Source: SAR86 cluster bacterium SAR86E
GTDB taxonomy: Bacteria; Pseudomonadota; Gammaproteobacteria; Magnimaribacterales; D2472
DNA: 64,000 nucleotides
NCBI GenBank assembly: GCA_000307935.1
Contig: AMWX01000012.1
Coordinates: 62,001 to 126,000, forward strand
Direction: 5' to 3'
Shown here one piece after another: positions 1 through 64,000 of the stretch. A program made the translations under genes and the position numbers. Under the pieces are notes generated by a model. It did no database searches, had not been told where the DNA came from, and saw only the letters and a program-made list of their open reading frames with translations. Positions within the stretch are counted from its first letter, which is position 1. Each line of letters opens with the position of its first letter.

Positions 1-273
1 TGCGCCGCCAAAACCGGTATCGATATCGATTAAAAGAGGAAGGTTTGTAGCTTGAGTAATTCTTCTTGAGTCCTCAGCTACATCATTGAGGGTCGTAATA
101 GCTAAATCTGGCAATCCAAAAGATGCGTTTGCAACTCCGGCCCCAGAAAGATAAAGAGCTTTGTGACCAGCCTTCTCAGCCATCTTTGCACAATAAGCAT
201 TTACTGCACCGACAACCATCAAAGGATTGTTATCGGCTATAGCTTGTCTGAACTTATTCCCCGGAGTATTCAT
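1..273 (-). CDS. prpB: 2-methylisocitrate lyase PrpB (N-terminal 91 residues, cut by window edge)
   Basis: The reading frame starts at the ATG at 273 and runs open to base 1, so only the first 91 of about 290 residues are present. The N-terminus matches the PrpB branch of the isocitrate lyase/PEP mutase superfamily: YLSGAG at residues 41-46, GLPDL at 53-57 and DIDTGFG at 83-89, the last belonging to the metal-binding region of the TIM barrel. PrpB cleaves 2-methylisocitrate to pyruvate and succinate in the methylcitrate cycle, which disposes of propionyl-CoA. It lies 39 bases downstream of queH on the same strand. Other PEP-mutase-family lyases are possible, but the ordered motifs favour PrpB. 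Confidence 0.82.
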   Translation of the reverse strand, partial: MNTPGNKFRQAIADNNPLMVVGAVNAYCAKMAEKAGHKALYLSGAGVANASFGLPDLAITTLNDVAEDSRRITQATNLPLLIDIDTGFGGA

Positions 274-312
274 TGGTCAGTATTGTACTTTGCCAAAGGT
301 ATGTTTCCCAAA

Positions 313-975
313 TTAATTATAGAATTTAATTCCTCTAATAATTCGATCTTTCTTATTTTCTTGGCGCCATTTGTTTGTATCTCTCAAGCTGTATACGCAA
401 CCACAGTATTCTTGTTGATAAAACTCTTCTCTTTTTGAGATTTCAATCATTCGGGAAGAGCCACCTTTTTTTCGCCAATTAAAATCCCAATAATGGATGT
501 CTTCGTAACGCAGCGCAGCTCTATTGCCCGAATCATTTATTTGTTCCATATTTTTCCAGCGAGAAATTCCTAGCGTTGTCCCATATACCTTAAAACCATT
601 TTCATGAGCGTATAGAGCAGACCTTTCAAACCTCATATCAAAACATTGAGTACATCTTTTACCTCTTTCAGGCTCATTTTCTAATCCTTTTATTCTCTCA
701 AACCAATTTTCTTTATCATAATCAGCATCAACAAAATCAAATCCAAGCTTGTCACAAAATCTTTTATTTTCATCCTTGCGAATCTCATACTCTTCCTTTG
801 GATGAATGTTTGGATTATAAAAATAAACGGTTGTCTGGATCTCTGATGCTGCCACAGCCTCCATAATCTCTCCCGCACATGGAGCACAGCAACTGTGAAG
901 CAAAAGTTTTTTTTCATTTTCAGGCATCTCCAGCTTTGGCCTAGAAAAGTTATTAAGTGAAAAGGGATTATCCAT
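313..975 (-). CDS. queH: epoxyqueuosine reductase QueH (DUF208)
   Basis: The 220-residue protein has the cysteine pattern of the QueH/DUF208 family: SCCAPC at residues 28-33, CTQC at 108-111 followed by the family-typical FDMR, and YCGC at 190-193. QueH reduces epoxyqueuosine to queuosine in tRNA wobble position 34 and is a non-homologous replacement for the cobalamin-dependent QueG. The conserved cysteines are thought to bind an iron-sulfur cluster and a second metal. It starts 5 bases after the thrH stop codon, so it is probably the third gene of a 5'-nucleotidase-thrH-queH operon. Using QueH would avoid a vitamin B12 requirement, which fits a streamlined marine genome. Confidence 0.88.
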
Positions 976-980
976 AAGTA

Positions 981-1580
981 TTAATTAAAATCCTTTAAAG
1001 CACTTAAGAGGTTTGAATATTCATCAAAAGATGGGATCTCAGGCATTGAACTGGATATAGCTTCAGGCGCATTGATAAAGAAACCTTGATCTGCAACCTC
1101 AAACATCTGTAAATCATTGAACGAATCTCCGGCAGCTAAACATCTATAACCCATAGACTGAAAACCTAAGATTGCTTGTTTTTTTGCCTGTAGATCTCTT
1201 AATTTATAGCTAAGAATATTGCCCTCAGAATCAACATTAAGAGTGTGACAGAGCAAAAGAGGATAGCCAAGTTTTTCCATTAAAGGATAGGCAATCTCAT
1301 GGAAAGTATCAGATAAAATTACTACTTGAAATTCTTGCCTGACCTGATTTAAAAAATCTAGAGCTCCATCCAGCAAATCCAATTTCTTTGTTGCTTCAAC
1401 TATATCAGCAAGTTTTAGATTATGCTTTTTCATTATTTCTAACCTATAGTCCATAAGATCAGAATATGATGGAATATCTCTTGTGGTCTTATTTAACGCA
1501 GAGATACCAGAATCAAGAGCAACCTGTTCCCATATTTCGGGAGTGAGAGTACCTTCCATATCAAAACAAACTATGTCCAT
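981..1580 (-). CDS. thrH: phosphoserine phosphatase / homoserine phosphotransferase ThrH
   Basis: This 199-residue HAD-superfamily phosphatase has motif I as FDMEGT at residues 6-11 (nucleophile Asp7, with Glu9 in place of the second Asp, as in Pseudomonas ThrH), motif II LSDT at 89-92, and motif IV GDSFND at 151-156. Length and N-terminal sequence follow ThrH rather than the longer SerB. ThrH dephosphorylates phosphoserine and can transfer the phosphate to homoserine, linking serine and threonine synthesis. It is 2 bases from the upstream 5'-nucleotidase gene and 5 bases from queH, so the three are probably co-transcribed. I saw no serB in the window, so ThrH may provide the serine-pathway phosphatase, but the rest of the genome is unseen. 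Confidence 0.85.
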
Positions 1581-1582
1581 GG

Positions 1583-2476
1583 TTAATTCCTATTTTTAAT
1601 TCCGAATGGTACATGAGCTGAGGTCACTTTTGCAGAGGCATCTTTAATATTTTGCTGCTGATCATCAAAAAAAATATCAGCCTCGAATGATTTCAAAAAC
1701 TCAGACTTATTCATGCCTCCTAAAAAAAGAGACTCATCGATTCTTACTCCCCATTTTCTAAGAGTTTTAATTACCCGCTTGTGAGATGGAGCTGATCTTG
1801 CTGTGACAAGTGCAGTTCTTATAGGGTTTATTTTTGGATCTAACTCAGATTGCAATTTATTAAGCTCCACTAGAAATGATTTAAAGGGCCCAGCCTTTAA
1901 CATTGATTTTTTCTTTCGTTCATTGTCTAGAAAAGCTTTGAGACCTTCTTTTTCAAAAACTTTTTCAGATTCGTCAGAAAAGATTACTGAATCGCCATCA
2001 AATGCTATCTTTAGCATATCTCCATCTTTAACTTTCCTTTTTGTTTTTGAAGGGATAATTCTTGCAGATGGAACATTATTTTCAATTGCCATCTTGACGT
2101 CATCTTTGCTACTAGATAAGAATAGATCCACTCCAAATGCTTTTACATATTTATAGGGGCTTTCCCCACCACAAAAAACAGCACGAGTAATATTTAATTT
2201 ATGAGCTTCAATCGAGTTAAAAACTCTAAGGCCAGTATCTGCTGTATTTCTAGAGAGTAAAATAACCTCTATCCTATTTTCAGATTCATAAAGCTCATTA
2301 ATTTTTAAAATTTTGGTTACAAGATTAAAAGCTTCACCTGGATCAAGTATCTCATTTTCATTTTCAATTTGATGATTACGATAAGCATCAATACCATCAT
2401 TTTCAAAGATATGATGACTTTGACTCAAATCAAAGAGTGCTCTTGAGGAGATTCCAATTACTAGTTTTGAGTCCAT
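1583..2476 (-). CDS. cytosolic 5'-nucleotidase family protein
   Basis: The 297-residue protein matches the bacterial '5-nucleotidase' family (PF06189), related to vertebrate cytosolic 5'-nucleotidase I. Recognisable segments are the N-terminal VIGISSRALFDL, a central LLSRN stretch near residue 95, FDGDSV near 158-163 and a C-terminal FFDDQQ near 270. The family dephosphorylates nucleoside monophosphates. It is the first gene of the unit leading to thrH and queH and is transcribed away from lexA. The 67 bases between the two start codons contain the SOS box, so this gene could also respond to DNA damage; that is inference from position only. Confidence 0.72.
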   Translation of the reverse strand: MDSKLVIGISSRALFDLSQSHHIFENDGIDAYRNHQIENENEILDPGEAFNLVTKILKINELYESENRIEVILLSRNTADTGLRVFNSIEAHKLNITRAVFCGGESPYKYVKAFGVDLFLSSSKDDVKMAIENNVPSARIIPSKTKRKVKDGDMLKIAFDGDSVIFSDESEKVFEKEGLKAFLDNERKKKSMLKAGPFKSFLVELNKLQSELDPKINPIRTALVTARSAPSHKRVIKTLRKWGVRIDESLFLGGMNKSEFLKSFEADIFFDDQQQNIKDASAKVTSAHVPFGIKNRN

Positions 2477-2490
2477 ATTTTCAATGAGAG

Positions 2491-2519
2491 TTGCACTTAG
2501 ATATCAAAATTTATATACT
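2491..2519 (+). promoter_or_regulatory. candidate sigma-70 promoter of lexA
   Basis: TTGCAC at 2491-2496 and TATACT at 2514-2519 are separated by 17 bases, as in a sigma-70 promoter. Transcription would start near 2526, giving a short leader before the ATG at 2544. The -10 element overlaps the LexA operator, as expected for autorepression. A second TATAAT lies at 2534-2539, but it is too close to the start codon to be the main promoter. Confidence 0.5.
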
Positions 2520-2535
2520 GTAAAAATATACAGTA
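2516..2535. promoter_or_regulatory. SOS box (LexA operator)
   Basis: TACTGT-N8-ACAGTA forms a 20-base operator with perfect 6-base arms and the AT-rich spacer AAAAATAT. This matches the gammaproteobacterial LexA consensus CTGT-N8-ACAG. It ends 8 bases before the lexA start codon and overlaps the candidate -10 box, so it should mediate lexA autorepression. It also lies 39 bases upstream of the divergent 5'-nucleotidase gene. Confidence 0.93.
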
Positions 2536-2543
2536 TAATTATT

Positions 2544-3161
2544 ATGAAAGAATTAACAAAACAACAATCAAAAGTTTTAGCTTGTGTAGAAGTTTATCTT
2601 AATAAAACTGGTTTTCCACCAACTCGAGCTGAAATATGTAAAGAGTTGGGGTTTAAATCTCCAAATGCAGCTGAAATGCACCTTAGGGCTCTTGAAAAAA
2701 AAGGTTATATAACAATTCAAAGCGGCTCTTCCAGAGGAATATCTATTGTTAAAAGTCAACAATCCCTTGAGCGAATTGGCGACCAAATACCAGTGATAGG
2801 ACTAGTTGCCGCAGGCTCCCCTACTCTTGCTGAAGAAAATGTTGAAAAAAGAATCCCATGCGATCCAGATATGTTTTCTGACAACTTTGATTATTTCCTA
2901 AAAGTTAAGGGTCTTAGTATGATTGAAGCAGGAATTCATGAAGATGATCTAGTTGCAATCAAAAAAACAACAAATGTTAAAAATGGTGATCTCGTTGTTG
3001 TGAGGTTGGAGGACGAGGTCACTTTAAAATATTTTAAGAAAACCGATCATAACCTTGAGCTAATTCCAGCAAACAAAGATTTCTCAACAATTGAAGTTGA
3101 TCTAAGAGAGCAAGAAGCATTTGTTGAGGGTAAGAGTGTGGGCTTAATTAGAACTCACTAA
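2544..3161 (+). CDS. lexA: SOS repressor LexA
   Basis: This 205-residue LexA has an N-terminal winged helix-turn-helix (about residues 1-70) and a C-terminal S24 autoprotease domain. The cleavage site is Ala90-Gly91 within LVAAGSP, the catalytic serine is Ser125 in KGLSM, and the catalytic lysine is Lys162 in EVTLKYF. The frame is open upstream to an ATG at 2484, but that start would place the SOS box inside the coding region; the ATG at 2544 gives the standard N-terminus MKELTKQQ. The stop overlaps by 4 bases the end of the convergent 85-residue gene. RecA-stimulated self-cleavage would release the SOS regulon. Confidence 0.95.
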   Translation: MKELTKQQSKVLACVEVYLNKTGFPPTRAEICKELGFKSPNAAEMHLRALEKKGYITIQSGSSRGISIVKSQQSLERIGDQIPVIGLVAAGSPTLAEENVEKRIPCDPDMFSDNFDYFLKVKGLSMIEAGIHEDDLVAIKKTTNVKNGDLVVVRLEDEVTLKYFKKTDHNLELIPANKDFSTIEVDLREQEAFVEGKSVGLIRTH

Positions 3162-3415
3162 TGAAGAACTACTGGTTTTTTTCTTAAGCTATTTTTTTCA
3201 CTGTCAAAAAAGTCATCGAAGTCGATTGAATTTCCGCTGACACTCTCTATTCCAGCACGAATCATTTCTTTAGCAACTGAAAGCTCTGCTCCATTTAAAA
3301 ACTCCTTTGACTCACCTGAGAATTCAATTTTTACAATTGGATTTTCGTGATCATCAGATCTCCTAAGAACAATTGTGCCGTCGGGGAGTTGAGTAAGTTC
3401 TAGGTAATTAGACAT
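3158..3415 (-). CDS. small conserved protein between lexA and topA
   Basis: The 85-residue acidic protein has no signal peptide, membrane segment or known catalytic motif. It opens with MSNYLELTQLPDGTIVLRR, which looks like two beta strands around a turn, and has a helical middle (about residues 42-60) and a charged tail. Small proteins of similar size and start lie between lexA and topA in Pseudomonas-type genomes, so I read it as a conserved gammaproteobacterial gene of unknown function; that comparison is from memory. It is downstream of topA on the same strand (90-base gap) and converges on lexA with overlapping ends. No function can be assigned. Confidence 0.65.
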   Translation of the reverse strand: MSNYLELTQLPDGTIVLRRSDDHENPIVKIEFSGESKEFLNGAELSVAKEMIRAGIESVSGNSIDFDDFFDSEKNSLRKKPVVLH

Positions 3416-3505
3416 ATATTTTTTTTAAACTTTAGCACCCTTCACATAAATAATAAAAGGGATATATAAATATATAAGAACTAATTAGAATTATTCAAGG
3501 AATTA

Positions 3506-6133
3506 TTATTTGGTAACTTCAACCCACTTATCGCCATTATGAGAAGCTGTATTTCCAGTTTTTTTTCCTTCTTTTTCAGATGCAAGGTAATGAGTATCCT
3601 CAGCCTTGTTATACCTTATGATGTAAGGGTTTCCATCAATGTCTTTTTTGGGAGCATCTAGAAGATGAGTATGTTTCGCCTGGTCTTCAAGATACTTACA
3701 TGCATCGAGCAAAGTTTCCTCTGTAACTACTTGATTAAATTCCTCAACAGATGGTGCGCGGGTCTCTCTATTCTTTGGATATTTACTGGCTGCAAAGAAA
3801 AGGCCCTTCATGCTATCTCTTAATAGATAAGTATCTTCAAACTTAATGCAAGGAATTTCTGTGCTAATAGGCTCCATAACTATTGGCTTTGGCTCCCCAT
3901 TTCTTTGAAGCGCTCGCGTTGCACCGCAATTGTCATTCATGCAACCAAAATACTTTCCAAACCTACCGGTTTTAAGCTGCATTTCTGAACCACATTTATG
4001 ACAAGATAATGTAGGACCATCGTATCCTTTAATTTTGAATGTACCTTCTTCGACCTCAAACCCATCACAGTCAGGGTTATTTGAACAAACATGTAATTTA
4101 TGATTTTCATCCAAGAGATAGTTATCCATACTTGTATCACATTTAGGACAGCGACGCTTTGTAACTAAATGCTCTGCTTCCTCTTGATCATCAACACTAA
4201 CAGCTTCATCACCTGAAATAAGGTTTAAGGTTTTTTTACATTGCTCATCGGCAGGTAAACTATATCCAGCACAACCAAGAAAAACTCCATTGCTTGCATT
4301 TCTAATTGTAAGTTTATTTTTTTTACAATCTGGGCAATTAATATTTGTCATGGTGGGAAGGTTGGGAACCATCCCATTCTCCTCATCCATTGCTGATAAA
4401 AGGTCATCCTGGAAAGCTGAATAATATGAATCTAAAACCTCTTTCCAATTTAATTCGCCATTTGCAATTCTATCTAACTCATCTTCAAAGTTAGCAGTAA
4501 AGCTGTAATCCATAATGTCATCAAAGCTGTTCACCAGCCTATCTGTGACAATCATTCCTATTTTTTTAACAAAGAATCTTCTATTTTGAATCTCAACATA
4601 TCCACGATCCTGAATTGTAGAAATGATATTTGCATATGTAGAGGGCCGACCTATGCCTTTCTTTTCCAATTCTTTAACTAAAGCAGCTTCTGAAAACCTT
4701 GCTGGAGGCTTGGTATATTTTTGTTTATTTTCAAGATCCTTGAGAGTTAAATTCTGATTTACTGCAAGTGGGGGCAAAATACTAGAATCTTGATCATCAG
4801 ATTTTGATTTAACAATTCTAGTAAAACCATCAAAAACAACCTCCCTTCCTGTTGCAGAAAAAATATATTCATCTAACTGTATTTTTGCATTAGTTGCTAA
4901 ATATTCTGCATCCGGCAACTGCGAACCAATAAATTGCTGCCAGATTAATTCATATAGTCTTTTTTCTTCATCCGATGATGAGATTAAGCCTTCGGATTTA
5001 GTTGATGCATTTGTAGGTCTAATTGCTTCGTGAGCCTCTTGTGCATTTTCGCTCGACGAATATATTCTTGGAGCATTAGTAAGATACTTATCTCCAAGGT
5101 TGGTTTCAATATACATTCTTGCATCAGCAATTGATTCAGGCGACAGAGCAGGAGCGTCAGTTCTCATATAAGTGATGAGTCCATTTTCGTATAGCTTTTG
5201 AGCTGTTCTCATGGTTCTTTTAACATTAAACCCAAGCTTTGTGCTTGCTGCTTGTTGCAATGTTGATGTAATGAAAGGAGGTTTTGGTTTTGATTTGACT
5301 GGTTTTTGAGTAACTTCACTTACTACCAAATCAGAAGTTCTGATAAGTTCCTCAATTTGCTTTGCCTCATCAGCTTGCAACAGAGGATCTGCTTTTCTTC
5401 TATTTAGGTTAAATGCGATGCTAGTATTTTGGTCATTTTCTGCGTTGAATGAAATCTCCCAAAACTCATCCGGTTTAAACTGTTGAATACTATGCTCTCG
5501 TTCCACTAATAATCTTAATGCGACTGATTGAACTCTTCCAGCTGATAAGTTGCGTGCAATTTTTGCCCATAAAAGCGGAGATAGTTCAAAGCCTACAACT
5601 CTGTCTAAAAACCTTCTTGCTTGTTGGGCCTCAACAAGACTTGTATCTATCTCTTTTGGATCTTCAAAAGATTCTAGGATTGCATCTTTGGTAATTTGAT
5701 TAAACCTAACTCTAGAGTAATTAAATTTATCTGCTCCTAAAGCTTCTTTAAGATGCCAAGCTATTGCCTCACCCTCTCTATCAAGATCAGTTGCAAGAAA
5801 AATTGACTCTACAGACTTTGCTGCTGTTTTTAATTCTTTAATAACTTTTTCTTTTTCAGGGATGATTTCATAATTTGCTGCCCAGTCATTATCAGGATCG
5901 ATTCCCATCCTTCTAACAAGTCGTTTACGTTCATTAATTTTTTTTAGCCTTCTCTTCTCATCATCAGGGAGGTCTTTCGGAATAGTATTTCTTTGAGCTG
6001 GTTTTTTGGACTTACCCTTTGGAAGATCTCTGATGTGACCTACGCTAGACTTTACAATATAGTTTGACCCTAAATACTTAGAAATAGTTTTAGCTTTGGC
6101 CGGTGACTCAACTATAACTAGGGTTTTTGACAT
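3506..6133 (-). CDS. topA: DNA topoisomerase I (type IA)
   Basis: The 875-residue protein has the full bacterial TopA architecture. A Toprim domain starts at VESPAKAKTI (residues 8-17) and carries the acidic DLDREG at 116-121. The type IA core follows, with the active-site Tyr322 in GLITYMRTDAP. The C-terminal region holds three four-cysteine zinc ribbons (CPDC, CPKC and CHKC pairs) at about 600-740, then a C-terminal DNA-binding tail. The enzyme relaxes negative supercoils behind RNA polymerase. Length is close to E. coli TopA (865). It lies 28 bases downstream of the 144-residue gene in the minus-strand block that begins at nadK. Confidence 0.97.
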   Translation of the reverse strand: MSKTLVIVESPAKAKTISKYLGSNYIVKSSVGHIRDLPKGKSKKPAQRNTIPKDLPDDEKRRLKKINERKRLVRRMGIDPDNDWAANYEIIPEKEKVIKELKTAAKSVESIFLATDLDREGEAIAWHLKEALGADKFNYSRVRFNQITKDAILESFEDPKEIDTSLVEAQQARRFLDRVVGFELSPLLWAKIARNLSAGRVQSVALRLLVEREHSIQQFKPDEFWEISFNAENDQNTSIAFNLNRRKADPLLQADEAKQIEELIRTSDLVVSEVTQKPVKSKPKPPFITSTLQQAASTKLGFNVKRTMRTAQKLYENGLITYMRTDAPALSPESIADARMYIETNLGDKYLTNAPRIYSSSENAQEAHEAIRPTNASTKSEGLISSSDEEKRLYELIWQQFIGSQLPDAEYLATNAKIQLDEYIFSATGREVVFDGFTRIVKSKSDDQDSSILPPLAVNQNLTLKDLENKQKYTKPPARFSEAALVKELEKKGIGRPSTYANIISTIQDRGYVEIQNRRFFVKKIGMIVTDRLVNSFDDIMDYSFTANFEDELDRIANGELNWKEVLDSYYSAFQDDLLSAMDEENGMVPNLPTMTNINCPDCKKNKLTIRNASNGVFLGCAGYSLPADEQCKKTLNLISGDEAVSVDDQEEAEHLVTKRRCPKCDTSMDNYLLDENHKLHVCSNNPDCDGFEVEEGTFKIKGYDGPTLSCHKCGSEMQLKTGRFGKYFGCMNDNCGATRALQRNGEPKPIVMEPISTEIPCIKFEDTYLLRDSMKGLFFAASKYPKNRETRAPSVEEFNQVVTEETLLDACKYLEDQAKHTHLLDAPKKDIDGNPYIIRYNKAEDTHYLASEKEGKKTGNTASHNGDKWVEVTK

Positions 6134-6161
6134 AAATTATTCAACTAAAATTTATAAAAAT

Positions 6162-6596
6162 TCATATTTCTAATACTGCTTCTTTTATTTTTAGAAGCTC
6201 TTTAATTCCGATCATTTCATTCCAAACGATTGCTATATTGGACTGATAAAAAATAATTTCAAGTACAGAAGAAGGTAATTTAGAAATTTTTTTATCAATC
6301 ATTTCAAAGTTTTTTTCATATTTAAATGAGATTGGTGCATAAAGTTCAAGCTTATTTTCTTTTCTTAGGTAATGTAAATTTTTGAATTCCGAAGTATTTT
6401 TGATTTGATATATTGCAACTTCAGGATTCCAATTTTTAAATTTTTTTCTTAACTCATTTGTTGATCCAATCTTAAAACCCTCTTTTGCAGCTGCCATTCT
6501 GACTCGACTTAAAGACTTCATTTTCTTCGATGGCTTTAAAAAGCTTATTGCGCCAACTAAAAAAAGAATAACAAAAATAGAAATCAAATATTCCAT
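6162..6596 (-). CDS. single-pass membrane-anchored protein of unknown function
   Basis: The 144-residue protein has one N-terminal hydrophobic segment (about residues 4-21, no cleavage site seen) followed by a basic stretch KPSKKMKSLSRVR. The N-terminus would therefore cross the membrane and leave a cytoplasmic domain of about 120 residues rich in Lys and Ile. No catalytic motif is visible. A similar layout (one helix, an RPS/KPS motif, then 'AxxxGLxxG') occurs in unnamed gammaproteobacterial proteins, but I cannot name a family. It sits 7 bases after pyrD and 28 bases before topA on the same strand. Confidence 0.6.
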   Translation of the reverse strand: MEYLISIFVILFLVGAISFLKPSKKMKSLSRVRMAAAKEGFKIGSTNELRKKFKNWNPEVAIYQIKNTSEFKNLHYLRKENKLELYAPISFKYEKNFEMIDKKISKLPSSVLEIIFYQSNIAIVWNEMIGIKELLKIKEAVLEI

Positions 6597-6603
6597 AAAA
6601 ATT

Positions 6604-7590
6604 TTATCTCAGCAGCCTATTTAAAATTTCAGGGCCCTGATAAATAAAACTTGTATAAATCTGAACTAAGGAAGCGCCATTATCTAATTTAGAGTTAAAA
6701 CTTTCTTTGCTATCAACGCCACCTACACCAATTTTTAGTAAATCTGGAGCATGTGAATGGGTAAGTTTTAAAAGTTCATTTGATTTTTCTAGCAAAGGTC
6801 TGCCAGATAGACCTCCCTCAAGATTATGCTGACCAGAGTATCTTAAATTATCTTTTTGGACGGTAGTATTGGAGGTAATAACTCCATCAAATTCAAATTT
6901 TTCAATTGCAACTAAAATTTCTGCAATAATCTGCTCATCTTCATCAGGTGAAAGTTTGATAAATATAGGGTTACGATATTTCGCTTCATTACGAGCTAAA
7001 TGCAAAGCTTTAAATAGTGGTAAAAAATTTTCTTTTTGATGTAGCGATCTCAAATTAGGTGTATTGGGTGAAGAAATATTAACTGTAATATAGTCCGCAT
7101 ATGGATATACTTTTTTGAAACATTCTAAGTAATCATCAACTCTTTTTTGACCTTCTGATGTCTTGTTTGCGCCAATATTTATACCCAGAATTCCATTAAA
7201 ATTTCTCAACTTTATCTTTTTAACCAAGTAATCAACTCCCTTATTGTTAAATCCAAGCCTATTAACAATTGCTCCTTGGTTAAGAAAACGAAAGATCCTA
7301 GGCTTTGGGTTGCCTGATTGAGCCACCGGTGTAATTGTTCCCACTTCAATAAAGCCAAAACCCAATGCACCTAAAGAGTTAAAAAAGTCACCATTTTTAT
7401 CAAGGCCTGCTGCAATTCCGAGTTTATTTTTAAAAATTAAACCTTTAAATTCAAATGATTCTGATGCATGTTTATGTGGAAAAACAATACTTGTTAGATG
7501 AAGTTTATATAGGAGATTTAAAGCATTTAAAGCTATAAAGTGAGATATTTCAGGAGGCAGTAATCTTAAGAGCAATAATGCCAATTTCAT
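6604..7590 (-). CDS. pyrD: dihydroorotate dehydrogenase, class 2 (quinone-dependent)
   Basis: The 328-residue protein starts with the short amphipathic membrane-associating helices of class 2 enzymes (LLLLRLLPPEISH). The FMN-binding TIM barrel follows: GLIFKNKLGIAAGLDKNG near residue 60, VGTITP near 85, and NISSPNTPN near 175, which contains the class 2 catalytic serine region. The C-terminal IGVGGVDS phosphate-binding segment is present. It oxidises dihydroorotate to orotate in pyrimidine synthesis and passes electrons to quinone at the inner membrane. It lies 21 bases after galU on the same strand. Confidence 0.95.
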   Translation of the reverse strand: MKLALLLLRLLPPEISHFIALNALNLLYKLHLTSIVFPHKHASESFEFKGLIFKNKLGIAAGLDKNGDFFNSLGALGFGFIEVGTITPVAQSGNPKPRIFRFLNQGAIVNRLGFNNKGVDYLVKKIKLRNFNGILGINIGANKTSEGQKRVDDYLECFKKVYPYADYITVNISSPNTPNLRSLHQKENFLPLFKALHLARNEAKYRNPIFIKLSPDEDEQIIAEILVAIEKFEFDGVITSNTTVQKDNLRYSGQHNLEGGLSGRPLLEKSNELLKLTHSHAPDLLKIGVGGVDSKESFNSKLDNGASLVQIYTSFIYQGPEILNRLLR

Positions 7591-7611
7591 TGGAAAGTAT
7601 CCAAACCCACC

Positions 7612-8445
7612 TTAATCATCAAAAAGTTCTTTAGCAAGATGCTTGATAGCATTTACATAGCCATGCCTAGAGCCACAATCAAACTTTTTGCCCTCGTATA
7701 AATGTCCCACTACTTTCTCATCATTGAGCATCAATTTAATTGCGTCCGTGAGCTGCACTTCACCCCCAACACTTGGTTTGAGGTTTTTTAAATATTTAAA
7801 AATTTTATCAGAAAGAACGTATCTTCCAACCACCGCAAGATTTGAAGGTGGATTGTTTTTTGGTTTTTCCACAATATCATTTAGAAAAAATGAGCTTTTT
7901 GTTGAGGTGGATTCATCAATAGAAATAACGCCATATTTTTCTGTTTCATTTTTCGGAACCTCATTTACACCAATAACGGAGCATTGATGCTCATCATAAG
8001 ATGAGATCAATTGAGATATGCATGATGGATTATTAATAATTAAGTCATCTGCTAAAATTATTGCAAAAGCCTCATTCTTAATTAAATGTTCAGAGTGAAG
8101 AATGGCATCACCAAGTCCATTCTGTGTTTTTTGCCTTACGTAAGTAAATTTAATGTCTCTAAAAATATCTCGATTAATTTTTTTTAAAAAATCATTTTTA
8201 CCACCACTTCGAAGCTTTTCTTCAAGTTCAAAGTTTTGATCAAAATGATCTTCTATTGCCCTTTTTGTGTGACTAGTAATAAATATAATTTCTTTGATGC
8301 CTGCATTAACAGCTTCCTCAACAGCGTATTCTATTAATGGCTTATCAATAATCGGAAGCATTTCTTTTGGAATTGCTTTAGTTGCAGGCAAAAACCGAGT
8401 TCCAAGACCTGCTACAGGAAATACTGCTTTAGTAATTTTTGTCAT
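7612..8445 (-). CDS. galU: UTP-glucose-1-phosphate uridylyltransferase GalU
   Basis: The 277-residue sugar-nucleotidyltransferase begins with the nucleotide-binding signature GLGTRFLPATKAIPKEM (about residues 13-29), followed by DKPLIEYAVEEA. FAIILADDL is in the middle, with a C-terminal VGHLYEGKKFDCGSRHGY segment. Length and motifs are typical of bacterial GalU. It makes UDP-glucose for cell-surface polysaccharides and could feed the sugar operon at 48-57 kb, though that link is inference. It lies 5 bases after glpG and 21 bases before pyrD. Confidence 0.94.
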   Translation of the reverse strand: MTKITKAVFPVAGLGTRFLPATKAIPKEMLPIIDKPLIEYAVEEAVNAGIKEIIFITSHTKRAIEDHFDQNFELEEKLRSGGKNDFLKKINRDIFRDIKFTYVRQKTQNGLGDAILHSEHLIKNEAFAIILADDLIINNPSCISQLISSYDEHQCSVIGVNEVPKNETEKYGVISIDESTSTKSSFFLNDIVEKPKNNPPSNLAVVGRYVLSDKIFKYLKNLKPSVGGEVQLTDAIKLMLNDEKVVGHLYEGKKFDCGSRHGYVNAIKHLAKELFDD

Positions 8446-8450
8446 TCCAG

Positions 8451-9092
8451 TTATACCTTCATAGTGTATTTAGCTATTAAACCAAGCATAAATCCAGCTA
8501 TCATACCAACTAAATGAGCGATATTTGCAACATTTCCGAAGCCAAAAATTTTTAATAGTCCTGTAAAGCCTATTAATAACCAAATGAACATAAAAATATA
8601 TAAGGCATTTGGGAGATCATATCTTTGACCTCTGTTTTCTAAATCCAATATAAAACAGTAGCCCAAAAGACCGTACACAACTCCACTCAACCCCCCAAAG
8701 AGATAGTCGCCTGTAAGGAAATATTGCCCGAGATTACTTGATAGACCAGAAATTAAAAATAAAGTTAGGAAGACTCCTCTTCCATCAATAAGTTCAATCT
8801 TTGATCCCAATATATAAATCCATAAACAATTAAATATTAAATGAGTCAGAGAGAAATGAAGGAAAGTTGGTGTGATAAGGCGCCACCATTCTTGAGAAGA
8901 AAGGAAAGTATTCTGAAATGACGGATAAAAATTTGATCCGCTACTTTTTAAAAAAAGAAATGGCTCCAGCAGACTACTAAAACCAAAATTTGTTAAAAAG
9001 CTTAACATTACAGCTATTGCAATGATTAAAAAGTATGAGGAGTTTGTATTCAAGTTTGATGGTTTTTCTTGGCAGTAATGTCTAAGCTCCAA
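8451..9092 (-). CDS. glpG: rhomboid intramembrane serine protease (GlpG-like)
   Basis: The 213-residue polytopic protein aligns by eye with the membrane domain of GlpG. It has EWWRLITPTFLHFSLTHLIFN (68-88), the serine motif GLSGVVYGLLGY with catalytic Ser136, and catalytic His193 in NIAHLVGM. Six hydrophobic segments can be traced. It lacks the N-terminal cytoplasmic domain of E. coli GlpG, so it is a core-only rhomboid. The best start (ATG at 9092) overlaps the nadK 3' end by 43 bases; no later start keeps the first helix. It should cleave membrane proteins within the bilayer. Substrates are unknown. Confidence 0.87.
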   Translation of the reverse strand: MELRHYCQEKPSNLNTNSSYFLIIAIAVMLSFLTNFGFSSLLEPFLFLKSSGSNFYPSFQNTFLSSQEWWRLITPTFLHFSLTHLIFNCLWIYILGSKIELIDGRGVFLTLFLISGLSSNLGQYFLTGDYLFGGLSGVVYGLLGYCFILDLENRGQRYDLPNALYIFMFIWLLIGFTGLLKIFGFGNVANIAHLVGMIAGFMLGLIAKYTMKV

Positions 9093-9919
9093 CCAAGTTT
9101 TTCTCTACAAGCCTCATAGAAATCATTATCAGAGGGATGAATAATTTTTAACGATGAGTTCTTTTTAGAAATATGAATAGATTTATTGTACTCAACAGGT
9201 ATATCTTTTTGGCCGTCTACACAAACCATTGCATGCTCTAATGGCCCCTCAATTAGTTGAATCTCCAGAGATTTCTTATTTGAAACTATTAAGGGTCTGG
9301 ATGAAAGACTTTGGGACATCATGGGTATAATATTCCAAATATTTAGTTCTGGATGAACTATTGACCCTCCAGCAGACAATGCATATGCAGTTGATCCAGT
9401 TGGAGTGGCAACAATCAATCCATCTGATCGCTGTTCATATACAGTCTTGCCATCTATCAATAATCTATATCTCATAAGCTGGGCATAGGATCCTGAATGA
9501 ATTAATACTTCATTAAGACCAAAAACCTCCTGACCAGAGAATTGAGCTTCAACTAAACTTCTTTCTTCAAGGATATAATTGCCCTTGAAAACATCATTGA
9601 TAACTGATTCAAAGTTTTCAATATTTACATCTGTAAGAAAACCAACAGCGCCCATGTTGATTCCTAAGATTGGAATCTCATTTTCGATAAATTTTCTTGC
9701 CGCACCCAATAAAGTACCGTCTCCACCAAATACTATTATTAAATCAACTGATGTATTAAATTTTTCATGATCGACAATATCTACACCTTCATAGTCAATT
9801 TGATTGGTTGAGTAAATAGTTTTAGTGTTTTTCAGCAAAACACTTAGCAACCCACTAACAACAGAAGATTCACTCGATGAGAGGCTTTTTTTTAAAACAA
9901 TGCCTATATTTTTAAACAT
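9050..9919 (-). CDS. nadK: NAD kinase
   Basis: The 289-residue protein has the NAD kinase signature GGDGTLL at 65-71. NMGAVGFLTD follows near 92, then LNEVLIHSG near 153 and DGLIVATPTGSTAY near 185, which together form the nucleotide-binding and catalytic region of PF01513. It phosphorylates NAD to NADP in the cytoplasm. It is the first gene of the minus-strand block nadK-glpG-galU-pyrD-144aa-topA and diverges from the sirtuin gene across only 42 bases, which must hold both promoters. Confidence 0.95.
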   Translation of the reverse strand: MFKNIGIVLKKSLSSSESSVVSGLLSVLLKNTKTIYSTNQIDYEGVDIVDHEKFNTSVDLIIVFGGDGTLLGAARKFIENEIPILGINMGAVGFLTDVNIENFESVINDVFKGNYILEERSLVEAQFSGQEVFGLNEVLIHSGSYAQLMRYRLLIDGKTVYEQRSDGLIVATPTGSTAYALSAGGSIVHPELNIWNIIPMMSQSLSSRPLIVSNKKSLEIQLIEGPLEHAMVCVDGQKDIPVEYNKSIHISKKNSSLKIIHPSDNDFYEACREKLGWSLDITAKKNHQT

Positions 9920-9961
9920 GCGAGCAATTATACTCTCTGAAGTATATTTAAAAGCAAATTT

Positions 9962-10708
9962 GTGAATACATTTAATGAAATCATTAAGTTAGTAAAAGCG
10001 AGCAAGAGTACCGTAATTTTAACTGGTGCTGGTATAAGTACAGAATCTGGGCTGCCGGATTTTAGAAGTGACAATGGTTTTTGGACTAAAAATAAACCCA
10101 TTCAATTTAATGAGTTTTTGCTAAGCGAAGAAAAGCAAAGATTGTCATGGGAAAGAAATATTGAGCTCCATTCGCTTCTTAAAAACATAGAACCAAACTT
10201 AGGCCATATGTTTGTTGAAAAAATAATTGGTTTGCAAAAGAATAATTTTTTAATCACTCAAAATATCGATGGATTACATCAAAAATCGGGGGTTCCTAAA
10301 AATAAAATTATAGAAATTCATGGAAGTGCTATTAAAGCTGCGTGCTTGGAGTGCGAGGCAAAACAAAATATTTTAGATTTCCATAATGCTATAAAGTTTC
10401 AAGGTCCATTGCCGAAATGCACTGTTTGTGGTGGTGTTGTAAAAGTAGCCACTATATCTTTTGGCCAACCTATGAATGAGATGGACATGATGCATGCCTC
10501 AAAGATTGTTGAAGAAAGCGATTTAATGATTGTGATGGGCTCATCTTTAAAAGTTTTGCCAGCAGGAAAACTTCCTAATTTAGCCATGCAATCTGGCTCA
10601 AAGCTTATTATATTAAATAGAGAAAAAACTCGGTATGACCAGAGTGCAGATATAGTGATTAATGATGAGTTGCAAAATATATGTAGCAAGCTAATCGACG
10701 AACTTTAA
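9962..10708 (+). CDS. cobB: NAD-dependent protein deacylase, sirtuin family (CobB-like)
   Basis: The 248-residue protein has the sirtuin signatures in order: GAGIS at 22-26, LPDFRS at 31-36, TQNIDGLH at 99-106, catalytic His120 in IEIHGS, and zinc cysteine pairs at 128/131 and 153/156. It would remove acyl groups from protein lysines using NAD. The start is GTG at 9962; no ATG occurs before the Rossmann motif. Its 3' end overlaps the convergent alcohol dehydrogenase by 4 bases. It diverges from nadK, an NAD-metabolism neighbour, though this may be chance. Confidence 0.92.
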   Translation: MNTFNEIIKLVKASKSTVILTGAGISTESGLPDFRSDNGFWTKNKPIQFNEFLLSEEKQRLSWERNIELHSLLKNIEPNLGHMFVEKIIGLQKNNFLITQNIDGLHQKSGVPKNKIIEIHGSAIKAACLECEAKQNILDFHNAIKFQGPLPKCTVCGGVVKVATISFGQPMNEMDMMHASKIVEESDLMIVMGSSLKVLPAGKLPNLAMQSGSKLIILNREKTRYDQSADIVINDELQNICSKLIDEL

Positions 10709-11751
10709 TCGTGCATTAGAGCTGCCCTGCCAAGAATTTTACCATTTTTAAGGTCTTCTAGAGTCTGATTTGCTTGAGAAGCAGGCCTTTTTTCAACCGG
10801 AATTGGATCAACTTTTCCAGATCTTACAAGCTCCATCAGCTCATGCATATCACCCGGACTACCAGTGTATGAACCTTGAACGCCTCTTTCCATAATCGGG
10901 ATCAATGGTAAGGGAAGTTTTAACTCGCCTCCATACAACCCTACGATAATATACTTACCACCTTTTCTTAAAAGACTTGTTCCAAATGCAGTTGACTGCT
11001 CTGAGCCAACAAAATCTATGGCAACAGACGCATTGCCACCAGTGATTTCAAAGACTTTCATCATTGCATCTTCGTCCATGGGATTGATAGCCGCTGATGC
11101 ACCATTTTCAAGAGCTAATTTGAGCTTTTCTTCATCTACATCCACAACAATTGGATTACAGTTGAATGCTGCCTTGGCAATCTGTAAACCCATCATGCCA
11201 ACACCCCCAACGCCAATAATAATTAAATCATGATCTGAAATGTACGGGGCGCCTTTTTTAAGAGCGCTATAGGCTGTTAGACCTGAGCAGGCATAGCTCC
11301 CTGCTAAATGTTCAGGTGTATCACCTGCATCGTGCAAATATTTTGAATCTGGGACTACAACATGATCTCCAAAGCCACCAGGTTGCATGACACCAATAAC
11401 GGGACCTGTATTGCACAAATGCTCATCACCATTAGCACAAACATCACAATTACTGCATCCAATCCATGGATAAACAATTCTTTTGTCTCCAACATTTATG
11501 TTGGTTGCCTCTGGTCCCACTGCTACGACTTCTCCAAAGACCTCATGCCCCAATGTAAATGGATTGGGAACAGGAACAGGCAATTCATTGCCGCCACCTA
11601 AATCAAATGCACCAGAGTGTATGTGGACATCAGAGTGACAAACTCCGCAAGCTATAGTTTTGATAATTACCTGACTTCCAATTGGCTCAGGCGTTGGAGA
11701 CTCTACTTCTATAAGTGGCTTTCCTGCCTCTGGAGCTTGATATGATTTCAT
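10705..11751 (-). CDS. zinc-dependent alcohol dehydrogenase (MDR family)
   Basis: The 348-residue medium-chain dehydrogenase has catalytic zinc ligands in CGVCHSD (35-41) and GHE (68-70). A structural zinc set of four cysteines lies at 99, 102, 105 and 113, and the Rossmann motif GVGGVG is near residue 180. It should interconvert an alcohol and an aldehyde with NAD(P); the substrate cannot be read from sequence. It is a single gene between convergent cobB and a divergent acyl-CoA dehydrogenase gene. A role in feeding aldehydes or acids to the acyl-CoA dehydrogenases next door is possible but not shown. Confidence 0.88.
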   Translation of the reverse strand: MKSYQAPEAGKPLIEVESPTPEPIGSQVIIKTIACGVCHSDVHIHSGAFDLGGGNELPVPVPNPFTLGHEVFGEVVAVGPEATNINVGDKRIVYPWIGCSNCDVCANGDEHLCNTGPVIGVMQPGGFGDHVVVPDSKYLHDAGDTPEHLAGSYACSGLTAYSALKKGAPYISDHDLIIIGVGGVGMMGLQIAKAAFNCNPIVVDVDEEKLKLALENGASAAINPMDEDAMMKVFEITGGNASVAIDFVGSEQSTAFGTSLLRKGGKYIIVGLYGGELKLPLPLIPIMERGVQGSYTGSPGDMHELMELVRSGKVDPIPVEKRPASQANQTLEDLKNGKILGRAALMHD

Positions 11752-11825
11752 ATTTTAAATTACCAAAAAAATGATTACTTGATTATAATAAACCCTCTTT
11801 AAATAAGCGCAAGCAATCAAAAAAT

Positions 11826-13010
11826 ATGGAACATTTAGAACAGTTTAGACAAGAAGCGAGGGATTGGTTAGAGGAAAATTGCCCTCCTTCAATGAGAACT
11901 CCATTAGTGCCTGAAGAAGAAGTTTGGGGCGGGAGAAATGCAGAATATCTAAATCCCGAATCAAAATTATGGCTTGAAAGAATGGGAAATAAAGGTTGGA
12001 CTGCGCCTAATCTGCCTAAAGAATATGGTGGCGGAGGTCTAGATAGAGATCAAACTAAAGTCTTGCATCAAGAGCTGTATAGAATTAAAGCAAGACCAGC
12101 ATTAAATAGCTTTGGTATATGGATGTTGGCACCATGCATCATAGAATTTGGTTCAGAAGAGCAAAAAAGAGAGCATCTACCAAAAATAATTAAAGGTGAG
12201 ATTAGATGGTGCCAGGGTTATTCAGAGCCTGGCTCAGGATCTGATCTGGCTAGCCTTTCAACTAAGGCAGAGGATATGGGTGATCATTATTTAGTCAATG
12301 GTCAAAAAGTTTGGACTTCCTATGCCGACAAAGCAGATTGGATATTTGCTCTAGTTAGAACTGGTCCAAAAGAGCCAAAGCATAATGGCATTAGTTTTTT
12401 GCTTATTGATATGGCTACTGAGGGAGTTAGCACCAAACCAATTACACTCATTAGTGGTAAATCACCATTTTGTGAAACTTTTTTTGATAACGTTAAAGCG
12501 CCAAAAGAAAATCTTGTTGGAGTTGAAAATTCTGGCTGGACTATAGCCAAAAAGCTCCTGCAACATGAAAGAAACTTTATTTCTAATTTTGGACTTGCCG
12601 GAGGTGGAACTGGATCTGGAGCAGATGTTGTAAACATAGCAAAAAAATACTTAGGTGAGGCTAATGGCCAAATAGCTAACCAAGCTCAAAGAGAAAATAT
12701 AACATTACATAAAATGAAAGAGCATGCATTCGGATTGACCCTGCAGCGCTCTGGAGACGAAGGTGCAAAGGCCTCAGCAGCATCTTCAATGTTCAAATAC
12801 TACGGTACTGAGCATAACAAAGATCGCTATGAGCTGATGATTGCCGCCATGGGAAATAAAGGCTTAGGATGGACGAATGAAGGTTTTTCAGATGATGAAC
12901 AAGCCATAACGAAAGCATGGCTGAGAACTAAAGCTAATTCAATTGAGGGAGGAACCTCTGAAGTTCAACTAAATGTTATTTCTAGAAGAGTTCTAGATCT
13001 TCCCAACTAA
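11826..13010 (+). CDS. acyl-CoA dehydrogenase, large-partner type
   Basis: This 394-residue flavoprotein of the acyl-CoA dehydrogenase family has WCQGYSEPGSGSDLASL near residue 136, the FAD/substrate signature, then VNGQKVWTS near 158. The C-terminal IEGGTSEVQLN matches the flavin-binding 'GTSE' loop. It introduces an alpha,beta double bond into an acyl-CoA. The next gene encodes a second, shorter acyl-CoA dehydrogenase 7 bases away, so the two may form a heteromeric enzyme. A second such pair lies at 27044-29354. The substrate is unknown; family paralogs act on branched, isoprenoid or steroid side-chain acyl-CoAs. Confidence 0.88.
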   Translation: MEHLEQFRQEARDWLEENCPPSMRTPLVPEEEVWGGRNAEYLNPESKLWLERMGNKGWTAPNLPKEYGGGGLDRDQTKVLHQELYRIKARPALNSFGIWMLAPCIIEFGSEEQKREHLPKIIKGEIRWCQGYSEPGSGSDLASLSTKAEDMGDHYLVNGQKVWTSYADKADWIFALVRTGPKEPKHNGISFLLIDMATEGVSTKPITLISGKSPFCETFFDNVKAPKENLVGVENSGWTIAKKLLQHERNFISNFGLAGGGTGSGADVVNIAKKYLGEANGQIANQAQRENITLHKMKEHAFGLTLQRSGDEGAKASAASSMFKYYGTEHNKDRYELMIAAMGNKGLGWTNEGFSDDEQAITKAWLRTKANSIEGGTSEVQLNVISRRVLDLPN

Positions 13011-13017
13011 GGAACAT

Positions 13018-14157
13018 ATGAAATTAATACTTACAGAAGAGCAACAGTTTTTAAAAGATACTGCTCAAAGTTTTGCAAGAGATAAAACTCCCGTAACTCA
13101 TTTTAGAGAAATCCGAGATAGTGAAAATGCCCAATGCTGGGATGAAAAAGTATGGAAAGAAATGGTTGAGCTTGGATGGTCTGGGATTCTTGTTCCTGAA
13201 AAATTTGGTGGTTCAGAATTTGGGATGGCTGGTATCAGTGTAATCATGCAGGAATTAGGTAAAACTCTTACTCCTTCTCCCATATTATCTACATCAGTAC
13301 TTGGAGTCTCAGCCATTAATATGCTTGGCTCAGATGAGCAAAAAGAGAATTATCTGCCAAAAATAGTAGCTGGAGAACTAACGACTGCACTAGCAATTGA
13401 CGAAGGCAATCATCATGATCCTTTCGCCATTGAAGCCACTGCAGTTCTTGATGGAGATGAGTGGGTATTGAATGGAAAAAAAGTATTTGTTGTGGATGGC
13501 GCAAGTGCAGATAGTATTTTGTTAGTTGCCCGAACCTCTGGTAAATCAGGAGAATCAAATGGAATTTCCGTATTTGTTGCTAACAAAGATAGTGCTGGCT
13601 TGGATATCACTAAGATATCAACAGCTGATTCTAGAAATTATGCAAACATTGAAATGTCTGATCTTAAATTGGACCAAAATGCTTTATTGGGTGAGCAAGA
13701 CTTAGCTGGTGAAACTCTTGAGAAAATTCTTGATTTGGGTCGCATTGCTATTTCAGCAGAGATGTTAGGAAACACCGAAGAAGCTTTCGAGGTTACGGTT
13801 AATTACCTTAAAGAAAGAAAGCAATTTGGTGTGCAAATTGGATCCTTCCAAGCTCTTCAGCACAGAGCTGCAAAAATGTTCTGTGAAATTGAATTAACTA
13901 AATCAGCAGTAATTGCTGCCATGCATGCTGCAGATGAAAATTCAAATGAGCTAGAAAGACTTTCTAGTCTAGCTAAGTTTCAAGCTGGAGAAACCCTCCA
14001 TCTAGTTAGCAATGAAGCAATCCAAATGCATGGTGGGATAGGTGTAACTGATGAATATGATATTGGTTTCTATCTTAAAAGAGCGCGAGTTGCTGAACAG
14101 ATCTTTGGAACCTCAGAATTTCATCAAGCAAGGTATGCAGATATAAGCGGGTTCTGA
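13018..14157 (+). CDS. acyl-CoA dehydrogenase, partner subunit type
   Basis: The 379-residue protein has the acyl-CoA dehydrogenase fold, but with a less conserved middle domain (the WCQGYSEP motif is replaced by LAIDEGNHHDP). The C-terminal domain is well conserved: RKQFGVQIGSFQALQH, QMHGGIGVTDEY and a final EQIFGTSEF. A preceding AGGAA at about 13010 serves as ribosome binding site. Its pairing with the 394-residue enzyme 7 bases upstream resembles the alpha/beta dehydrogenases of steroid and branched acyl-CoA catabolism. Its stop overlaps the mazG start by one base. Confidence 0.87.
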   Translation: MKLILTEEQQFLKDTAQSFARDKTPVTHFREIRDSENAQCWDEKVWKEMVELGWSGILVPEKFGGSEFGMAGISVIMQELGKTLTPSPILSTSVLGVSAINMLGSDEQKENYLPKIVAGELTTALAIDEGNHHDPFAIEATAVLDGDEWVLNGKKVFVVDGASADSILLVARTSGKSGESNGISVFVANKDSAGLDITKISTADSRNYANIEMSDLKLDQNALLGEQDLAGETLEKILDLGRIAISAEMLGNTEEAFEVTVNYLKERKQFGVQIGSFQALQHRAAKMFCEIELTKSAVIAAMHAADENSNELERLSSLAKFQAGETLHLVSNEAIQMHGGIGVTDEYDIGFYLKRARVAEQIFGTSEFHQARYADISGF

Positions 14158-14936
14158 TGTCCTCTATAAAAACCTTACTCGAGACAATGCGCATGCTTCG
14201 AGATAAGGATAATGGATGCCCATGGGATATTGAGCAGACTCTTGAATCGCTCTCTCCATGCGTTGTCGAAGAAGCGTATGAGGTCTCAGATGCCATCGCC
14301 AACAAAGATTATGAAAATTTAAAGGAAGAGCTTGGAGATGTCTTGCTTCAAGTGATATTTCAATCAGAGATAGCCAATGAATTAAAGTTATTTAACTTTG
14401 ATGAAATTGTTGACACCTTAAATAAAAAATTAATTAGAAGGCATCCACATGTCTTTGAGGATGCTCCAAAACCTCTTTCAGCTAAAGAGCAAACCCAAGC
14501 ATGGGATGCAATAAAAGCTCAAGAAAAAAAACCAAAGGATACTCGCAAAACTTTTGCTGATATACCTGTATCGCTCCCCCCAATCTTGAAGGCAAAAAAA
14601 ATACAAAAAAAAGCCAGCAAAAAAGGTTTTGATTGGAAAGAAAGCATTGATGTTATCGAAAAAATTGAAGAAGAGTTAAAAGAGCTCAAATATGAGGTCC
14701 AGCAAAATAATCAAGAAAATAGCCAAGAAGAATTGGGAGATTTACTATTTTCTATTATTAATTTAAGTCGACATTTAGAAATCGATGCAAGTGAAGCTAT
14801 TAATCAAGCTAATCATAAATTTGTAAAGCGCTTTAGATTGATGGAAGAAGAGATTGCTAAAGATAATCAGGAAATAGGCAATCTAACCTCAGACGAGCTT
14901 GAAGAGTTTTGGGTTAAAATAAAGTCATATGGGTAA
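14157..14936 (+). CDS. mazG: nucleoside triphosphate pyrophosphohydrolase MazG
   Basis: The 259-residue protein is full length for MazG (263 in E. coli) and has both MazG repeats. The first begins at MRMLRDKDNGCPWD and contains VVEEAYEVSDAI and EELGDVLLQV; RRHPHVF lies between the halves; the second contains EELKELKYEV and EELGDLLFSI. These acidic EExxE/ExxD motifs bind magnesium. MazG hydrolyses (d)NTPs to monophosphates and lowers aberrant nucleotides and ppGpp. Its start overlaps the upstream dehydrogenase stop, and its end overlaps the acyltransferase by 8 bases, so the four genes form one transcript. Confidence 0.93.
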   Translation: MSSIKTLLETMRMLRDKDNGCPWDIEQTLESLSPCVVEEAYEVSDAIANKDYENLKEELGDVLLQVIFQSEIANELKLFNFDEIVDTLNKKLIRRHPHVFEDAPKPLSAKEQTQAWDAIKAQEKKPKDTRKTFADIPVSLPPILKAKKIQKKASKKGFDWKESIDVIEKIEEELKELKYEVQQNNQENSQEELGDLLFSIINLSRHLEIDASEAINQANHKFVKRFRLMEEEIAKDNQEIGNLTSDELEEFWVKIKSYG

Positions 14937-15810
14937 ATTAAAAAGATTTTTTATAGGTATCCTGACTTTTTTTGCAATTTTAATTATTCTCAGTTTGTGG
15001 TTAGTGCCCCTAACAATCACAAATATTCCTAGGATTATTCCTAATAAAAATTTGAAGATTTTCTTAGGCTCCATTTCAAATAAAATGGGTAGCGCGACTG
15101 TCGCTAGCATTACCTCGGCCTTAAGAATATTGCATAAGCTTCAATGGGACTTTCAAATACCTAAGGATGTGAGTACTGAGACTTGGTACATTGCTATGAG
15201 TAACCATCAATCATGGGCTGATATATTTATTTTATTGGCTGCAGGTCATAAAAAAATACCTCTTCTAAAGTTCTTTATGAAAAAGGAATTGCAATGGATA
15301 CCAATTATTTATTTAGTACATAAAACAGTAGATATGCCATTTTTAAATAGGCATTCGAGAGCTCAAATTCAGGCAAATCCAGAATTAAAAAGGGTTGATT
15401 ATGAAAATGCAAAGAAAGCTGCAAAAAGGTTTTCTAGAAATCCCTCTTCAGCATTTAGCTTTGCAGAAGGAACGAGATTTACTTCCGAAAAGCATTCTTC
15501 GCAGGAGTCCCCCTACTCTAATTTATTAAAACCAAAAGTAGGAGCTCTGGCTATTGCTTTATCAGGAATGCCTCAAGTAAACACTTTGATTGATTTTACA
15601 GTAGTGTATGCAACTCAAAAAAGATCGACATGGGACTTTCTTTGCGGCGACTTAAGCAAAGCAAAAGTTGTGGCAAAGACTTATGCTTTACCCGAAAACC
15701 TTAAAAATAGATCTTTTGAAGAAGAAGATGATTACAGGAAAAGCTTCCAAACATTTGTTGATGCAATTTGGTTAGAAAAACAACAAACGATTAAAGATTT
15801 AAAGTTCTAG
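14929..15810 (+). CDS. lysophospholipid acyltransferase family protein (YihG-like)
   Basis: The 293-residue protein begins with a hydrophobic segment (about residues 8-30). It carries the PlsC catalytic motif NHQSWADI (NHxxxxD) near 92-99, then KKELQWIPI, and the later FAEGTRFT motif near 178. These are the four blocks of the glycerolipid acyltransferase family, and the spacing fits the YihG/YcaD-type acyltransferases. It would acylate lysophosphatidic acid or another lysolipid at the inner membrane. It overlaps mazG by 8 bases and the convergent rraA by 12 bases. Confidence 0.85.
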   Translation: MGKLKRFFIGILTFFAILIILSLWLVPLTITNIPRIIPNKNLKIFLGSISNKMGSATVASITSALRILHKLQWDFQIPKDVSTETWYIAMSNHQSWADIFILLAAGHKKIPLLKFFMKKELQWIPIIYLVHKTVDMPFLNRHSRAQIQANPELKRVDYENAKKAAKRFSRNPSSAFSFAEGTRFTSEKHSSQESPYSNLLKPKVGALAIALSGMPQVNTLIDFTVVYATQKRSTWDFLCGDLSKAKVVAKTYALPENLKNRSFEEEDDYRKSFQTFVDAIWLEKQQTIKDLKF

Positions 15811-16278
15811 CTTTTTATCTGCTACTAACCAGCCGTTTTGGTCAATGTAAATCCATTTCCCAGAAGTCATGACTACGCTTCCAAATGCAATTAACACATC
15901 TTCAAAACCATGGTTTTTTTTATTTGTTTTTTGAGCAACTACCCCCTTAGCAAAGATGCCTATAGGAAGATTCTTCAGTTCCTCAACGTCTCTAATGCAG
16001 CCATTAACAACAATGCCTGCCCAATTATTTTTTACTGCAGATTCTGCAATTTGGTCTCCAATCATGGAGGCATGATTTACACCAGAGGCATCAATAACTA
16101 AAACTTTATTTTTTCCTTCTCGAGAGAGAGTTTCTTTCACAACAGAGTTATCATCTGAACAAGAAACTGTATAAATCTCTCCAGCAATTGAAGGCCTGCT
16201 CCCAAAGGATTGCAATGCAAGTTTGCCGATTTGAATTTGCTCGGAATGTTGATCAGACAGGTCTGGCAAAGAGGTCAT
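15799..16278 (-). CDS. rraA: ribonuclease E activity regulator RraA
   Basis: The 159-residue protein has the RraA fold markers: the PDLSD start, FGSRPSIAGEIYTVSC, GKNKVLVIDASG near residue 57, and the diagnostic WAGIVVNGCIRDVEEL near 85. RraA binds RNase E and inhibits mRNA decay. Related proteins of this fold are 4-hydroxy-4-methyl-2-oxoglutarate aldolases; the length and GCIRDV context favour RraA. Its start overlaps the nagZ stop by 4 bases (ATGA), and its 3' end overlaps the convergent acyltransferase. Confidence 0.85.
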   Translation of the reverse strand: MTSLPDLSDQHSEQIQIGKLALQSFGSRPSIAGEIYTVSCSDDNSVVKETLSREGKNKVLVIDASGVNHASMIGDQIAESAVKNNWAGIVVNGCIRDVEELKNLPIGIFAKGVVAQKTNKKNHGFEDVLIAFGSVVMTSGKWIYIDQNGWLVADKKLEL

Positions 16279-17306
16279 AACTTTAATTTTTTTATGATGT
16301 TTAATTTATCTATTATATCTATTCTTCTTGCATCATTTTCTAAGTCCGCCCAAGAAATTGATTCTGAAGCTTTTAATCTTGTTACTTTTTGTGACTGAGA
16401 AATCTTTTCTTTCTCTAGAAAATTGATTGCCTCTATAGCTGCAGGTCGATCATTACAAATCAATACCATGTTACAACCACTCTCTAATGCCTTACCCACT
16501 TTAACTTCAATGCCTCCAACATAATCTGAGCCCTTCATTGAGAGGTCATCACTAAAGATAATTCCAGTAAATCCCATTTTTTTTCTTAAAATATCTTGCA
16601 ACCAAAATTTTGAAAAAGTTGCTATTTCTTTATCAATATTTGTAAAAGATATATGAGCCGTCATTATCCCGCCAAGTTGAAGCTTTAAAGCATCAAAAGG
16701 AAGCAAGTCATGGCTCTCTAGTTCTGATAAAAATCTGGTATCTTGAGAAAAAGTGAGATGGCTGTCAGTAAAGATGCCGCCATGTCCCGGGAAGTGCTTA
16801 CCAGTGGCTTGCATTCCCGCTTGATTCATACCTTCAATAAAGGCGCTTGCAATAGCAATAACCTGATCTGGGTTATCACCTATTGATCTATCTCCAATAA
16901 CAGAACTTCTGGAATCATCTAGATCTAAAACAGGAGCAAAACTTATATCTAATCCAGATGCAATCACCTCTGAGGCCATTAACCAACCTAAATCAGTTGC
17001 AAATGGAAAGTTTTTATCACTATCTGAATTTAAAAATGCAGATAGTTTTTGCATAGTCGGCAAAATTGTATAGCCTTCTTTTAAACGCTGAACCCTTCCC
17101 CCCTCTTGATCTACCGCAATAAGAAGCTTTGGATTGATCTTTCTTATTTCTCCGCATAACTCTTGAACTTGATCTCTTGAAAAGATATTTCTTGCAAATA
17201 AAATCACGCCCCCTACGTGGGGATTGAGCAGTAATTTATTTTCTTCTTGAGTAAGCGAGGTTCCATCTAGATCGAGCATTAATCTCCCAAGAAAAGATTT
17301 GCTCAT
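16275..17306 (-). CDS. nagZ: beta-N-acetylhexosaminidase NagZ
   Basis: The 343-residue protein is a glycoside hydrolase family 3 enzyme. It has LMLDLDGTSLT at the N-terminus, VDQEGGRVQR near 64, and KHFPGHGG near 166, the catalytic His/Asp loop typical of NagZ. IIFSDDLSM near 250 contains the nucleophile Asp. NagZ removes N-acetylglucosamine from anhydromuropeptides during cell-wall recycling in the cytoplasm. It overlaps by 4 bases both the upstream LLM gene and the downstream rraA, so the three are translationally coupled. Confidence 0.93.
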   Translation of the reverse strand: MSKSFLGRLMLDLDGTSLTQEENKLLLNPHVGGVILFARNIFSRDQVQELCGEIRKINPKLLIAVDQEGGRVQRLKEGYTILPTMQKLSAFLNSDSDKNFPFATDLGWLMASEVIASGLDISFAPVLDLDDSRSSVIGDRSIGDNPDQVIAIASAFIEGMNQAGMQATGKHFPGHGGIFTDSHLTFSQDTRFLSELESHDLLPFDALKLQLGGIMTAHISFTNIDKEIATFSKFWLQDILRKKMGFTGIIFSDDLSMKGSDYVGGIEVKVGKALESGCNMVLICNDRPAAIEAINFLEKEKISQSQKVTRLKASESISWADLENDARRIDIIDKLNIIKKLKL

Positions 17307-18319
17307 AATTTTTCTTTTAATGCATGAATTAATGCTTTGGTTACCTCAGGATCCCCTGAGAAAATGGAGGGGGCTATTCTTGAAGCAATGGAACCATATC
17401 GATCAAAAATTATTTTTGAAACTTCGTCAGGGGTTCCAGTCACTGCGATGCTCTCTAAGATTTCATCTGAAATGAAATTTGGAATATCTTGCCACAATCC
17501 TTTTTTGGTCAGGTTGTTAAGTTCTGGCTGAATACTTTCCCAGCCATGTTGCTCTAAAACTACTTTATAAGCAGGAGTGGAACCATAAAACCCAATTTGT
17601 GCCTTGCAGGCATCCCTTGCCTTGGCGATTTCTTCATCGGTTATACCCGTTGCAACCATGACACCCAGTGAAATATCAAATTCTTTTGCCGTTGATAATT
17701 CAAGTCCTTTTTTTACAGATGGCAAGGTAATATTTTCAAGAAACTTAGTTGTATGAAAAGGATGCACAATAAATCCATCACCGGATTCAGCTGCAGCTTG
17801 AGTCATTAATGGGCCTACGCCTGCGACATATATTTTTGGAAGACCAAATGGATTTTGTCCCGGATTAAAAATAGGAGTCATAAGTGTATGTTGGTAAAAC
17901 TCGCCTCTAAAATCCAGATCTTTGCCTTCATGCCAACACCCCCAAATAGCTTTGATAGCATCAACCATTTCTTTCATCCGTTTTGCAGGTGAAGACCATG
18001 ACATAGAGTATCTCTTTTCAATATGAGGTTTTATTTGGGACCCTATGCCGAGTGTAAATCTCCCTTTGGACATCAACTGAAGATCATAGCCAATATTAGC
18101 TAAAGTCATAGGGTTCCTAGAAAATGCGACTGCTATTGAGGTTAAGAGTTCTAACTTTTCTGTAGCAAGAGCAGCAGCTGCAAGAGGAAGAAATGGTTCA
18201 TGCGGTCCTTCAAAAGTATAGGCGCCATCGTATCCAAGATCTTCTAGCTCCTTGCTAGCTTTTGAAGCTTCTGCTGGATCTCGAGTAATCATTGAACAGT
18301 CAATTTTAATTTTTTTCAT
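17303..18319 (-). CDS. LLM-class (luciferase-like) flavin/F420-type oxidoreductase
   Basis: The protein is 338 residues from the ATG at 18319; an earlier ATG at 18343 would add eight residues but lacks a ribosome binding site, while GGAAA precedes the chosen start. The TIM-barrel luciferase-like fold is shown by LGYDGAYTFEGPHEPF, LELLTSIAVAFSRNPM and GRFTLGIGSQIKPHIEKRY. The closest pattern I recognise is the TIGR03617-type 'F420-dependent' group. Whether this organism makes F420 is not visible, and the enzyme may use FMN. The substrate is unknown. It overlaps nagZ by 4 bases and leads that operon, an unusual neighbour for cell-wall recycling. Confidence 0.8.
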   Translation of the reverse strand: MKKIKIDCSMITRDPAEASKASKELEDLGYDGAYTFEGPHEPFLPLAAAALATEKLELLTSIAVAFSRNPMTLANIGYDLQLMSKGRFTLGIGSQIKPHIEKRYSMSWSSPAKRMKEMVDAIKAIWGCWHEGKDLDFRGEFYQHTLMTPIFNPGQNPFGLPKIYVAGVGPLMTQAAAESGDGFIVHPFHTTKFLENITLPSVKKGLELSTAKEFDISLGVMVATGITDEEIAKARDACKAQIGFYGSTPAYKVVLEQHGWESIQPELNNLTKKGLWQDIPNFISDEILESIAVTGTPDEVSKIIFDRYGSIASRIAPSIFSGDPEVTKALIHALKEKL

Positions 18320-18385
18320 ATTGAAGTATTTCCGCTTAATCATGAATGATTATGATGGATGTATTCCAATTTGTGTATCCCGAGT

Positions 18386-18411
18386 GGTAATATAAAAATC
18401 AGTCTATTACC
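18386..18411. promoter_or_regulatory. palindrome GGTAAT-N14-ATTACC upstream of nitronate monooxygenase
   Basis: Six-base arms GGTAAT (18386-18391) and ATTACC (18406-18411) flank 14 bases; the inner pair A/T extends the arms to 7. The palindrome ends 15 bases before the nitronate monooxygenase start codon. The same arms with the same 14-base spacing occur at 20245-20270 before the acyl-CoA carboxylase operon. Two copies with identical geometry in two promoter regions suggest one shared repressor, most simply the TetR protein encoded at 23868. Confidence 0.65.
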
Positions 18412-18426
18412 GATAAAGGAAAAATA

Positions 18427-19566
18427 ATGAACTCAAAGATTTGTGAACTTCTTGATATTGAATTCCCTCTTGTTGCATTTACTCACTGTAGAGATGTTGT
18501 TGTAGCGGTATCAAAAGCAGGTGGATGCGGCGTGCTAGGCGCAGTTGGGATGACCCCTGAAGAGCTTGAAGAAGAGCTGAAGTGGATTGATGATCATATC
18601 GATGGGCTTCCATACGGCGTGGATGTGTTAATCCCCAACAAAATGGCAGATCAAAATCAAAAATTTGATGCTGAAAAATTAACCTCGATGATTCCCCAAG
18701 AATATGCAGATTTTAGAGCAGACATCTTAGAACAGCATGATATTGAGGCTGATGAATTAAGAACAATTAAACCTGCTGCAACTTACATGGCTGAAAACAC
18801 TAAGGCAGATGGTGCAAAGGCTTTACTAGATGTTGCATTCAGTCACCCAATTAAAATAATTGCAAACGCATTGGGCGTTCCACCTGACTGGATGGTGCAA
18901 ATGGGCAAAGACAATGATGTAAAAGTTGCTGCTCTTTTAGGCACAGCACAACACGCGATCAATCAAGTGAAAGCGGGTGTAGATATTTTGGTTGTTTCAG
19001 GTACAGAAGCTGGCGGTCATTGTGGCAGCGTTTCTACCATGGTCTTAATCCCTGAAGTTCATAAGGCTATTCAGCCCTATGGCGATGTTCCAATTCTTGC
19101 CGCAGGAGGAATTGCTACTGGAAGACAAATGGCAGCTGCAATGAGCATGGGAGCATCAGGTGCTTGGTGTGGGTCTGTATGGTTAACAACTGCTGAGTCT
19201 GAAGTTCCGCCCGTAATTAAAGAAAAAATGGTAGCGGCAACTTCAAGCCAAACTACCAGATCAAGAAGCAGAACAGGAAAGCACTCAAGACAGCTTGTGT
19301 CTGAATGGACAAAGGCATGGGAAGCAGACGGAGCTCCTGAGCCACTTCCACTGCCTCTTCAACCCATGGTGGCTGAGCCAGCTTTAGCGAAAGTTAATAA
19401 ATTAGCAGAAGGCGGACATGAAGGCGCCAAAGAGCTTTCAACTTATTGGGTAGGTCAAGGCGTGGGATTGATGAATCAGACAATCTCAGCAAGCGATGTT
19501 GTGCAAGAATTTAAAGAGGACTTTATTGAAGCCTATGAAAGACTAGCTAATTTTGTTGGCGATTAA
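18427..19566 (+). CDS. nitronate monooxygenase family flavoprotein
   Basis: The 379-residue TIM-barrel flavoprotein belongs to the nitronate monooxygenase/2-nitropropane dioxygenase family. It has FPLVAFTHCRDVVVAVSKAGG at the N-terminus, then VSGTEAGGHCG near 196, which contains the catalytic His region. VPILAAGGIATGRQMAAAMSMGA near 220 is the FMN phosphate-binding part. It oxidises alkyl nitronates, though distant members act as enoyl-reductase-like FMN enzymes. AAGGA precedes the ATG. A palindrome shared with the acyl-CoA carboxylase operon lies just upstream, suggesting the two are co-regulated and that the protein serves the same catabolic pathway. Confidence 0.83.
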   Translation: MNSKICELLDIEFPLVAFTHCRDVVVAVSKAGGCGVLGAVGMTPEELEEELKWIDDHIDGLPYGVDVLIPNKMADQNQKFDAEKLTSMIPQEYADFRADILEQHDIEADELRTIKPAATYMAENTKADGAKALLDVAFSHPIKIIANALGVPPDWMVQMGKDNDVKVAALLGTAQHAINQVKAGVDILVVSGTEAGGHCGSVSTMVLIPEVHKAIQPYGDVPILAAGGIATGRQMAAAMSMGASGAWCGSVWLTTAESEVPPVIKEKMVAATSSQTTRSRSRTGKHSRQLVSEWTKAWEADGAPEPLPLPLQPMVAEPALAKVNKLAEGGHEGAKELSTYWVGQGVGLMNQTISASDVVQEFKEDFIEAYERLANFVGD

Positions 19567-20190
19567 TTATTTAGGTTCCGCATATCGAATAGATACAGCT
19601 CTTTTAAATCCATCTCTATCAAAAAGCATATCTGTCCAGCGTTTAATATTAGGCTTAAATGCCTCCTCTATTTGAAGTGACTTAGCTAAATATATTGCAT
19701 AACTCACACATATATCTGCAATTGTAAATCTATCTGAACACAAGTATTCTCTTGATTCTAAAGTTTGCTCCAGCAACTTCAATCTAGCAACAAACCATCT
19801 TCTATAACCTTCCGCAGCCTTATCTGCAACACCAACTTCTTGTAATGTGTACCTTAAGACAACGGTTTGAGGGAAAGTTAAAGTAGCATCTGAGTGAGCA
19901 AGCCAATTTAAGTATTGATGAAAATCAGCCTCATCACTATTAACTTTCAACTGGGTAGGACCATATTTTTCAACTAAATATTGACACATAGCAACTGATT
20001 CTGTCATTTCTACTTCGCCATCAATTAAATACGGAATGGTGCCAAGAATATTTACATCCATATATTCTTTATACAAAAACCTTGGAGGAAATGGCATCAT
20101 TTTAGATTCATAACTTACTCCCATCTCCTCTGCGGTCCACATTGGCCTTAAACCTCTGGAATCATTGCAGCTATAAATTTTGATGCTCAT
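19567..20190 (-). CDS. glutathione S-transferase family protein
   Basis: The 207-residue protein has an N-terminal thioredoxin-like domain, with the glutathione-binding 'ES' motif in VEMTESVAMCQYL near residue 64 and a proline in GTIPYL. An alpha-helical C-terminal domain follows, including the N-capping motif FTIADICVSYA near 160. It may conjugate or reduce electrophiles with glutathione. A clear AGGAG lies 7 bases before the ATG. It is transcribed divergently from the acyl-CoA carboxylase operon across 101 bases containing the palindrome, so the same regulator may control it. It ends 1 base after the convergent nitronate monooxygenase. Confidence 0.87.
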   Translation of the reverse strand: MSIKIYSCNDSRGLRPMWTAEEMGVSYESKMMPFPPRFLYKEYMDVNILGTIPYLIDGEVEMTESVAMCQYLVEKYGPTQLKVNSDEADFHQYLNWLAHSDATLTFPQTVVLRYTLQEVGVADKAAEGYRRWFVARLKLLEQTLESREYLCSDRFTIADICVSYAIYLAKSLQIEEAFKPNIKRWTDMLFDRDGFKRAVSIRYAEPK

Positions 20191-20244
20191 TATTTACTCC
20201 TAAAAAATAGAAAAACCATAATTTTAAAAATTAATTTCAAAAAT

Positions 20245-20270
20245 GGTAATTATTTGTATATTATATTACC
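20245..20270. promoter_or_regulatory. palindrome GGTAAT-N14-ATTACC in the GST/carboxylase divergent promoter region
   Basis: GGTAAT at 20245-20250 and ATTACC at 20265-20270 form an inverted repeat with a 14-base spacer; an outer T/A pair extends the arms to 7 bases. A further half-site ACCAT lies at 20215-20219, closer to the GST gene. Arms and spacing are the same as at 18386-18411. It lies 21 bases before the carboxylase start codon. It is the probable operator of the operon-encoded TetR regulator. Confidence 0.68.
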
Positions 20271-20291
20271 ACTCAATTTTATTAAATAAAA

Positions 20292-21950
20292 ATGCCAAGA
20301 AAAAATATTGCTCCCGAAATTAAAACAAATATTGATATCAATTCTGATGAATTTATTCATAACAAAAATGTGATGTTAAAGAAAATAAATTTCCTTGATG
20401 AGCTTTTAGACAAAGCTGAATTAGGAGGCGGAGCTTATCACCACGAAAGATTGGCCAAACGAGGCAAGATGCCTGTAAGAGAAAGGGTTTTTAATTTACT
20501 AGATCCTGATACACCCTTCCTGGAGATTGCTCCATTTGCTGCTTACGGAACAGACTTTACAGTGGGTGGTGGATGTGTTGCTGGAATTGGAATTGTTGCC
20601 GGTACTGAATGCGTAATCTTTGCTAATGATCCTTCGGTATTAGCTGGCGCCATGACGGTTTATGTTGGAGAAAAATGGAACAGGGCAATGGAAATCGCCC
20701 GGGATAACCGTTTGCCCTATATTAATTTTGTGGAATCTGCAGGAGGAGATCTTCGAATGGGTACCGGCAAGAAAGGAGATCAACCACCCATCGCACCAAC
20801 CATAGGTCATACTCATTTTGCAGCAACTGGAAGATATTTTTATGATCTTACAGAACTTTCTAAAATGCGAATTCCGGTGATATCAATTGTTTTTGGTTCT
20901 TCAACTGCCGGTGGTGCTTATCAACCAGGTATGTCTGATTACAATATCTTTATTAAAGATCAAGCTAAAGTTTTTCTTGCAGGACCTCCTCTAGTCAAAA
21001 TGGCTACTGGTGAAGTATCAGATGATGAAACCTTGGGCGGTGCAAAAATGCATTCAGAAGTTTCAGGTCTATCAGATTATCTAGCTGAGGATGAGATGGA
21101 TGCTCTAAGATTATGCAGGAATGTAGTCTCACATTTACATTGGATTAAAGAGGGTCCCTCACCTATTTCAGATGCTGATAGTCCATGTTTATCTGAGGAA
21201 GAATTATTAGGTCTTGTTGATGAAGAACTCAAAAGCCCTCTTGATATTAGGGAAGTGATTGGTCGAATTGTTGACGGGTCAAGATTTGAAGAGTTCAAAC
21301 CTCTTTATGGTAAAACTATGATTTGCGGATGGTCAATGCTTCACGGATATCCTGTTGGTATATTAGGAAATAATGGCCCAATATATCCGGAAAGTGCTGA
21401 AAAAGCTGCAACCTTTATCCAACTATGTAATAAACGAAACATACCATTAATTTTTCTTCAAAATGTCACGGGATTTTTAGTAGGAAAAGATTTCGAGAGA
21501 CAAGCTATTATTAAAAAAGGCTCTCAGCTTATTAATGCAGTGTCTAACTCTAACGTACCTCATATCACAATTATTATTGGTGCTTCATTTGGTGCAGGTA
21601 CATACGCTATGTCAGGCAGAGCATATAACAATAGATTCACTTTTCTCTGGCCCACAGCAAAAATTGCTGTTATGGGTTCGAAGCAGATTGCTGGAGTAAT
21701 GTCGATTGTTCGAAGAGGTCAAGCAGCAAGAAAAGGTGAAAAATTTGATGAAAAACTTGATGCTCAAATCGTAGAGACAGTTGAGCAAATGTCAGATCAA
21801 ATGTCAGAGGGTCTTGTTGCAAGCAGCATGGTTACAGATGATGGCATTATTGATCCAAGAGATACTAGAAGCGTTATTGGATTTTGCCTATCTATAGTTT
21901 CTAACTCTTCAATAGATGGTGCTAAAGAGTACGGGGTATTTAGATTATGA
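20292..21950 (+). CDS. acyl-CoA carboxylase, carboxyltransferase (beta) subunit, AtuC/LiuB-like
   Basis: The 552-residue protein is a carboxyl transferase of the biotin-dependent acyl-CoA carboxylase family. It has the N-terminal RERVFNLLDPDTPFLE, an oxyanion-hole GSSTAGGAYQPGMSD near 206, and IIIGASFGAGTYAMSGRA near 430 in the second crotonase-like half. It transfers CO2 from carboxybiotin to an acyl-CoA. Length and pattern are those of methylcrotonyl- and geranyl-CoA carboxylases rather than propionyl-CoA carboxylase. The AtuA-type gene downstream favours a geranyl-CoA-like, branched unsaturated substrate. It opens a seven-gene operon and overlaps the next gene by 4 bases. Confidence 0.88.
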   Translation: MPRKNIAPEIKTNIDINSDEFIHNKNVMLKKINFLDELLDKAELGGGAYHHERLAKRGKMPVRERVFNLLDPDTPFLEIAPFAAYGTDFTVGGGCVAGIGIVAGTECVIFANDPSVLAGAMTVYVGEKWNRAMEIARDNRLPYINFVESAGGDLRMGTGKKGDQPPIAPTIGHTHFAATGRYFYDLTELSKMRIPVISIVFGSSTAGGAYQPGMSDYNIFIKDQAKVFLAGPPLVKMATGEVSDDETLGGAKMHSEVSGLSDYLAEDEMDALRLCRNVVSHLHWIKEGPSPISDADSPCLSEEELLGLVDEELKSPLDIREVIGRIVDGSRFEEFKPLYGKTMICGWSMLHGYPVGILGNNGPIYPESAEKAATFIQLCNKRNIPLIFLQNVTGFLVGKDFERQAIIKKGSQLINAVSNSNVPHITIIIGASFGAGTYAMSGRAYNNRFTFLWPTAKIAVMGSKQIAGVMSIVRRGQAARKGEKFDEKLDAQIVETVEQMSDQMSEGLVASSMVTDDGIIDPRDTRSVIGFCLSIVSNSSIDGAKEYGVFRL

Positions 21951-23866
21951 GGTTTAATTCAATTCTTGTTGCTAATCGGGGAGAAATTGCATGTCGAATC
22001 ATGCAAACCGCTCAATTTATGGGTATTAAATGTATAGCTGTTTTTGTTGATGCTGATAAGGATGCTCCATTTGTAAAGATGGCTGATGAAGCCATCAAGT
22101 TATCTTCTAGCTACATGGATGGTTCTGCCATCATTGATGCGGCTATAAAATCTGGAGCAGAAGCAATTCATCCAGGATATGGATTTTTATCAGAAAATGC
22201 AGCCTTTGCAAGAAAAGTTAAAAGCAATAAATTAATTTGGATTGGTCCATCCCCTCATGTAATCAAAGTAATGGGTGACAAATTAAAAGCTAAAGAACTA
22301 GCTGAAAAATCTGGGGTTCCCACTCTGCCAATGACCTCAAATACCAAAGATGTAAAAAGTATTGGCTACCCGATCTTGATTAAAGCTGCCGCTGGAGGTG
22401 GTGGTAAAGGAATGCGAATTGTTAAAAAAGAAAGTGAATTAAAAGATTCGATCATAAGCGCCAAAAGAGAGGCTCTCTCAGGTTTTGGTGATGACAGAAT
22501 TTTTATAGAAAGATATGTAGAAAAATCGCGTCATATTGAAATACAAATCTTAGGTGATGAACATGGTAATGTTGTTCATTTGGGAGAACGAGAATGCTCC
22601 ATACAAAGAAGACATCAAAAAATTATTGAGGAGTCGCCTTCTCCAAGAATTGATCCATTTTTACGAGAGGAGATGGGTCAAGCAGCTGTAAAATTAGCTA
22701 AAAAAATTAAGTACTGCTCTGCAGGAACTGTTGAATTCTTATTTGATGATAAAACAGATGAATTCTGGTTTTTAGAGGTTAATACTAGACTGCAAGTTGA
22801 GCATCCAGTTACAGAAGAAGTTACAGGAATAGATTTGGTTGCTGAGCAAATCAAGATAGCAAGAGGAGATGAGCTTGAATTTGCTCAAGATGATATTGAT
22901 TGGCATGGACATGCAATTGAAGCAAGATTATATGCTGAAGATCCTGGAAATAACTTTTTACCTGAAATAGGAACATTGCACGCATATGATACTAGTCTAG
23001 CTTCAGAGGTAAGATGGGATTCAGGGGTGGAAGAAGGTAGCGTCATTGGAACAGATTTTGATCCCATGCTATCTAAGGTTATTTCTTGGGCACCCAATAG
23101 AATTGATGCTGCAAATAAATTGGCGCGTGGACTTGAAAGAGCTCACATCGGAGGTGTAGTAACGAATCGTCAATTTTTAATTTCTTGCTTAAGAAATGAA
23201 AGCTTCATAAGCGGAAATACAACAACAGACTTTATTGAACGCGAAGCTTTGGAAACTAAAAAGAATCTTTCTGTAAATGAGCTTCATCAAACATCAACAG
23301 CGCTTGCTTTATGGCTGGCACAACAAAATAGAGTCTCTGACCCTGTTACAGGTTTTATGCCTGCAAACTGGACCAATGGAAGAATGCCTCTTCAAAGGGT
23401 TAAGTTGCTTTTAATACAAGATGAGATAGAAGTGAAATATAAATTAAATAAAGATAATTTATATGAAGTTATGGGCTCCATTTGTGAAATTTACTATTGT
23501 GATATTGCTGGCATTGATGTGGAGATAGACTCTCACAGATTTTATGCTCATGTAACTGAGGCAGGCAGTGAAATCACTATTAACATGCCGTTTGGAGACG
23601 TTAATGCATCTGTTCTACCTAGGTTCATAGAACTGGGTAATGACGTCCCTGAGGGAGGTTTAATAGCTCCAATGCCTGGAAAAGTTATTGATGTAAAGGT
23701 TAAAAAAGGCAGTAAAGTAAAAGCTGGGGATACTTTAGTAATTATTGAGGCAATGAAAATGGAACATGCAATTAAAGCAACTGAGACAGGCAAGATAGCT
23801 AAAGTGATGATTAAACTTAATGATCAAGTTGACAACGGGGCTACCCTTCTCGTTCTTGAAAAATAG
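21947..23866 (+). CDS. acyl-CoA carboxylase biotin carboxylase/BCCP (alpha) subunit, AtuF/LiuD-like
   Basis: The 639-residue protein combines biotin carboxylase (N-terminal ANRGEIACRI, then AAAGGGGKGMR near 152 and EVNTRLQVEHPVTE near 275) and a C-terminal biotinyl domain with biotin attachment Lys604 in EAMKMEH. It carboxylates its own biotin with ATP and bicarbonate. It starts within the stop codon of the carboxyltransferase gene (ATGA), as expected for subunits made in balance. Together the two subunits form one acyl-CoA carboxylase of the methylcrotonyl/geranyl type; the acyl group is inferred from neighbours only. Confidence 0.93.
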   Translation: MRFNSILVANRGEIACRIMQTAQFMGIKCIAVFVDADKDAPFVKMADEAIKLSSSYMDGSAIIDAAIKSGAEAIHPGYGFLSENAAFARKVKSNKLIWIGPSPHVIKVMGDKLKAKELAEKSGVPTLPMTSNTKDVKSIGYPILIKAAAGGGGKGMRIVKKESELKDSIISAKREALSGFGDDRIFIERYVEKSRHIEIQILGDEHGNVVHLGERECSIQRRHQKIIEESPSPRIDPFLREEMGQAAVKLAKKIKYCSAGTVEFLFDDKTDEFWFLEVNTRLQVEHPVTEEVTGIDLVAEQIKIARGDELEFAQDDIDWHGHAIEARLYAEDPGNNFLPEIGTLHAYDTSLASEVRWDSGVEEGSVIGTDFDPMLSKVISWAPNRIDAANKLARGLERAHIGGVVTNRQFLISCLRNESFISGNTTTDFIEREALETKKNLSVNELHQTSTALALWLAQQNRVSDPVTGFMPANWTNGRMPLQRVKLLLIQDEIEVKYKLNKDNLYEVMGSICEIYYCDIAGIDVEIDSHRFYAHVTEAGSEITINMPFGDVNASVLPRFIELGNDVPEGGLIAPMPGKVIDVKVKKGSKVKAGDTLVIIEAMKMEHAIKATETGKIAKVMIKLNDQVDNGATLLVLEK

Positions 23867-23867
23867 C

Positions 23868-24470
23868 ATGAAATCTCAAGCTCTCCTTTCAAGCAAGTCG
23901 CTTCAAATTGGAAAGCGCCATCTTGAAGTGATGGATGAGCTAGAAAGTATGCTTGATCAAGGAAAGTCATTTTCAACAATGTCTGATCTTGCAAAAAAAT
24001 TGAAGATTTCATTAAGAACTCTATACGAAATTGCACCAAGCAAAGAGGAGCTTATAGTGACAACAGTTGATAGAGTATTAAAAAAACACGGTAAGATTGC
24101 TGTGGATGCAATGAACACTCATTCATCTCCAATTAAAAAATTAGAAAGTTTTTTAACTGTTGCCAATCAAGCAGTTGGGCCAAGATTTGAAAGATTCACA
24201 CTATCTCTTAGTAGTTTAAATTCGTCTAAGCCTATGGTGGACTATCATGAGCAATACATAACAGACCTAATAAAAAATCTTTTAGATGAAGCAAGAATTA
24301 AAAATGAGATCAAGGAAATTGATACTCAAGCAACTGCATTACTATTAGGAGGCCTTGGTAGATATTTTCAATCTAAGAAACTCTTAAAAAATTTACAACA
24401 AACTCCTGAAAAAACTAGTAACTTTTTAACAAAAATCATTATTGATGGCATAAAAATGGAGAAATCTTGA
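23868..24470 (+). CDS. TetR-family transcriptional regulator
   Basis: The protein is 200 residues from the ATG at 23868, directly after the carboxylase stop; an earlier in-frame ATG would lie inside that gene. The N-terminus contains a TetR helix-turn-helix (LAKKLKISLRTLYEIAPSKEEL, roughly residues 38-59), in which the YEIAPSKEEL part matches the common YxxFxSKEEL motif. The remainder is all-alpha and would form the ligand pocket and dimer interface. It sits inside the operon it probably represses. A likely operator is GGTAAT-N14-ATTACC at 20245 and 18386. The inducer would be a pathway acyl-CoA. Confidence 0.82.
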   Translation: MKSQALLSSKSLQIGKRHLEVMDELESMLDQGKSFSTMSDLAKKLKISLRTLYEIAPSKEELIVTTVDRVLKKHGKIAVDAMNTHSSPIKKLESFLTVANQAVGPRFERFTLSLSSLNSSKPMVDYHEQYITDLIKNLLDEARIKNEIKEIDTQATALLLGGLGRYFQSKKLLKNLQQTPEKTSNFLTKIIIDGIKMEKS

Positions 24471-26242
24471 GCGAAGAAATTATAAGGATTGCAAATTGTA
24501 GCGGCTATTACGGAGATAAATTATCTGCTGCTAAAGAAATGGTGGATGGAGGACCTATAGATGTTCTGACTGGAGACTATTTAGCAGAACTCACCATGAC
24601 AATTCTTTTTAATCAAAAGATGCAGCGCGGAGAGGATAAAGGCTACGTGGGTACTTTTCTTAAACAAGTGAAAGCAGTAGCTAAGTCATGCAAAGAGCAA
24701 AATATTAAAATTGTTACAAATGCAGGTGGCTTGAACCCCTCTTCTATGGCTAATGAAATAGAGAAAATTTTAAGTGAGCTCAATATTTCCCTCAAAGTAG
24801 CTTACATAACTGGCGACGATTTAATGCCAAGAATGGACTCCTTAAAAAATGAAGGAGAATCATTTCTTAACATTGATAAAAATATCCCGATTGACAAATC
24901 AGGATGTCAAACACTCACAGCAAATGCTTATCTTGGAGCCTGGGGAATTAAAGAGGCATTAGATGAGGGAGCTGATATTGTAGTATGCCCAAGGGTGACG
25001 GATGCTGCAGTAGTCATTGGTCCAGCAGCATGGAAATTTAATTGGAAGAGAGACGATTATGATTCATTGGCTGGCGCATTAGCAGCCGGTCACATCATAG
25101 AGTGTGGTTGCCAGGCAACCGGTGGGAACTATTCTTTTTTTAAAGAGGTGCCCTGCTTTGACAATGTAGGCTATCCAATAGCTGAAATCAAAAACGATGG
25201 AAGTTTTTACATTACCAAACATCCAGGCACTGGAGGTTTAGTATCTACCGGAACTGTAACAGCTCAGCTTTTATATGAAATTAGCGCTCCTGCATACTTA
25301 AATCCAGATGTTATAGCTCATTTTGATACCTTGAATATTGAGGAAGTCTCCAAAGACAGAGTTTATGTATCAGGTTGCAGGGGAAGCTCACCAACTAATA
25401 CTCACAAAGTCTGTATTAATCTTGCTGGTGGTTATAGAAATGGTATGGAGTTTATTCTTACAGGCATAGATATTGAAGAAAAAGCTCAAATTATTAGTGA
25501 TGCACTATTTAACTCTGTTGGAGGCAAAGAGCAATTTGATGAGGTTTCAATTTTATTAGATAGAACCGATAAAAAAGATCCCAATTCTAATGAAGAAGCT
25601 ATGGCCTCTCTCAGAATTTCGGTCAAATCAAAAGATCCTGATTTAGTTGGTAGAATGTTTACAGCAAAAATGATAGAGCTAGCTTTAGCCAATTATCCAG
25701 GATTTTTTACTGGAGGCGGAGTAAGATCTGGAGGACCGGTCTTAGTCTATTGGCCTGCTTTGATAGATAGCAAACACATTGAAGAGACTGTTCATATTGA
25801 CGGCAAAGAAATTAAAGTAAAGCCAACTAATCAACTAGATTTTGAAGAAACCTATTATCAAAAACAACCAATTGAAATACCTCCTCCTCCATCAGGCCAA
25901 ACTCTCAACAAACCATTAGGAGAACTTTTTGGCGCTAGATCTGGTGATAAAGGTGGTTGTGCGAATATCGGTGTATGGGCAAAAAATGAAAATGCATTCT
26001 CTTTTTTAAATAATTATCTAACTGTCGAAAAAATCAAAGAATTGATGCCTGACATAAGGGAATTTGAAATAGATAGGTATGAGCTTCCAAACATACTTTC
26101 ACTAAATTTTTACATCCATGACATATTAGAAGATGGAGTTTCTTCTAATACTAGGAAAGATGGCCAAGCTAAATCTCTCGGGGAATACTTAAGAGCTAAG
26201 TATGCAGATATCCCTAAATCTTTATTTGAGGAAAACATATGA
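24467..26242 (+). CDS. acyclic terpene utilization AtuA-family protein
   Basis: The 591-residue protein starts IRIANCSGYYGDKLSAAKEMV, the hallmark of the AtuA domain (PF07287, formerly DUF1446). It ends with the small ferredoxin-fold domain GARSGDKGGCANIGVWA near 485. AtuA is required for citronellol/geraniol use in Pseudomonas but its biochemical reaction is not established. The start is TTG at 24467, overlapping the tetR stop (TTGA) and preceded at the right distance by GGAG at 24458-24461. It overlaps the hydratase gene by 4 bases. It is the strongest marker that this operon handles an isoprenoid or other branched acyl-CoA. Confidence 0.86.
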   Translation: MSEEIIRIANCSGYYGDKLSAAKEMVDGGPIDVLTGDYLAELTMTILFNQKMQRGEDKGYVGTFLKQVKAVAKSCKEQNIKIVTNAGGLNPSSMANEIEKILSELNISLKVAYITGDDLMPRMDSLKNEGESFLNIDKNIPIDKSGCQTLTANAYLGAWGIKEALDEGADIVVCPRVTDAAVVIGPAAWKFNWKRDDYDSLAGALAAGHIIECGCQATGGNYSFFKEVPCFDNVGYPIAEIKNDGSFYITKHPGTGGLVSTGTVTAQLLYEISAPAYLNPDVIAHFDTLNIEEVSKDRVYVSGCRGSSPTNTHKVCINLAGGYRNGMEFILTGIDIEEKAQIISDALFNSVGGKEQFDEVSILLDRTDKKDPNSNEEAMASLRISVKSKDPDLVGRMFTAKMIELALANYPGFFTGGGVRSGGPVLVYWPALIDSKHIEETVHIDGKEIKVKPTNQLDFEETYYQKQPIEIPPPPSGQTLNKPLGELFGARSGDKGGCANIGVWAKNENAFSFLNNYLTVEKIKELMPDIREFEIDRYELPNILSLNFYIHDILEDGVSSNTRKDGQAKSLGEYLRAKYADIPKSLFEENI

Positions 26243-27030
26243 GCGTAGATAAATTATCTTTAGAGGGTTTAAATTTTCAAGCAACGAAAGTAAGTATTAA
26301 AAATAATATTTTAACTGTTACATTAAATCGACCTAAGAAAAAAAACGCATTAAATAATGTGATGATGAATGAGCTGAACTATGCTTTAGCGTACGCGAAA
26401 CAAGAAAGAGAAATTAGGGTTGTTGTTATTGATGCGGAAGGAGATATTTTTTGCGCTGGAGCTGATCTAAGGCTTGCTAAAGAAGATTCTAATGTCCCAA
26501 AAATAGAGGGTGCAGATGACATCAGTTTCTCTCTTAGAAGACTACACAAACCAGCTATATGTAAAATTCAAGGCTCTGTTTTAGCCGGAGCCTTGTTGAT
26601 TTTAACCAATGCAACACATGCCATAGCAGTCGATACTGCAAAGTTTTCAGCGCCTGAGATACACAGAGGCTTGTGGCCTTTTATGGTCATGGCTGGATTG
26701 TTCAGAGTGATGCCTAAAAGAGCTGGGCTTGATTTTATTATGCGAGGTCAGCCCATCAATGCCAATCAGGCTGAAAGATGGGGGTTGATTAATGAATCTG
26801 TAGCTGCTCATGAATTGGATAAAAGAGTTAGCGAGCTGGCTGAAGAGCTAGCTAGTCTGGCGCCAGGAACTATGCAATTTGGTCTAGAGGCATATGAGAA
26901 ACAAGATGCTTTAGAGTTTGATGAAGCTCTGCCTTATCTACAAAAACAAATTGCTAAATGCTTTGAAGGTGATGATGCTAAGGAGGGTATTACTGCATTT
27001 TTAGAAAAAAGAAAACCTAATTGGAAATAA
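26239..27030 (+). CDS. enoyl-CoA hydratase/isomerase family protein (AtuE-like role)
   Basis: The 263-residue crotonase-fold protein has FCAGADLRLA near residue 72, where the oxyanion-hole glycine lies. ALLILTNATHAIAVDTAKFSAPE follows near 118-140, then GLWPF, matching the second oxyanion-hole strand and an acidic catalytic position. It would hydrate the double bond after carboxylation, the role of AtuE (isohexenylglutaconyl-CoA hydratase) or LiuC in related pathways. It overlaps the AtuA gene by 4 bases, and 13 bases separate it from the next gene. Confidence 0.87.
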   Translation: MSVDKLSLEGLNFQATKVSIKNNILTVTLNRPKKKNALNNVMMNELNYALAYAKQEREIRVVVIDAEGDIFCAGADLRLAKEDSNVPKIEGADDISFSLRRLHKPAICKIQGSVLAGALLILTNATHAIAVDTAKFSAPEIHRGLWPFMVMAGLFRVMPKRAGLDFIMRGQPINANQAERWGLINESVAAHELDKRVSELAEELASLAPGTMQFGLEAYEKQDALEFDEALPYLQKQIAKCFEGDDAKEGITAFLEKRKPNWK

Positions 27031-27043
27031 ATAAGGAAGAATT

Positions 27044-28267
27044 ATGGATTTAGAATACGGACCTGAATATCAAGACTTCACAAAAGAGGTTGAAAGCTTT
27101 TGTGAAAAATATAAAGGATTGTCTTTTACGGATGGTTCTAATAATCCATTAGGAAGTTCAGGAGGTTCTGGTGGCCTCCAAATGTCTAGGTCTGAATGGC
27201 AAAAAACCTTAATTGAAAATGGCTATTTTGCTCGCTCAGTTCCAAAAGAATATGGAGGATATGGCGGCGAAGCAGATATTCTGAAAAGCAGAATTATTGC
27301 TGCAGAATTTTCAAAATCTAACACTCCAGGTGCAATGGGTGGTCAAGGGATTGATATGCTGGTTCCCACTCTATTAGAGATGGGTACTGAGGAACAAAAA
27401 CAAGCCTATATCAAACCTACACTTCATGGAGAAATGATTTGGTGCCAAGGTTACTCTGAGCCAAATGCGGGGAGTGATCTGGCAAGTTTACAAACTAAGG
27501 GGGAGTTAGTTGGAGATGAATGGGTGATTAATGGTCAAAAAATATGGACCAGTACCGCTCAATACTCACAAATGTGTTTTTGTCTTGTTAGAACTGAACC
27601 AGATGCACTAAAACATGCTGGAATAAGCTACTTATTGATTCCAATGGATACCTCAGGTATTGAAATTAGACCACTCGTTGATATGACTTTGAAGGCTGGA
27701 TTTAATGAAGTCTTTTTTACAGATGTGAAAATTCCTGCAGGCAATATTGTAGGCAAAAGAGGTGAAGGCTGGGCAGTTGCAAATGCAACTTTAGGGCATG
27801 AAAGAGGTTCCTTGGCTCCACCAGACGCAACCATGAATAGAGTGAATATGCTGATGCATTTAATGAGAGAAGAAACGTTAGATGGAAAGCCATTAATTGA
27901 GCATCCAATTTACCGAGATCGATTAATGCAAATTCAAGGCAAAGTTTTAGCACAACAATCTCACGCCTTAAGACTGTTATCAGCTAAGTTAAATCCAGGA
28001 GCTGATGTCAAGATAGGCAAAATGATACAAAAACTCACTGGAACAGAGTTAAGGCACGAATTAGAAGGCCTTGCCATTGATGTGATGGGTGAAATTGGAA
28101 CCTTGTATGAAGATAGCCCACATCTTAAAAATGACGGTACATGGCAATTCATATACATGTATTTTCTCGGCCTCATTATCGGTGGAGGAACCAGTCAAAT
28201 TCAAAAGAATATCATTGCCGAGCGAGGTCTAGGCATGCCTAAAGAACCAAAAGTAGAAGGAGCATAA
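27044..28267 (+). CDS. acyl-CoA dehydrogenase (large-partner type)
   Basis: The 407-residue acyl-CoA dehydrogenase has WCQGYSEPNAGSDLASL near residue 138, VINGQKIWTSTAQYS near 163, and a C-terminal GGGTSQIQKNIIAERGLG in the flavin-binding loop. AAGGAAGA precedes the ATG. It is followed after a single base by a shorter homologue, suggesting a heteromeric enzyme like the steroid-type alpha/beta dehydrogenases. Within the operon it would supply the unsaturated acyl-CoA that the carboxylase uses, the role of AtuD (citronellyl-CoA dehydrogenase) in Pseudomonas. The exact substrate is unknown. Confidence 0.88.
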   Translation: MDLEYGPEYQDFTKEVESFCEKYKGLSFTDGSNNPLGSSGGSGGLQMSRSEWQKTLIENGYFARSVPKEYGGYGGEADILKSRIIAAEFSKSNTPGAMGGQGIDMLVPTLLEMGTEEQKQAYIKPTLHGEMIWCQGYSEPNAGSDLASLQTKGELVGDEWVINGQKIWTSTAQYSQMCFCLVRTEPDALKHAGISYLLIPMDTSGIEIRPLVDMTLKAGFNEVFFTDVKIPAGNIVGKRGEGWAVANATLGHERGSLAPPDATMNRVNMLMHLMREETLDGKPLIEHPIYRDRLMQIQGKVLAQQSHALRLLSAKLNPGADVKIGKMIQKLTGTELRHELEGLAIDVMGEIGTLYEDSPHLKNDGTWQFIYMYFLGLIIGGGTSQIQKNIIAERGLGMPKEPKVEGA

Positions 28268-28268
28268 A

Positions 28269-29354
28269 ATGTATTTTGGCTTATCAGAAGAACAATCCTT
28301 TTTTCAGGACAATGTAAAAAAGTATTTAGAAGAACATGCCACCATAGATAATATTAAACATATTACTAGCGGTGATAAAAAAAACCTTTCTGCAGAGATT
28401 CATCAAGGCCTTCTTAATCTAGGTATAAATGGGCTATTAATTCCAGAAGAATTTGGTGGTCTAGGTCTGGATTTGCTCTTTGCAGCTGTTGTTTCAGAAG
28501 CTTTGGGAGGTGGAGTGGGCCCTACTCCATTTATTGCACCCTATGTTATGGCGCCAACAGCTATTAAGCATGCAGGTAGTAAAACCCAGCAAGAAAATTA
28601 TCTTTCTAAAATTGCCACTAATGAATATCGTTTTGGAGTTGGGTTTAGTGAATTCATTGGCAAAAGAAATGATGCTGGAATAACTTTTTCGGACAATGTA
28701 TTGGATGGTAGAGCTATGTTTGTGCTCGATACAAATGACGCAACGCATTTATTGCTTGCAGATGAAAAAGGTCAGATATTTGTTGTAGATGCAAAATCCA
28801 CAGACTTAGAAATAGTCAAACTAACTACAGTTGATAAAACCAGGCAATATACAGAGGTGATTTGCAAGAACTTAGAGGCAGAACTGCTAGAACATTCATC
28901 TGATTCAATAAATCCAATCAATCAAGCAATTGATGCTGGTAGGATTATGCTTGCTGCAGATTCTCTTGGCGCTTCACAAACCATGATAGACAAGGCAGTT
29001 GATTATGCTAAGGAGCGAAGACAATTTGGCAGAGCAATAGGATCATTCCAGGCTGTAAAGCATATGTGTGCAGAAATGGCTGCTGACTTGGAGCCCTGCT
29101 ATGCATTAGTTTGGCACGCTGCGCATTGCCATGACCATTCTCCTGCCGAGGCTAGATTAATGGCTTGTCATGCAAAAGCACACGTCTCCGAAATGAGTAA
29201 AGGAATAGCAAAAAAAGCTACCGAAGTTCATGGTGGCATGGGTTTCACAGACCTTCTAGGGCTACATTACTGGTTTAAACGCATTGGATTAAACCGTCAG
29301 ATTTTAGGCAGCCCAGAGCTCATAAGGGAAGAAGCATACCAAGCGCAAGTTTAA
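28269..29354 (+). CDS. acyl-CoA dehydrogenase (partner subunit type)
   Basis: The 361-residue protein is shorter than a typical acyl-CoA dehydrogenase (380-400). It has a weak middle domain, but the C-terminal RRQFGRAIGSFQAVKHMCAEMA and EVHGGMGFTD are conserved. The terminal RQILGSPELIREEA replaces the usual GTSEIQ. It probably pairs with the preceding 407-residue subunit. It is the last gene of the operon, and its stop overlaps by 4 bases the convergent isomerase gene. Confidence 0.85.
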   Translation: MYFGLSEEQSFFQDNVKKYLEEHATIDNIKHITSGDKKNLSAEIHQGLLNLGINGLLIPEEFGGLGLDLLFAAVVSEALGGGVGPTPFIAPYVMAPTAIKHAGSKTQQENYLSKIATNEYRFGVGFSEFIGKRNDAGITFSDNVLDGRAMFVLDTNDATHLLLADEKGQIFVVDAKSTDLEIVKLTTVDKTRQYTEVICKNLEAELLEHSSDSINPINQAIDAGRIMLAADSLGASQTMIDKAVDYAKERRQFGRAIGSFQAVKHMCAEMAADLEPCYALVWHAAHCHDHSPAEARLMACHAKAHVSEMSKGIAKKATEVHGGMGFTDLLGLHYWFKRIGLNRQILGSPELIREEAYQAQV

Positions 29355-29965
29355 ATTAAGTGTTGATTAATAGCCTCTTCTAAAAGATTAGTTCGATCAT
29401 TTCCAAAAAACATGTGCTCTTTATAAAAAAATGTCGGTGAGCCAAAGCCTCCTCTATCAATGAGCTCATCAGTATTTTTTAATAAAAGATCTTTTGCCTT
29501 TTGAGAGCTTATAAATTTTTTGAACTCTTCGGGACTAAGACTTGAATTCTTAGCTATGCCTACAAGGCAATCTTCTTGGCTGATATCAGCGCCTTCTCCC
29601 CAGTATGACTGAAAAACATTTCTAGCAAATATTTCTAGTTTTTCTTCTTGAATAGCAAACAAACATCCACGCATAGCTTTCACCGAATTCACGGGAAAAA
29701 CCTTTGGGAATGTTATCTCAATGCCTCTTATTTTTGACCAGAGAGCAAGATCATTATTAGCATATGAAAGTTTTAATTGATTCGGTTTACTTCTGAACTC
29801 ATATACATCTTGATTAACATTATTAAAAACCCCACCTACCAAAATCGGTTTCCAGATAATTTCTATACCTAGTCTTTGTGATAATGGTAAAATTTCAGTA
29901 AAAGCTAAATAAGTCCATGGGCTCGAGCAATCAAAGTAGAATTCTACTTGGTGAAAATTTTTCAT
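29351..29965 (-). CDS. DsbA-fold 2-hydroxychromene-2-carboxylate isomerase family protein
   Basis: The 204-residue protein matches the kappa-class GST-like/DsbA-family isomerases. It has an N-terminal VEFYFDCSSPWTYLAF, in which the first Ser of SSPW takes the place of the DsbA cysteine and should bind glutathione. A C-terminal RGGFGSPTFFYKEHMFFGNDR follows, with the family's cis-proline loop. Family members act in aromatic-acid degradation or as glutathione-dependent isomerases of other substrates. Its 3' end meets the acyl-CoA dehydrogenase operon convergently. A GST at 19567 is a second glutathione enzyme in this region. The substrate is unknown. Confidence 0.85.
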   Translation of the reverse strand: MKNFHQVEFYFDCSSPWTYLAFTEILPLSQRLGIEIIWKPILVGGVFNNVNQDVYEFRSKPNQLKLSYANNDLALWSKIRGIEITFPKVFPVNSVKAMRGCLFAIQEEKLEIFARNVFQSYWGEGADISQEDCLVGIAKNSSLSPEEFKKFISSQKAKDLLLKNTDELIDRGGFGSPTFFYKEHMFFGNDRTNLLEEAINQHLI

Positions 29966-29989
29966 AATATAAATTGTAATTTAATTATC

Positions 29990-32083
29990 TTGAACAATCA
30001 GAAAAAAACTATCTGTTACATACTTTTGATTTTATGTAGCTTTGCAGTTGAATCAAAAATTAATATTCAGATCTCTGAAGAGAAGGAACTATTAAGTCAA
30101 GAAATATATGAAAAAATAACAAATGAGCATTTTTTTAAAGACAAAAGTGTAGCTAATATTAATTCTGAAATCTTTAGGCTTTTGCTTAAGCAATTAGATT
30201 CGCAAAAAATTTATTTTACAAAATATGAGGTGGATTCCTTTCAAAAAAAATTTAGGGCATTTGATAGTTCTATGGCTTCAAAAACCAGAGTAACAAATAA
30301 TATCAACCTTGCATCCTTTTATGAGTTAGTTAATTTATATTTCAATCGGCTCGCAGAAACAACTAACTATCAGATAAGAGAAGTTAAAAAAAATAGATTT
30401 GATTTTGAAGAAGATGAAAGTCTACAAATTGATTACGAGGATGCTGAATGGCAGAAAAATAAATTTTTATTAAGACAAACTTGGAAGAAACTTGCTAAGA
30501 ATGACGTCTTAACATCCATGCTTGCAGAAAAAGATAGTAGCGAGGCAGTTGAGGCTATAAAAAAACGTTATCAAAATAGGTTAAGAAGAATCATGCAACG
30601 AAATGAAGAAGATGTATTTTCTATTGTAATGAATAATATGACTTCTTTCTTTGACCCTCATTCTTCATACTTTTCTCCTAAATCTGCAGAGGACTTCGAG
30701 ATGACCATGAGTTTAAAGTTAGAAGGTATTGGGGCTCTGCTAACCACAGAAGACGATTATCCAGTCATAGTAAGTGTTGTTCCAGGAGGGCCTGCAGAAA
30801 AAACAGGAAAAATTAACCCAGATGACAAAATTGTAAAGATAACACAGGTTGAGACTCCCCGCCCAGAGCCAGTTGACGTGGTTGGATGGAGAATTGATGA
30901 AGTGGTGCAATTAATTAGAGGTGAATCAGGCACCCAAGTTGAGCTTGAAATAATTCCCGCTAAAACAGAAGATTTTAGTGATCGAAAATTTGTAACCATC
31001 ACCCGAGAAGAAGTAAAACTGGAAGAACAAGCGGCAAAATCTAGCATCATTGAATTAGAGCAAAACTCTCAAATGATAAAAATTGGAATCATAGATCTAC
31101 CTGCTTTTTATATCGACTTTAATGCTTGGAGAAATAGAGATCCAAATTATAGAAGTAGTTCAAAAGATGTTCAAAAAATTCTTGAAGATTTTAACTCTCA
31201 AAATGTTGATGGTGTAATCATTGATTTAAGAAGTAACTCTGGTGGCTCGCTGTATGAAGCTAACAAATTAACTGGTCTATTTATTGCCTCTGGTGCAACA
31301 CTGCAGGTTAAAGAAAGCAACGGAAGTGTAAGACCATGGGGAGATGCAAGAGCAAAACAAGCCTGGATAAAGCCCATGGCTGTTATGGTAAATCGATATT
31401 CCGCATCTGCATCAGAAATCTTTGCTGGCGCTATACAAGACTACCAGCGAGGGATTATTATTGGACAAAGAACTTTTGGAAAAGGCACTGTTCAAAAGTT
31501 GGATAACCTTAGCTCAGGTCAATTAAAAGTTACAGAATCAAAGTTTTACAGAGTGTCAGGTTCTGGGATGCAGAATAAAGGCATAGAACCAGACATAGTG
31601 CTGCCTTCCAGTTGGGATATAGAAGAAATTGGTGAAAGCTCTTTGGATTCAGCGTTACCTTGGGATCAAATAAAGCCAGTAAGGTTTAAAAGATTTAAAA
31701 TGAATAAAGATCTTATATCAGATATTAAAAATTTACATATTGATAGGGTTAATAAAAATCCAAATTTGAAATATATCCTAGATATTCGTGAAAGATATGA
31801 CGCTCAAAAAAATAAAAAAACACTCTCTCTAAATTTCAAAAAAAGAGAGCAAGAAAAATATGAAAGGCAAGACTGGTCATTAAATACAGAAAATAAAAGA
31901 CGCTCTAGTCTAGACCTAGAGATTTTTAATTCTTATCAAGAGCTTAAAGATTTTAATGAAAACAATGAAGATACTAAAAAAGATATTGATATTGAAAAAG
32001 ATTATCTATTGAAAGAAGGTGCTCAAATTCTTTATGATTATATGCTTCTAAGTAAGAATATTTTAATATCTAAAGCAGCTTAA
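29990..32083 (+). CDS. prc: tail-specific (C-terminal processing) periplasmic protease Prc
   Basis: I place the start at TTG 29990 (697 residues) because it gives a normal signal peptide (basic NNQKK, hydrophobic ICYILLILCSF). Starts at 29948/29951 lie inside the divergent gene and no ATG is available; the start remains uncertain. The protein has an N-terminal helical domain, a PDZ domain at about residues 230-330 and the S41 protease domain. The Ser/Lys dyad is visible in SASASEIFAGA and FGKGTVQ. Prc degrades or trims periplasmic proteins, including peptidoglycan hydrolases and penicillin-binding protein 3 in E. coli. It is 2 bases before xthA. Confidence 0.88.
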   Translation: MNNQKKTICYILLILCSFAVESKINIQISEEKELLSQEIYEKITNEHFFKDKSVANINSEIFRLLLKQLDSQKIYFTKYEVDSFQKKFRAFDSSMASKTRVTNNINLASFYELVNLYFNRLAETTNYQIREVKKNRFDFEEDESLQIDYEDAEWQKNKFLLRQTWKKLAKNDVLTSMLAEKDSSEAVEAIKKRYQNRLRRIMQRNEEDVFSIVMNNMTSFFDPHSSYFSPKSAEDFEMTMSLKLEGIGALLTTEDDYPVIVSVVPGGPAEKTGKINPDDKIVKITQVETPRPEPVDVVGWRIDEVVQLIRGESGTQVELEIIPAKTEDFSDRKFVTITREEVKLEEQAAKSSIIELEQNSQMIKIGIIDLPAFYIDFNAWRNRDPNYRSSSKDVQKILEDFNSQNVDGVIIDLRSNSGGSLYEANKLTGLFIASGATLQVKESNGSVRPWGDARAKQAWIKPMAVMVNRYSASASEIFAGAIQDYQRGIIIGQRTFGKGTVQKLDNLSSGQLKVTESKFYRVSGSGMQNKGIEPDIVLPSSWDIEEIGESSLDSALPWDQIKPVRFKRFKMNKDLISDIKNLHIDRVNKNPNLKYILDIRERYDAQKNKKTLSLNFKKREQEKYERQDWSLNTENKRRSSLDLEIFNSYQELKDFNENNEDTKKDIDIEKDYLLKEGAQILYDYMLLSKNILISKAA

Positions 32084-32085
32084 AT

Positions 32086-32895
32086 ATGAAAATTGTATCT
32101 TTTAACATAAATAGTATCAGAGCTCGTCCTCATCAACTAATTCATCTAAGAGATACATTAGATCCTGATGTTATTGGAATACAAGAAACCAAAGTCAATG
32201 ACCCTGAATTTCCAATTGATGAAATAAAAGAAATTGGCTATCACCCTGAATTTTGGGGACAAAAGGGTCACTATGGTGTTGCAATCCTTAGCAAAGACAA
32301 ACCTAAGGAAGTAGTGAAAGGGTTCAAGGGAGATTCTCCTGAAGAACAAAAGCGATTTATCCAAGCAACTTTTAAATGGAAAAAAGAGAAAATTACTATT
32401 ATGAATGGTTACTTTCCTCAGGGAGAAAACAGATCTCATGAAACTAAATTTCCTAAAAAGATCAAGTTTTATGATGATTTGGAAAAACACATTAAAAAAT
32501 TACAAAAAAAGGAGAACAATCTAATAGTTATGGGAGACTTTAATGTAGCGCCCACTGAATTAGATATAGGTATTGGAGAGCCTAATGTAAAAAGGTGGCT
32601 TAGAGATGGTAAAACAGCCTTTCTTCCTGAAGAAATTAAGATGTGGAATAATATTAAAAATCTTGGTTTTGTTGATTCATGGAGAAAACAAAATCCAAAT
32701 GATGATTCTACATATTCATGGTTTGATTATCGCTCAAGGATGTTTGATGATAACCCGAAAAGGGGATTGAGAATTGATCACATACTTGTATCAGAAGATA
32801 TAGAGCATACAATTCTGGATACTGGAATAGATTACTCTGCTAGGGCAATGGAGAAACCATCAGATCATTGCCCGATCTGGTTAAAATTAAAATAA
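32086..32895 (+). CDS. xthA: exodeoxyribonuclease III
   Basis: The 269-residue protein has the exonuclease III/AP endonuclease pattern. The N-terminal FNINSIRARPHQL is followed by the metal-binding Glu in GIQETKV (about residue 33). MNGYFPQGEN lies near 106, GDFNVAPTELDIG near 152, and the final SDHCPIW with catalytic His. It repairs abasic sites and removes 3' blocks. It starts 2 bases after prc and ends 5 bases before the convergent tadA. Confidence 0.95.
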   Translation: MKIVSFNINSIRARPHQLIHLRDTLDPDVIGIQETKVNDPEFPIDEIKEIGYHPEFWGQKGHYGVAILSKDKPKEVVKGFKGDSPEEQKRFIQATFKWKKEKITIMNGYFPQGENRSHETKFPKKIKFYDDLEKHIKKLQKKENNLIVMGDFNVAPTELDIGIGEPNVKRWLRDGKTAFLPEEIKMWNNIKNLGFVDSWRKQNPNDDSTYSWFDYRSRMFDDNPKRGLRIDHILVSEDIEHTILDTGIDYSARAMEKPSDHCPIWLKLK

Positions 32896-32900
32896 AGGTT

Positions 32901-33374
32901 TTAAGAATCCCTATTATTTCTTTTGGATTGAAAAAATTTTTTTAAAAGGCGTGAGGACTGCTCTTGCATATGTCCTCCACTAAAAATCACTTTATGATTA
33001 AGATCATCTCTCTCTAGAAATTGGTCGATCGATTGAATCGCACCTGTCTTTGGTTCATTCGCACCAAAATACAATGAATCTATTCTGGCATCTACAATTG
33101 CTTTTGCGCACATATGACAAGGTTCAAGCGTAACGTATATTTCACATCCCTTAAGTCTATAATTTTTTATAAATTGACTTGCTTGATTAATAGCATTGAT
33201 TTCTGCATGGGAAGAGATGGAATTTTTTAGTATTACTTGATTAAAACCCCTGCCTATAATTTCTCCATTATTGACTACAATTGCGCCTACTGGCACTTCA
33301 TCATTATCAAACGCAAGTCTAGCCATATGCATGGCTTCAACCATATAACTATTAATTTTATTATTACGTATCAA
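32901..33374 (-). CDS. tadA: tRNA-specific adenosine deaminase TadA
   Basis: The 157-residue reading starts at TTG 33374; an internal ATG at 33344 (147 residues) also fits and would begin at MVEAMHMARLAF, so the start is ambiguous and neither has a clear Shine-Dalgarno. The deaminase core is intact: HAEINAI with zinc His and catalytic Glu (near residue 62), and EPCHMCAKAI with two zinc cysteines (near 92). TadA converts A34 to inosine in tRNA-Arg(ACG). It is downstream of the nitroreductase gene by 13 bases on the same strand. Confidence 0.92.
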   Translation of the reverse strand: MIRNNKINSYMVEAMHMARLAFDNDEVPVGAIVVNNGEIIGRGFNQVILKNSISSHAEINAINQASQFIKNYRLKGCEIYVTLEPCHMCAKAIVDARIDSLYFGANEPKTGAIQSIDQFLERDDLNHKVIFSGGHMQEQSSRLLKKFFQSKRNNRDS

Positions 33375-33387
33375 AAGTTAAATAGTT

Positions 33388-34041
33388 TTATAAAAACTTA
33401 GCCCATTCTTGAAGAGGTCTTCTTTCGGACTTTAAAGAATTAACCGTGGCAGTATCATTTTTATATCCTATTGCCATGCCGCAAAATAATATATCGCTAT
33501 CTTTAGCTTTTACAAACTCAGAAACACTATCATGTTTCATTGACCAAGCCTCCTGAGCACAAGTATCTAAGCCAGCTTCTTTTGCTAGCAACATAAAAGT
33601 TTGCAAGAACATTCCCAAATCAGACCACTGAGGAGGACCCATTTGACGATCAATGAAGCAAAAAAAAGCACACGGTGCTCCAAAGAATCTAAAATTTTCC
33701 ATAATTTGTGAAATCCTAGCATCTTTATCTTCTCTACCTATTCCAAGTAGTTCATACATTTGCTCGCCCAATTCAAACCTAGAAGTTCTATATGGCTCTT
33801 TTAACTTTTGAGGATAAATATCGTATGCAGGCACTTCAGGTATAGTCCAGCTCTCTTGAAAAGTAAGAAACTTTTGCATTGAAGAGCCGTTAATAACAAA
33901 TATTTTCCAAGGTTGAAGATTGCCACCAGATGCGGCTCTAGATGATTTTTTTAATAAAATCTCTAATAGCTCATTAGAGACCGGATTGCTTAAAAAAGAC
34001 CTAACAGATGATCTGGAAAGAACTGCATCAGTAACATTCAT
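33388..34041 (-). CDS. nitroreductase family FMN protein
   Basis: The 217-residue protein has the nitroreductase N-terminus RSSVRSFLSNPV followed by RAASGGNLQPWKIFVI (about residues 35-50), which forms part of the FMN-binding site. FLQTFMLLAKEAGLDTCAQEAW follows near 145. It would reduce nitro or quinone compounds with NAD(P)H. The physiological substrate is unknown. Upstream lies the short region carrying the duplicated guaA 3' end, so this gene may originally have followed guaA directly. Confidence 0.87.
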   Translation of the reverse strand: MNVTDAVLSRSSVRSFLSNPVSNELLEILLKKSSRAASGGNLQPWKIFVINGSSMQKFLTFQESWTIPEVPAYDIYPQKLKEPYRTSRFELGEQMYELLGIGREDKDARISQIMENFRFFGAPCAFFCFIDRQMGPPQWSDLGMFLQTFMLLAKEAGLDTCAQEAWSMKHDSVSEFVKAKDSDILFCGMAIGYKNDTATVNSLKSERRPLQEWAKFL

Positions 34042-34070
34042 TCATATTATCTTATATGAAGGCTAAGATT

Positions 34071-34088
34071 ATTCCCACTCAATAGTCG
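34071..34088 (-). repeat. second copy of the guaA 3' end (candidate attachment-site repeat)
   Basis: ATTCCCACTCAATAGTCG matches the guaA 3' end at 35107-35124 in the same orientation over 18 bases with one mismatch. Read on the minus strand it encodes TIEWE and then a stop, the last five residues of GuaA. The in-frame sequence upstream stays open for only about 20 further codons and does not resemble GuaA. The 206-base gap 34042-34247 holds this repeat and nothing else I can identify. The two copies bracket the FkbM gene. Confidence 0.7.
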
Positions 34089-34247
34089 AAGTTTTAGAAA
34101 GTCTTTTAACATTGGTTACAGGTATGAAATTAAAAGCATGGAACTCTTATCTTATATTTTTTTGTCCTGCCGACTCAATCAATTCATGTATTTTAGATGT
34201 AACTTTATAATGTATATGTTAAAAACATTGTAATCATTGGATCAGTT

Positions 34248-35036
34248 TCACTTTACGAAAAATATATTTTTAGTTCCATCTGTAATTTCTTCCTCCATAG
34301 ATATACCTTCAGCATCTATGGCGATAAAATTGTATGCTTTTAATAGATTGAAAACTTCCTTATGATTTCTGCTTACCTCTACCATAAGTGCTTTTGTGTT
34401 CCGGAGAACTTGCTTGGCTCCCTTCAAAACTGATAATTCAGCGCCCTCTACATCAATCTTCAAAAAACTTGGATTTACTGAATGCTGCTCACATATGGAA
34501 TCCACTGTTTTTACTTTCACACTTACCCTTGTAATCAAGTTTTTACTATTTTGCTGAGACTCTGACAGACTTTCATTAGATGCGTCGACGAATTCACTCA
34601 CTAAAGAATTTGTAAAACCTCCAAATTTCTCCGTATAGAAATCCATCTCGCCATCTTCATCTGCCATAGCAAATGGAAGAACCTTAGTGGAATCTCTAAC
34701 ATTCTTTTCCAATAAATACCTGCTTTCTATTGTTGGCTCAGCAACGAGAACCTTGCCCTCTGCGCCAACCAAGTCTTCAAATATTTGTGTTAAATAGCCT
34801 ATATGTCCTCCAATTTCTAAGACGCAGTCTCCTTTATTAATTAACTTGCTGAATAATTTCAGCTCAGAAGACTCCCTTTGCGAACCATAAAACCAATATC
34901 CCTTATGAAGCCATGTCAATAAATGTAGTTTTCTCAAAGTGACATCATGCTTCCATCCATATTCAAAATTTAATCCTCTGAGAATTGGAAACACAATCTT
35001 TCTGAGAAGTTTTATATTTGCTAAGTTTTGCTTCAT
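34248..35036 (-). CDS. FkbM-family SAM-dependent methyltransferase
   Basis: The 262-residue protein has the class I methyltransferase SAM-binding motif VLEIGGHIGYLTQ (about residues 76-88, in place of the common VLDVGANIGYYT) and VAEPTIES near 103. It also carries the FkbM hallmark FLKIDVEGAELSVLKGA near 191-207. FkbM proteins O-methylate sugars or polyketides, often on surface glycans. It stands alone between the guaA 3' end and a duplicate of that end, 68 bases after guaA, which suggests arrival on a small integrated element. No partner glycosyltransferase is adjacent. Confidence 0.85.
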   Translation of the reverse strand: MKQNLANIKLLRKIVFPILRGLNFEYGWKHDVTLRKLHLLTWLHKGYWFYGSQRESSELKLFSKLINKGDCVLEIGGHIGYLTQIFEDLVGAEGKVLVAEPTIESRYLLEKNVRDSTKVLPFAMADEDGEMDFYTEKFGGFTNSLVSEFVDASNESLSESQQNSKNLITRVSVKVKTVDSICEQHSVNPSFLKIDVEGAELSVLKGAKQVLRNTKALMVEVSRNHKEVFNLLKAYNFIAIDAEGISMEEEITDGTKNIFFVK

Positions 35037-35104
35037 CCTAAAATTTCTTTATAATTTAAAAACCAACATTTGACTATAAGAATCTTTAGTTCTTTTGTCA
35101 TCAT

Positions 35105-36688
35105 TCATTCCCATTCAATAGTCGCTGGTGGCTTGCTGGAAATATCATAAACCACCCTACTCACACCCTCTATTTCATTAACTATTCGATTAGAGACTTG
35201 AGCTAAGAAATTATATGGCAATTTAGCCCACGTAGCAGTCATGAAATCTACAGTTTCAACTGCTCTAATTGCAATTACATCTGCATATCGCCTCTCATCA
35301 CCAACCACTCCAACTGACTTAATGGGAAGATATGCACAAAACGCTTGGCTGACATGATTGTACAAGTTAGCTTTTATTAATTCCTCTATAAAAATAGCGT
35401 CTGCATTTTGAAGTATTGTAACCTTGTCATGATTAATCTCGCCCAAGATCCTTACACCAAGACCTGGACCAGGAAATGGATGCCTGTTAAGCATATCCAA
35501 CGAAAGGCCTAGCTCGGATCCCATTTTTCTTACCTCATCTTTGAATAAATCTCTCAGCGGTTCAACAAGTTCCATCTTCATGTCGTTAGGAAGACCGCCA
35601 ACATTGTGATGAGATTTAATGACTCTTGCCTCGTTAGATTCTGATCCAGATGATTCAATCACATCGGGGTAAATAGTTCCCTGAGCTAAAAAATTTATTT
35701 CATCTTTTAATTTTGCAGCTTCATTATCAAAAATATCAATAAATGTTCTTCCAATAACTTTTCTTTTCTGTTCAGGATCAGAGATACCCTTTAGATGTCT
35801 ATAAAAAATTTTTTTAGCATCAACTACTATTAAATTTAGATTCATTTTCTCTTTAAATAAATTCTCAACCTCATCAGCTTCATTTTTACGAAGCAATCCA
35901 TTATCAACGAATACACAAATTAAATTTTTACCTATTGCTTGATCTAAAAGCATGGCGGTAACGGATGAGTCGACTCCTCCAGATAAACCAAGTAAGACTT
36001 TTTTATCACCAACTTTTTCTTTGATATCTATAATTCTTTGTTGAATTAAATTTTCTATTTTCCAATTAGCAGAACATTTACAAACCTTTGTAGCAAAGTT
36101 TTCTAGAATAGTATTGCCTTGTTTTGTATGAGTAACTTCTGGATGAAATTGCAAAGCATAAATAGGCTTTGTGGAGTGCTGCATGGCAGCAATTGGAGCT
36201 GAGTTAGTTGCAGCTATTAGTTGAAATTCATCAGGGAGGGATGATACATGATCTCCATGGCTCATCCAGACGTCGATAGAAGAGCCTGAGCTAAAACCAT
36301 CAAAAAGCAAAGAAGGTATTTCTATTAATACCTCAGCATGACCAAACTCTTTATTCTTTGAGGTTGATACCTGTCCGCCAAATTGCTCAGCAAGAGTCTG
36401 CATGCCATAGCAAATTCCGAGTAGTGGAATTTCCATCTCCAAAATTGCTTCAGGAATTCTAGGAGTATTAGTTTCAGTAACTGACTCAGGGCCCCCAGAC
36501 AAAATTACTCCTTTTGGTTTTAAATTCACAATCTTTTCAACCGAGATATCCCATGGAAGAATCACAGAAAAAATATTTAATTCCCTTATTCTCCTGGCAA
36601 TAAGTTGAGTATATTGAGAGCCAAAATCAAGTACTAAAATTGTATCGATATTTTTCTTATCTAAAGAGAGGTTCTCAGGATTAATCAT
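35105..36688 (-). CDS. guaA: GMP synthase (glutamine-hydrolysing)
   Basis: The 527-residue protein has an N-terminal class I glutamine amidotransferase ([20 protein letters not shown], nucleophile Cys in [11 protein letters not shown], His/Glu in [11 protein letters not shown]). The ATP-pyrophosphatase domain has the loop [12 protein letters not shown] near 230, and the dimerisation domain ends in ATIEWE. It converts XMP to GMP. It is 56 bases downstream of the phosphoribosyltransferase gene on the same strand and completes the pathway of guaB at 41200. Its 3' end carries the repeat described separately. Confidence 0.97.
35107..35124 (-). repeat. guaA 3' end, matching the copy at 34071-34088
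   Basis: These bases lie inside the last codons of guaA, at ATIEWE-stop, and match 34071-34088 in direct orientation with one mismatch. The 3' end of guaA is a known integration site for genomic islands in other bacteria, where insertion recreates the gene end and leaves a direct repeat at the far side. The intervening 1 kb contains fkbM but no integrase. Confidence 0.7.
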
Positions 36689-36744
36689 GACATTTGGTTG
36701 AATTAATTAATTAATATTATAAATGAAAGTATTTAAAATATTTC

Positions 36745-37311
36745 CTAGGATATTAAAGGTTTAATTTTTTCAATAAGGTCTGAGAGCTCAGGTTTAAATT
36801 TGCTTATCTCATCAAAAGATAACCCCTCCAACTCATGAGGGAATACAAGCCATTTTTCAGTCTCATGTAAATAAAAATCAGGCTTTCTCTTCGTTTTATT
36901 TTTTTGTGGCTTAAAGTAGGGAGTAGCTACTTTTATTTCAGGGGTATTTTTTTTGCAGGCTTTTTGCAGATCAGAGATTATTTTTTGAATAGAAATTCCA
37001 GTATCGTGAACATCATCAACTATAAGAAGTGAGTCTTCAGACTCAACTTGTTTAATAATATAGTTCAAACCGTAAACTTGAACCTGATTACCCGCCTTTC
37101 CCATGCTTGAATAATGAGAGGTTCTAATTGCAATATGATCGGAGGACACGCCGAGAACATCTAGAAACTCCTGAACAGCAATACCTATAGGAGCTCCACC
37201 TCTCCATACTCCTACAATATAGTTTGGGCGATAACCGCTTTCATAGACTTGCCAGGCAAGTTTAAAAGAATCCTGTAACAATTCATCTGCTTGAATGAAG
37301 AGTTTATCCAT
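36745..37311 (-). CDS. purine phosphoribosyltransferase (hypoxanthine/xanthine type)
   Basis: The 188-residue type I phosphoribosyltransferase has the PRPP-binding motif LLIVDDVHDTG near residues 96-106 and an N-terminal YIVGVWRGGAPIG near 31-43, which carries the pyrophosphate loop. The pattern is that of hypoxanthine/xanthine-guanine enzymes in gammaproteobacteria. It salvages a purine base to its nucleotide. Its position between guaA and a TonB-dependent receptor, close to a purine permease and guaB, supports a purine substrate. The exact base cannot be read from sequence. Confidence 0.82.
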   Translation of the reverse strand: MDKLFIQADELLQDSFKLAWQVYESGYRPNYIVGVWRGGAPIGIAVQEFLDVLGVSSDHIAIRTSHYSSMGKAGNQVQVYGLNYIIKQVESEDSLLIVDDVHDTGISIQKIISDLQKACKKNTPEIKVATPYFKPQKNKTKRKPDFYLHETEKWLVFPHELEGLSFDEISKFKPELSDLIEKIKPLIS

Positions 37312-37328
37312 TAGATTTTATATCCGAA

Positions 37329-39677
37329 TTAATAACTTAAACTCAATCTAACCATCATTTGACGAGGTGGAATAAGTTCTAGCCCGGTTGCAGCAACACC
37401 AAAAACATCGGTCATACTTGAGTTAACCCCGTCTTCATCCGTTGCATTTAAAATCTTAAAATCTAGACCCCATCTGTCTCCAGCAAAATCTATGCTTGCG
37501 GTAAGATTAAGTAATTCATAAGAGTCAATAGCATCTACGATTGCATTATTAGAAACTCTTTGTTGAAAGTCTCCTCTTTGAACATACTGCAGGATCCCAG
37601 TAAAAAGACTGCCAGAGGCAAGAATAGTTTCATAAGTTAAGCTGATATCAGCTGAGAACTCTGGACTTTTAGCTAATTCATTACCTTTAACATTTTCTCT
37701 TAAACCATAGCGAAGGTCTTCTTGACCAAAAAAATATTGATATGCATCAACATTATCTAAGACCATGTAATCTGATGTTACTTCTGAATTAAGGAAAGAT
37801 AAATTCATATCTAAAATCCATTCATCAGTTAATAGGCCAGTAAATTCAACTTCAAGACCAGACATTTCTGATTCTGGAATGTTGGCAACACCCCCTCTAT
37901 ATGGGTCTGGATCAGTCGCTTGGAACTGAAGATTTTCATACGAGTATGAAAAAGCAGCTATATTAGTTCGCGCCCTTCCATTGAACAAATCAGTTTTAAG
38001 ACCAAATTCAATTGAATCAACGGTCTCGGCTTGATATGTTGGAAATACAAGTGCCGGTGCGACAGGTCTAGCAGCATCTGCATCTTGAATTTCAGTAAAG
38101 CCAAATGTTAAATTAGTACCGCCCGGCTTAGATCCTCTTGCAAATGTAAGATACGTCATTGTTGAGTCGTTTATATCTAACTCACCTGTAATTTTTCCAG
38201 TCACCTCATCTGAAGTACCTTTCTCTGAAAAAGTCTCTGTATTAAAAAAATTAGTGACATTCGTTTTAAATGTATCTTCTGAATATCTCATTCCTGCAAC
38301 TAATCGCAAATCCTCTCTAACGCTATAGGTACCTTGTCCATAAATTGAGTAAGACTCTCTGGTTGGAAGCGCATCTGTTACGAAATCCCAATCAGCTGCA
38401 AAAACATCAAAACGACCAGGAATTCCATAATCATGGGTATAGCAATAGCCTGAATTTGCAAATGAGTCTCCACATAAATATCTTAATTGACCTGTTAGAT
38501 CGTTATCTCTATATCCTCGTATGGAATTTTCTATTTCATGTTCCATGTAAAAAGCACCGATGGTCCAATCCAACTTTCCGTTAAGAATGGGTTCATTTGA
38601 AATTAAATTGATTTCGAATGTACTTGTATCAACCAAAGAAGTCTCAGGATTAAATTCAGCACGTTGATAAGTCGAGTTACTTCCTAAACCTGGGATAGAT
38701 AAAACAAGATCTCCAAAATTATGTCTATCATTATCTCTTACAACTAAGATATCATCCTCTTGGATACTGGCCATTGCTTTTAAAGTAGCAAAACCTAGAT
38801 CGGTTTCATAGATTGCAGCTAAAACTGAGGAAGTTAACTCATGTTTGGAGAAAGTATCTTGAGAGAGGTTTCTAATATTTGTATTAGTATCATCAATACC
38901 TCTCATTGCCGATCCATTTCTATCAACTTCAAAGTATTGCCCAAAAAATCTTAAGCTAGAGCTTTCATTAATATCAATAAGTAAATCAGCTCTCAGGCTA
39001 AAGTTATTAGCATCATCTAAATCCTGACCATTAATAATATTATTGCTAAAACCATCTCTTTCTGTTTTTGCAAAAGATATTCTAGCAGCAACACTCTCAG
39101 AGATTACTAGATTATTTGAAGATCTAAATTTAGAAAGGCCATAGTTGCCAAGGGTAAGATCATACTGACTAAGATTTTCATCCATGGATGGCTTTTTACT
39201 GATAACGTTAATGGCGCCTCCAGTTGAATTTTGGCCAAATAGAGTTCCTTGGGGGCCCCTGATGACTTCAATTCTATCGACATCAATAAAATCAGTTTGC
39301 AATGCGAAAGGTGAAGCAATAAAAATACCATCCATATGAAACGCAACTGAGGGCGCTGCAATAGCATTTTGATTGGTCTCGTTGCCAACACCTCTTATAG
39401 ATATAACAGTTTTATAGCCCTCATTTTTAGCTACTGTCACACCAGGAACAATTGCGCTCAAATCTACAAAGGATTCAATATTTTTTGATTTAAGGTCTTG
39501 GTCACTTAATGCTGAGATAGCCTGAGAAATATCTTGTAGACTCTCACTTCGCTTTTCAGCCGTAACAAATACCTCCTCAATTACATTATTTTGTGATGAA
39601 ACAAAAGTTGCAAAAAATAATATGCAGAATGCTAAAAAAGTTTTTTTATAAAAAGTACTCAAGAAATAAAAGTTCAT
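37329..39677 (-). CDS. TonB-dependent outer-membrane receptor
   Basis: The 782-residue protein has a signal peptide (KKTFLAFCILFFATFVSS), a TonB-box region EEVFVTAEKR near residues 34-43, and a plug domain with SIRGVGNETN, RIEVIRGPQGTLFGQNSTGGAINV and VISKKPS. A long 22-strand-type barrel follows, ending in an aromatic residue (VRLSLSY). It imports a ligand across the outer membrane using energy from TonB/ExbBD. The ligand is unknown. It lies 17 bases before a purine phosphoribosyltransferase gene on the same strand and is divergent from a purine permease, which suggests a purine or nucleoside cargo by context only. Confidence 0.92.
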   Translation of the reverse strand: MNFYFLSTFYKKTFLAFCILFFATFVSSQNNVIEEVFVTAEKRSESLQDISQAISALSDQDLKSKNIESFVDLSAIVPGVTVAKNEGYKTVISIRGVGNETNQNAIAAPSVAFHMDGIFIASPFALQTDFIDVDRIEVIRGPQGTLFGQNSTGGAINVISKKPSMDENLSQYDLTLGNYGLSKFRSSNNLVISESVAARISFAKTERDGFSNNIINGQDLDDANNFSLRADLLIDINESSSLRFFGQYFEVDRNGSAMRGIDDTNTNIRNLSQDTFSKHELTSSVLAAIYETDLGFATLKAMASIQEDDILVVRDNDRHNFGDLVLSIPGLGSNSTYQRAEFNPETSLVDTSTFEINLISNEPILNGKLDWTIGAFYMEHEIENSIRGYRDNDLTGQLRYLCGDSFANSGYCYTHDYGIPGRFDVFAADWDFVTDALPTRESYSIYGQGTYSVREDLRLVAGMRYSEDTFKTNVTNFFNTETFSEKGTSDEVTGKITGELDINDSTMTYLTFARGSKPGGTNLTFGFTEIQDADAARPVAPALVFPTYQAETVDSIEFGLKTDLFNGRARTNIAAFSYSYENLQFQATDPDPYRGGVANIPESEMSGLEVEFTGLLTDEWILDMNLSFLNSEVTSDYMVLDNVDAYQYFFGQEDLRYGLRENVKGNELAKSPEFSADISLTYETILASGSLFTGILQYVQRGDFQQRVSNNAIVDAIDSYELLNLTASIDFAGDRWGLDFKILNATDEDGVNSSMTDVFGVAATGLELIPPRQMMVRLSLSY

Positions 39678-39833
39678 AGCTCCCCTAGGTTAAATGGTTA
39701 GTTTTTTCAATAAGTTTCTAGTGAAAATTATTTAATTTAATTGATGCAACATTAATGCCAAAAGATTAGATGCTTTGTTCTAACTAAGCTATTAATTAGT
39801 GGATCAACCTGTATTTGCCTTAAGTTATTTTTG

Positions 39834-39861
39834 AACTTATAACAATCTAATATTATAAGTT
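39834..39861. promoter_or_regulatory. 9-base inverted repeat upstream of the purine permease
   Basis: AACTTATAA (39834-39842) and TTATAAGTT (39853-39861) are perfectly complementary around a 10-base spacer. The repeat lies 35 bases before the permease start, in the 219-base gap between the divergent TonB receptor and the permease. It could be an operator for a purine-responsive repressor or a weak hairpin. I saw no purine riboswitch core in this gap, and nothing else recognisable in it. Confidence 0.45.
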
Positions 39862-39896
39862 GTAAACTTGATTTTTAAATAAAAATATTAAATTTT

Positions 39897-41186
39897 ATGC
39901 TAGAAAAATTTTTTAAATTAAAAGAAAACAATACAACCATACAAACTGAACTTATCGCAGGGTTTACTACATTCATAACAATGGCCTACATCATCTTTGT
40001 AAATCCACAAATGATGTCAACAGCTGGAATGGATCAGGGAGCTAGCTTTGTTGGTACATGCATAGCTGCTTCAATTGCATGCATTTTGATGGGTCTCTAT
40101 GCTAATTGGCCAATTGGATTGGCGCCTGGAATGGGTCTTAATGCATTTTTTACCTATACAGTTGTTGGCGAGATGGGATATACATGGGAAATTGCTCTTG
40201 GAGCTGTATTTATAGCTGGAATATTATTTTGGTTTATGAGCATCACTCCAGTCCGTCAATGGATGCTAGAGAGCATTCCTTTGAACCTCAGGGTTGCAAT
40301 GGGAGCTGGTGTAGGTTTATTTATAGGACTTATAGGCTTAAAAAATGGAGGAATTATAGTACCCAATGAAGCTACTTTACTTAGCATGGGGAACATACTC
40401 TTGCCTGAAACCATACTTGCAATGCTTGGATTCCTTGTGATTGCAATATTAGCAATAAGAAAAGTTCGAGGAGCAATCCTTATCGGTGTGATGCTTATTA
40501 CTCTACTATCAATTTTCATGGGAATTATTAATTTTCAGGGATTAGTTTCGTACCCTCCATCTTTTTTACCAATATTTTTGAAATTGGATATCTTGGGAGC
40601 TCTTGATTTAGCTATGATCAGCATTATCACGTCGTTCTTATTTGTAAATTTATTTGATACTGCGGGAACTCTATTGGGTGTTGCTAACCAAGCGAGATTA
40701 GTTCAAGACTCAGGAAAAATCTTAAACCTTGATAAAGCCCTTAAAGCTGATAGCTCATCTAGCGCTATTGGAGCATTTTTAGGTTGTGCTCCGGTGACTA
40801 GTTATATCGAGAGTTCAGCTGGCGCAGAAGCCGGTGGGCGAACAGGACTAACTGCAGTAACTGTTGGTTTTTTATTTTTAATAGCTATCTTTTTTTCTCC
40901 ATTGGCAAGCATCATACCTGCTCATGCAACAGCTGGTGCTCTTATATATGTTGCCATATTAATGCTAGGCGGAATGGAGAAATTAAATTGGTCTGATGCT
41001 ACTGAGCTACTTCCTGCTCTAATAATTATTGTGATGATTCCATTAACTTTTTCTATTGCAAATGGAATTGCTTTAGGATTTTTATCCTATGTGGTCCTAA
41101 AAATAGCTACAGGAAAAGTAACTTTAATTTCTTCAGGAGCATGGTTCTTAACTGTTGTTTTTCTATCAAAATTTATGTTTCTGTGA
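39897..41186 (+). CDS. NCS2/AzgA-type purine permease
   Basis: The 429-residue protein has about 12-14 hydrophobic segments and the AzgA-branch (COG2252) signatures: ELIAGFTTFITMAYIIFVNP at the N-terminus, PIGLAPGMGLNAFFTY near 69, LFDTAGTLLGVA near 252 and APVTSYIESSAGAEAGGRTG near 300. This branch imports adenine, guanine or hypoxanthine by proton symport. It is a single gene convergent with guaB (13-base gap) and lies between the TonB receptor and guaB, giving a purine-centred locus. A 9-base palindrome lies upstream. Confidence 0.9.
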   Translation: MLEKFFKLKENNTTIQTELIAGFTTFITMAYIIFVNPQMMSTAGMDQGASFVGTCIAASIACILMGLYANWPIGLAPGMGLNAFFTYTVVGEMGYTWEIALGAVFIAGILFWFMSITPVRQWMLESIPLNLRVAMGAGVGLFIGLIGLKNGGIIVPNEATLLSMGNILLPETILAMLGFLVIAILAIRKVRGAILIGVMLITLLSIFMGIINFQGLVSYPPSFLPIFLKLDILGALDLAMISIITSFLFVNLFDTAGTLLGVANQARLVQDSGKILNLDKALKADSSSSAIGAFLGCAPVTSYIESSAGAEAGGRTGLTAVTVGFLFLIAIFFSPLASIIPAHATAGALIYVAILMLGGMEKLNWSDATELLPALIIIVMIPLTFSIANGIALGFLSYVVLKIATGKVTLISSGAWFLTVVFLSKFMFL

Positions 41187-41199
41187 GGACTTTATTTCA

Positions 41200-42663
41200 C
41201 TAGCTTCTTTGGTAGTTTGGTGCTTCCTTTGTAATCATTACATCATGAACATGGCTTTCTGTAATTCCAGCATTTGTAATTTCAACAAATTGAGTATTAG
41301 TGTGCATTTCCTCTATAGATTTGCATCCAACATATCCCATGCTTTGCCTAAGACCCCCTATTAATTGATCTATCACATTAACGACCCAACCCTTAAACGG
41401 AACTCTTCCTTCAACTCCTTCAGGCACCATCTTGTCATTACTCGTGCCATCTTGAGAATATCTATTTAAGTCGTTTCTTTCGGACATAGCCCCAATAGAG
41501 CCCATACCTCTATAAGTTTTGAAACTTCTGCCTTGATAAAGTTCAAGTTCACCTGGCGCTTCCTCTGTTCCTGCAAAGATGCCACCAAGCATTACTGCAT
41601 TTGCACCAGCTGCAAGAGCTTTAGAAATATCACCTGAAAATCTTATGCCGCCATCAGCAATTAGAGGAATGTTATTAGAAAAAAGTTTTTCTTTGATGGA
41701 AAGGATAGCGGTAATCTGTGGAACTCCAATTCCAGCGATAATCCTTGTAGTGCAAATTGACCCTGGACCCATTCCTATCTTGACCGAATCTACACCTGCA
41801 TCTATTAAAGCTTGAGCTCCATCTGGTGTTGCAACATTACCACCCATAATATCTATAGCTGGAAACTCCTTTTTAATTTGTTTAATAGTTTCTATTACAT
41901 TTTTAGAGTGACCATGAGCACTATCTATAACAAATAAATCCACTCCAGCATCAGAAAGAGCATTTGCCCTCTCTAGGGTGTCGGCGCCAGTTCCAAGAGC
42001 GGCGCCTACCTGTAATTGACCTCTAGTATCTTTCGTAGCGAACGGATGTTCAGCTGATTTATCAATATCTTTCATCGTAACTAGGCCTGTTAATGTGCCT
42101 TTATTATCAATAACTAGAATTTTTTCAATCCTATTGTTATACATTAATTTTTTAATCTTCTCTTGATCAAAGCCCTCTTCCACTGTTATTAATTTTTCAA
42201 AAGGAGTCATAATTGATGAAACCAATTCAGATAAGTTATCTGCATATCGAAAATCTCTTTTAGTGACAATTCCCATCAATTTACCGTCATCAACGACAGG
42301 CATACCAGAGATGCTTAACTCATTTGTGAGTTGCATAAGTTCATTGATAGTTTTGGTTGATTTAATAGTCGTTGGATCTCTAACAACACCACTTTCATAT
42401 TTTTTTACAGTTCTAATTTCTGAGGCTTGTGCTTCAATAGAGTTATTTTTATGAATAATTCCAATTCCACCATTTTCAGCAAGCGCAATAGCCATGGCGG
42501 CTTCAGTAACGGTATCCATGGCAGCAGACACCAAGGGAATTTTTAAGGATATATTTTTTGAGACCTTTGTTTCCAGCTGAGCTTGGGCCGGAAGAAAATC
42601 TGTGTACCTTGGTAAAAGCAGCACATCATCAAAGGTTAAAGCTTTATATTTGATCTTTTCCAT
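41200..42663 (-). CDS. guaB: inosine-5'-monophosphate dehydrogenase
   Basis: The 487-residue protein has the IMPDH order: FDDVLLLPRYTDFLP at the N-terminus, two CBS domains (about residues 90-205), and the catalytic loop MGPGSICTTR with catalytic Cys near 304. YRGMGSIGAM follows near 410, and the flap region after EGVEGRVPFKG. It oxidises IMP to XMP, the committed step to GMP. It is adjacent to, and convergent with, the purine permease, and four genes from guaA. Confidence 0.97.
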   Translation of the reverse strand: MEKIKYKALTFDDVLLLPRYTDFLPAQAQLETKVSKNISLKIPLVSAAMDTVTEAAMAIALAENGGIGIIHKNNSIEAQASEIRTVKKYESGVVRDPTTIKSTKTINELMQLTNELSISGMPVVDDGKLMGIVTKRDFRYADNLSELVSSIMTPFEKLITVEEGFDQEKIKKLMYNNRIEKILVIDNKGTLTGLVTMKDIDKSAEHPFATKDTRGQLQVGAALGTGADTLERANALSDAGVDLFVIDSAHGHSKNVIETIKQIKKEFPAIDIMGGNVATPDGAQALIDAGVDSVKIGMGPGSICTTRIIAGIGVPQITAILSIKEKLFSNNIPLIADGGIRFSGDISKALAAGANAVMLGGIFAGTEEAPGELELYQGRSFKTYRGMGSIGAMSERNDLNRYSQDGTSNDKMVPEGVEGRVPFKGWVVNVIDQLIGGLRQSMGYVGCKSIEEMHTNTQFVEITNAGITESHVHDVMITKEAPNYQRS

Positions 42664-42741
42664 AACGGATTATATCGCAAGCCTTTGTGAAAAAAAAGTT
42701 TGTACTTCTTAATGCTCAAAAAAGCTATTTCTTAAGGGACC

Positions 42742-43089
42742 TTATTGTTTAAATAAATTAAATAGCTCATCAGATTTAGCTGCACAGATAAAATCATTCA
42801 TATGAAGGCCTTTAATTTTATGAGACCACCACTCTAAATTTACACTACCCCACTCAAGTGTAATTTTTGGATGATGGTCCTGGGATTCTGCTAAATCAAC
42901 AATTAAATTAGCGAATTTTACTGAATCCTCATAGTTTATAAATTTGAATTCTTTAATAAGTTTTGATGTATCTGAATGGTCGATTTCCCAACCATCAAGG
43001 TCATCCAAAAGCTGGATTTGCTTATTATTAGGAACTAATGGAGCACCTATTTCGCATGCACTGCATGTTTGCTGAGAAAGAATTGTCAT
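42742..43089 (-). CDS. phhB: pterin-4a-carbinolamine dehydratase
   Basis: The 115-residue protein matches the PCD/DCoH family: LLDDLDGWEID near residues 27-37, FKFINYEDSVKFANLI, and the catalytic HHP motif in AESQDHHPKI near 72. It regenerates tetrahydrobiopterin or pterin cofactor after phenylalanine hydroxylase; no phhA is in the window, so the partner reaction is unproven. It overlaps the end of fumC by 4 bases (ATGA), so it is translated with it. Confidence 0.87.
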   Translation of the reverse strand: MTILSQQTCSACEIGAPLVPNNKQIQLLDDLDGWEIDHSDTSKLIKEFKFINYEDSVKFANLIVDLAESQDHHPKITLEWGSVNLEWWSHKIKGLHMNDFICAAKSDELFNLFKQ

Positions 43090-44471
43090 AAACCACCTTT
43101 AGTTAATTTTGCTGGGTTTAATAACATTTGTAATTTCTTTATGGGCAGCCCTGTTTCTTCATGAGCTACATCAACTATAGACCTTTTTTCTTTATATGCT
43201 TTTTTGGCAACATGAGCTGCTTTTTCATAGCCAATTTCTCTGTTTAATGCAGTTACTAATATTGGGTTCATAGAAAGTGATTCTGCTATATTTTTTTTAT
43301 TCACTTTAAAGGTTTTGATAGCCTTATTTGCTAATAATGGCATAGAATTTGACATTAAGTTAATGCTCTTTAAAAGATTATAAGCAATCACAGGCAGCAT
43401 CACATTTAATTGAAAATTACCTGATTGACTCGCAATAGATATAGTCAAATCATTTCCAATTACATCAGCGCATGCCATGGATACTGCCTCTGGGATAACT
43501 GGATTAACTTTCCCAGGCATAATGCTACTTCCTGGCTGTAATGCTTCTAATTCTATTTCACCCAATCCAGTTAATGGGCCACTATTCATCCAACGAAGAT
43601 CATTAGAAATTTTTGTTAAAACTAAGCTAAGATTTTTAACGCTAGCTGACAACTGAGCAGCAGAATCCTGAGCACTAAGAGATTTAAAATAATTTGAAGA
43701 TGTTTTTACATCTAGCTTTGCTATTTTTTTTACTTCAGCTGCAAAAACCTTGCCAAAATTCTTGTGTGCATTAATACCAGTTCCAATAGCTGTTCCACCT
43801 TGTGGGAGTTGTGCAATTTCCCTTGAAGAAGAAATGATAGATTTTTGAACGGTTACCAGTTGTGCGCTCCAGCCAGATAGTTCTTGAGAAAAATCTATTG
43901 GCATAGCATCCATCAAATGAGTTCTTCCAGTTTTAACTTGCCCTTTAATCGTTAAGGCTTTTTGATCGATAACTTTAATCAGTTTAGTTAATGCGGGTAG
44001 CAAAAGTCTATGTGTATCCAATAAAGCTGAAATACAGATTGCTGTTGGAATAACATCATTACTACTTTGACTCATATTCACATGGTCATTTGGATTAATT
44101 TTAATACGTGCTTTTTTTGAAGCTAAATTAGCAATAACCTCATTAGCATTCATATTAGTACTGGTCCCAGATCCAGTCTGAAAAACATCTAATGGAAATT
44201 GATCATCATGTTTTCCTTGTAATATATCTTTTGATGCCATTTTTATAGCCTTGGCTTTTCGAGCATCTAGTAGTTGAAGTTTCTGATTCGCTGCAGCTGC
44301 AGAATATTTTATGACCCCTAAAGCTTCTATAAAGCTTCTACCAAATGGAAAAGAAAATTTAATGCCGCTAATCGTAAAATTTTCAAGAGCACGTTGAGTT
44401 TGAGCCCCCCAAAGTGCCTCACTCGGAACTTTAACTTCACCCATTGTGTCTTTTTCAATTCTATATTTCAT
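43086..44471 (-). CDS. fumC: fumarate hydratase class II
   Basis: The 461-residue protein begins YRIEKDTMGEVKVPSEALWGAQTQRA and includes SGTSTNMNANEV near 108. GRTHLMDAMP lies near 185, and the superfamily signature GSSIMPGKVNP near 318. These are the conserved regions of the fumarase/aspartase superfamily, and the N-terminal pattern favours FumC. It interconverts fumarate and malate in the TCA cycle. It precedes phhB with a 4-base overlap and is divergent from the class II aldolase gene. Confidence 0.93.
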   Translation of the reverse strand: MKYRIEKDTMGEVKVPSEALWGAQTQRALENFTISGIKFSFPFGRSFIEALGVIKYSAAAANQKLQLLDARKAKAIKMASKDILQGKHDDQFPLDVFQTGSGTSTNMNANEVIANLASKKARIKINPNDHVNMSQSSNDVIPTAICISALLDTHRLLLPALTKLIKVIDQKALTIKGQVKTGRTHLMDAMPIDFSQELSGWSAQLVTVQKSIISSSREIAQLPQGGTAIGTGINAHKNFGKVFAAEVKKIAKLDVKTSSNYFKSLSAQDSAAQLSASVKNLSLVLTKISNDLRWMNSGPLTGLGEIELEALQPGSSIMPGKVNPVIPEAVSMACADVIGNDLTISIASQSGNFQLNVMLPVIAYNLLKSINLMSNSMPLLANKAIKTFKVNKKNIAESLSMNPILVTALNREIGYEKAAHVAKKAYKEKRSIVDVAHEETGLPIKKLQMLLNPAKLTKGGL

Positions 44472-44520
44472 ATTGTCTCCATAATTGGGTAAACTATTTT
44501 ACACTTTTAAGGAATTTATT

Positions 44521-45330
44521 ATGGCAAAAGTAGTACCAATTAACATTGATATTAACAAAGGCAAGCTTCCAGTCAAAGCTAAAGGCATTGAAATGGTCGA
44601 GTGCAAAAGTATTGAAGAGACTCGACGTGATCAGCTTCAAAGGTTAACTGCTGGATTTCGATTATTTTCTCACTTTGGTTTTGATGAAGGTGTCGCTGGT
44701 CATATCACTCTGAGAGATCCTGAATTCAGTGACCATTTTTGGGTCAATCCATTAGGGGTTCACTTTAGCCAAATAAAAATTTCAGATTTATTGCTTGTTA
44801 ACCACGATGGTGAAGTTGTTCAAGGTGATAGGCCTGTTAATGTTGCAGCATTTGCAATTCATTCAAGACTCCATAAAGCTAGACCAGATGTAAATGCTGC
44901 TGCGCATTCTCATTCGCTCTATGGAAGAACTTTTTCTACATTTGGCAAACTGCTTGATCCAATTTCTCAAGATTCTTGTGCATTTTATGAAAGACAGGCA
45001 ATTCATAATCACTTTTCCGGGGTCGTTGAAGAAACTGAGGAAGGAGATAGGATTGCAAACGCTCTGGGGGATAAAACAGTCCTCTTCTTGCAAAACCATG
45101 GAATTTTGACTACTGGCCCCTCAATAGACATTGCGCTTTGGTATTATTTTTCAATGGAAAGATGTTGTCATTCGCAACTTCTTGCAGATGCTGCTGGAGA
45201 GACTACGAAAATACCTCATGAAACAGCCATTAAAACAAGAGAATTTATTGCTAATGATTTGGCTGCTTGGGCTAGCTTTCAACCTCTTTTAGACATGATT
45301 ACTACAAAAGAGCCTGATTTACTGGATTGA
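44521..45330 (+). CDS. class II aldolase/adducin family protein
   Basis: The protein is 269 residues from the ATG at 44521, which is preceded by AAGGA; an ATG 36 bases upstream lacks a ribosome binding site. It has DEGVAGHITLR near residue 51, zinc ligands in AAAHSHSLYG near 124-126, and LQNHGILTTG near 190 with the third histidine. These define the class II aldolase/adducin family of metal-dependent aldolases and epimerases. The substrate is not predictable. It converges on an aldehyde dehydrogenase gene with no gap. Confidence 0.86.
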   Translation: MAKVVPINIDINKGKLPVKAKGIEMVECKSIEETRRDQLQRLTAGFRLFSHFGFDEGVAGHITLRDPEFSDHFWVNPLGVHFSQIKISDLLLVNHDGEVVQGDRPVNVAAFAIHSRLHKARPDVNAAAHSHSLYGRTFSTFGKLLDPISQDSCAFYERQAIHNHFSGVVEETEEGDRIANALGDKTVLFLQNHGILTTGPSIDIALWYYFSMERCCHSQLLADAAGETTKIPHETAIKTREFIANDLAAWASFQPLLDMITTKEPDLLD

Positions 45331-46752
45331 TTAGCTACCAATTATAGCTTTTGTCTCAAGGCACTCTTCAAGCCCAGATAATCCGTGCTCTCTCCCATTA
45401 CCAGAAGTTTTAAAGCCACCAAATGGCGCTGCCGGACCTCTTGAACCACCATTAATACTGATTTGACCTGCTCTTATCCTTCTTGCTACCTGCTTAGCAT
45501 GATCTTCATCACCGGATTGAACATATCCTGCCAATCCATATTCAGTATCATTAGCAATTTCTATAGCCTCATCTTCAGACTCATACTTTAGTATGCTTAA
45601 AACAGGACCAAAAATTTCCTCTCTAGCTATTGTCATGTCGTTAGTTACATCTGCAAAAACTGTTGGCTTAACAAAATAACCTTCTGATCTACCTTCAGGT
45701 CTACCTATACCTCCAGCAACCAATCTAGCACCTTCATCAATTCCAATTTGGATCAATCTTTGAACTTTTTCATATTGAACTTTATTAGAAATAGGTCCGA
45801 TTTTTACATCCTCATCTTCTGGCGCTCCCACTACTGTGGAATTTGCAACCTGAGCCGCTGCTTCAACTGCTCTTTCATAGTTAGTCGCAGAAACCAACAT
45901 TCTTGTTGGCGCATTACAAGACTGACCTGTATTCATAAAACAATGATTTGCTCCTGCACCAGCTGCTTTTTCAATATCAGCATCGTCTAAAATGATGTTA
46001 GCTGATTTACCACCAAGCTCTTGAGCCACTCTCTTAACTGTTGGTGCAGATGCTATTGCAACTGCAACTCCTGCTCTTGTTGAGCCCGTAAAATGCATCA
46101 TATCGATATCCTTATGCTCAGAAAGAGCTGCTCCAACTATAGGCCCCATTCCATTTACAAGATTAAAAACCCCAGCTGGGACTCCCGCAGCATGAATAAT
46201 TTCAGCAAACATAATTCCACAAAATGGAGTAATTTCACTTGGTTTCAAAACCATTGTGCAACCAGAGGCTATCGCAGAGGCTACTTTCGTACACATTTGA
46301 TTCATAGGCCAGTTCCAAGGTGTAATCATGCCAATAACTCCAATTGGTTCTTTTCGAATTAAATAATTATTTTCAGTTCCTTCAAATTCATATGTTTTTA
46401 AAACTTCTAGGGTATCTTTGAAGTGCGATAAACCTGAGGTAACCTGGGCCACGTTTGATAGCCACAATGGTGCCCCCATTTCTTGTGAAATTGTTTGAGC
46501 AAGATCATCTGAACGTTTTTCATATTCAGAAATAATATTTTCAAGTAATTCAATTCTTTCTTCTTTCGTTGAGAATCCAAAAGTCTTGAATGCCTCTTTG
46601 GCAGAAGCAACAGCTATGTCCACATCCTCCTTTGTTCCTGCAGAAATAGATCCAATGACACTTTCATCTGATGGATTAAATACTTCAATAGTCTCGGATC
46701 CTAATGAATCCTCCCATTCTCCATTAATATAAAATTTAAGATGATCTGACAT
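45331..46752 (-). CDS. NAD(P)-dependent aldehyde dehydrogenase
   Basis: The protein is 473 residues from the ATG at 46752; an ATG two codons earlier abuts GAGGA too closely, so I take the second. It has the aldehyde dehydrogenase signatures: GMITPWNWPMNQ near 145, VAQELGGKSAN with catalytic Glu near 243, and NTGQSCNAPTRM with catalytic Cys near 279. AREEIFGPVLSI near 378 completes the set. It oxidises an aldehyde to an acid. The substrate is unknown. A perfect 9-base AT-rich palindrome lies 13 bases upstream of its start. Confidence 0.9.
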   Translation of the reverse strand: MSDHLKFYINGEWEDSLGSETIEVFNPSDESVIGSISAGTKEDVDIAVASAKEAFKTFGFSTKEERIELLENIISEYEKRSDDLAQTISQEMGAPLWLSNVAQVTSGLSHFKDTLEVLKTYEFEGTENNYLIRKEPIGVIGMITPWNWPMNQMCTKVASAIASGCTMVLKPSEITPFCGIMFAEIIHAAGVPAGVFNLVNGMGPIVGAALSEHKDIDMMHFTGSTRAGVAVAIASAPTVKRVAQELGGKSANIILDDADIEKAAGAGANHCFMNTGQSCNAPTRMLVSATNYERAVEAAAQVANSTVVGAPEDEDVKIGPISNKVQYEKVQRLIQIGIDEGARLVAGGIGRPEGRSEGYFVKPTVFADVTNDMTIAREEIFGPVLSILKYESEDEAIEIANDTEYGLAGYVQSGDEDHAKQVARRIRAGQISINGGSRGPAAPFGGFKTSGNGREHGLSGLEECLETKAIIGS

Positions 46753-46765
46753 AAACATTCCTCTA

Positions 46766-46786
46766 AATAAAAATTAGATTTTTATT
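46766..46786. promoter_or_regulatory. 9-base inverted repeat upstream of aldehyde dehydrogenase
   Basis: AATAAAAAT and ATTTTTATT are perfectly complementary around TAG, giving a 21-base palindrome in the 85-base gap between the photolyase stop and the aldehyde dehydrogenase start. It could be an operator or a weak terminator of the sugar/photolyase transcript. Because it is pure A/T apart from one G, chance is possible. Confidence 0.3.
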
Positions 46787-46837
46787 ATAACGGATGTTAA
46801 TAACATGTCTCCAGTAAAGGTATTGAAAACCGCTAAA

Positions 46838-48265
46838 TCAAGAATTATTGAATTCTCTGGCAGTTTTAAATGCTTCAATTGCTCTAAGGCGAGATGTCTT
46901 AAGGTCTAGCATTGGTGCAGGATAGTCACTAGAGGAAAAGAGATCCTGTTTAGGCTGATGAATATTTTTTAGGGAGACATCTTTTAATTCTGGGATAAAT
47001 TTTTTAATAAAATCTCCATTGGGATCAAAGTTTTGAGACTGAGTTATTGGATTAAATATTCTGAAATAAGGTGCAGCATCTGTTCCAGTAGATGCGCTCC
47101 ACTGCCAGCCGCCGTTGTTTGAGGAAAAGTCACCATCGATTAAATTTTTCATAAAAAACTCTTCTCCAAGCCTCCAATCATGAAGCATGTTTTTAGTGAA
47201 GAACATTGCAACCACCATTCTTAATCGATTATGCATCCATCCTTCTGTAAGCATTTGTCTAATACCCGCATCCACTATAGGAAAGCCAGTTCTACCCTCA
47301 TAAAAAGCTTTTAATTCATTATCGCAATGCCTCCATTTAATGGAATCAGTGTAGTCTTGAAACGGTTTATTAAGACTAACTTTTGGAAAAGAGTGCATGA
47401 TATTTCTGTAGAACTCCCTCCAGACAATTTCATCTATCCACTTACAAATACCCTTATTTCCTGAAGTTAATTCAAAGTTATTTAGCTTCATGCCTTCTAA
47501 AATGCATCTTCTTGGTGAAAGAATACCTAATGCAAGATATGGTGAGATTCTGCTTGTGCCATCTAAAATTGGGGAGTTTCTTGATTGATTATAATCCCTA
47601 GATTTCAATTCAAGAAAATTAGATAATCTGGCTGCCGCAGCATCTTCACCGGCAGGCCAAAGATCAATATCAACTTTGTGGATTTTTGAATATTGTATTT
47701 TTGATGATTCGTTATTTAGGGAGATTGATTTTTTTAAGGCAGATGGCTTACGAATCTCAAGAAAGTTCATATCAAAATTTTCAATCCATCTCCTTTTGAA
47801 TGGAGTAAATACAGAAAAGGGTTTTCCTTGACCAGTTCTCAGAATCCCAGGCTCATATATAACTTGATCATCAAATCTAGAAACGTGAATATTGCTATTA
47901 TTCAATATTTGAGCAGATAGGTCATCTCTTTTTGATTCATTGATTCCAAATTCATTATTCCAAAAGACTTGGTTAATATTATTGGTTACAGAAAAATTGT
48001 TTAAATCTTTTGGCAGAGATTTAAAGGAGTTTGTATTAAGTGTAATTAATGGGATATTTAAATTAGATAATGATTTCTCTAAGATTTCTAAATTCTTAAT
48101 AAGAAAGCTGAGTTTAACATTTGATTCATTGTGATCATTCCATTGATTCTCAGAAAATATGTATATACCAGCAACCTCGTCGCATTTATCAATGGCATCG
48201 AGAAGCGCAGGATTATCATCAAGCCTTAAATCAGTTCTAAACCAAATTAATCCTTTCATAGGCAT
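46838..48265 (-). CDS. phrB: deoxyribodipyrimidine photolyase
   Basis: The 475-residue protein has an N-terminal Rossmann-like antenna domain (GLIWFRTDLRLDDNPALLDA) and the C-terminal FAD domain, with WREFYRNIMH near 285, GRTGFPIVDAGIRQMLTEGWMHNRLRMV near 325 and NNGGWQWSASTGTDAAPYFRIFNP near 390. These are class I CPD photolyase features. It repairs UV dimers with blue light, as expected in a surface-ocean organism. It begins 9 bases after the KdsB-like gene and is probably the last gene of the sugar operon transcript. Confidence 0.94.
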   Translation of the reverse strand: MPMKGLIWFRTDLRLDDNPALLDAIDKCDEVAGIYIFSENQWNDHNESNVKLSFLIKNLEILEKSLSNLNIPLITLNTNSFKSLPKDLNNFSVTNNINQVFWNNEFGINESKRDDLSAQILNNSNIHVSRFDDQVIYEPGILRTGQGKPFSVFTPFKRRWIENFDMNFLEIRKPSALKKSISLNNESSKIQYSKIHKVDIDLWPAGEDAAAARLSNFLELKSRDYNQSRNSPILDGTSRISPYLALGILSPRRCILEGMKLNNFELTSGNKGICKWIDEIVWREFYRNIMHSFPKVSLNKPFQDYTDSIKWRHCDNELKAFYEGRTGFPIVDAGIRQMLTEGWMHNRLRMVVAMFFTKNMLHDWRLGEEFFMKNLIDGDFSSNNGGWQWSASTGTDAAPYFRIFNPITQSQNFDPNGDFIKKFIPELKDVSLKNIHQPKQDLFSSSDYPAPMLDLKTSRLRAIEAFKTAREFNNS

Positions 48266-48274
48266 AGTTTCACT

Positions 48275-49033
48275 TTAAATATATTTATTTTTATACAGGC
48301 GAACAAAATGATCATTTTTCATTACTCTCTCAAGCTTAATTATATCTTCAGGATTATCTACACCAAGAATTGGAGATGAAGATAAAACGCCTTGAATGGA
48401 GAAATCATTTTCTAAGAATCGCATCATATCTATTGATTCAACTTCTTCTAGCGGGGTTGGTGATAGATCAGCATAGTACAACAATGCACTATTCGTAAAA
48501 CCTATCATCCCCAACTGTCTAAATCCGCTTAGACAATTATTAGGCACATGAGTTCTAGAAAAAAATTTAATGTTTAAATCTTTTTTTACAACTGCTTTGA
48601 CGACATTTGGATTCTCTAAATCATTTTTTGAAATCGGGAATAATAAATTTACTGCCTCATACTCTATACCTGTGAATGCATTTTTTAAATTTATAATGTC
48701 ATCTGGGTGAATTTGCGGTTCATCGCCCTGAAGCAAAAGAATGAAATCAAAAAAATCTCCTTCACGAGATAGAATATCTAAAGTTTCTTTTGCTCTGTCA
48801 GTAGCCCTTTGATGTATATGACTAGTTAAAACAGACGGTATATCATGCAAATTAGCCCAAGCAATGATCTCTTGGTCTGGTGTTGCGATCACTAGATTAT
48901 CACAGGCACCAGAAATAAGAGCTCTTTCATAGCAATGAGCAAGCATTGGAATCTCTAGTATTTTTTTAAGGGGCTTACCGGGAAAACGAGATGATGCCAT
49001 TCTTGCTGGTATAACGCCTAGGGTTCTTTTCAT
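48275..49033 (-). CDS. KdsB-like cytidylyltransferase (substrate probably not plain Kdo)
   Basis: The 252-residue protein has the CMP-sugar-acid synthetase core: VIPARMASSRFPGKPL at residues 7-22, LQGDEP at 101-106 and GVDNPEDI near the end. KdsB activates Kdo with CTP. Two features differ from canonical KdsB: the HQSGTER/HxSGTDR loop reads HQRATDR at 74-80, and the middle carries a FSRTHVPNN segment in place of FSRATIPW. It lies at the end of a contiguous operon whose other enzymes include an HpaI aldolase and a SIS isomerase, so I suspect a related 2-keto-3-deoxy sugar acid. It could still be the genome's only KdsB. Confidence 0.78.
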   Translation of the reverse strand: MKRTLGVIPARMASSRFPGKPLKKILEIPMLAHCYERALISGACDNLVIATPDQEIIAWANLHDIPSVLTSHIHQRATDRAKETLDILSREGDFFDFILLLQGDEPQIHPDDIINLKNAFTGIEYEAVNLLFPISKNDLENPNVVKAVVKKDLNIKFFSRTHVPNNCLSGFRQLGMIGFTNSALLYYADLSPTPLEEVESIDMMRFLENDFSIQGVLSSSPILGVDNPEDIIKLERVMKNDHFVRLYKNKYI

Positions 49034-49038
49034 TTTAA

Positions 49039-49758
49039 TTAGAAAGGCAATCTTGCGTTAACATCTAACATTCTAATATCAACGCTAAATGCAATCATAT
49101 TATACCCCTTGCTTTCTAGCACTTTTATTTCCTCTTTCTTAGGCTCAACAAGGTGATATCCACATCTTATACCTTCTTCTTTAGCTGCTGACAATATGAT
49201 TTTTTCTGCATTATTAAATTCATCTGTATCAAATTTTCCAGGACTATTTAATGATGCTGACAGATCATAAGGTCCTATAAAAAAACCATTTATATCTTTA
49301 GAAAAAATTTCTTTACAGTTTTTTAATCCTTTTTTAGATTCAATCTGAGCATATATTTCTACTTCGTTAACTTTACTAGTAATATAATCTTTCTTTGCGA
49401 TGCTCTCACCATAACCTTGTGCTCTTGCGAGTCCCATGCCTCTCTTGCCATTTGGTGGATAGCGGCAGGCAGAGATTACACCTTCTATCTGATGGAGTGT
49501 TTCAACCATGGGGGCTAAGATACCTTTAGCTCCGGCATCTAGGACTCTTTTAATTTGTGTGGCATCATGCCCAGACAATCTTACGAAAGGCTTAGACCCT
49601 GCCAAGTCTATAACTCTAATTAATTGTTCAGCCTGATTTATATTGATACAGCTATGTTCAAGATCAATAACAATCCAGTCATACCCAGCATTAGCAAAAA
49701 TTTCTGCTATAGATTCATTGGGAAGACTTTGCCATGTTCCAATAGAAAGTTTATTCAT
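49039..49758 (-). CDS. HpcH/HpaI-family pyruvate aldolase
   Basis: The 239-residue TIM-barrel protein has DWIVIDLEHS near residues 27-36, RYPPNGKRGMG near 117, metal ligands in QIES near 142 and GPYDLSASL near 170. These are hallmarks of class II 2-keto-3-deoxy sugar-acid aldolases such as GarL and HpaI. The enzymes cleave, or form, 2-keto-3-deoxy acids from pyruvate and an aldehyde. In this operon it could build the sugar-acid carbon skeleton for the adjacent KdsB-like enzyme, 5 bases downstream. A catabolic role is also possible. Confidence 0.85.
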   Translation of the reverse strand: MNKLSIGTWQSLPNESIAEIFANAGYDWIVIDLEHSCININQAEQLIRVIDLAGSKPFVRLSGHDATQIKRVLDAGAKGILAPMVETLHQIEGVISACRYPPNGKRGMGLARAQGYGESIAKKDYITSKVNEVEIYAQIESKKGLKNCKEIFSKDINGFFIGPYDLSASLNSPGKFDTDEFNNAEKIILSAAKEEGIRCGYHLVEPKKEEIKVLESKGYNMIAFSVDIRMLDVNARLPF

Positions 49759-49770
49759 AAAATCAATTAA

Positions 49771-50736
49771 TTATGTGATTTCAATATTATCATCTAACCC
49801 ATTAATTGCTGCCATCCCCATTGAGCTAATACCTTCATTTGTCAGACTAGAGCGATGAGATGTACCAAAAAAGTTTGTTAGTTTAAATAAAGGATTATTC
49901 ATTGCAGGCTCCTCTTTGTAAACATCAAATCCAGCAAAACTTAAAGGTTGTTGCGAAAGGAATTTAAAAAGATCCTTTTCATTAATAATACCCCCTCTTG
50001 CTGTATTAATTATGCATACGTCAGGCTTCAAATAATCTAATTCTTTTTTAGATATGATATTTTGCGTGGATGCTATTAATGGAAGATGAATACTTAAAAT
50101 ACTGGATTCTTTTAATAGTTGCTCTAAAGAAGTCTGAACTATCGAGCCCGCTTCATAATTAAGATCTTTTGCAAGGTTGACCATTTCGCTGTCTAAAAAA
50201 ACTTTTTCATCATAAAATAAGATTCTGCAATTAAATGGTTGCAAGAGTGCAGCTAACTTTTGCCCAATATTTCCAAATCCAAGTAGTCCAACAGTTTTTC
50301 CAAAAAGCTCTGAGCCCTTTTCCTGTGACCAATTTCCATTAATAATATCTAAATTATTATCTTTAATTTTTTTTAGCCCCAAAAGCGTTAGAGTTAATGC
50401 AAGCTCTGCTACACTTTGTTTATTTACACCTGGTGTAAATCCTAGTCTTATATTTCTTTTTTTAAGTAATTTTAAATCAATATTATTTAAGCCAACCCCG
50501 TACTTGCTTATAACTTGCAACAATGGGAGTTTTTCCAGAATAGGCTCAGATAAATCTTCGATGCCAATTATTGCTTTTGTTGCTGGCATTAAAAACTCAA
50601 CCAGCTGATCTCCAGCAAGAGTTTTATCTGTCTCATTCAAGATCACCGATGAATATTTCCTTTTAAGAGATGCTACTAGATTTTCATTTCTTGAAAAAGA
50701 TCTCGAAGCAACTGCAATCGTATCAGATGTATTCAA
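49771..50736 (-). CDS. D-2-hydroxyacid dehydrogenase family protein
   Basis: The 321-residue protein has the substrate-binding halves and NAD domain of the D-isomer 2-hydroxyacid dehydrogenases: GLLGFGNIGQKLA near 148, NTARGGIINEKDL near 245 (catalytic Arg), a DVYKEEPAMNNPLF Glu segment near 276, and the catalytic His in GTSHRS near 297. The His follows GTS rather than the common TPH. It interconverts a 2-keto and a 2-hydroxy acid. It sits between the phosphatase (1-base gap) and the HpaI aldolase, so it may act on the same acid. The exact substrate is unknown. Confidence 0.84.
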   Translation of the reverse strand: MNTSDTIAVASRSFSRNENLVASLKRKYSSVILNETDKTLAGDQLVEFLMPATKAIIGIEDLSEPILEKLPLLQVISKYGVGLNNIDLKLLKKRNIRLGFTPGVNKQSVAELALTLTLLGLKKIKDNNLDIINGNWSQEKGSELFGKTVGLLGFGNIGQKLAALLQPFNCRILFYDEKVFLDSEMVNLAKDLNYEAGSIVQTSLEQLLKESSILSIHLPLIASTQNIISKKELDYLKPDVCIINTARGGIINEKDLFKFLSQQPLSFAGFDVYKEEPAMNNPLFKLTNFFGTSHRSSLTNEGISSMGMAAINGLDDNIEIT

Positions 50737-50737
50737 A

Positions 50738-51481
50738 CTACTGCTCTATTGTATTATTTGAAAATCTGGCATCTACCCTGAAGTCTACTTGAATATTTTC
50801 AAGAGATACCTCCCCTCCAGCTGCGCTAACAATTGCTGCGCCAGCAGCCACATCCCATAGAAAAATACCATTTTCTTTATAAGTCTCTGCTTTACCAGAG
50901 GCAACATAACATGCAGCCATGGCGGCAGAACCAATCATTCTTACTTTTTTCCATGCTTGAAAATCACATATCATTTCACTAAATTCATTATCAGAATAGT
51001 TTGATTTGGCTGGAATTCCCGTTACAAGTGTTGACTCTTTCTTTAATGCCAGTGGCGATACGTTTATCTCCTTATCATTAATATAGGCCTTAGATTCAAT
51101 GTGTCCGTAATAAAGCTCTTCATGATTAAAATCATATATGACTCCCAACAAGGGATTGCTCTTGTTCATCAAAGCTATTGATACACAGCTAATCGGGATA
51201 TCTCTTAAAAAATTTGACGTTCCATCAAGAGGGTCCACGACCCAAAAATATCCATCTAGATCATTATTTGAGCCTAACTCTTCACCAAGTATTGCATAGG
51301 AGCTTTTTGAGTTTAAGTACTCTTTTATAAGTTTTTCAGTATCAATATCCAGTTGAAGCTTTAAATCTCTTCCTTCATTATTTAAAACTTCTAGATTTTT
51401 TCCTTTTGCTTTTAACAAGAAGTCTCCTGCTAGCAAAGCAGCAGATTTTGCAATAGTTAGGCATTGCTCTAAATCAAGCAT
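50738..51481 (-). CDS. inositol monophosphatase-family phosphatase
   Basis: The 247-residue protein has the lithium-sensitive phosphatase motifs: ILGEELG near residue 69, the metal-binding DPLDGTSNFL near 85-94, and WDVAAGAAIVSAAGGEV near 205. It removes a phosphate from a sugar, inositol or nucleotide monophosphate. It overlaps the SIS-domain gene by 8 bases. In this operon a dephosphorylation step before the KdsB-like activation is plausible, analogous to KdsC in the Kdo pathway. SuhB, CysQ or another family role is possible. Confidence 0.86.
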   Translation of the reverse strand: MLDLEQCLTIAKSAALLAGDFLLKAKGKNLEVLNNEGRDLKLQLDIDTEKLIKEYLNSKSSYAILGEELGSNNDLDGYFWVVDPLDGTSNFLRDIPISCVSIALMNKSNPLLGVIYDFNHEELYYGHIESKAYINDKEINVSPLALKKESTLVTGIPAKSNYSDNEFSEMICDFQAWKKVRMIGSAAMAACYVASGKAETYKENGIFLWDVAAGAAIVSAAGGEVSLENIQVDFRVDARFSNNTIEQ

Positions 51482-52052
51482 TCAAAAATTTTGCTCTAAA
51501 ATATGATCCGACCAAACCACAAACTACCATATGCAAATCTTCTGCTGGTCCATATTCTCCGACTTTTGTTGGTACGTGAATATTAAGATCACAATTTTCT
51601 TTTAAATATCCGCCATCAAAAGCAGTCATCCCGACCACAAAAATTTCATGCTTTTTTGCGTATTCTATTGCACATATTAAATTTTTAGAATTCCCTGAAG
51701 CAGAAATACAGACAATGGTATCTCCAGATTTTGCTAATGTTTGAAGTTGTTGCAAAAAAATATTTTCATACCCATCATCATTTGCAATTGCGGTAATTAC
51801 CGCTTGATTATCACACAAACTTATAGCTCTGAAAGGTTTTTCAAACTGACGGCTTCCAAGAGATACATCATTAACAAAATGAGTTGCAGTAGATGCACTG
51901 CCGCCATTTCCTAGAAAAAAAGTTGTGCTGCCAGATTCTCTGGACTCAAGCAGCAAATCAGCAAACTTACCAATTGCCTCCCTATCCAGTTTTGAGATGA
52001 GATTGGTTAGATATTCTAGATACTCATTAGAATATGCAGAGGATTTGTTCAT
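51474..52052 (-). CDS. SIS-domain sugar-phosphate isomerase (GmhA-like)
   Basis: The 192-residue single SIS domain carries GNGGSAS at residues 48-54 and ISASGNS at 116-122, the phosphosugar-binding loops of GmhA-like proteins. Of the residues GmhA uses for zinc and catalysis, His58 is retained, but the Glu three to four residues later reads Asp62. The C-terminal region reads EDLHMVVCG with Gly179 where GmhA has a zinc His and Glu171 where it has Gln. It is thus unlikely to be a canonical sedoheptulose 7-phosphate isomerase. It is cotranscribed with the phosphatase and lies 11 bases after the Gfo/Idh gene. Confidence 0.82.
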   Translation of the reverse strand: MNKSSAYSNEYLEYLTNLISKLDREAIGKFADLLLESRESGSTTFFLGNGGSASTATHFVNDVSLGSRQFEKPFRAISLCDNQAVITAIANDDGYENIFLQQLQTLAKSGDTIVCISASGNSKNLICAIEYAKKHEIFVVGMTAFDGGYLKENCDLNIHVPTKVGEYGPAEDLHMVVCGLVGSYFRAKFLNA

Positions 52053-52063
52053 GATCAGTCCGT

Positions 52064-53086
52064 TTAATTATAGTATTTCTTTTTCCATTCAGGATCAGCT
52101 TTATATATAGCCTCAACCAGTTTCATTGTTTCAATAGCATCCTCGATGCTTCCTCTTTTAATTTCTGAATTATTAGTTAAACAATCATAAAAATATTGAA
52201 TCTCATTGTCCCATGATACATCCTCGTTGTATTTAATGGTCGACTCCATGGGCATTCCTTTATCTTTTTCTGGATTTGAAGTAATTGTTTTTAATGTTTC
52301 ATCTCCATAGCTTTTAGACCCTGTAAGCAAGCCACCTAGAACCAATGATCCTTTTTGAAGTGTAATTTCTAAATTAAATATGTGTCTCCATTGAGTAGCA
52401 GAAGAATGAAGCTGTGCAACGACACCATCTTCCGATTTCATTAAAACGTATGCATTGTCCTCTACATCAAAATTCCAAAATGCGTTGTCAATAAAAGAAA
52501 AAATTTTAGAAAAATTTTTGCCTGATAAGTATTTCATCAAATCAAGCATATGAATTCCTTGATCAAGCAGGATGCCTCCTCCTGATTCTTCTCTTTTAGT
52601 TCTCCAATCTGTTTGGTTAAAACTAATGATTTGTGACTTGCCATAAACCCCTTTCATATTGATAATTTTTCCTAAGGTATTATTTTGAATTATTCTTTTT
52701 GCCTCCTCAACAGAGAGATGAAATCGATGATTGAATCCATACATTAACTTTAAATTAGGAAATTTCTTATGTATTTTTTGAACAATTTGAAGCTCTTTAA
52801 GCGTCCTTGCTGGAGGCTTTTCACAAAAGACATGAAGTCCTTTTTCAAGGCTTAGCGCGACTGCCTCTGCTGCAAACTTATTGGGTAAGCTGATGAAAAT
52901 GATATCTAACTCAGTCTTAGAAATAAGATCTTGATAGCTATCAAAAATCGCTATGCCTGATGGAATGACCTTTTGAGCTTCTAGATTTTTTTCTGAAATA
53001 GCGGTGACTTTAAATGTTGTATTTTTGATTATTGATGTGTACCTTGTTTTACCAACAACGCCATAACCTGCAATTCCAACTTTCAT
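52064..53086 (-). CDS. Gfo/Idh/MocA-family oxidoreductase
   Basis: The protein is 340 residues from the ATG at 53086; the preceding codon is GTG overlapping the upstream stop and may be a secondary start. It has the Rossmann motif GIAGYGVVGKTRY at the N-terminus, the family signature CEKPPA near 93 and GGGILLDQGIHMLDL near 175. It should oxidise or reduce a sugar, often a nucleotide sugar or inositol, with NAD(P). It is the junction between the PQQ dehydrogenase and the SIS/phosphatase genes. The precise reaction is unknown. Confidence 0.86.
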   Translation of the reverse strand: MKVGIAGYGVVGKTRYTSIIKNTTFKVTAISEKNLEAQKVIPSGIAIFDSYQDLISKTELDIIFISLPNKFAAEAVALSLEKGLHVFCEKPPARTLKELQIVQKIHKKFPNLKLMYGFNHRFHLSVEEAKRIIQNNTLGKIINMKGVYGKSQIISFNQTDWRTKREESGGGILLDQGIHMLDLMKYLSGKNFSKIFSFIDNAFWNFDVEDNAYVLMKSEDGVVAQLHSSATQWRHIFNLEITLQKGSLVLGGLLTGSKSYGDETLKTITSNPEKDKGMPMESTIKYNEDVSWDNEIQYFYDCLTNNSEIKRGSIEDAIETMKLVEAIYKADPEWKKKYYN

Positions 53087-53088
53087 CA

Positions 53089-54207
53089 CTATTGCGAGTA
53101 GGTTACTCTAAGAATCACATTTGCTTTATCATCTGATATCAGCATACTTCCGTCATTTAAAACAAGAGGGGCTGAGGGTCTGCCAATTACCTTGTCATCC
53201 TGCAACCATCCTGTAATAAAATTGTGAGAGCCAATTACATTGCCGCTAGTATCTAGATCAACTCTTACAATCTTATACCCAACTTTTTCGCTTCTATTCC
53301 AAGAGCCATGCAAAGCAATAAAGAGATTATTTTTCATTGTTTCTGGAAACATCTCACCATCATAGAAATCTATACCAGTGGGAGCTACATGTGCACCAAG
53401 TTCATATATAGGATCAACAAATGTATATCCGGAATTAAGAGGGCCAAACTCTGGATCAAGCACATTGGATGCATGTTTGTAAGGATATCCAAAAAACTGA
53501 CCTTCTTGATCTAATCTATTCAGCTCACAGGATGGCGAGTCATCTCCTAGCCAATCCCTTCCATTATCAGTAAAAAAAAGTTTATTGCTTAATGGATGAA
53601 AATCAAATCCCACACTATTTCTAACACCTTTCGCAACAAATTCTATTTGACTATCTTTAAGTCTCAGGATGCTAGCATATTGTGGATTATCAGATAAACA
53701 AATATTGCATGGAGCTCCAACATTAAAATAAAGATTTCCATCCCTATCATGCATCAACCATTTCCAACCATGCCACTCATCATCAGGCAAATTTTCAACC
53801 ACGAGTATTTTTTGCGGGGAATCTGAAGAAGTTGAGTAACTTTGGATCCAATCTTCTATATTCTCAATTTTCCATATCTTGCTTATTTCAGAAAAATATA
53901 AATCTCCGTTAAATAAACTAAGTCCTGTTGAAAAAGTTAAATCATTGAGAATCAGTATTTTTTGATCAGCTTGGCCATTGTTATCAGTATCTTTTAAAGC
54001 AATTATTTGACCGCCTCTTTCTGCAACAAAAATAATGCCGTTAGAGCCTTCAACCATTTGCCTGGGGGAATCTAAACCCTCTGCAAATATTGAGATAGCA
54101 AATCCTTCACTGAGACTTAATTTATTCACATCAATAGCAAAAACAGGGTATGTGACTAAAACTATTAACAACGACGATAAATATTTTTTAATGTTAACTA
54201 TTTTCAT
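53089..54207 (-). CDS. PQQ-dependent sugar dehydrogenase-like beta-propeller (exported)
   Basis: The 372-residue protein has a signal peptide (IKKYLSSLLIVLVTYPVFA) and a beta-propeller. Its motifs are GLDSPRQMV, VRNSVGFDFHPLSNKLFFTDNGRD, and HVAPTGIDFYDGEMFP near 285 followed by ALHGSWNR. This is the soluble glucose/sorbosone dehydrogenase family. It would oxidise a sugar in the periplasm if PQQ is available. The exact substrate and redox partner are unknown. It overlaps the CapD-like gene by 14 bases and the Gfo/Idh gene by a few, so it is translated with the sugar operon, an odd place for an exported sugar oxidase. Confidence 0.86.
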   Translation of the reverse strand: MKIVNIKKYLSSLLIVLVTYPVFAIDVNKLSLSEGFAISIFAEGLDSPRQMVEGSNGIIFVAERGGQIIALKDTDNNGQADQKILILNDLTFSTGLSLFNGDLYFSEISKIWKIENIEDWIQSYSTSSDSPQKILVVENLPDDEWHGWKWLMHDRDGNLYFNVGAPCNICLSDNPQYASILRLKDSQIEFVAKGVRNSVGFDFHPLSNKLFFTDNGRDWLGDDSPSCELNRLDQEGQFFGYPYKHASNVLDPEFGPLNSGYTFVDPIYELGAHVAPTGIDFYDGEMFPETMKNNLFIALHGSWNRSEKVGYKIVRVDLDTSGNVIGSHNFITGWLQDDKVIGRPSAPLVLNDGSMLISDDKANVILRVTYSQ

Positions 54208-56101
54208 GAAAACCCTCTATGTGTATTTCTAATAAATCAATAATATCCTCTACATTATTTAATGAAATTGCATTCGACAATGAATCTAGTATTTCATTCA
54301 TTTGCTTGAGATCAGGAAAATTTTCTAAGGACTTAAAAATTTTTTTGTTTTGAGTAGGCATCTCTTCGCCAGAGATTAACAATTCTTCATACATTTTTTC
54401 ACCAGGCCTCAGTCCAATTTCAATAATTTCAATGCCCTCATCATCATGAGCAAGGGCAATATTTCTTCCTGAAAGATGAATTAGTTTTTGAGCAAGATCA
54501 TAAATCTTCATTTGTTCCCCCATATCAAGAATAAAAACCTCTCCACCGGTTGATAACTGGGAAGCTTGAAGAACAAGATTTGAGGCTTCAGGTATGGTCA
54601 TGAAATACCTTGTAACATCTCTATGCGTCACTGTAACTGGGCCACCCTGTGCAATTTGCTCAAGGAATAAAGGTATTACAGAACCAGATGAATTTAATAC
54701 ATTTCCAAATCTAACCATCGAAAATTTTGTAGAAGAAGATGAGGCATTCATTGATTGAATTACCATCTCAGCCATTCTTTTGGATGCTCCCATAACATTT
54801 GTTGGTCTGACAGCCTTGTCGGTTGAAATCATGACAAAAGATTTTGCTTTGCACTCTATTGCTAAGGAAGCAAGGTGATAGGTTCCAAGAATGTTATTTT
54901 CACATGCTTTAGTAATATTATTTATGTTCTCAACCAATGGAACATGTTTATAAGCAGCTGCATGGTAAATGCTATCTAGATTATATTTAATAAAAATTGA
55001 CTCTAGATTAGTCCTATCTTTTATATCAGCAAGTAAAGGCACTATTTCGGTTGTTAATTCTTTAGTTTCTTTTATTGCTATGCATTCTCGCTCAATTGTA
55101 AATAAATTAAACTCAGATAAATCCAACAAAATTAGGGTTTTTGGATTACTATCAAGCAACTGCCTTGAAATTTCAGACCCAATAGATCCACCGGCACCAG
55201 ATATGAGTATGTTGCTACCTTGCAAACTGCCAAGTACATTTTTTTCCACTCTTGCACGAGGCAGCAGATCATCAATAGATAGATTTTGAATATCAGTCAT
55301 TTTCTTTTGATCTGAAATTAATTCATGAAAAGATGGAACCGTCCTAACTGCTACTCTAATCTTCTCTAAGGAATGAATGATTTCTCTTCTTTTTTTGGTA
55401 TCTATACTGGGTATCGCAAGTAATACCTCCAAATTATGAAATTTATTTTTTAAAGCAATCAACTGCTTCATAGAACTAAGTATAGGAATATTATTTATTT
55501 GAGTATCTTTTAGATTTTTAGAATTATCAAAAAATGCAATTAATTTTCTTGACGGATCAAGCATTAAAGATTGAAATAATTCATTACCGGATGCTCCCGC
55601 CCCGTAGATTATGACTGGCTTGGCGTCTAAATTTATATTTCTTGGATATAAAAGATATTTTGCGATATCTCTAGATATATTCAGAAAAGCGTAAAAAACT
55701 GCCGATAACAAAAAACCTTGGAGTATCGCAATAGATAGAAAAGATGTGGAAATAATCGAAAACTGAAAAATATGCAGTAGCGACCATGAAAAACCAAAAA
55801 TCATAGACCCTGATATTGCCAATAGAATTGAATCTTTGGAGTCAAAAAATTTTATTAAAGATTTATAAAATCCAAGTAAATAAAGATAAGATATAGACAA
55901 AGAAATAGGAATTATAAATGACCTCCATTCTTTATAAAAAATACCTATTATGCTCTCAGAAAACTCTGAAGCAATAAATGTAGCCATTGGCGGACCAAAT
56001 ACAATCCAGCACACCAAAGCAATAATAAGATCATTGAGCAATACGATAAAAATCTTCTGCTTCCTTGAAAAGCTTTGAAAGAGTAAAGTCATCTTATTCA
56101 T
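54194..56101 (-). CDS. membrane nucleotide-sugar 4,6-dehydratase, WbpM/CapD family
   Basis: The 635-residue protein has four N-terminal membrane segments and a CoA-binding-like region (YGAGASGNELFQSL near 167). A C-terminal SDR follows, beginning NILISGAGGSIGSEISRQLL near 299. The usual YxxxK is MGASK in MISTDKAVRPTNVMGASKR, the Met-for-Tyr substitution seen in WbpM. The family converts UDP-GlcNAc to a 4-keto-6-deoxy sugar, the first step to deoxyaminohexoses in surface glycans. It overlaps the epimerase gene by 4 bases. Confidence 0.93.
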   Translation of the reverse strand: MNKMTLLFQSFSRKQKIFIVLLNDLIIALVCWIVFGPPMATFIASEFSESIIGIFYKEWRSFIIPISLSISYLYLLGFYKSLIKFFDSKDSILLAISGSMIFGFSWSLLHIFQFSIISTSFLSIAILQGFLLSAVFYAFLNISRDIAKYLLYPRNINLDAKPVIIYGAGASGNELFQSLMLDPSRKLIAFFDNSKNLKDTQINNIPILSSMKQLIALKNKFHNLEVLLAIPSIDTKKRREIIHSLEKIRVAVRTVPSFHELISDQKKMTDIQNLSIDDLLPRARVEKNVLGSLQGSNILISGAGGSIGSEISRQLLDSNPKTLILLDLSEFNLFTIERECIAIKETKELTTEIVPLLADIKDRTNLESIFIKYNLDSIYHAAAYKHVPLVENINNITKACENNILGTYHLASLAIECKAKSFVMISTDKAVRPTNVMGASKRMAEMVIQSMNASSSSTKFSMVRFGNVLNSSGSVIPLFLEQIAQGGPVTVTHRDVTRYFMTIPEASNLVLQASQLSTGGEVFILDMGEQMKIYDLAQKLIHLSGRNIALAHDDEGIEIIEIGLRPGEKMYEELLISGEEMPTQNKKIFKSLENFPDLKQMNEILDSLSNAISLNNVEDIIDLLEIHIEGFHENS

Positions 56102-56982
56102 TTGAACTTATTTGATATGCATTCTGATGTTGTATTAAGTTTAACACTCAATTCAGCTGTAATCTTGGAGTTATCAACCTGAAAATTACCATAAAGCTTG
56201 AGCAAAATATTTCTAAAAATTGGAATTGTTTTAAAGAAAAAAAATATAATATTAGGAATTAAAAATATTTTTTTTGACCCACCTGCGCGGAGCAATTCAT
56301 TCAGTGAGATATGTCCATGATCAGCTAAATTATAAATAGAATTATGACTAATTAATTGTGGTTTCTGTAATATTTTCAGAGTCATTTCTTCAATATTTTC
56401 AGATGATATAAAACTTCTTTTATTTTTATTTCCTTGAACAAATGACACTAAGGGGATTTTCTTGCTGAGTGAGATTAATTTACCAATATTTGATTTTGTT
56501 GAATAATTTAAAACTGGAGGCAATCTTAAGATCAAAAAATTTAGCTTGCTCTCTCTTGATCTATCCATCACTAAATCCTCACAAAGTTTTTTTGCCCTTC
56601 CATATGAGCAATTTGGTATGGCGGGAGAGAGTTCATCTAGTATTGAATATTTATATGAGTTATCTCCATAAACTTTTGTCGTGCTATAAAAAATTAAGTT
56701 AGTGCAATTCATAGTTGGGAGGCAATCAAGCACCGCATTAGTAAGTTCAATTTCCTTGAAAATATTTTCCTCTGTAATATTTTCATTTAAAGATGCTAAA
56801 TGAAAAAAAATATCTATTTTTCTTGATATCTTTTGTTTAACGAGATCATTGAATGAAAAAGAGGAATAATTATCTGGGACAAGCGATGATGAGATTCTTA
56901 TAACATCATGGCCTTGAGCTTCAATAAATTTTGTGAGGTCTTTACCCAAAGAACCACTTGCACCAGATACAGCAATAATCAT
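56098..56982 (-). CDS. NAD-dependent epimerase/dehydratase (extended SDR)
   Basis: The 294-residue protein begins with the Rossmann motif VSGASGSLGKDL and has the active-site YGRAK (YxxxK) in CSYGRAKKLCEDL near residue 135. A Thr/Ser-Thr upstream (YSTTKVYG) supplies the SDR triad. It should reduce or epimerise a nucleotide sugar, acting with the following CapD-like dehydratase, in whose gene its stop overlaps (ATGA). It is the first gene of the minus-strand sugar operon and is divergent from the phosphoglycosyl transferase across 39 bases. Confidence 0.86.
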   Translation of the reverse strand: MIIAVSGASGSLGKDLTKFIEAQGHDVIRISSSLVPDNYSSFSFNDLVKQKISRKIDIFFHLASLNENITEENIFKEIELTNAVLDCLPTMNCTNLIFYSTTKVYGDNSYKYSILDELSPAIPNCSYGRAKKLCEDLVMDRSRESKLNFLILRLPPVLNYSTKSNIGKLISLSKKIPLVSFVQGNKNKRSFISSENIEEMTLKILQKPQLISHNSIYNLADHGHISLNELLRAGGSKKIFLIPNIIFFFFKTIPIFRNILLKLYGNFQVDNSKITAELSVKLNTTSECISNKFK

Positions 56983-57021
56983 AATAATAATTTAAAATTA
57001 TATTTTAACTGCAAGCACATC

Positions 57022-57594
57022 ATGATAGTAGCCCTAAGAAATACCATTTGCATTTTTGGATTAATACTTATATCTCCAATTTTGCTAATTTCAGCAATTT
57101 TTATAATTATAGAAGATGGATATCCACCTTTTTTTATACAAGAAAGATTAGGTATAAATGAAAAAATTTTTTCTATGTATAAAATTAGAACAATGAAAAA
57201 ACAGACGCCTCAGGATGGAACTCATAATGTAAATGAAAAATATCTCTTATCAGTAGGTAAACTAATTCGGAAACTAAAGTTAGATGAATTTCCTCAAATA
57301 GTAAATGTGATAAGAGGTGATATTAATTTAATAGGTCCTCGTCCAGGACTCATTATGCAGGAAGCACTTAAAGCAGAAAGAGTTAAGAAATATATTTATT
57401 CTGTAAAACCTGGGATCACTGGATTGGCGCAATCAACAGGGTTTGATATGAGTGATCCTAAAAAATTAGCTCAAGTAGATGAAATTTACATTAAAAACAA
57501 ATCACCCAAGCTTATGATATTAATTTTTATGGCAACATTTTTTAAAATGCCGCGTGAGATTTTAAAAAGACAACTTAAACTCGATGAGATATGA
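57022..57594 (+). CDS. monotopic phosphoglycosyl transferase (bacterial sugar transferase)
   Basis: The protein is 190 residues from the ATG at 57022; an earlier ATG at 56908 would run through the divergent epimerase gene. It has one N-terminal hydrophobic re-entrant helix (CIFGLILISPILLIS). The signature follows: PPFFIQERLG, MYKIRTM near 54 and DEFPQIVNVIRGDINLIGPRPGL near 94. These are the PglC/WcaJ-type features of PF02397. It moves a sugar phosphate from a nucleotide sugar to undecaprenyl phosphate, starting a surface glycan. The dehydratase at 54194 would supply the sugar. It overlaps the next gene by 4 bases. Confidence 0.91.
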   Translation: MIVALRNTICIFGLILISPILLISAIFIIIEDGYPPFFIQERLGINEKIFSMYKIRTMKKQTPQDGTHNVNEKYLLSVGKLIRKLKLDEFPQIVNVIRGDINLIGPRPGLIMQEALKAERVKKYIYSVKPGITGLAQSTGFDMSDPKKLAQVDEIYIKNKSPKLMILIFMATFFKMPREILKRQLKLDEI

Positions 57595-58019
57595 AAATTT
57601 TAAAAGGGATTTTTCGTCAATCAAGAAATTCTAATCCCCTCAAGAATAGACAATTAGTTGATCCAGCTCTTTTCCTGCTGTATGAAATCTCTAAAAGCGA
57701 TGGTTCTATTGATGATGAAGAGCGCAAAATAATTAAAATGTTGATTAAAGAAAACCTTGCTACTGATCAGTCTGAGGAATCAACTTTGACTCTGCTAGCA
57801 AAACTATCTGAAGAAAGCTCATCCCTTTATCCCACTATCAAAGAGGTTAACGAAAGTTATAACAAAGAAAAAAAGATTAGATTACTATCGATGTTGATGG
57901 CTTTGATTGTCTCAGATGGTCAAGTGAAGCCTGAGGAAGAAGCTCTTTTTTTTAAAATTGCTGAGTTGATAAAAATAAAACGTACCTTAGCCAATAAAAT
58001 TAGGCTGGAGAATTCTTAG
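57591..58019 (+). CDS. TerB-like small acidic helical protein
   Basis: The 142-residue protein is rich in charged residues. It contains two copies of the TerB-like pattern: SKSDGSIDDEERKIIKMLI near residues 35-52 and VSDGQVKPEEEALFFKI near 106-122, each an acidic loop followed by a helix. TerB-family proteins are small helical, metal-binding domains of uncertain function. It starts inside the stop codon of the phosphoglycosyl transferase gene (ATGA) and ends convergent with the DUF3604 gene by 4 bases, so it is probably cotranscribed with the transferase. Its role is unknown. Confidence 0.7.
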   Translation: MKILKGIFRQSRNSNPLKNRQLVDPALFLLYEISKSDGSIDDEERKIIKMLIKENLATDQSEESTLTLLAKLSEESSSLYPTIKEVNESYNKEKKIRLLSMLMALIVSDGQVKPEEEALFFKIAELIKIKRTLANKIRLENS

Positions 58020-60175
58020 GGTTTATTTATATAGATTGGTGATGACCATGCCCTTTCATTTACCATTGATAGACAATTATCATTTAACTCAGTTCTAAAG
58101 CTGCCTTTGCAAAGTTTAAAATCTTCTCTTGCAGTTAATAAAGAGCCATTAATTGCGAGCGTTTCTTCTTGAATGGCGCGAACATAATAAATACTGTCTC
58201 GATTGTAGCTCTCATCTTCAAATCGAACAGTGCACTCTTCAGCGTTATTGCAAGGAATAACTTTCCATGGGTCTTGAATCAAAGAAGAAATAGCTTCACC
58301 GGGGTATGATTGAGGAGTAATTTTTATAACTTCTATTTGTTTAATAGTATGCCGTTCATTACTTGGGTTGTAACACTCTCCAGCACAAAGATACTCCAGT
58401 CTCTCAGAAGACAGCGCATCAATTGATTCGCCTGAGCATCCTGGATTTTGTTTGAAGCTACCTGCAGCTTTAACTTCAAAAGATGGATTTTGGCTCATTT
58501 TAATCTCAGAGCCCATTGGAATTTTACCAACAGGAGAGTTAGTTAAATCAAACCATAATAATATTCTAGGCCCGCTAGTACCGTAAACATTTTTATTCTT
58601 TAATGCAGACCAAATTTGGTCTCTTCCTCTTCCCTCAGAATGGACAGCAAGAATCCCGCCTGGATATACAAAGCTTGATACTCTTTCACTATCAGGCTGA
58701 CTTTCGCCAGGTATAATTTTAGGAATTTCAGGAAAATTAGGATCCTCGGCTTTATTAGAATACTCCCAAAATTTAGATTTTACTCCGGTAGCAAAAGTCA
58801 TTTTACGCCTTTCATACTGTTTATAGCCTGTACCAGGCCTTGCAGTATGATCATCGGTTGACGCTATAAAACCAAAGTTATATCTCTTTGGATTATCTTG
58901 TGATTCATTAAAATTAGAGATAGCTAATGCATATTGTGCTGATTGCTTTGGTCTATAATTAAAAGCTGGCTTAAAACAATCTGTACACTGATCGCAGTTA
59001 AGCCATTCTTCTGGTTTGGCTTCTGGAAAAACCATATTAGTATATGGTCCACCAAGTAACGTATATTGCTTAGCAAGTTCAACTCTTGCATCACATTCTT
59101 CATTTGAGAGACCATCGCATCTCTGTTTTTGTATTTCACCAGCCTGCCAACAGCAGGGTAAAAAATCATCAGTAGGTTCAGGGCAGCTCATATTATTGGT
59201 TTGAGAAAAGTTAACCGAAGAAATATCTCGATATTCTTCACTATTCCCGTGACCTGACATAATTTCTAATAGTATCTGTTTGTTCGAATCATGTCCTTCG
59301 AAATTTAAACGGTTATTCCATGATGTTCCTAAAGGGACGTGAAATCCCCATGATTGACCATGGGGGATGACTATGCTGTCAGAATCCCATTCATCAAGCT
59401 TATTAAAAAGATCTCGCGGCGTTTTTGCATATTCATAACAATCAATAGGTAGCTCTTTTGATGCAATACCCTCCTCGCAGAAAGGCACGTTTCTTACAGT
59501 ATTCAATAGCCAGTCTAAATCTGAGTATCTCTTAAAGTTTAATAAATCAAGCCATCTAGCATTTACAGCCTGTTGAGTAGTATCAAATACTCCCAGACCT
59601 GAATCAGGGGTTCTAGAACCAATGGGTCTAGCAGGTAAATCTTGAATGTCTTTAAAGATTACATTTCTATGACCCCAATGATTATCTTTTGTTGTGCCAA
59701 TCTGTGTCCACTCCCACCCAGGAAATACAACCAAATCATTTGTTACAGGGTCGCTATTTGAAATATTGCATTGCTTAACAATTTCTTTTTGTTCTCGCCA
59801 ATGATCTGGAGTCAGACTTTCTGCATGATCATTAAAACTAAAAAAATCTAAATTCGCACAATACCTGGCAAAATCACATGCCATAGAGCTGTCATGAATA
59901 CCTTGAAGACCCATCATGGGTAATTCTAAAGTAAATGCATCAATTGAATATGTTGTATGAACATGTAAGTCACCAAATAAAATTTGCGACCTATCATCAG
60001 CATTTGATCCTAGTAACTTATCTTTAGTTTTAAAAAATTTCAGGTCTTGTTCATAGATTGCTTCTGAAGACCGAGGAGACCCCTCAATTGTTCCGGGGTC
60101 GACATCAGATCCACAACTAAATAAAAAGCTAATTATAAAAAATAAAAAAAGAATCTTTTTTTGGATGAGGATCAT
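58016..60175 (-). CDS. DUF3604 lipoprotein (PHP-like metal-dependent domain)
   Basis: The 719-residue protein has a lipoprotein signal (LFFIISFLFSC, lipidated Cys near residue 21). The DUF3604 region opens with FGDLHVHTTYSIDAFT near 68. Other conserved blocks are FFSFNDHAESLTPDHW near 112, FPGWEWTQ, IASTDDHTARPGTGY near 440 and GILAVHSEGRGRDQIWSALKNK near 500. The repeated His/Asp motifs resemble PHP-fold metal centres. The family is common in marine bacteria, and its substrate is unestablished. It is placed one base after an exported carboxylesterase gene, so it may act on the same class of ester or phosphorylated compound. Confidence 0.85.
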   Translation of the reverse strand: MILIQKKILFLFFIISFLFSCGSDVDPGTIEGSPRSSEAIYEQDLKFFKTKDKLLGSNADDRSQILFGDLHVHTTYSIDAFTLELPMMGLQGIHDSSMACDFARYCANLDFFSFNDHAESLTPDHWREQKEIVKQCNISNSDPVTNDLVVFPGWEWTQIGTTKDNHWGHRNVIFKDIQDLPARPIGSRTPDSGLGVFDTTQQAVNARWLDLLNFKRYSDLDWLLNTVRNVPFCEEGIASKELPIDCYEYAKTPRDLFNKLDEWDSDSIVIPHGQSWGFHVPLGTSWNNRLNFEGHDSNKQILLEIMSGHGNSEEYRDISSVNFSQTNNMSCPEPTDDFLPCCWQAGEIQKQRCDGLSNEECDARVELAKQYTLLGGPYTNMVFPEAKPEEWLNCDQCTDCFKPAFNYRPKQSAQYALAISNFNESQDNPKRYNFGFIASTDDHTARPGTGYKQYERRKMTFATGVKSKFWEYSNKAEDPNFPEIPKIIPGESQPDSERVSSFVYPGGILAVHSEGRGRDQIWSALKNKNVYGTSGPRILLWFDLTNSPVGKIPMGSEIKMSQNPSFEVKAAGSFKQNPGCSGESIDALSSERLEYLCAGECYNPSNERHTIKQIEVIKITPQSYPGEAISSLIQDPWKVIPCNNAEECTVRFEDESYNRDSIYYVRAIQEETLAINGSLLTAREDFKLCKGSFRTELNDNCLSMVNERAWSSPIYINKP

Positions 60176-62019
60176 TAGTAAACAGTCGCTGAACCGTATT
60201 CCTCAATTAGATCAGTTTCTATTTTTTTACGTTCGAGGTCCATATCGAATTGTTTGCAGGCACCCTGATTCCATTTCGCAAATGCTTTTTCAGAGTAATC
60301 TCCAATATTAAAAAATGTTTCTTGAACTAATAAACATTTTTCTAATAATGTTCCCACTGGTGAAAGTCGAACATTTTCGGTGATATATTCGAGAGACAAC
60401 ATCTCTTTATCTATAGATAAATATTCATCTGAATCAAGCTTCATAAAGGACCTATCCTTGGAGTTAAAGTTTTTCCATTCCTCAGTTTTACCAGTTATTG
60501 GAACACCATTTTTTGCAAATGATGTCCAAGTCAGCATCATTGTTTCTGTCATTTGATCTCTTAATTCTCCCCTGGGATAGACGAATCGTCCAATTGGGCC
60601 AAACTTAAAGTCGCCAGTAATAAAAGAGATTTCGAATCCATGAGCTGCTCCTATTAAGTTAGGAAAATCTGCAAAGTATGACGAGATTTGATCGTCCCAA
60701 TCAAATCTGTATGCATACAAAGAAGTATAGCCAGCTTTTTCCAACTCCATTAATGGCTCATCAACGCCCCTTAGCTTCCATCCTTGCGAACGAGTTTTCA
60801 CCCAGAGTTTATATAAATCTTCTCTCTTGAATGTAATTTTTGGAATGGGCACAAGTTTTGTTAAGGGGTATGAAGCATTCACAAAATATCTATTTGAACC
60901 CAACCAAAGAGAGAGCTCGTCTTTATTTGATCCTGCTATAACTGGAATATTATTTTTTTCTGCAGAAGCAGCTAACCCAGCACTCACTCCATCAATATGA
61001 GTTGCTATTCCATCTCTTGTTAGGAGCGGCAATCGATCATAAGTATCTTTTGAAAGTTTTTCATAGATCTCCAAAAGAGCTTTTCCATCAATGGATCTCA
61101 AATAACGCTGATATTCTTCTGCATATTTATTGGGATCATTGTTAAAAAGATTTTTTATACTTCCATATCCAGATAAGTCGTAACTGGAAAGCACTGGATC
61201 AGAACCTAATCGATTTACTATTGCGCCTTTTTGATTTATGCCAATTGCCTCTTCCTTTGTAAAACTGGTTGTATAGCCTGATTGAGAGATTGCCTTGTGA
61301 AAGAGCCCATTTCCCATAGGGGAAGCAAGCAAGGACAGTACATTATTTCCTCCAGCTGACTCTCCAAAAATTGTTATATTATTTGGATCTCCACCAAAAT
61401 TTTGTATGTTAGCTCGCACCCATTTTAGCGCCTCCATAATATCGAGGGTTCCAAAATTAGAGGTTTTGTCAATTCCATTTTGTAGACCCTGTATAGCAGG
61501 ATGGGTGAACCAACCCATCGGGCCTAAACGATAATTAATTGTTACAACGAGAACCTCATGCTCACGAATGAGCTCTGAAAAATCATAGTAGTCTTTTACT
61601 CCAGATGTATTGCCGCCACCGTGTATCCAAAACATTACGGGAAGCCTTCGATTTAAATTATTTAAAGGAGCTCTTATATCTAAGTACAAGCAATCCTCTT
61701 GCCCGACAATTCCCTTGCCCTGTATTCCTGCATAAATACTCGCTTCTTGCAGGCAACCATTGCCATCTTGAGGTTGAATATTTGATTCAGGAGATATTAA
61801 AGCTCTAGGAGCCTTCCAGCGAAGATCTCCTTCAGGAGGAATGGCGTAAGGAATGTCCTCCCATGTAACAACATTTTTATTTAACTTTCCCTGAGATACT
61901 CCAGATGAAGTAGTAATCGTTAACATACTTCCTTGTTGAATAGGGCTCATGCAAGATCCTAAGGCAAATAGAAAGGATAAGGTTATTAAAAAATTTTTAT
62001 AAATTATTTTTTGATTCAT
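60175..62019 (-). CDS. type-B carboxylesterase, lipoprotein
   Basis: The 614-residue protein begins with a lipoprotein signal (LITLSFLFALGSC). It has the type-B carboxylesterase features: EDCLYLDIRAP near 107, oxyanion hole WIHGGGNTSG near 130, and the nucleophile Ser in FGESAGGNNV near 214. An Asp/Glu lies in SNKDELSLW near 360 and a His in GAAHGFEISF near 450. It hydrolyses a carboxylic ester, probably at the periplasmic or outer-membrane face. It overlaps the second esterase by 23 bases and DUF3604 by one. It is about 100 residues longer than the neighbouring homologue. Confidence 0.88.
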   Translation of the reverse strand: MNQKIIYKNFLITLSFLFALGSCMSPIQQGSMLTITTSSGVSQGKLNKNVVTWEDIPYAIPPEGDLRWKAPRALISPESNIQPQDGNGCLQEASIYAGIQGKGIVGQEDCLYLDIRAPLNNLNRRLPVMFWIHGGGNTSGVKDYYDFSELIREHEVLVVTINYRLGPMGWFTHPAIQGLQNGIDKTSNFGTLDIMEALKWVRANIQNFGGDPNNITIFGESAGGNNVLSLLASPMGNGLFHKAISQSGYTTSFTKEEAIGINQKGAIVNRLGSDPVLSSYDLSGYGSIKNLFNNDPNKYAEEYQRYLRSIDGKALLEIYEKLSKDTYDRLPLLTRDGIATHIDGVSAGLAASAEKNNIPVIAGSNKDELSLWLGSNRYFVNASYPLTKLVPIPKITFKREDLYKLWVKTRSQGWKLRGVDEPLMELEKAGYTSLYAYRFDWDDQISSYFADFPNLIGAAHGFEISFITGDFKFGPIGRFVYPRGELRDQMTETMMLTWTSFAKNGVPITGKTEEWKNFNSKDRSFMKLDSDEYLSIDKEMLSLEYITENVRLSPVGTLLEKCLLVQETFFNIGDYSEKAFAKWNQGACKQFDMDLERKKIETDLIEEYGSATVY

Positions 62020-63493
62020 GCAGCAATTTTATCCTTTCTTTGTTGGGCATAGATTTTATTTTAGGAGATGAATTTATAAACGCAATGGATTCTCTAATAT
62101 TATAAGTATCCCAACGCATCAAATCTGAAGATGGGGAACCGGTTTTTGCAAACTGAGTCCAGGAAACTTGAAAAAAATTAGAAATTTTTTGAGCTTCTTT
62201 TGAGCAAAAATCTTGAATAATTTTTTTAGATGCAGACCCGAAGACATATGGAAGCTCGCTTGCATGATATGCACCCAATTTACCGTTTAGGAATGGACTA
62301 GGCTCATTAAAAAAATATCCATAAGCATTATCTTGATGTTGCTCTAATAGTTCCAATGCGTGAATTCCAAATGTCCAATCAGTCATAATATTTGATAGCG
62401 CATGCTTATATTGATTGTCTGATTTTCCTTTGGGTAAATAATTTTCAGCAATTCTATCAATAGCCTCTGTTATGAATAATTTATTTAACCTTTTATAAAA
62501 ATTATCTTTATTTAAATTTAGATAATATGGTTCAAATTCTGACCAAAGTCTGTATTCGTCTGCTGTTGTTCCAACTATTAATTTAATTGGTGAATCTTGA
62601 AAATTTTTTATGGGATTTAAGGGTAAGAAATTACCATCTGCAATTGGTGCAAATCCTATTTCTGGCGAAAGCCACTTTCCACTTGAAATCATCGTATGTT
62701 TTATAGCAGATGCAAGTGAGGTTATTTGCTTGTGATCAAGCAATAGTAAATCATTAATTTTGATTCCATTATCATGTGCGGTTTTGAGGAATAACTCACC
62801 CCACTGATTTCCTCTCTCTTTATCAAAAAATGCATTCATTCCTCCGCTTTGACAAATAGCTTTAGAAAATAAATCACCTTCTGGGCTTATTGAAGATTGC
62901 AATGCAACACTCCAAGCTCCGGCTGATTCTCCAAAAATAGTGATGTTTTCAGGATCTCCTCCAAACTCAGCAATGTTTTCTTTTACCCATTCTATTGCTA
63001 ACTTTTGATCCATTAAACCTTCATTGCCTGAAGATTTAATTTCACCGTTTGAGACTTCATCAAGCTTTAAGAATCCAAATGGTCCTAAGCGATAGTTAAT
63101 TGTAACTAATACAATTTCATGACGAGGAAGAGAATTAAGATCATAGAGAACTGAATTAGATGAGCCGGTAATATACGCTCCTCCATGAATCCAAATCATT
63201 ACTGGCATATTGCCATTTATATTTTGCGAGGCAATGTTAAGAGACAAACAGTCCACTGATTCATCTGGCATGTTTGGATCAGTTAAAAAAGAATCTTGAT
63301 AAATTGTTTGAGGTGCACTAAGCCCTCTTTTGGTCGCGTCATAAGATATTTGAGAATCAATTTTTTCAGGTGCCTGCCACTGCGTTTTATTGGTTAAGGG
63401 TTTTGCGAAAGGAATGCCATAAAAAAAATTTATATTATTATCATTTACACCAGAAAATTTTCCTGCGCTACAGTGCACACTTATATATGACAT
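61997..63493 (-). CDS. type-B carboxylesterase, second copy
   Basis: From the ATG at 63493 the protein is 498 residues; a TTG at 63538 would add 15 residues (RIQKFFTICIYNCL) resembling a signal, but a cleavage there would cut into the first beta strand HCSAGKFSG. The start is therefore uncertain. The core has VDCLSLNIA near 109, WIHGGAYITG near 130, FGESAGAWSV (nucleophile Ser) near 195, GTTADEYRLW and GAYHASELPYVFG, the catalytic His region. It hydrolyses an ester; the substrate is unknown. It is closely related in design to the 614-residue neighbour, suggesting duplication. Confidence 0.85.
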   Translation of the reverse strand: MSYISVHCSAGKFSGVNDNNINFFYGIPFAKPLTNKTQWQAPEKIDSQISYDATKRGLSAPQTIYQDSFLTDPNMPDESVDCLSLNIASQNINGNMPVMIWIHGGAYITGSSNSVLYDLNSLPRHEIVLVTINYRLGPFGFLKLDEVSNGEIKSSGNEGLMDQKLAIEWVKENIAEFGGDPENITIFGESAGAWSVALQSSISPEGDLFSKAICQSGGMNAFFDKERGNQWGELFLKTAHDNGIKINDLLLLDHKQITSLASAIKHTMISSGKWLSPEIGFAPIADGNFLPLNPIKNFQDSPIKLIVGTTADEYRLWSEFEPYYLNLNKDNFYKRLNKLFITEAIDRIAENYLPKGKSDNQYKHALSNIMTDWTFGIHALELLEQHQDNAYGYFFNEPSPFLNGKLGAYHASELPYVFGSASKKIIQDFCSKEAQKISNFFQVSWTQFAKTGSPSSDLMRWDTYNIRESIAFINSSPKIKSMPNKERIKLLHESKNNL

Positions 63494-63541
63494 CAAACAA
63501 TTATAGATGCATATAGTAAAAAATTTCTGAATACGCAATAT

Positions 63542-63559
63542 TGAACATGAATGTGTTCA
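63542..63559. promoter_or_regulatory. short palindrome in the esterase/monooxygenase divergent region
   Basis: TGAACA and TGTTCA are complementary around a 6-base spacer in the 183-base gap between the divergent second esterase (ATG 63493) and the HsaA-like gene. It could be a binding site for a regulator of the esterase/DUF3604 unit or the monooxygenase. Arms are short and the region is AT-rich, so chance is possible. I saw nothing else in the gap except the AAAGG ribosome binding site at 63666-63670. Confidence 0.3.
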
Positions 63560-63676
63560 TAAAAATTAATAATTGTAATATTAATCGTAAAAATAATGAT
63601 AAAAAATATGAATTATTATGTTGAATTAACAAAGTATTAATGGAATCATTACTATCAATACAAAAAAAGGTGAAAA

Positions 63677-64000
63677 ATGGCATTAGCAGCAATTACCAAA
63701 GAAAGAACAAATCCTGACCTACACAACGAAATGATCAGAAAAGCTGAAGATCTTATTCCTGTTCTCAAGAAAAGATCTGAATCCGCAAACATTGATCGAA
63801 GAATTCCTAAAGAAACTATCCAAGACATGAAGGATGCCGGATTTTTTAAGATTCTTCAACCTAAGCAATATGGTGGTCATGAATTAGATCCGCACACTTT
63901 TTCAGAAGTCCAATTAAGAATTGCGCAAGGCTGTATGTCCACTGCATGGGTTTTAGGTGTTGTTGGCATTCATCCTTTTCAACTTGCTCTTTATGATGAT
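63677..64000 (+). CDS. HsaA-type flavin-dependent monooxygenase (acyl-CoA dehydrogenase fold), cut by window edge
   Basis: The frame opens at the ATG at 63677, six bases after AAAGG, and runs to the edge, giving 108 residues. LIPVLKKRSESANIDRRIPKETIQDMKDAGFFKILQPKQYGG followed by GCMSTAWVLGVVGIHPFQLALY matches the N-terminus of HsaA-like and p-hydroxyphenylacetate hydroxylase-like flavin monooxygenases (group D). These hydroxylate phenolic substrates with reduced flavin from a partner reductase. The partner would be outside the window. An ordinary acyl-CoA dehydrogenase is less likely because the AQGCMSTAW segment is specific to this branch. Confidence 0.82.
   Translation, partial: MALAAITKERTNPDLHNEMIRKAEDLIPVLKKRSESANIDRRIPKETIQDMKDAGFFKILQPKQYGGHELDPHTFSEVQLRIAQGCMSTAWVLGVVGIHPFQLALYDD

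Follow-up and report, generated by a model that had tools for sequence, protein, structure and literature searches.

A presence/absence gene cassette in SAR86E that probably makes and activates a non-Kdo 2-ulosonic acid by way of a pyruvate-type aldolase

The window, a 64,000-nucleotide stretch of a contig (AMWX01000012.1) from the SAR86 cluster bacterium SAR86E, contains nine open reading frames (ORFs) that all lie on the minus strand between 48275 and 56982 (Table 1). Their junctions are overlaps of 14, 8, 4, and 1 bases or gaps of 1, 5, 11, and 12 bases. According to Pfam and NCBIfam, the ORFs belong to the families CTP_transf_3/KdsB-like, HpcH_HpaI, 2-Hacid_dh, Inositol_P, SIS_2 (GmhA-like), GFO_IDH_MocA, GSDH, Polysacc_synt_2 (PglF/WbpM-like), and Epimerase, although the GSDH match was weak (39 bits). 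Both the tight same-strand packing and the family assignments proposed in an earlier sequence-only reading were thus confirmed. The minus-strand run goes on past 48275, because the photolyase gene starts 9 bases on. Promoter and terminator scans gave signals no better than those in shuffled sequences.

Table 1. Genes of the minus-strand run and its flanks in the SAR86E window
Gene	Predicted product	Coordinates	Strand	Remarks
	Photolyase	46838..48265	-	Standing resident; marks cassette edge, 9 bases after cytT
cytT	KdsB-like CMP-ulosonate synthetase (predicted)	48275..49033	-	KdsB fold, own clade; cassette core
hpaI	HpcH/HpaI class II pyruvate-type aldolase, glycan-associated clade	49039..49758	-	H202 signature; core
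hadh	D-2-hydroxyacid dehydrogenase (PGDH/glyoxylate-reductase-like)	49771..50736	-	Core; near-constant hpaI companion
imp	Inositol-monophosphatase-family phosphatase	50738..51481	-	Standing resident of slot
sis	GmhA-like phosphosugar isomerase	51474..52052	-	Cassette member; lost in some SAR86
gfo	Gfo/Idh/MocA oxidoreductase	52064..53089	-	Cassette member
pqq	Exported sorbosone-dehydrogenase-like propeller	53089..54207	-	Standing resident, not cassette
capD	PglF/WbpM-like UDP-GlcNAc 4,6-dehydratase	54194..56101	-	Separate priming cassette; PglF/WlaL 1.6e-76
epi	SDR epimerase/reductase, probably acting with capD as 4-keto reductase	56098..56982	-	Priming cassette
	Initiating sugar-1-phosphate transferase (Bac_transf, PglC/WcaJ type), divergent	56908..57594	+	Priming cassette; upstream start may overlap epi

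SAR86 relatives have the same operon order in one chromosomal slot, and the aldolase is carried by 23 of the 199 genomes of the order, in 6 genera. Comparison of these loci indicates that the nine genes, although real and tightly packed, are not one pathway. Together with the divergent initiating transferase, epi and capD are gained and lost independently and appear to form a separate UDP-6-deoxy-HexNAc priming cassette; they match known PglF/WbpM plus reductase cassettes beside a PglC/WcaJ-type transferase, here independent of the ulosonic acid genes. The PQQ-like gene and imp are standing residents of the slot: SAR86 genomes without the rest of the run keep them. The third block, gfo-sis and hadh-hpaI-cytT, behaves as a presence/absence cassette: it is missing from L168, where capD/epi are present, and present in L150-L154, where capD/epi are missing, and L167 keeps the PQQ-like gene in the absence of both. 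The tight packing is therefore not evidence for a single pathway, and the nine-gene unit proposed earlier did not hold up. Within the cassette, the core of HpaI aldolase, hydroxyacid dehydrogenase, and cytidylyltransferase is near constant across loci, and sis and gfo are absent from some SAR86 copies (L155, L151, L152, and L158).

Canonical Kdo genes lie elsewhere in the SAR86E genome (87.8% complete), with kdsB in the order lpxK-kdsB-murB, a single kdsA between pyrG and eno (C8:159489), and both kdsD and waaA. The window gene is therefore a second, divergent kdsB-like copy that is not needed for Kdo, and the case of a genome with no other kdsB, which would have counted against a non-Kdo role, does not apply. 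The cytT product has the KdsB fold (1gqc, TM 0.89) but falls below the cutoffs of two kdsB equivalog models (124.6 versus 155.2 bits and 143.5 versus 281 bits); it passes one broad subfamily model (199.9 versus 193). In the tree, the cytTs form one branch (support, 99) separate from canonical KdsB. Residues K20, D104, and D226 are invariant and correspond to Lys19 and two Asp in KdsB, its CTP and two-metal residues (PMC3149649). The sugar site differs: Q173, I177, and D202-M203 replace His, Tyr, and Glu-Gln, and the Kdo-site motifs RHIGxYAY and LEQLR (PMC7717453) are replaced in every hpaI-linked cytidylyltransferase, as would be expected of the non-Kdo type suggested previously. The Kdo-site residues are retained in KpsU-type, Streptomyces, and Fusobacterium KdsBs. 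We rejected plasmid KdsB-like genes of Streptomyces, Klebsiella, and Fusobacterium as module members, since they have the canonical motif. The Streptomyces gene (at H59) adjoins kdsA and a SIS gene.

The only aldolase in the operon is the HpcH_HpaI protein, and a KdsA-type phosphoenolpyruvate (PEP)-dependent synthase is absent from it. The hpaI product shares the fold and catalytic residues of the class II pyruvate aldolases HpaI/HpcH, RhmA/YfaU, and GarL. H35, R60, D74, E140, and D165 are invariant, H35, R60, E140, and D165 across 41 aligned sequences; we take these four to be the catalytic His and Arg and the metal-binding Glu and Asp. Unlike those enzymes, it scores far under the NCBI catabolic equivalog cutoffs (128 to 151 versus 369 to 441 bits), lies in a biosynthetic context, and belongs to a separate clade. 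Most of the aldolases fall within this single glycan-context clade (support, 95), the one at L061 (G166) being outside, and within the clade His202 is diagnostic, occurring in 23 of 23 aldolases versus 0 of 18 others. A GPYDL motif was dropped as a signature because many unlinked aldolases have it. Matches to the aldolase in the phage database were distant Staphylococcus records only.

Among the remaining enzymes, hadh belongs to the glyoxylate/hydroxypyruvate/2-ketogluconate reductase group. The sis product scores below the GmhA equivalog (105 bits; cutoff, 209), with Thr in place of the Asp of GNGGSAAD and the conserved His retained. Besides imp, the genome has two further IMPase genes.

Linkage of hpaI and cytT extends beyond the window: the two are neighbors across SAR86 and in unrelated genomes, as had been asked of the earlier proposal. 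Outside the class, cytT, gfo, sis, hadh, and hpaI occur together in G485, G426, and G382 at 23 to 42% identity, with imp linked in the first two, and partial sets occur in G323, G338, G477, G520, and G166. Cassette members are clustered again, in shuffled order, in unrelated Pseudomonadota, on one phage contig, and on one Acuticoccus plasmid. In a phylum sample, hpaI was near six of seven evaluable, high-scoring, non-own cytTs versus none of the eight next-ranked KdsBs (Fisher P of about 0.001). G396, a clear relative, has the dehydrogenases, isomerase, and cytT, with hpaI not nearby. On the Acuticoccus plasmid, a similar aldolase and dehydrogenase lie beside a NeuA-type cytidylyltransferase, a HAD phosphatase, and an NAD(P)-dependent oxidoreductase, suggesting that KdsB-type and NeuA-type CMP-ulosonate synthetases may both serve one aldolase family. 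In type II loci, a surface carbohydrate protein (TIGR04326) adjoins cytT; a search of the SAR86E genome for this protein, run without a positive control, gave no match.

Based on these observations, we propose, with a probability of roughly 0.7, that the five cassette genes (gfo, sis, hadh, hpaI, and cytT), probably aided by the resident imp, direct the synthesis and activation of a non-Kdo 2-ulosonic acid for a surface glycan. On our best reading, the acid is made via a pyruvate-type aldolase in place of a PEP-dependent synthase. The non-Kdo route of the sequence-only reading thus stands on a second KdsB not needed for Kdo, the hpaI-cytT linkage, and loss of the Kdo site, whereas its "full route" and "3-deoxy" product are parts that we infer, as are the substrates, step order, sugar identity, and receiving transferase of the following scheme. 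The GmhA-like isomerase would convert a ketose phosphate to an aldose phosphate. Gfo and the hydroxyacid dehydrogenase may set the oxidation state or stereochemistry of the aldose phosphate or supply a 2-keto acid, and HpaI would join an aldehyde to, most likely, pyruvate. After the phosphatase had taken off the phosphate, the KdsB-like enzyme would use CTP to couple CMP to the anomeric OH at C2. The CMP-sugar acid could then be added to a glycan begun on a lipid carrier by the neighboring initiating transferase; a dedicated glycosyltransferase was not found in the window.

Alternatively, though we consider it unlikely, the 2-ulosonic acid may not be a 3-deoxy sugar. HpaI would then take hydroxypyruvate, which the hydroxyacid dehydrogenase would supply or keep in balance; otherwise, Gfo/SDR, a lactonase, and the dehydrogenase would directly oxidize an aldose phosphate to a 2-ketoaldonate. 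Consistent with this, hadh accompanies hpaI almost everywhere and belongs to the reductase group named above, a 6-phosphogluconolactonase/NagB-fold protein is carried by type II loci and G268, and a "hydroxyketoacid aldolase" is among the closest solved structures to hpaI. However, aldolase scores do not distinguish pyruvate from hydroxypyruvate users, and the lactonase is absent from window-type loci.

A second Kdo route for a capsule-type polymer, in which the SIS protein yields arabinose 5-phosphate, HpaI adds pyruvate, and cytT forms CMP-Kdo, is improbable. In its favor, a phosphosugar isomerase, a carbon-carbon bond-forming step that gives a 2-keto acid, a phosphatase, and CMP activation parallel KdsD, KdsA, KdsC, and KdsB, cytT shares the KdsB fold and catalytic residues, and some relatives pass an NCBI KdsB subfamily cutoff. 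Unlike the Kdo pathway, though, the cassette has an HpaI-type aldolase rather than KdsA, a GmhA-like SIS protein without CBS domains, an IMPase in the place of KdsC, and two additional oxidoreductases. Moreover, capsule KpsU-type and Gram-positive KdsBs keep the Kdo-site residues that all hpaI-linked enzymes have replaced, we saw no kpsC/kpsS-type neighbors, and the genome already has its canonical pathway.

A catabolic role for the aldolase and hydroxyacid dehydrogenase, which would then share only the slot with a cytidylyltransferase that activates an acid from elsewhere, is highly improbable. Most HpaI relatives are catabolic, and G268/G157 have gfo-hadh-PGL-hpaI-sis with no cytT within the stretch read, but the linkage is found repeatedly among unrelated genomes and within O-antigen-like clusters, both enzymes fall in clades of their own, and the partner is swapped to NeuA type. 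A single nine-gene pathway, in which the products of capD, epi, and the PQQ-like gene would also modify the cassette's sugar, is suggested by the shared strand and tight packing but largely refuted by the separated blocks of L168, L150-L154, and L167, leaving it extremely doubtful.

To our knowledge, Kdo and nonulosonic acid pathways build the acid by a PEP-dependent synthase. Like the NeuB/NeuA, Leg, and Pse pathways, the proposed cassette would provide a CMP-ulosonic acid for surface glycans, and on the Acuticoccus plasmid a NeuA-type enzyme takes the place of cytT; unlike them, it has no UDP-GlcNAc epimerase/aminotransferase set and no NeuB-type synthase among the operon ORFs. A search of the open-access literature for an HpaI aldolase paired with a CMP-Kdo synthetase or placed in an ulosonic acid pathway returned nothing relevant, which is weak evidence of absence because subscription papers were outside its scope. 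More tentatively, at a little under even odds, there may be a widespread route to CMP-activated sugar acids in which an HpaI-family aldolase using pyruvate or hydroxypyruvate replaces the PEP-dependent KdsA/NeuB synthases and serves two interchangeable CMP-ulosonate synthetase families to yield an undescribed surface sugar, with phages carrying parts of the system. If true, an aldolase-based cassette that recurs in this way would open a further path into the ulosonic acid sugar class and would account for many genes annotated as extra "kdsB"; His202 in the aldolase, together with Gln and Asp-Met at the sugar site of the synthetase, offers search signatures for such a cassette. Within the uncultured SAR86 group, which is abundant in the ocean, the cassette occupies a swappable surface-glycan slot, variation of the kind expected under phage pressure.

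All nine open reading frames of the run were found at the positions and on the strand assigned by the sequence-only reading, with matching family assignments, and neighbors overlap or stand no more than 12 bases apart (see table). The run encodes a KdsB-like CMP-ulosonate synthetase (cytT), an HpcH/HpaI aldolase (hpaI), a D-2-hydroxyacid dehydrogenase (hadh), an IMPase-family phosphatase (imp), a GmhA-like isomerase (sis), a Gfo/Idh/MocA oxidoreductase (gfo), a sorbosone-dehydrogenase-like propeller (pqq), a PglF/WbpM-like dehydratase (capD), and an SDR epimerase/reductase (epi). Canonical Kdo genes lie elsewhere in the SAR86E genome (1.4 Mb, 13 contigs, 87.8% complete): kdsB, which scores above its cut-off, kdsA, kdsD, and waaA were all found. 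The window's cytT falls under the kdsB equivalog cut-offs and is 31% identical to the organism's own KdsB.

Features in the SAR86E genome and in the compared loci and contigs
Feature	Location	Context
Nine-gene run	window 48275-56982	minus strand
Photolyase gene	9 bases past nine-gene run	same strand as run
Bac_transf initiating transferase	window 56908-57594	opposite direction to run
FkbM-type methyltransferase-like ORF	window 34248-35036	between nitroreductase-like gene and guaA; distant from other glycan genes
kdsB	C1:108443	between lpxK and murB
kdsA	C8:159489	between pyrG and eno
kdsD	C8:125821	
waaA	C12:217446	
ELM1-family (PF06258) genes	L010 11489-12496; L150 7727-8713	directly 3' of cytT
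TIGR04425 cyclase clusters	L061 3033-10214; L102 8728-15910	
Second KdsB-like gene	L100 14095-14910	1.3 kb from hpaI, near G382 locus
NagB/PGL-fold gene, hpaI, cytT	L118 344-2587	consecutive
SIS and KdsB-like genes	L124 5246-6792; L125 6001-8757	beside or near each other
kdsA, SIS, kdsB	L178 10569-12744	consecutive

The window's closest database neighbors are SAR86 single-cell genomes, and the gene order recurs in relatives: seven such genomes share the order and the slot, and in five of these capD, epi, and the initiating transferase are present as well. The aldolase occurs in 23 of 199 sampled genomes of the order (6 genera), including 12 of the 25 from SAR86E's own genus, counts that are lower bounds because most genomes are incomplete. 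Family members from other genera likewise have the cassette (gfo, sis, hadh, hpaI, and cytT) in this slot, flanked by DUF3604/propeller genes on one side and photolyase/aldehyde dehydrogenase genes on the other.

The proposal that all nine genes form one pathway did not hold. In cassette-free genomes of the genus (G781, G868, and G878) and family (G283 and G749), all five cassette genes are absent and the slot retains the PQQ-like gene, IMPase, photolyase, and aldehyde dehydrogenase. The epi, capD, and Bac_transf genes come and go separately, being present without the cassette in L168 and missing beside it in L150 to L154. In L169, DegT/PglC/PglD-type genes replace this block, with one capD retained; in L150, and judging by sequence similarity in other loci as well, a Glycos_transf_4 transferase takes its place. 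The nine-gene run is therefore three independent blocks. Among SAR86 copies, the constant part is cytT, hpaI, and hadh; sis is absent from L011/L158, L151, and L152, and both gfo and sis from L155. Among close relatives (window 56098-57594, L150, L167, L168, and L169), the lipid-carrier initiating transferase is swapped between Bac_transf and Glycos_transf_4 types, as expected for a surface-glycan variable region.

Outside SAR86, we read the regions around aldolase profile matches across the class and cytT profile matches across the phylum. All five cassette genes are present, in differing orders, in G485, G382, and G426, with imp too in G485 and G426. In G323 and G338, and in G849 from the SAR86 order, an SDR and a HAD phosphatase accompany cytT, hpaI, and hadh. 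In loci of this kind, termed type II, a 6-phosphogluconolactonase/NagB-fold protein substitutes for sis/gfo (G323, G016, and G849); it was not seen in G338. Among the type II loci, those of G338, G505, and G849 have a TIGR04326 surface carbohydrate protein adjoining cytT. An Acuticoccus plasmid carries consecutive genes for hpaI, a NeuA-type cytidylyltransferase, hadh, a HAD hydrolase, and an NAD(P)-dependent oxidoreductase. In the phylum sample, hpaI lay near 6 of the 7 evaluable top-scoring cytTs other than SAR86E's own versus 0 of the 8 ranked next. We conclude that these genes make up a genuine cassette that recurs in scattered genomes.

In two loci, L102 and L061, an AroB-related cyclase (TIGR04425) clusters with SDR, Gfo, hydroxyacid dehydrogenase, and KdsB-like genes, which we regard as a further, uncharacterized route to an activated acid. 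The L061 cluster (G166) also includes hpaI; G396 has hadh, gfo, SDR, the cyclase, sis, and cytT, with hpaI absent from the stretch read. Going by L118 (IMGVR_UViG_3300010883_024701), a contig classed as viral with a GIY-YIG-like gene, phages appear to carry cassette parts. On viral contigs L124 and L125, phage head-tail-type genes lie within a few kilobases of the SIS/KdsB-like pairs, and a third version of the sugar-site motif, ESCDMNR, occurs in the L124 KdsB-like enzyme. On L178, a plasmid of the Gram-positive Streptomyces, the kdsB in line with kdsA and SIS has the canonical Kdo-site motif.

A branch with support of 99 parts the hpaI-linked cytTs and two others from canonical KdsBs, including SAR86's own; rows L112 to L114 of this tree are SAR86 cassette cytTs, not canonical KdsBs. 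The published KdsB substrate motif RHIGVYAYR (PMC7717453) reads RQLGMIGFT in cytT, and LEQLR reads IDMMR. Gln replaces His in all hpaI-linked enzymes except the distant second KdsB-like gene on L100, and this Gln occurs in none of the canonical set of the phylum search. A few distant phage-contig proteins have the Gln and retain the Tyr. In KpsU-type proteins from Klebsiella, and in those from Streptomyces and Fusobacterium, the canonical letters are unchanged. Residues K20, D104, and D226, with roles in CTP and metal binding (PMC3149649), are retained in cytT, and its predicted structure (pLDDT, 92) best matches the KpsU CMP-Kdo complex 1gqc (TM, 0.89). These features indicate that cytT performs KdsB chemistry, probably on a different sugar.

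The linked aldolases, except that of L061, fall in one clade (support, 95) with unlinked members from phage contigs and polysaccharide clusters. His at position 202 is found in 23/23 members versus 0/18 others; catalytic residues are retained both inside and outside the clade.

On the simplest reading, sis would convert a ketose phosphate to an aldose phosphate, hpaI would add pyruvate by aldol addition, imp would remove the phosphate, and cytT would transfer CMP. Among solved structures, sis is best matched by phosphoheptose isomerases, a likeness that does not fix chain length because one active-site Asp is replaced. The weak point of this route is hadh, whose closest relatives are phosphoglycerate dehydrogenases and glyoxylate reductases and which accompanies hpaI almost everywhere. 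If hadh provides or consumes the 2-keto acid, as it may, hydroxypyruvate and a non-3-deoxy product would be allowed. A candidate transferase for the CMP-sugar acid is the ELM1-family protein encoded directly 3' of cytT in nine SAR86-locus copies, predicted to be GT-B-like (TM of about 0.5, general fold only). Its gene is absent directly after cytT in the window; two ELM1-family genes lie elsewhere in the SAR86E genome, the closer 34% identical. The core of the sequence-only reading, a CMP-activated non-Kdo sugar acid, stands: the makeup of this recurrent cassette suggests a non-Kdo CMP-2-ulosonic acid, and we infer that the product is likely 3-deoxy, as originally claimed.
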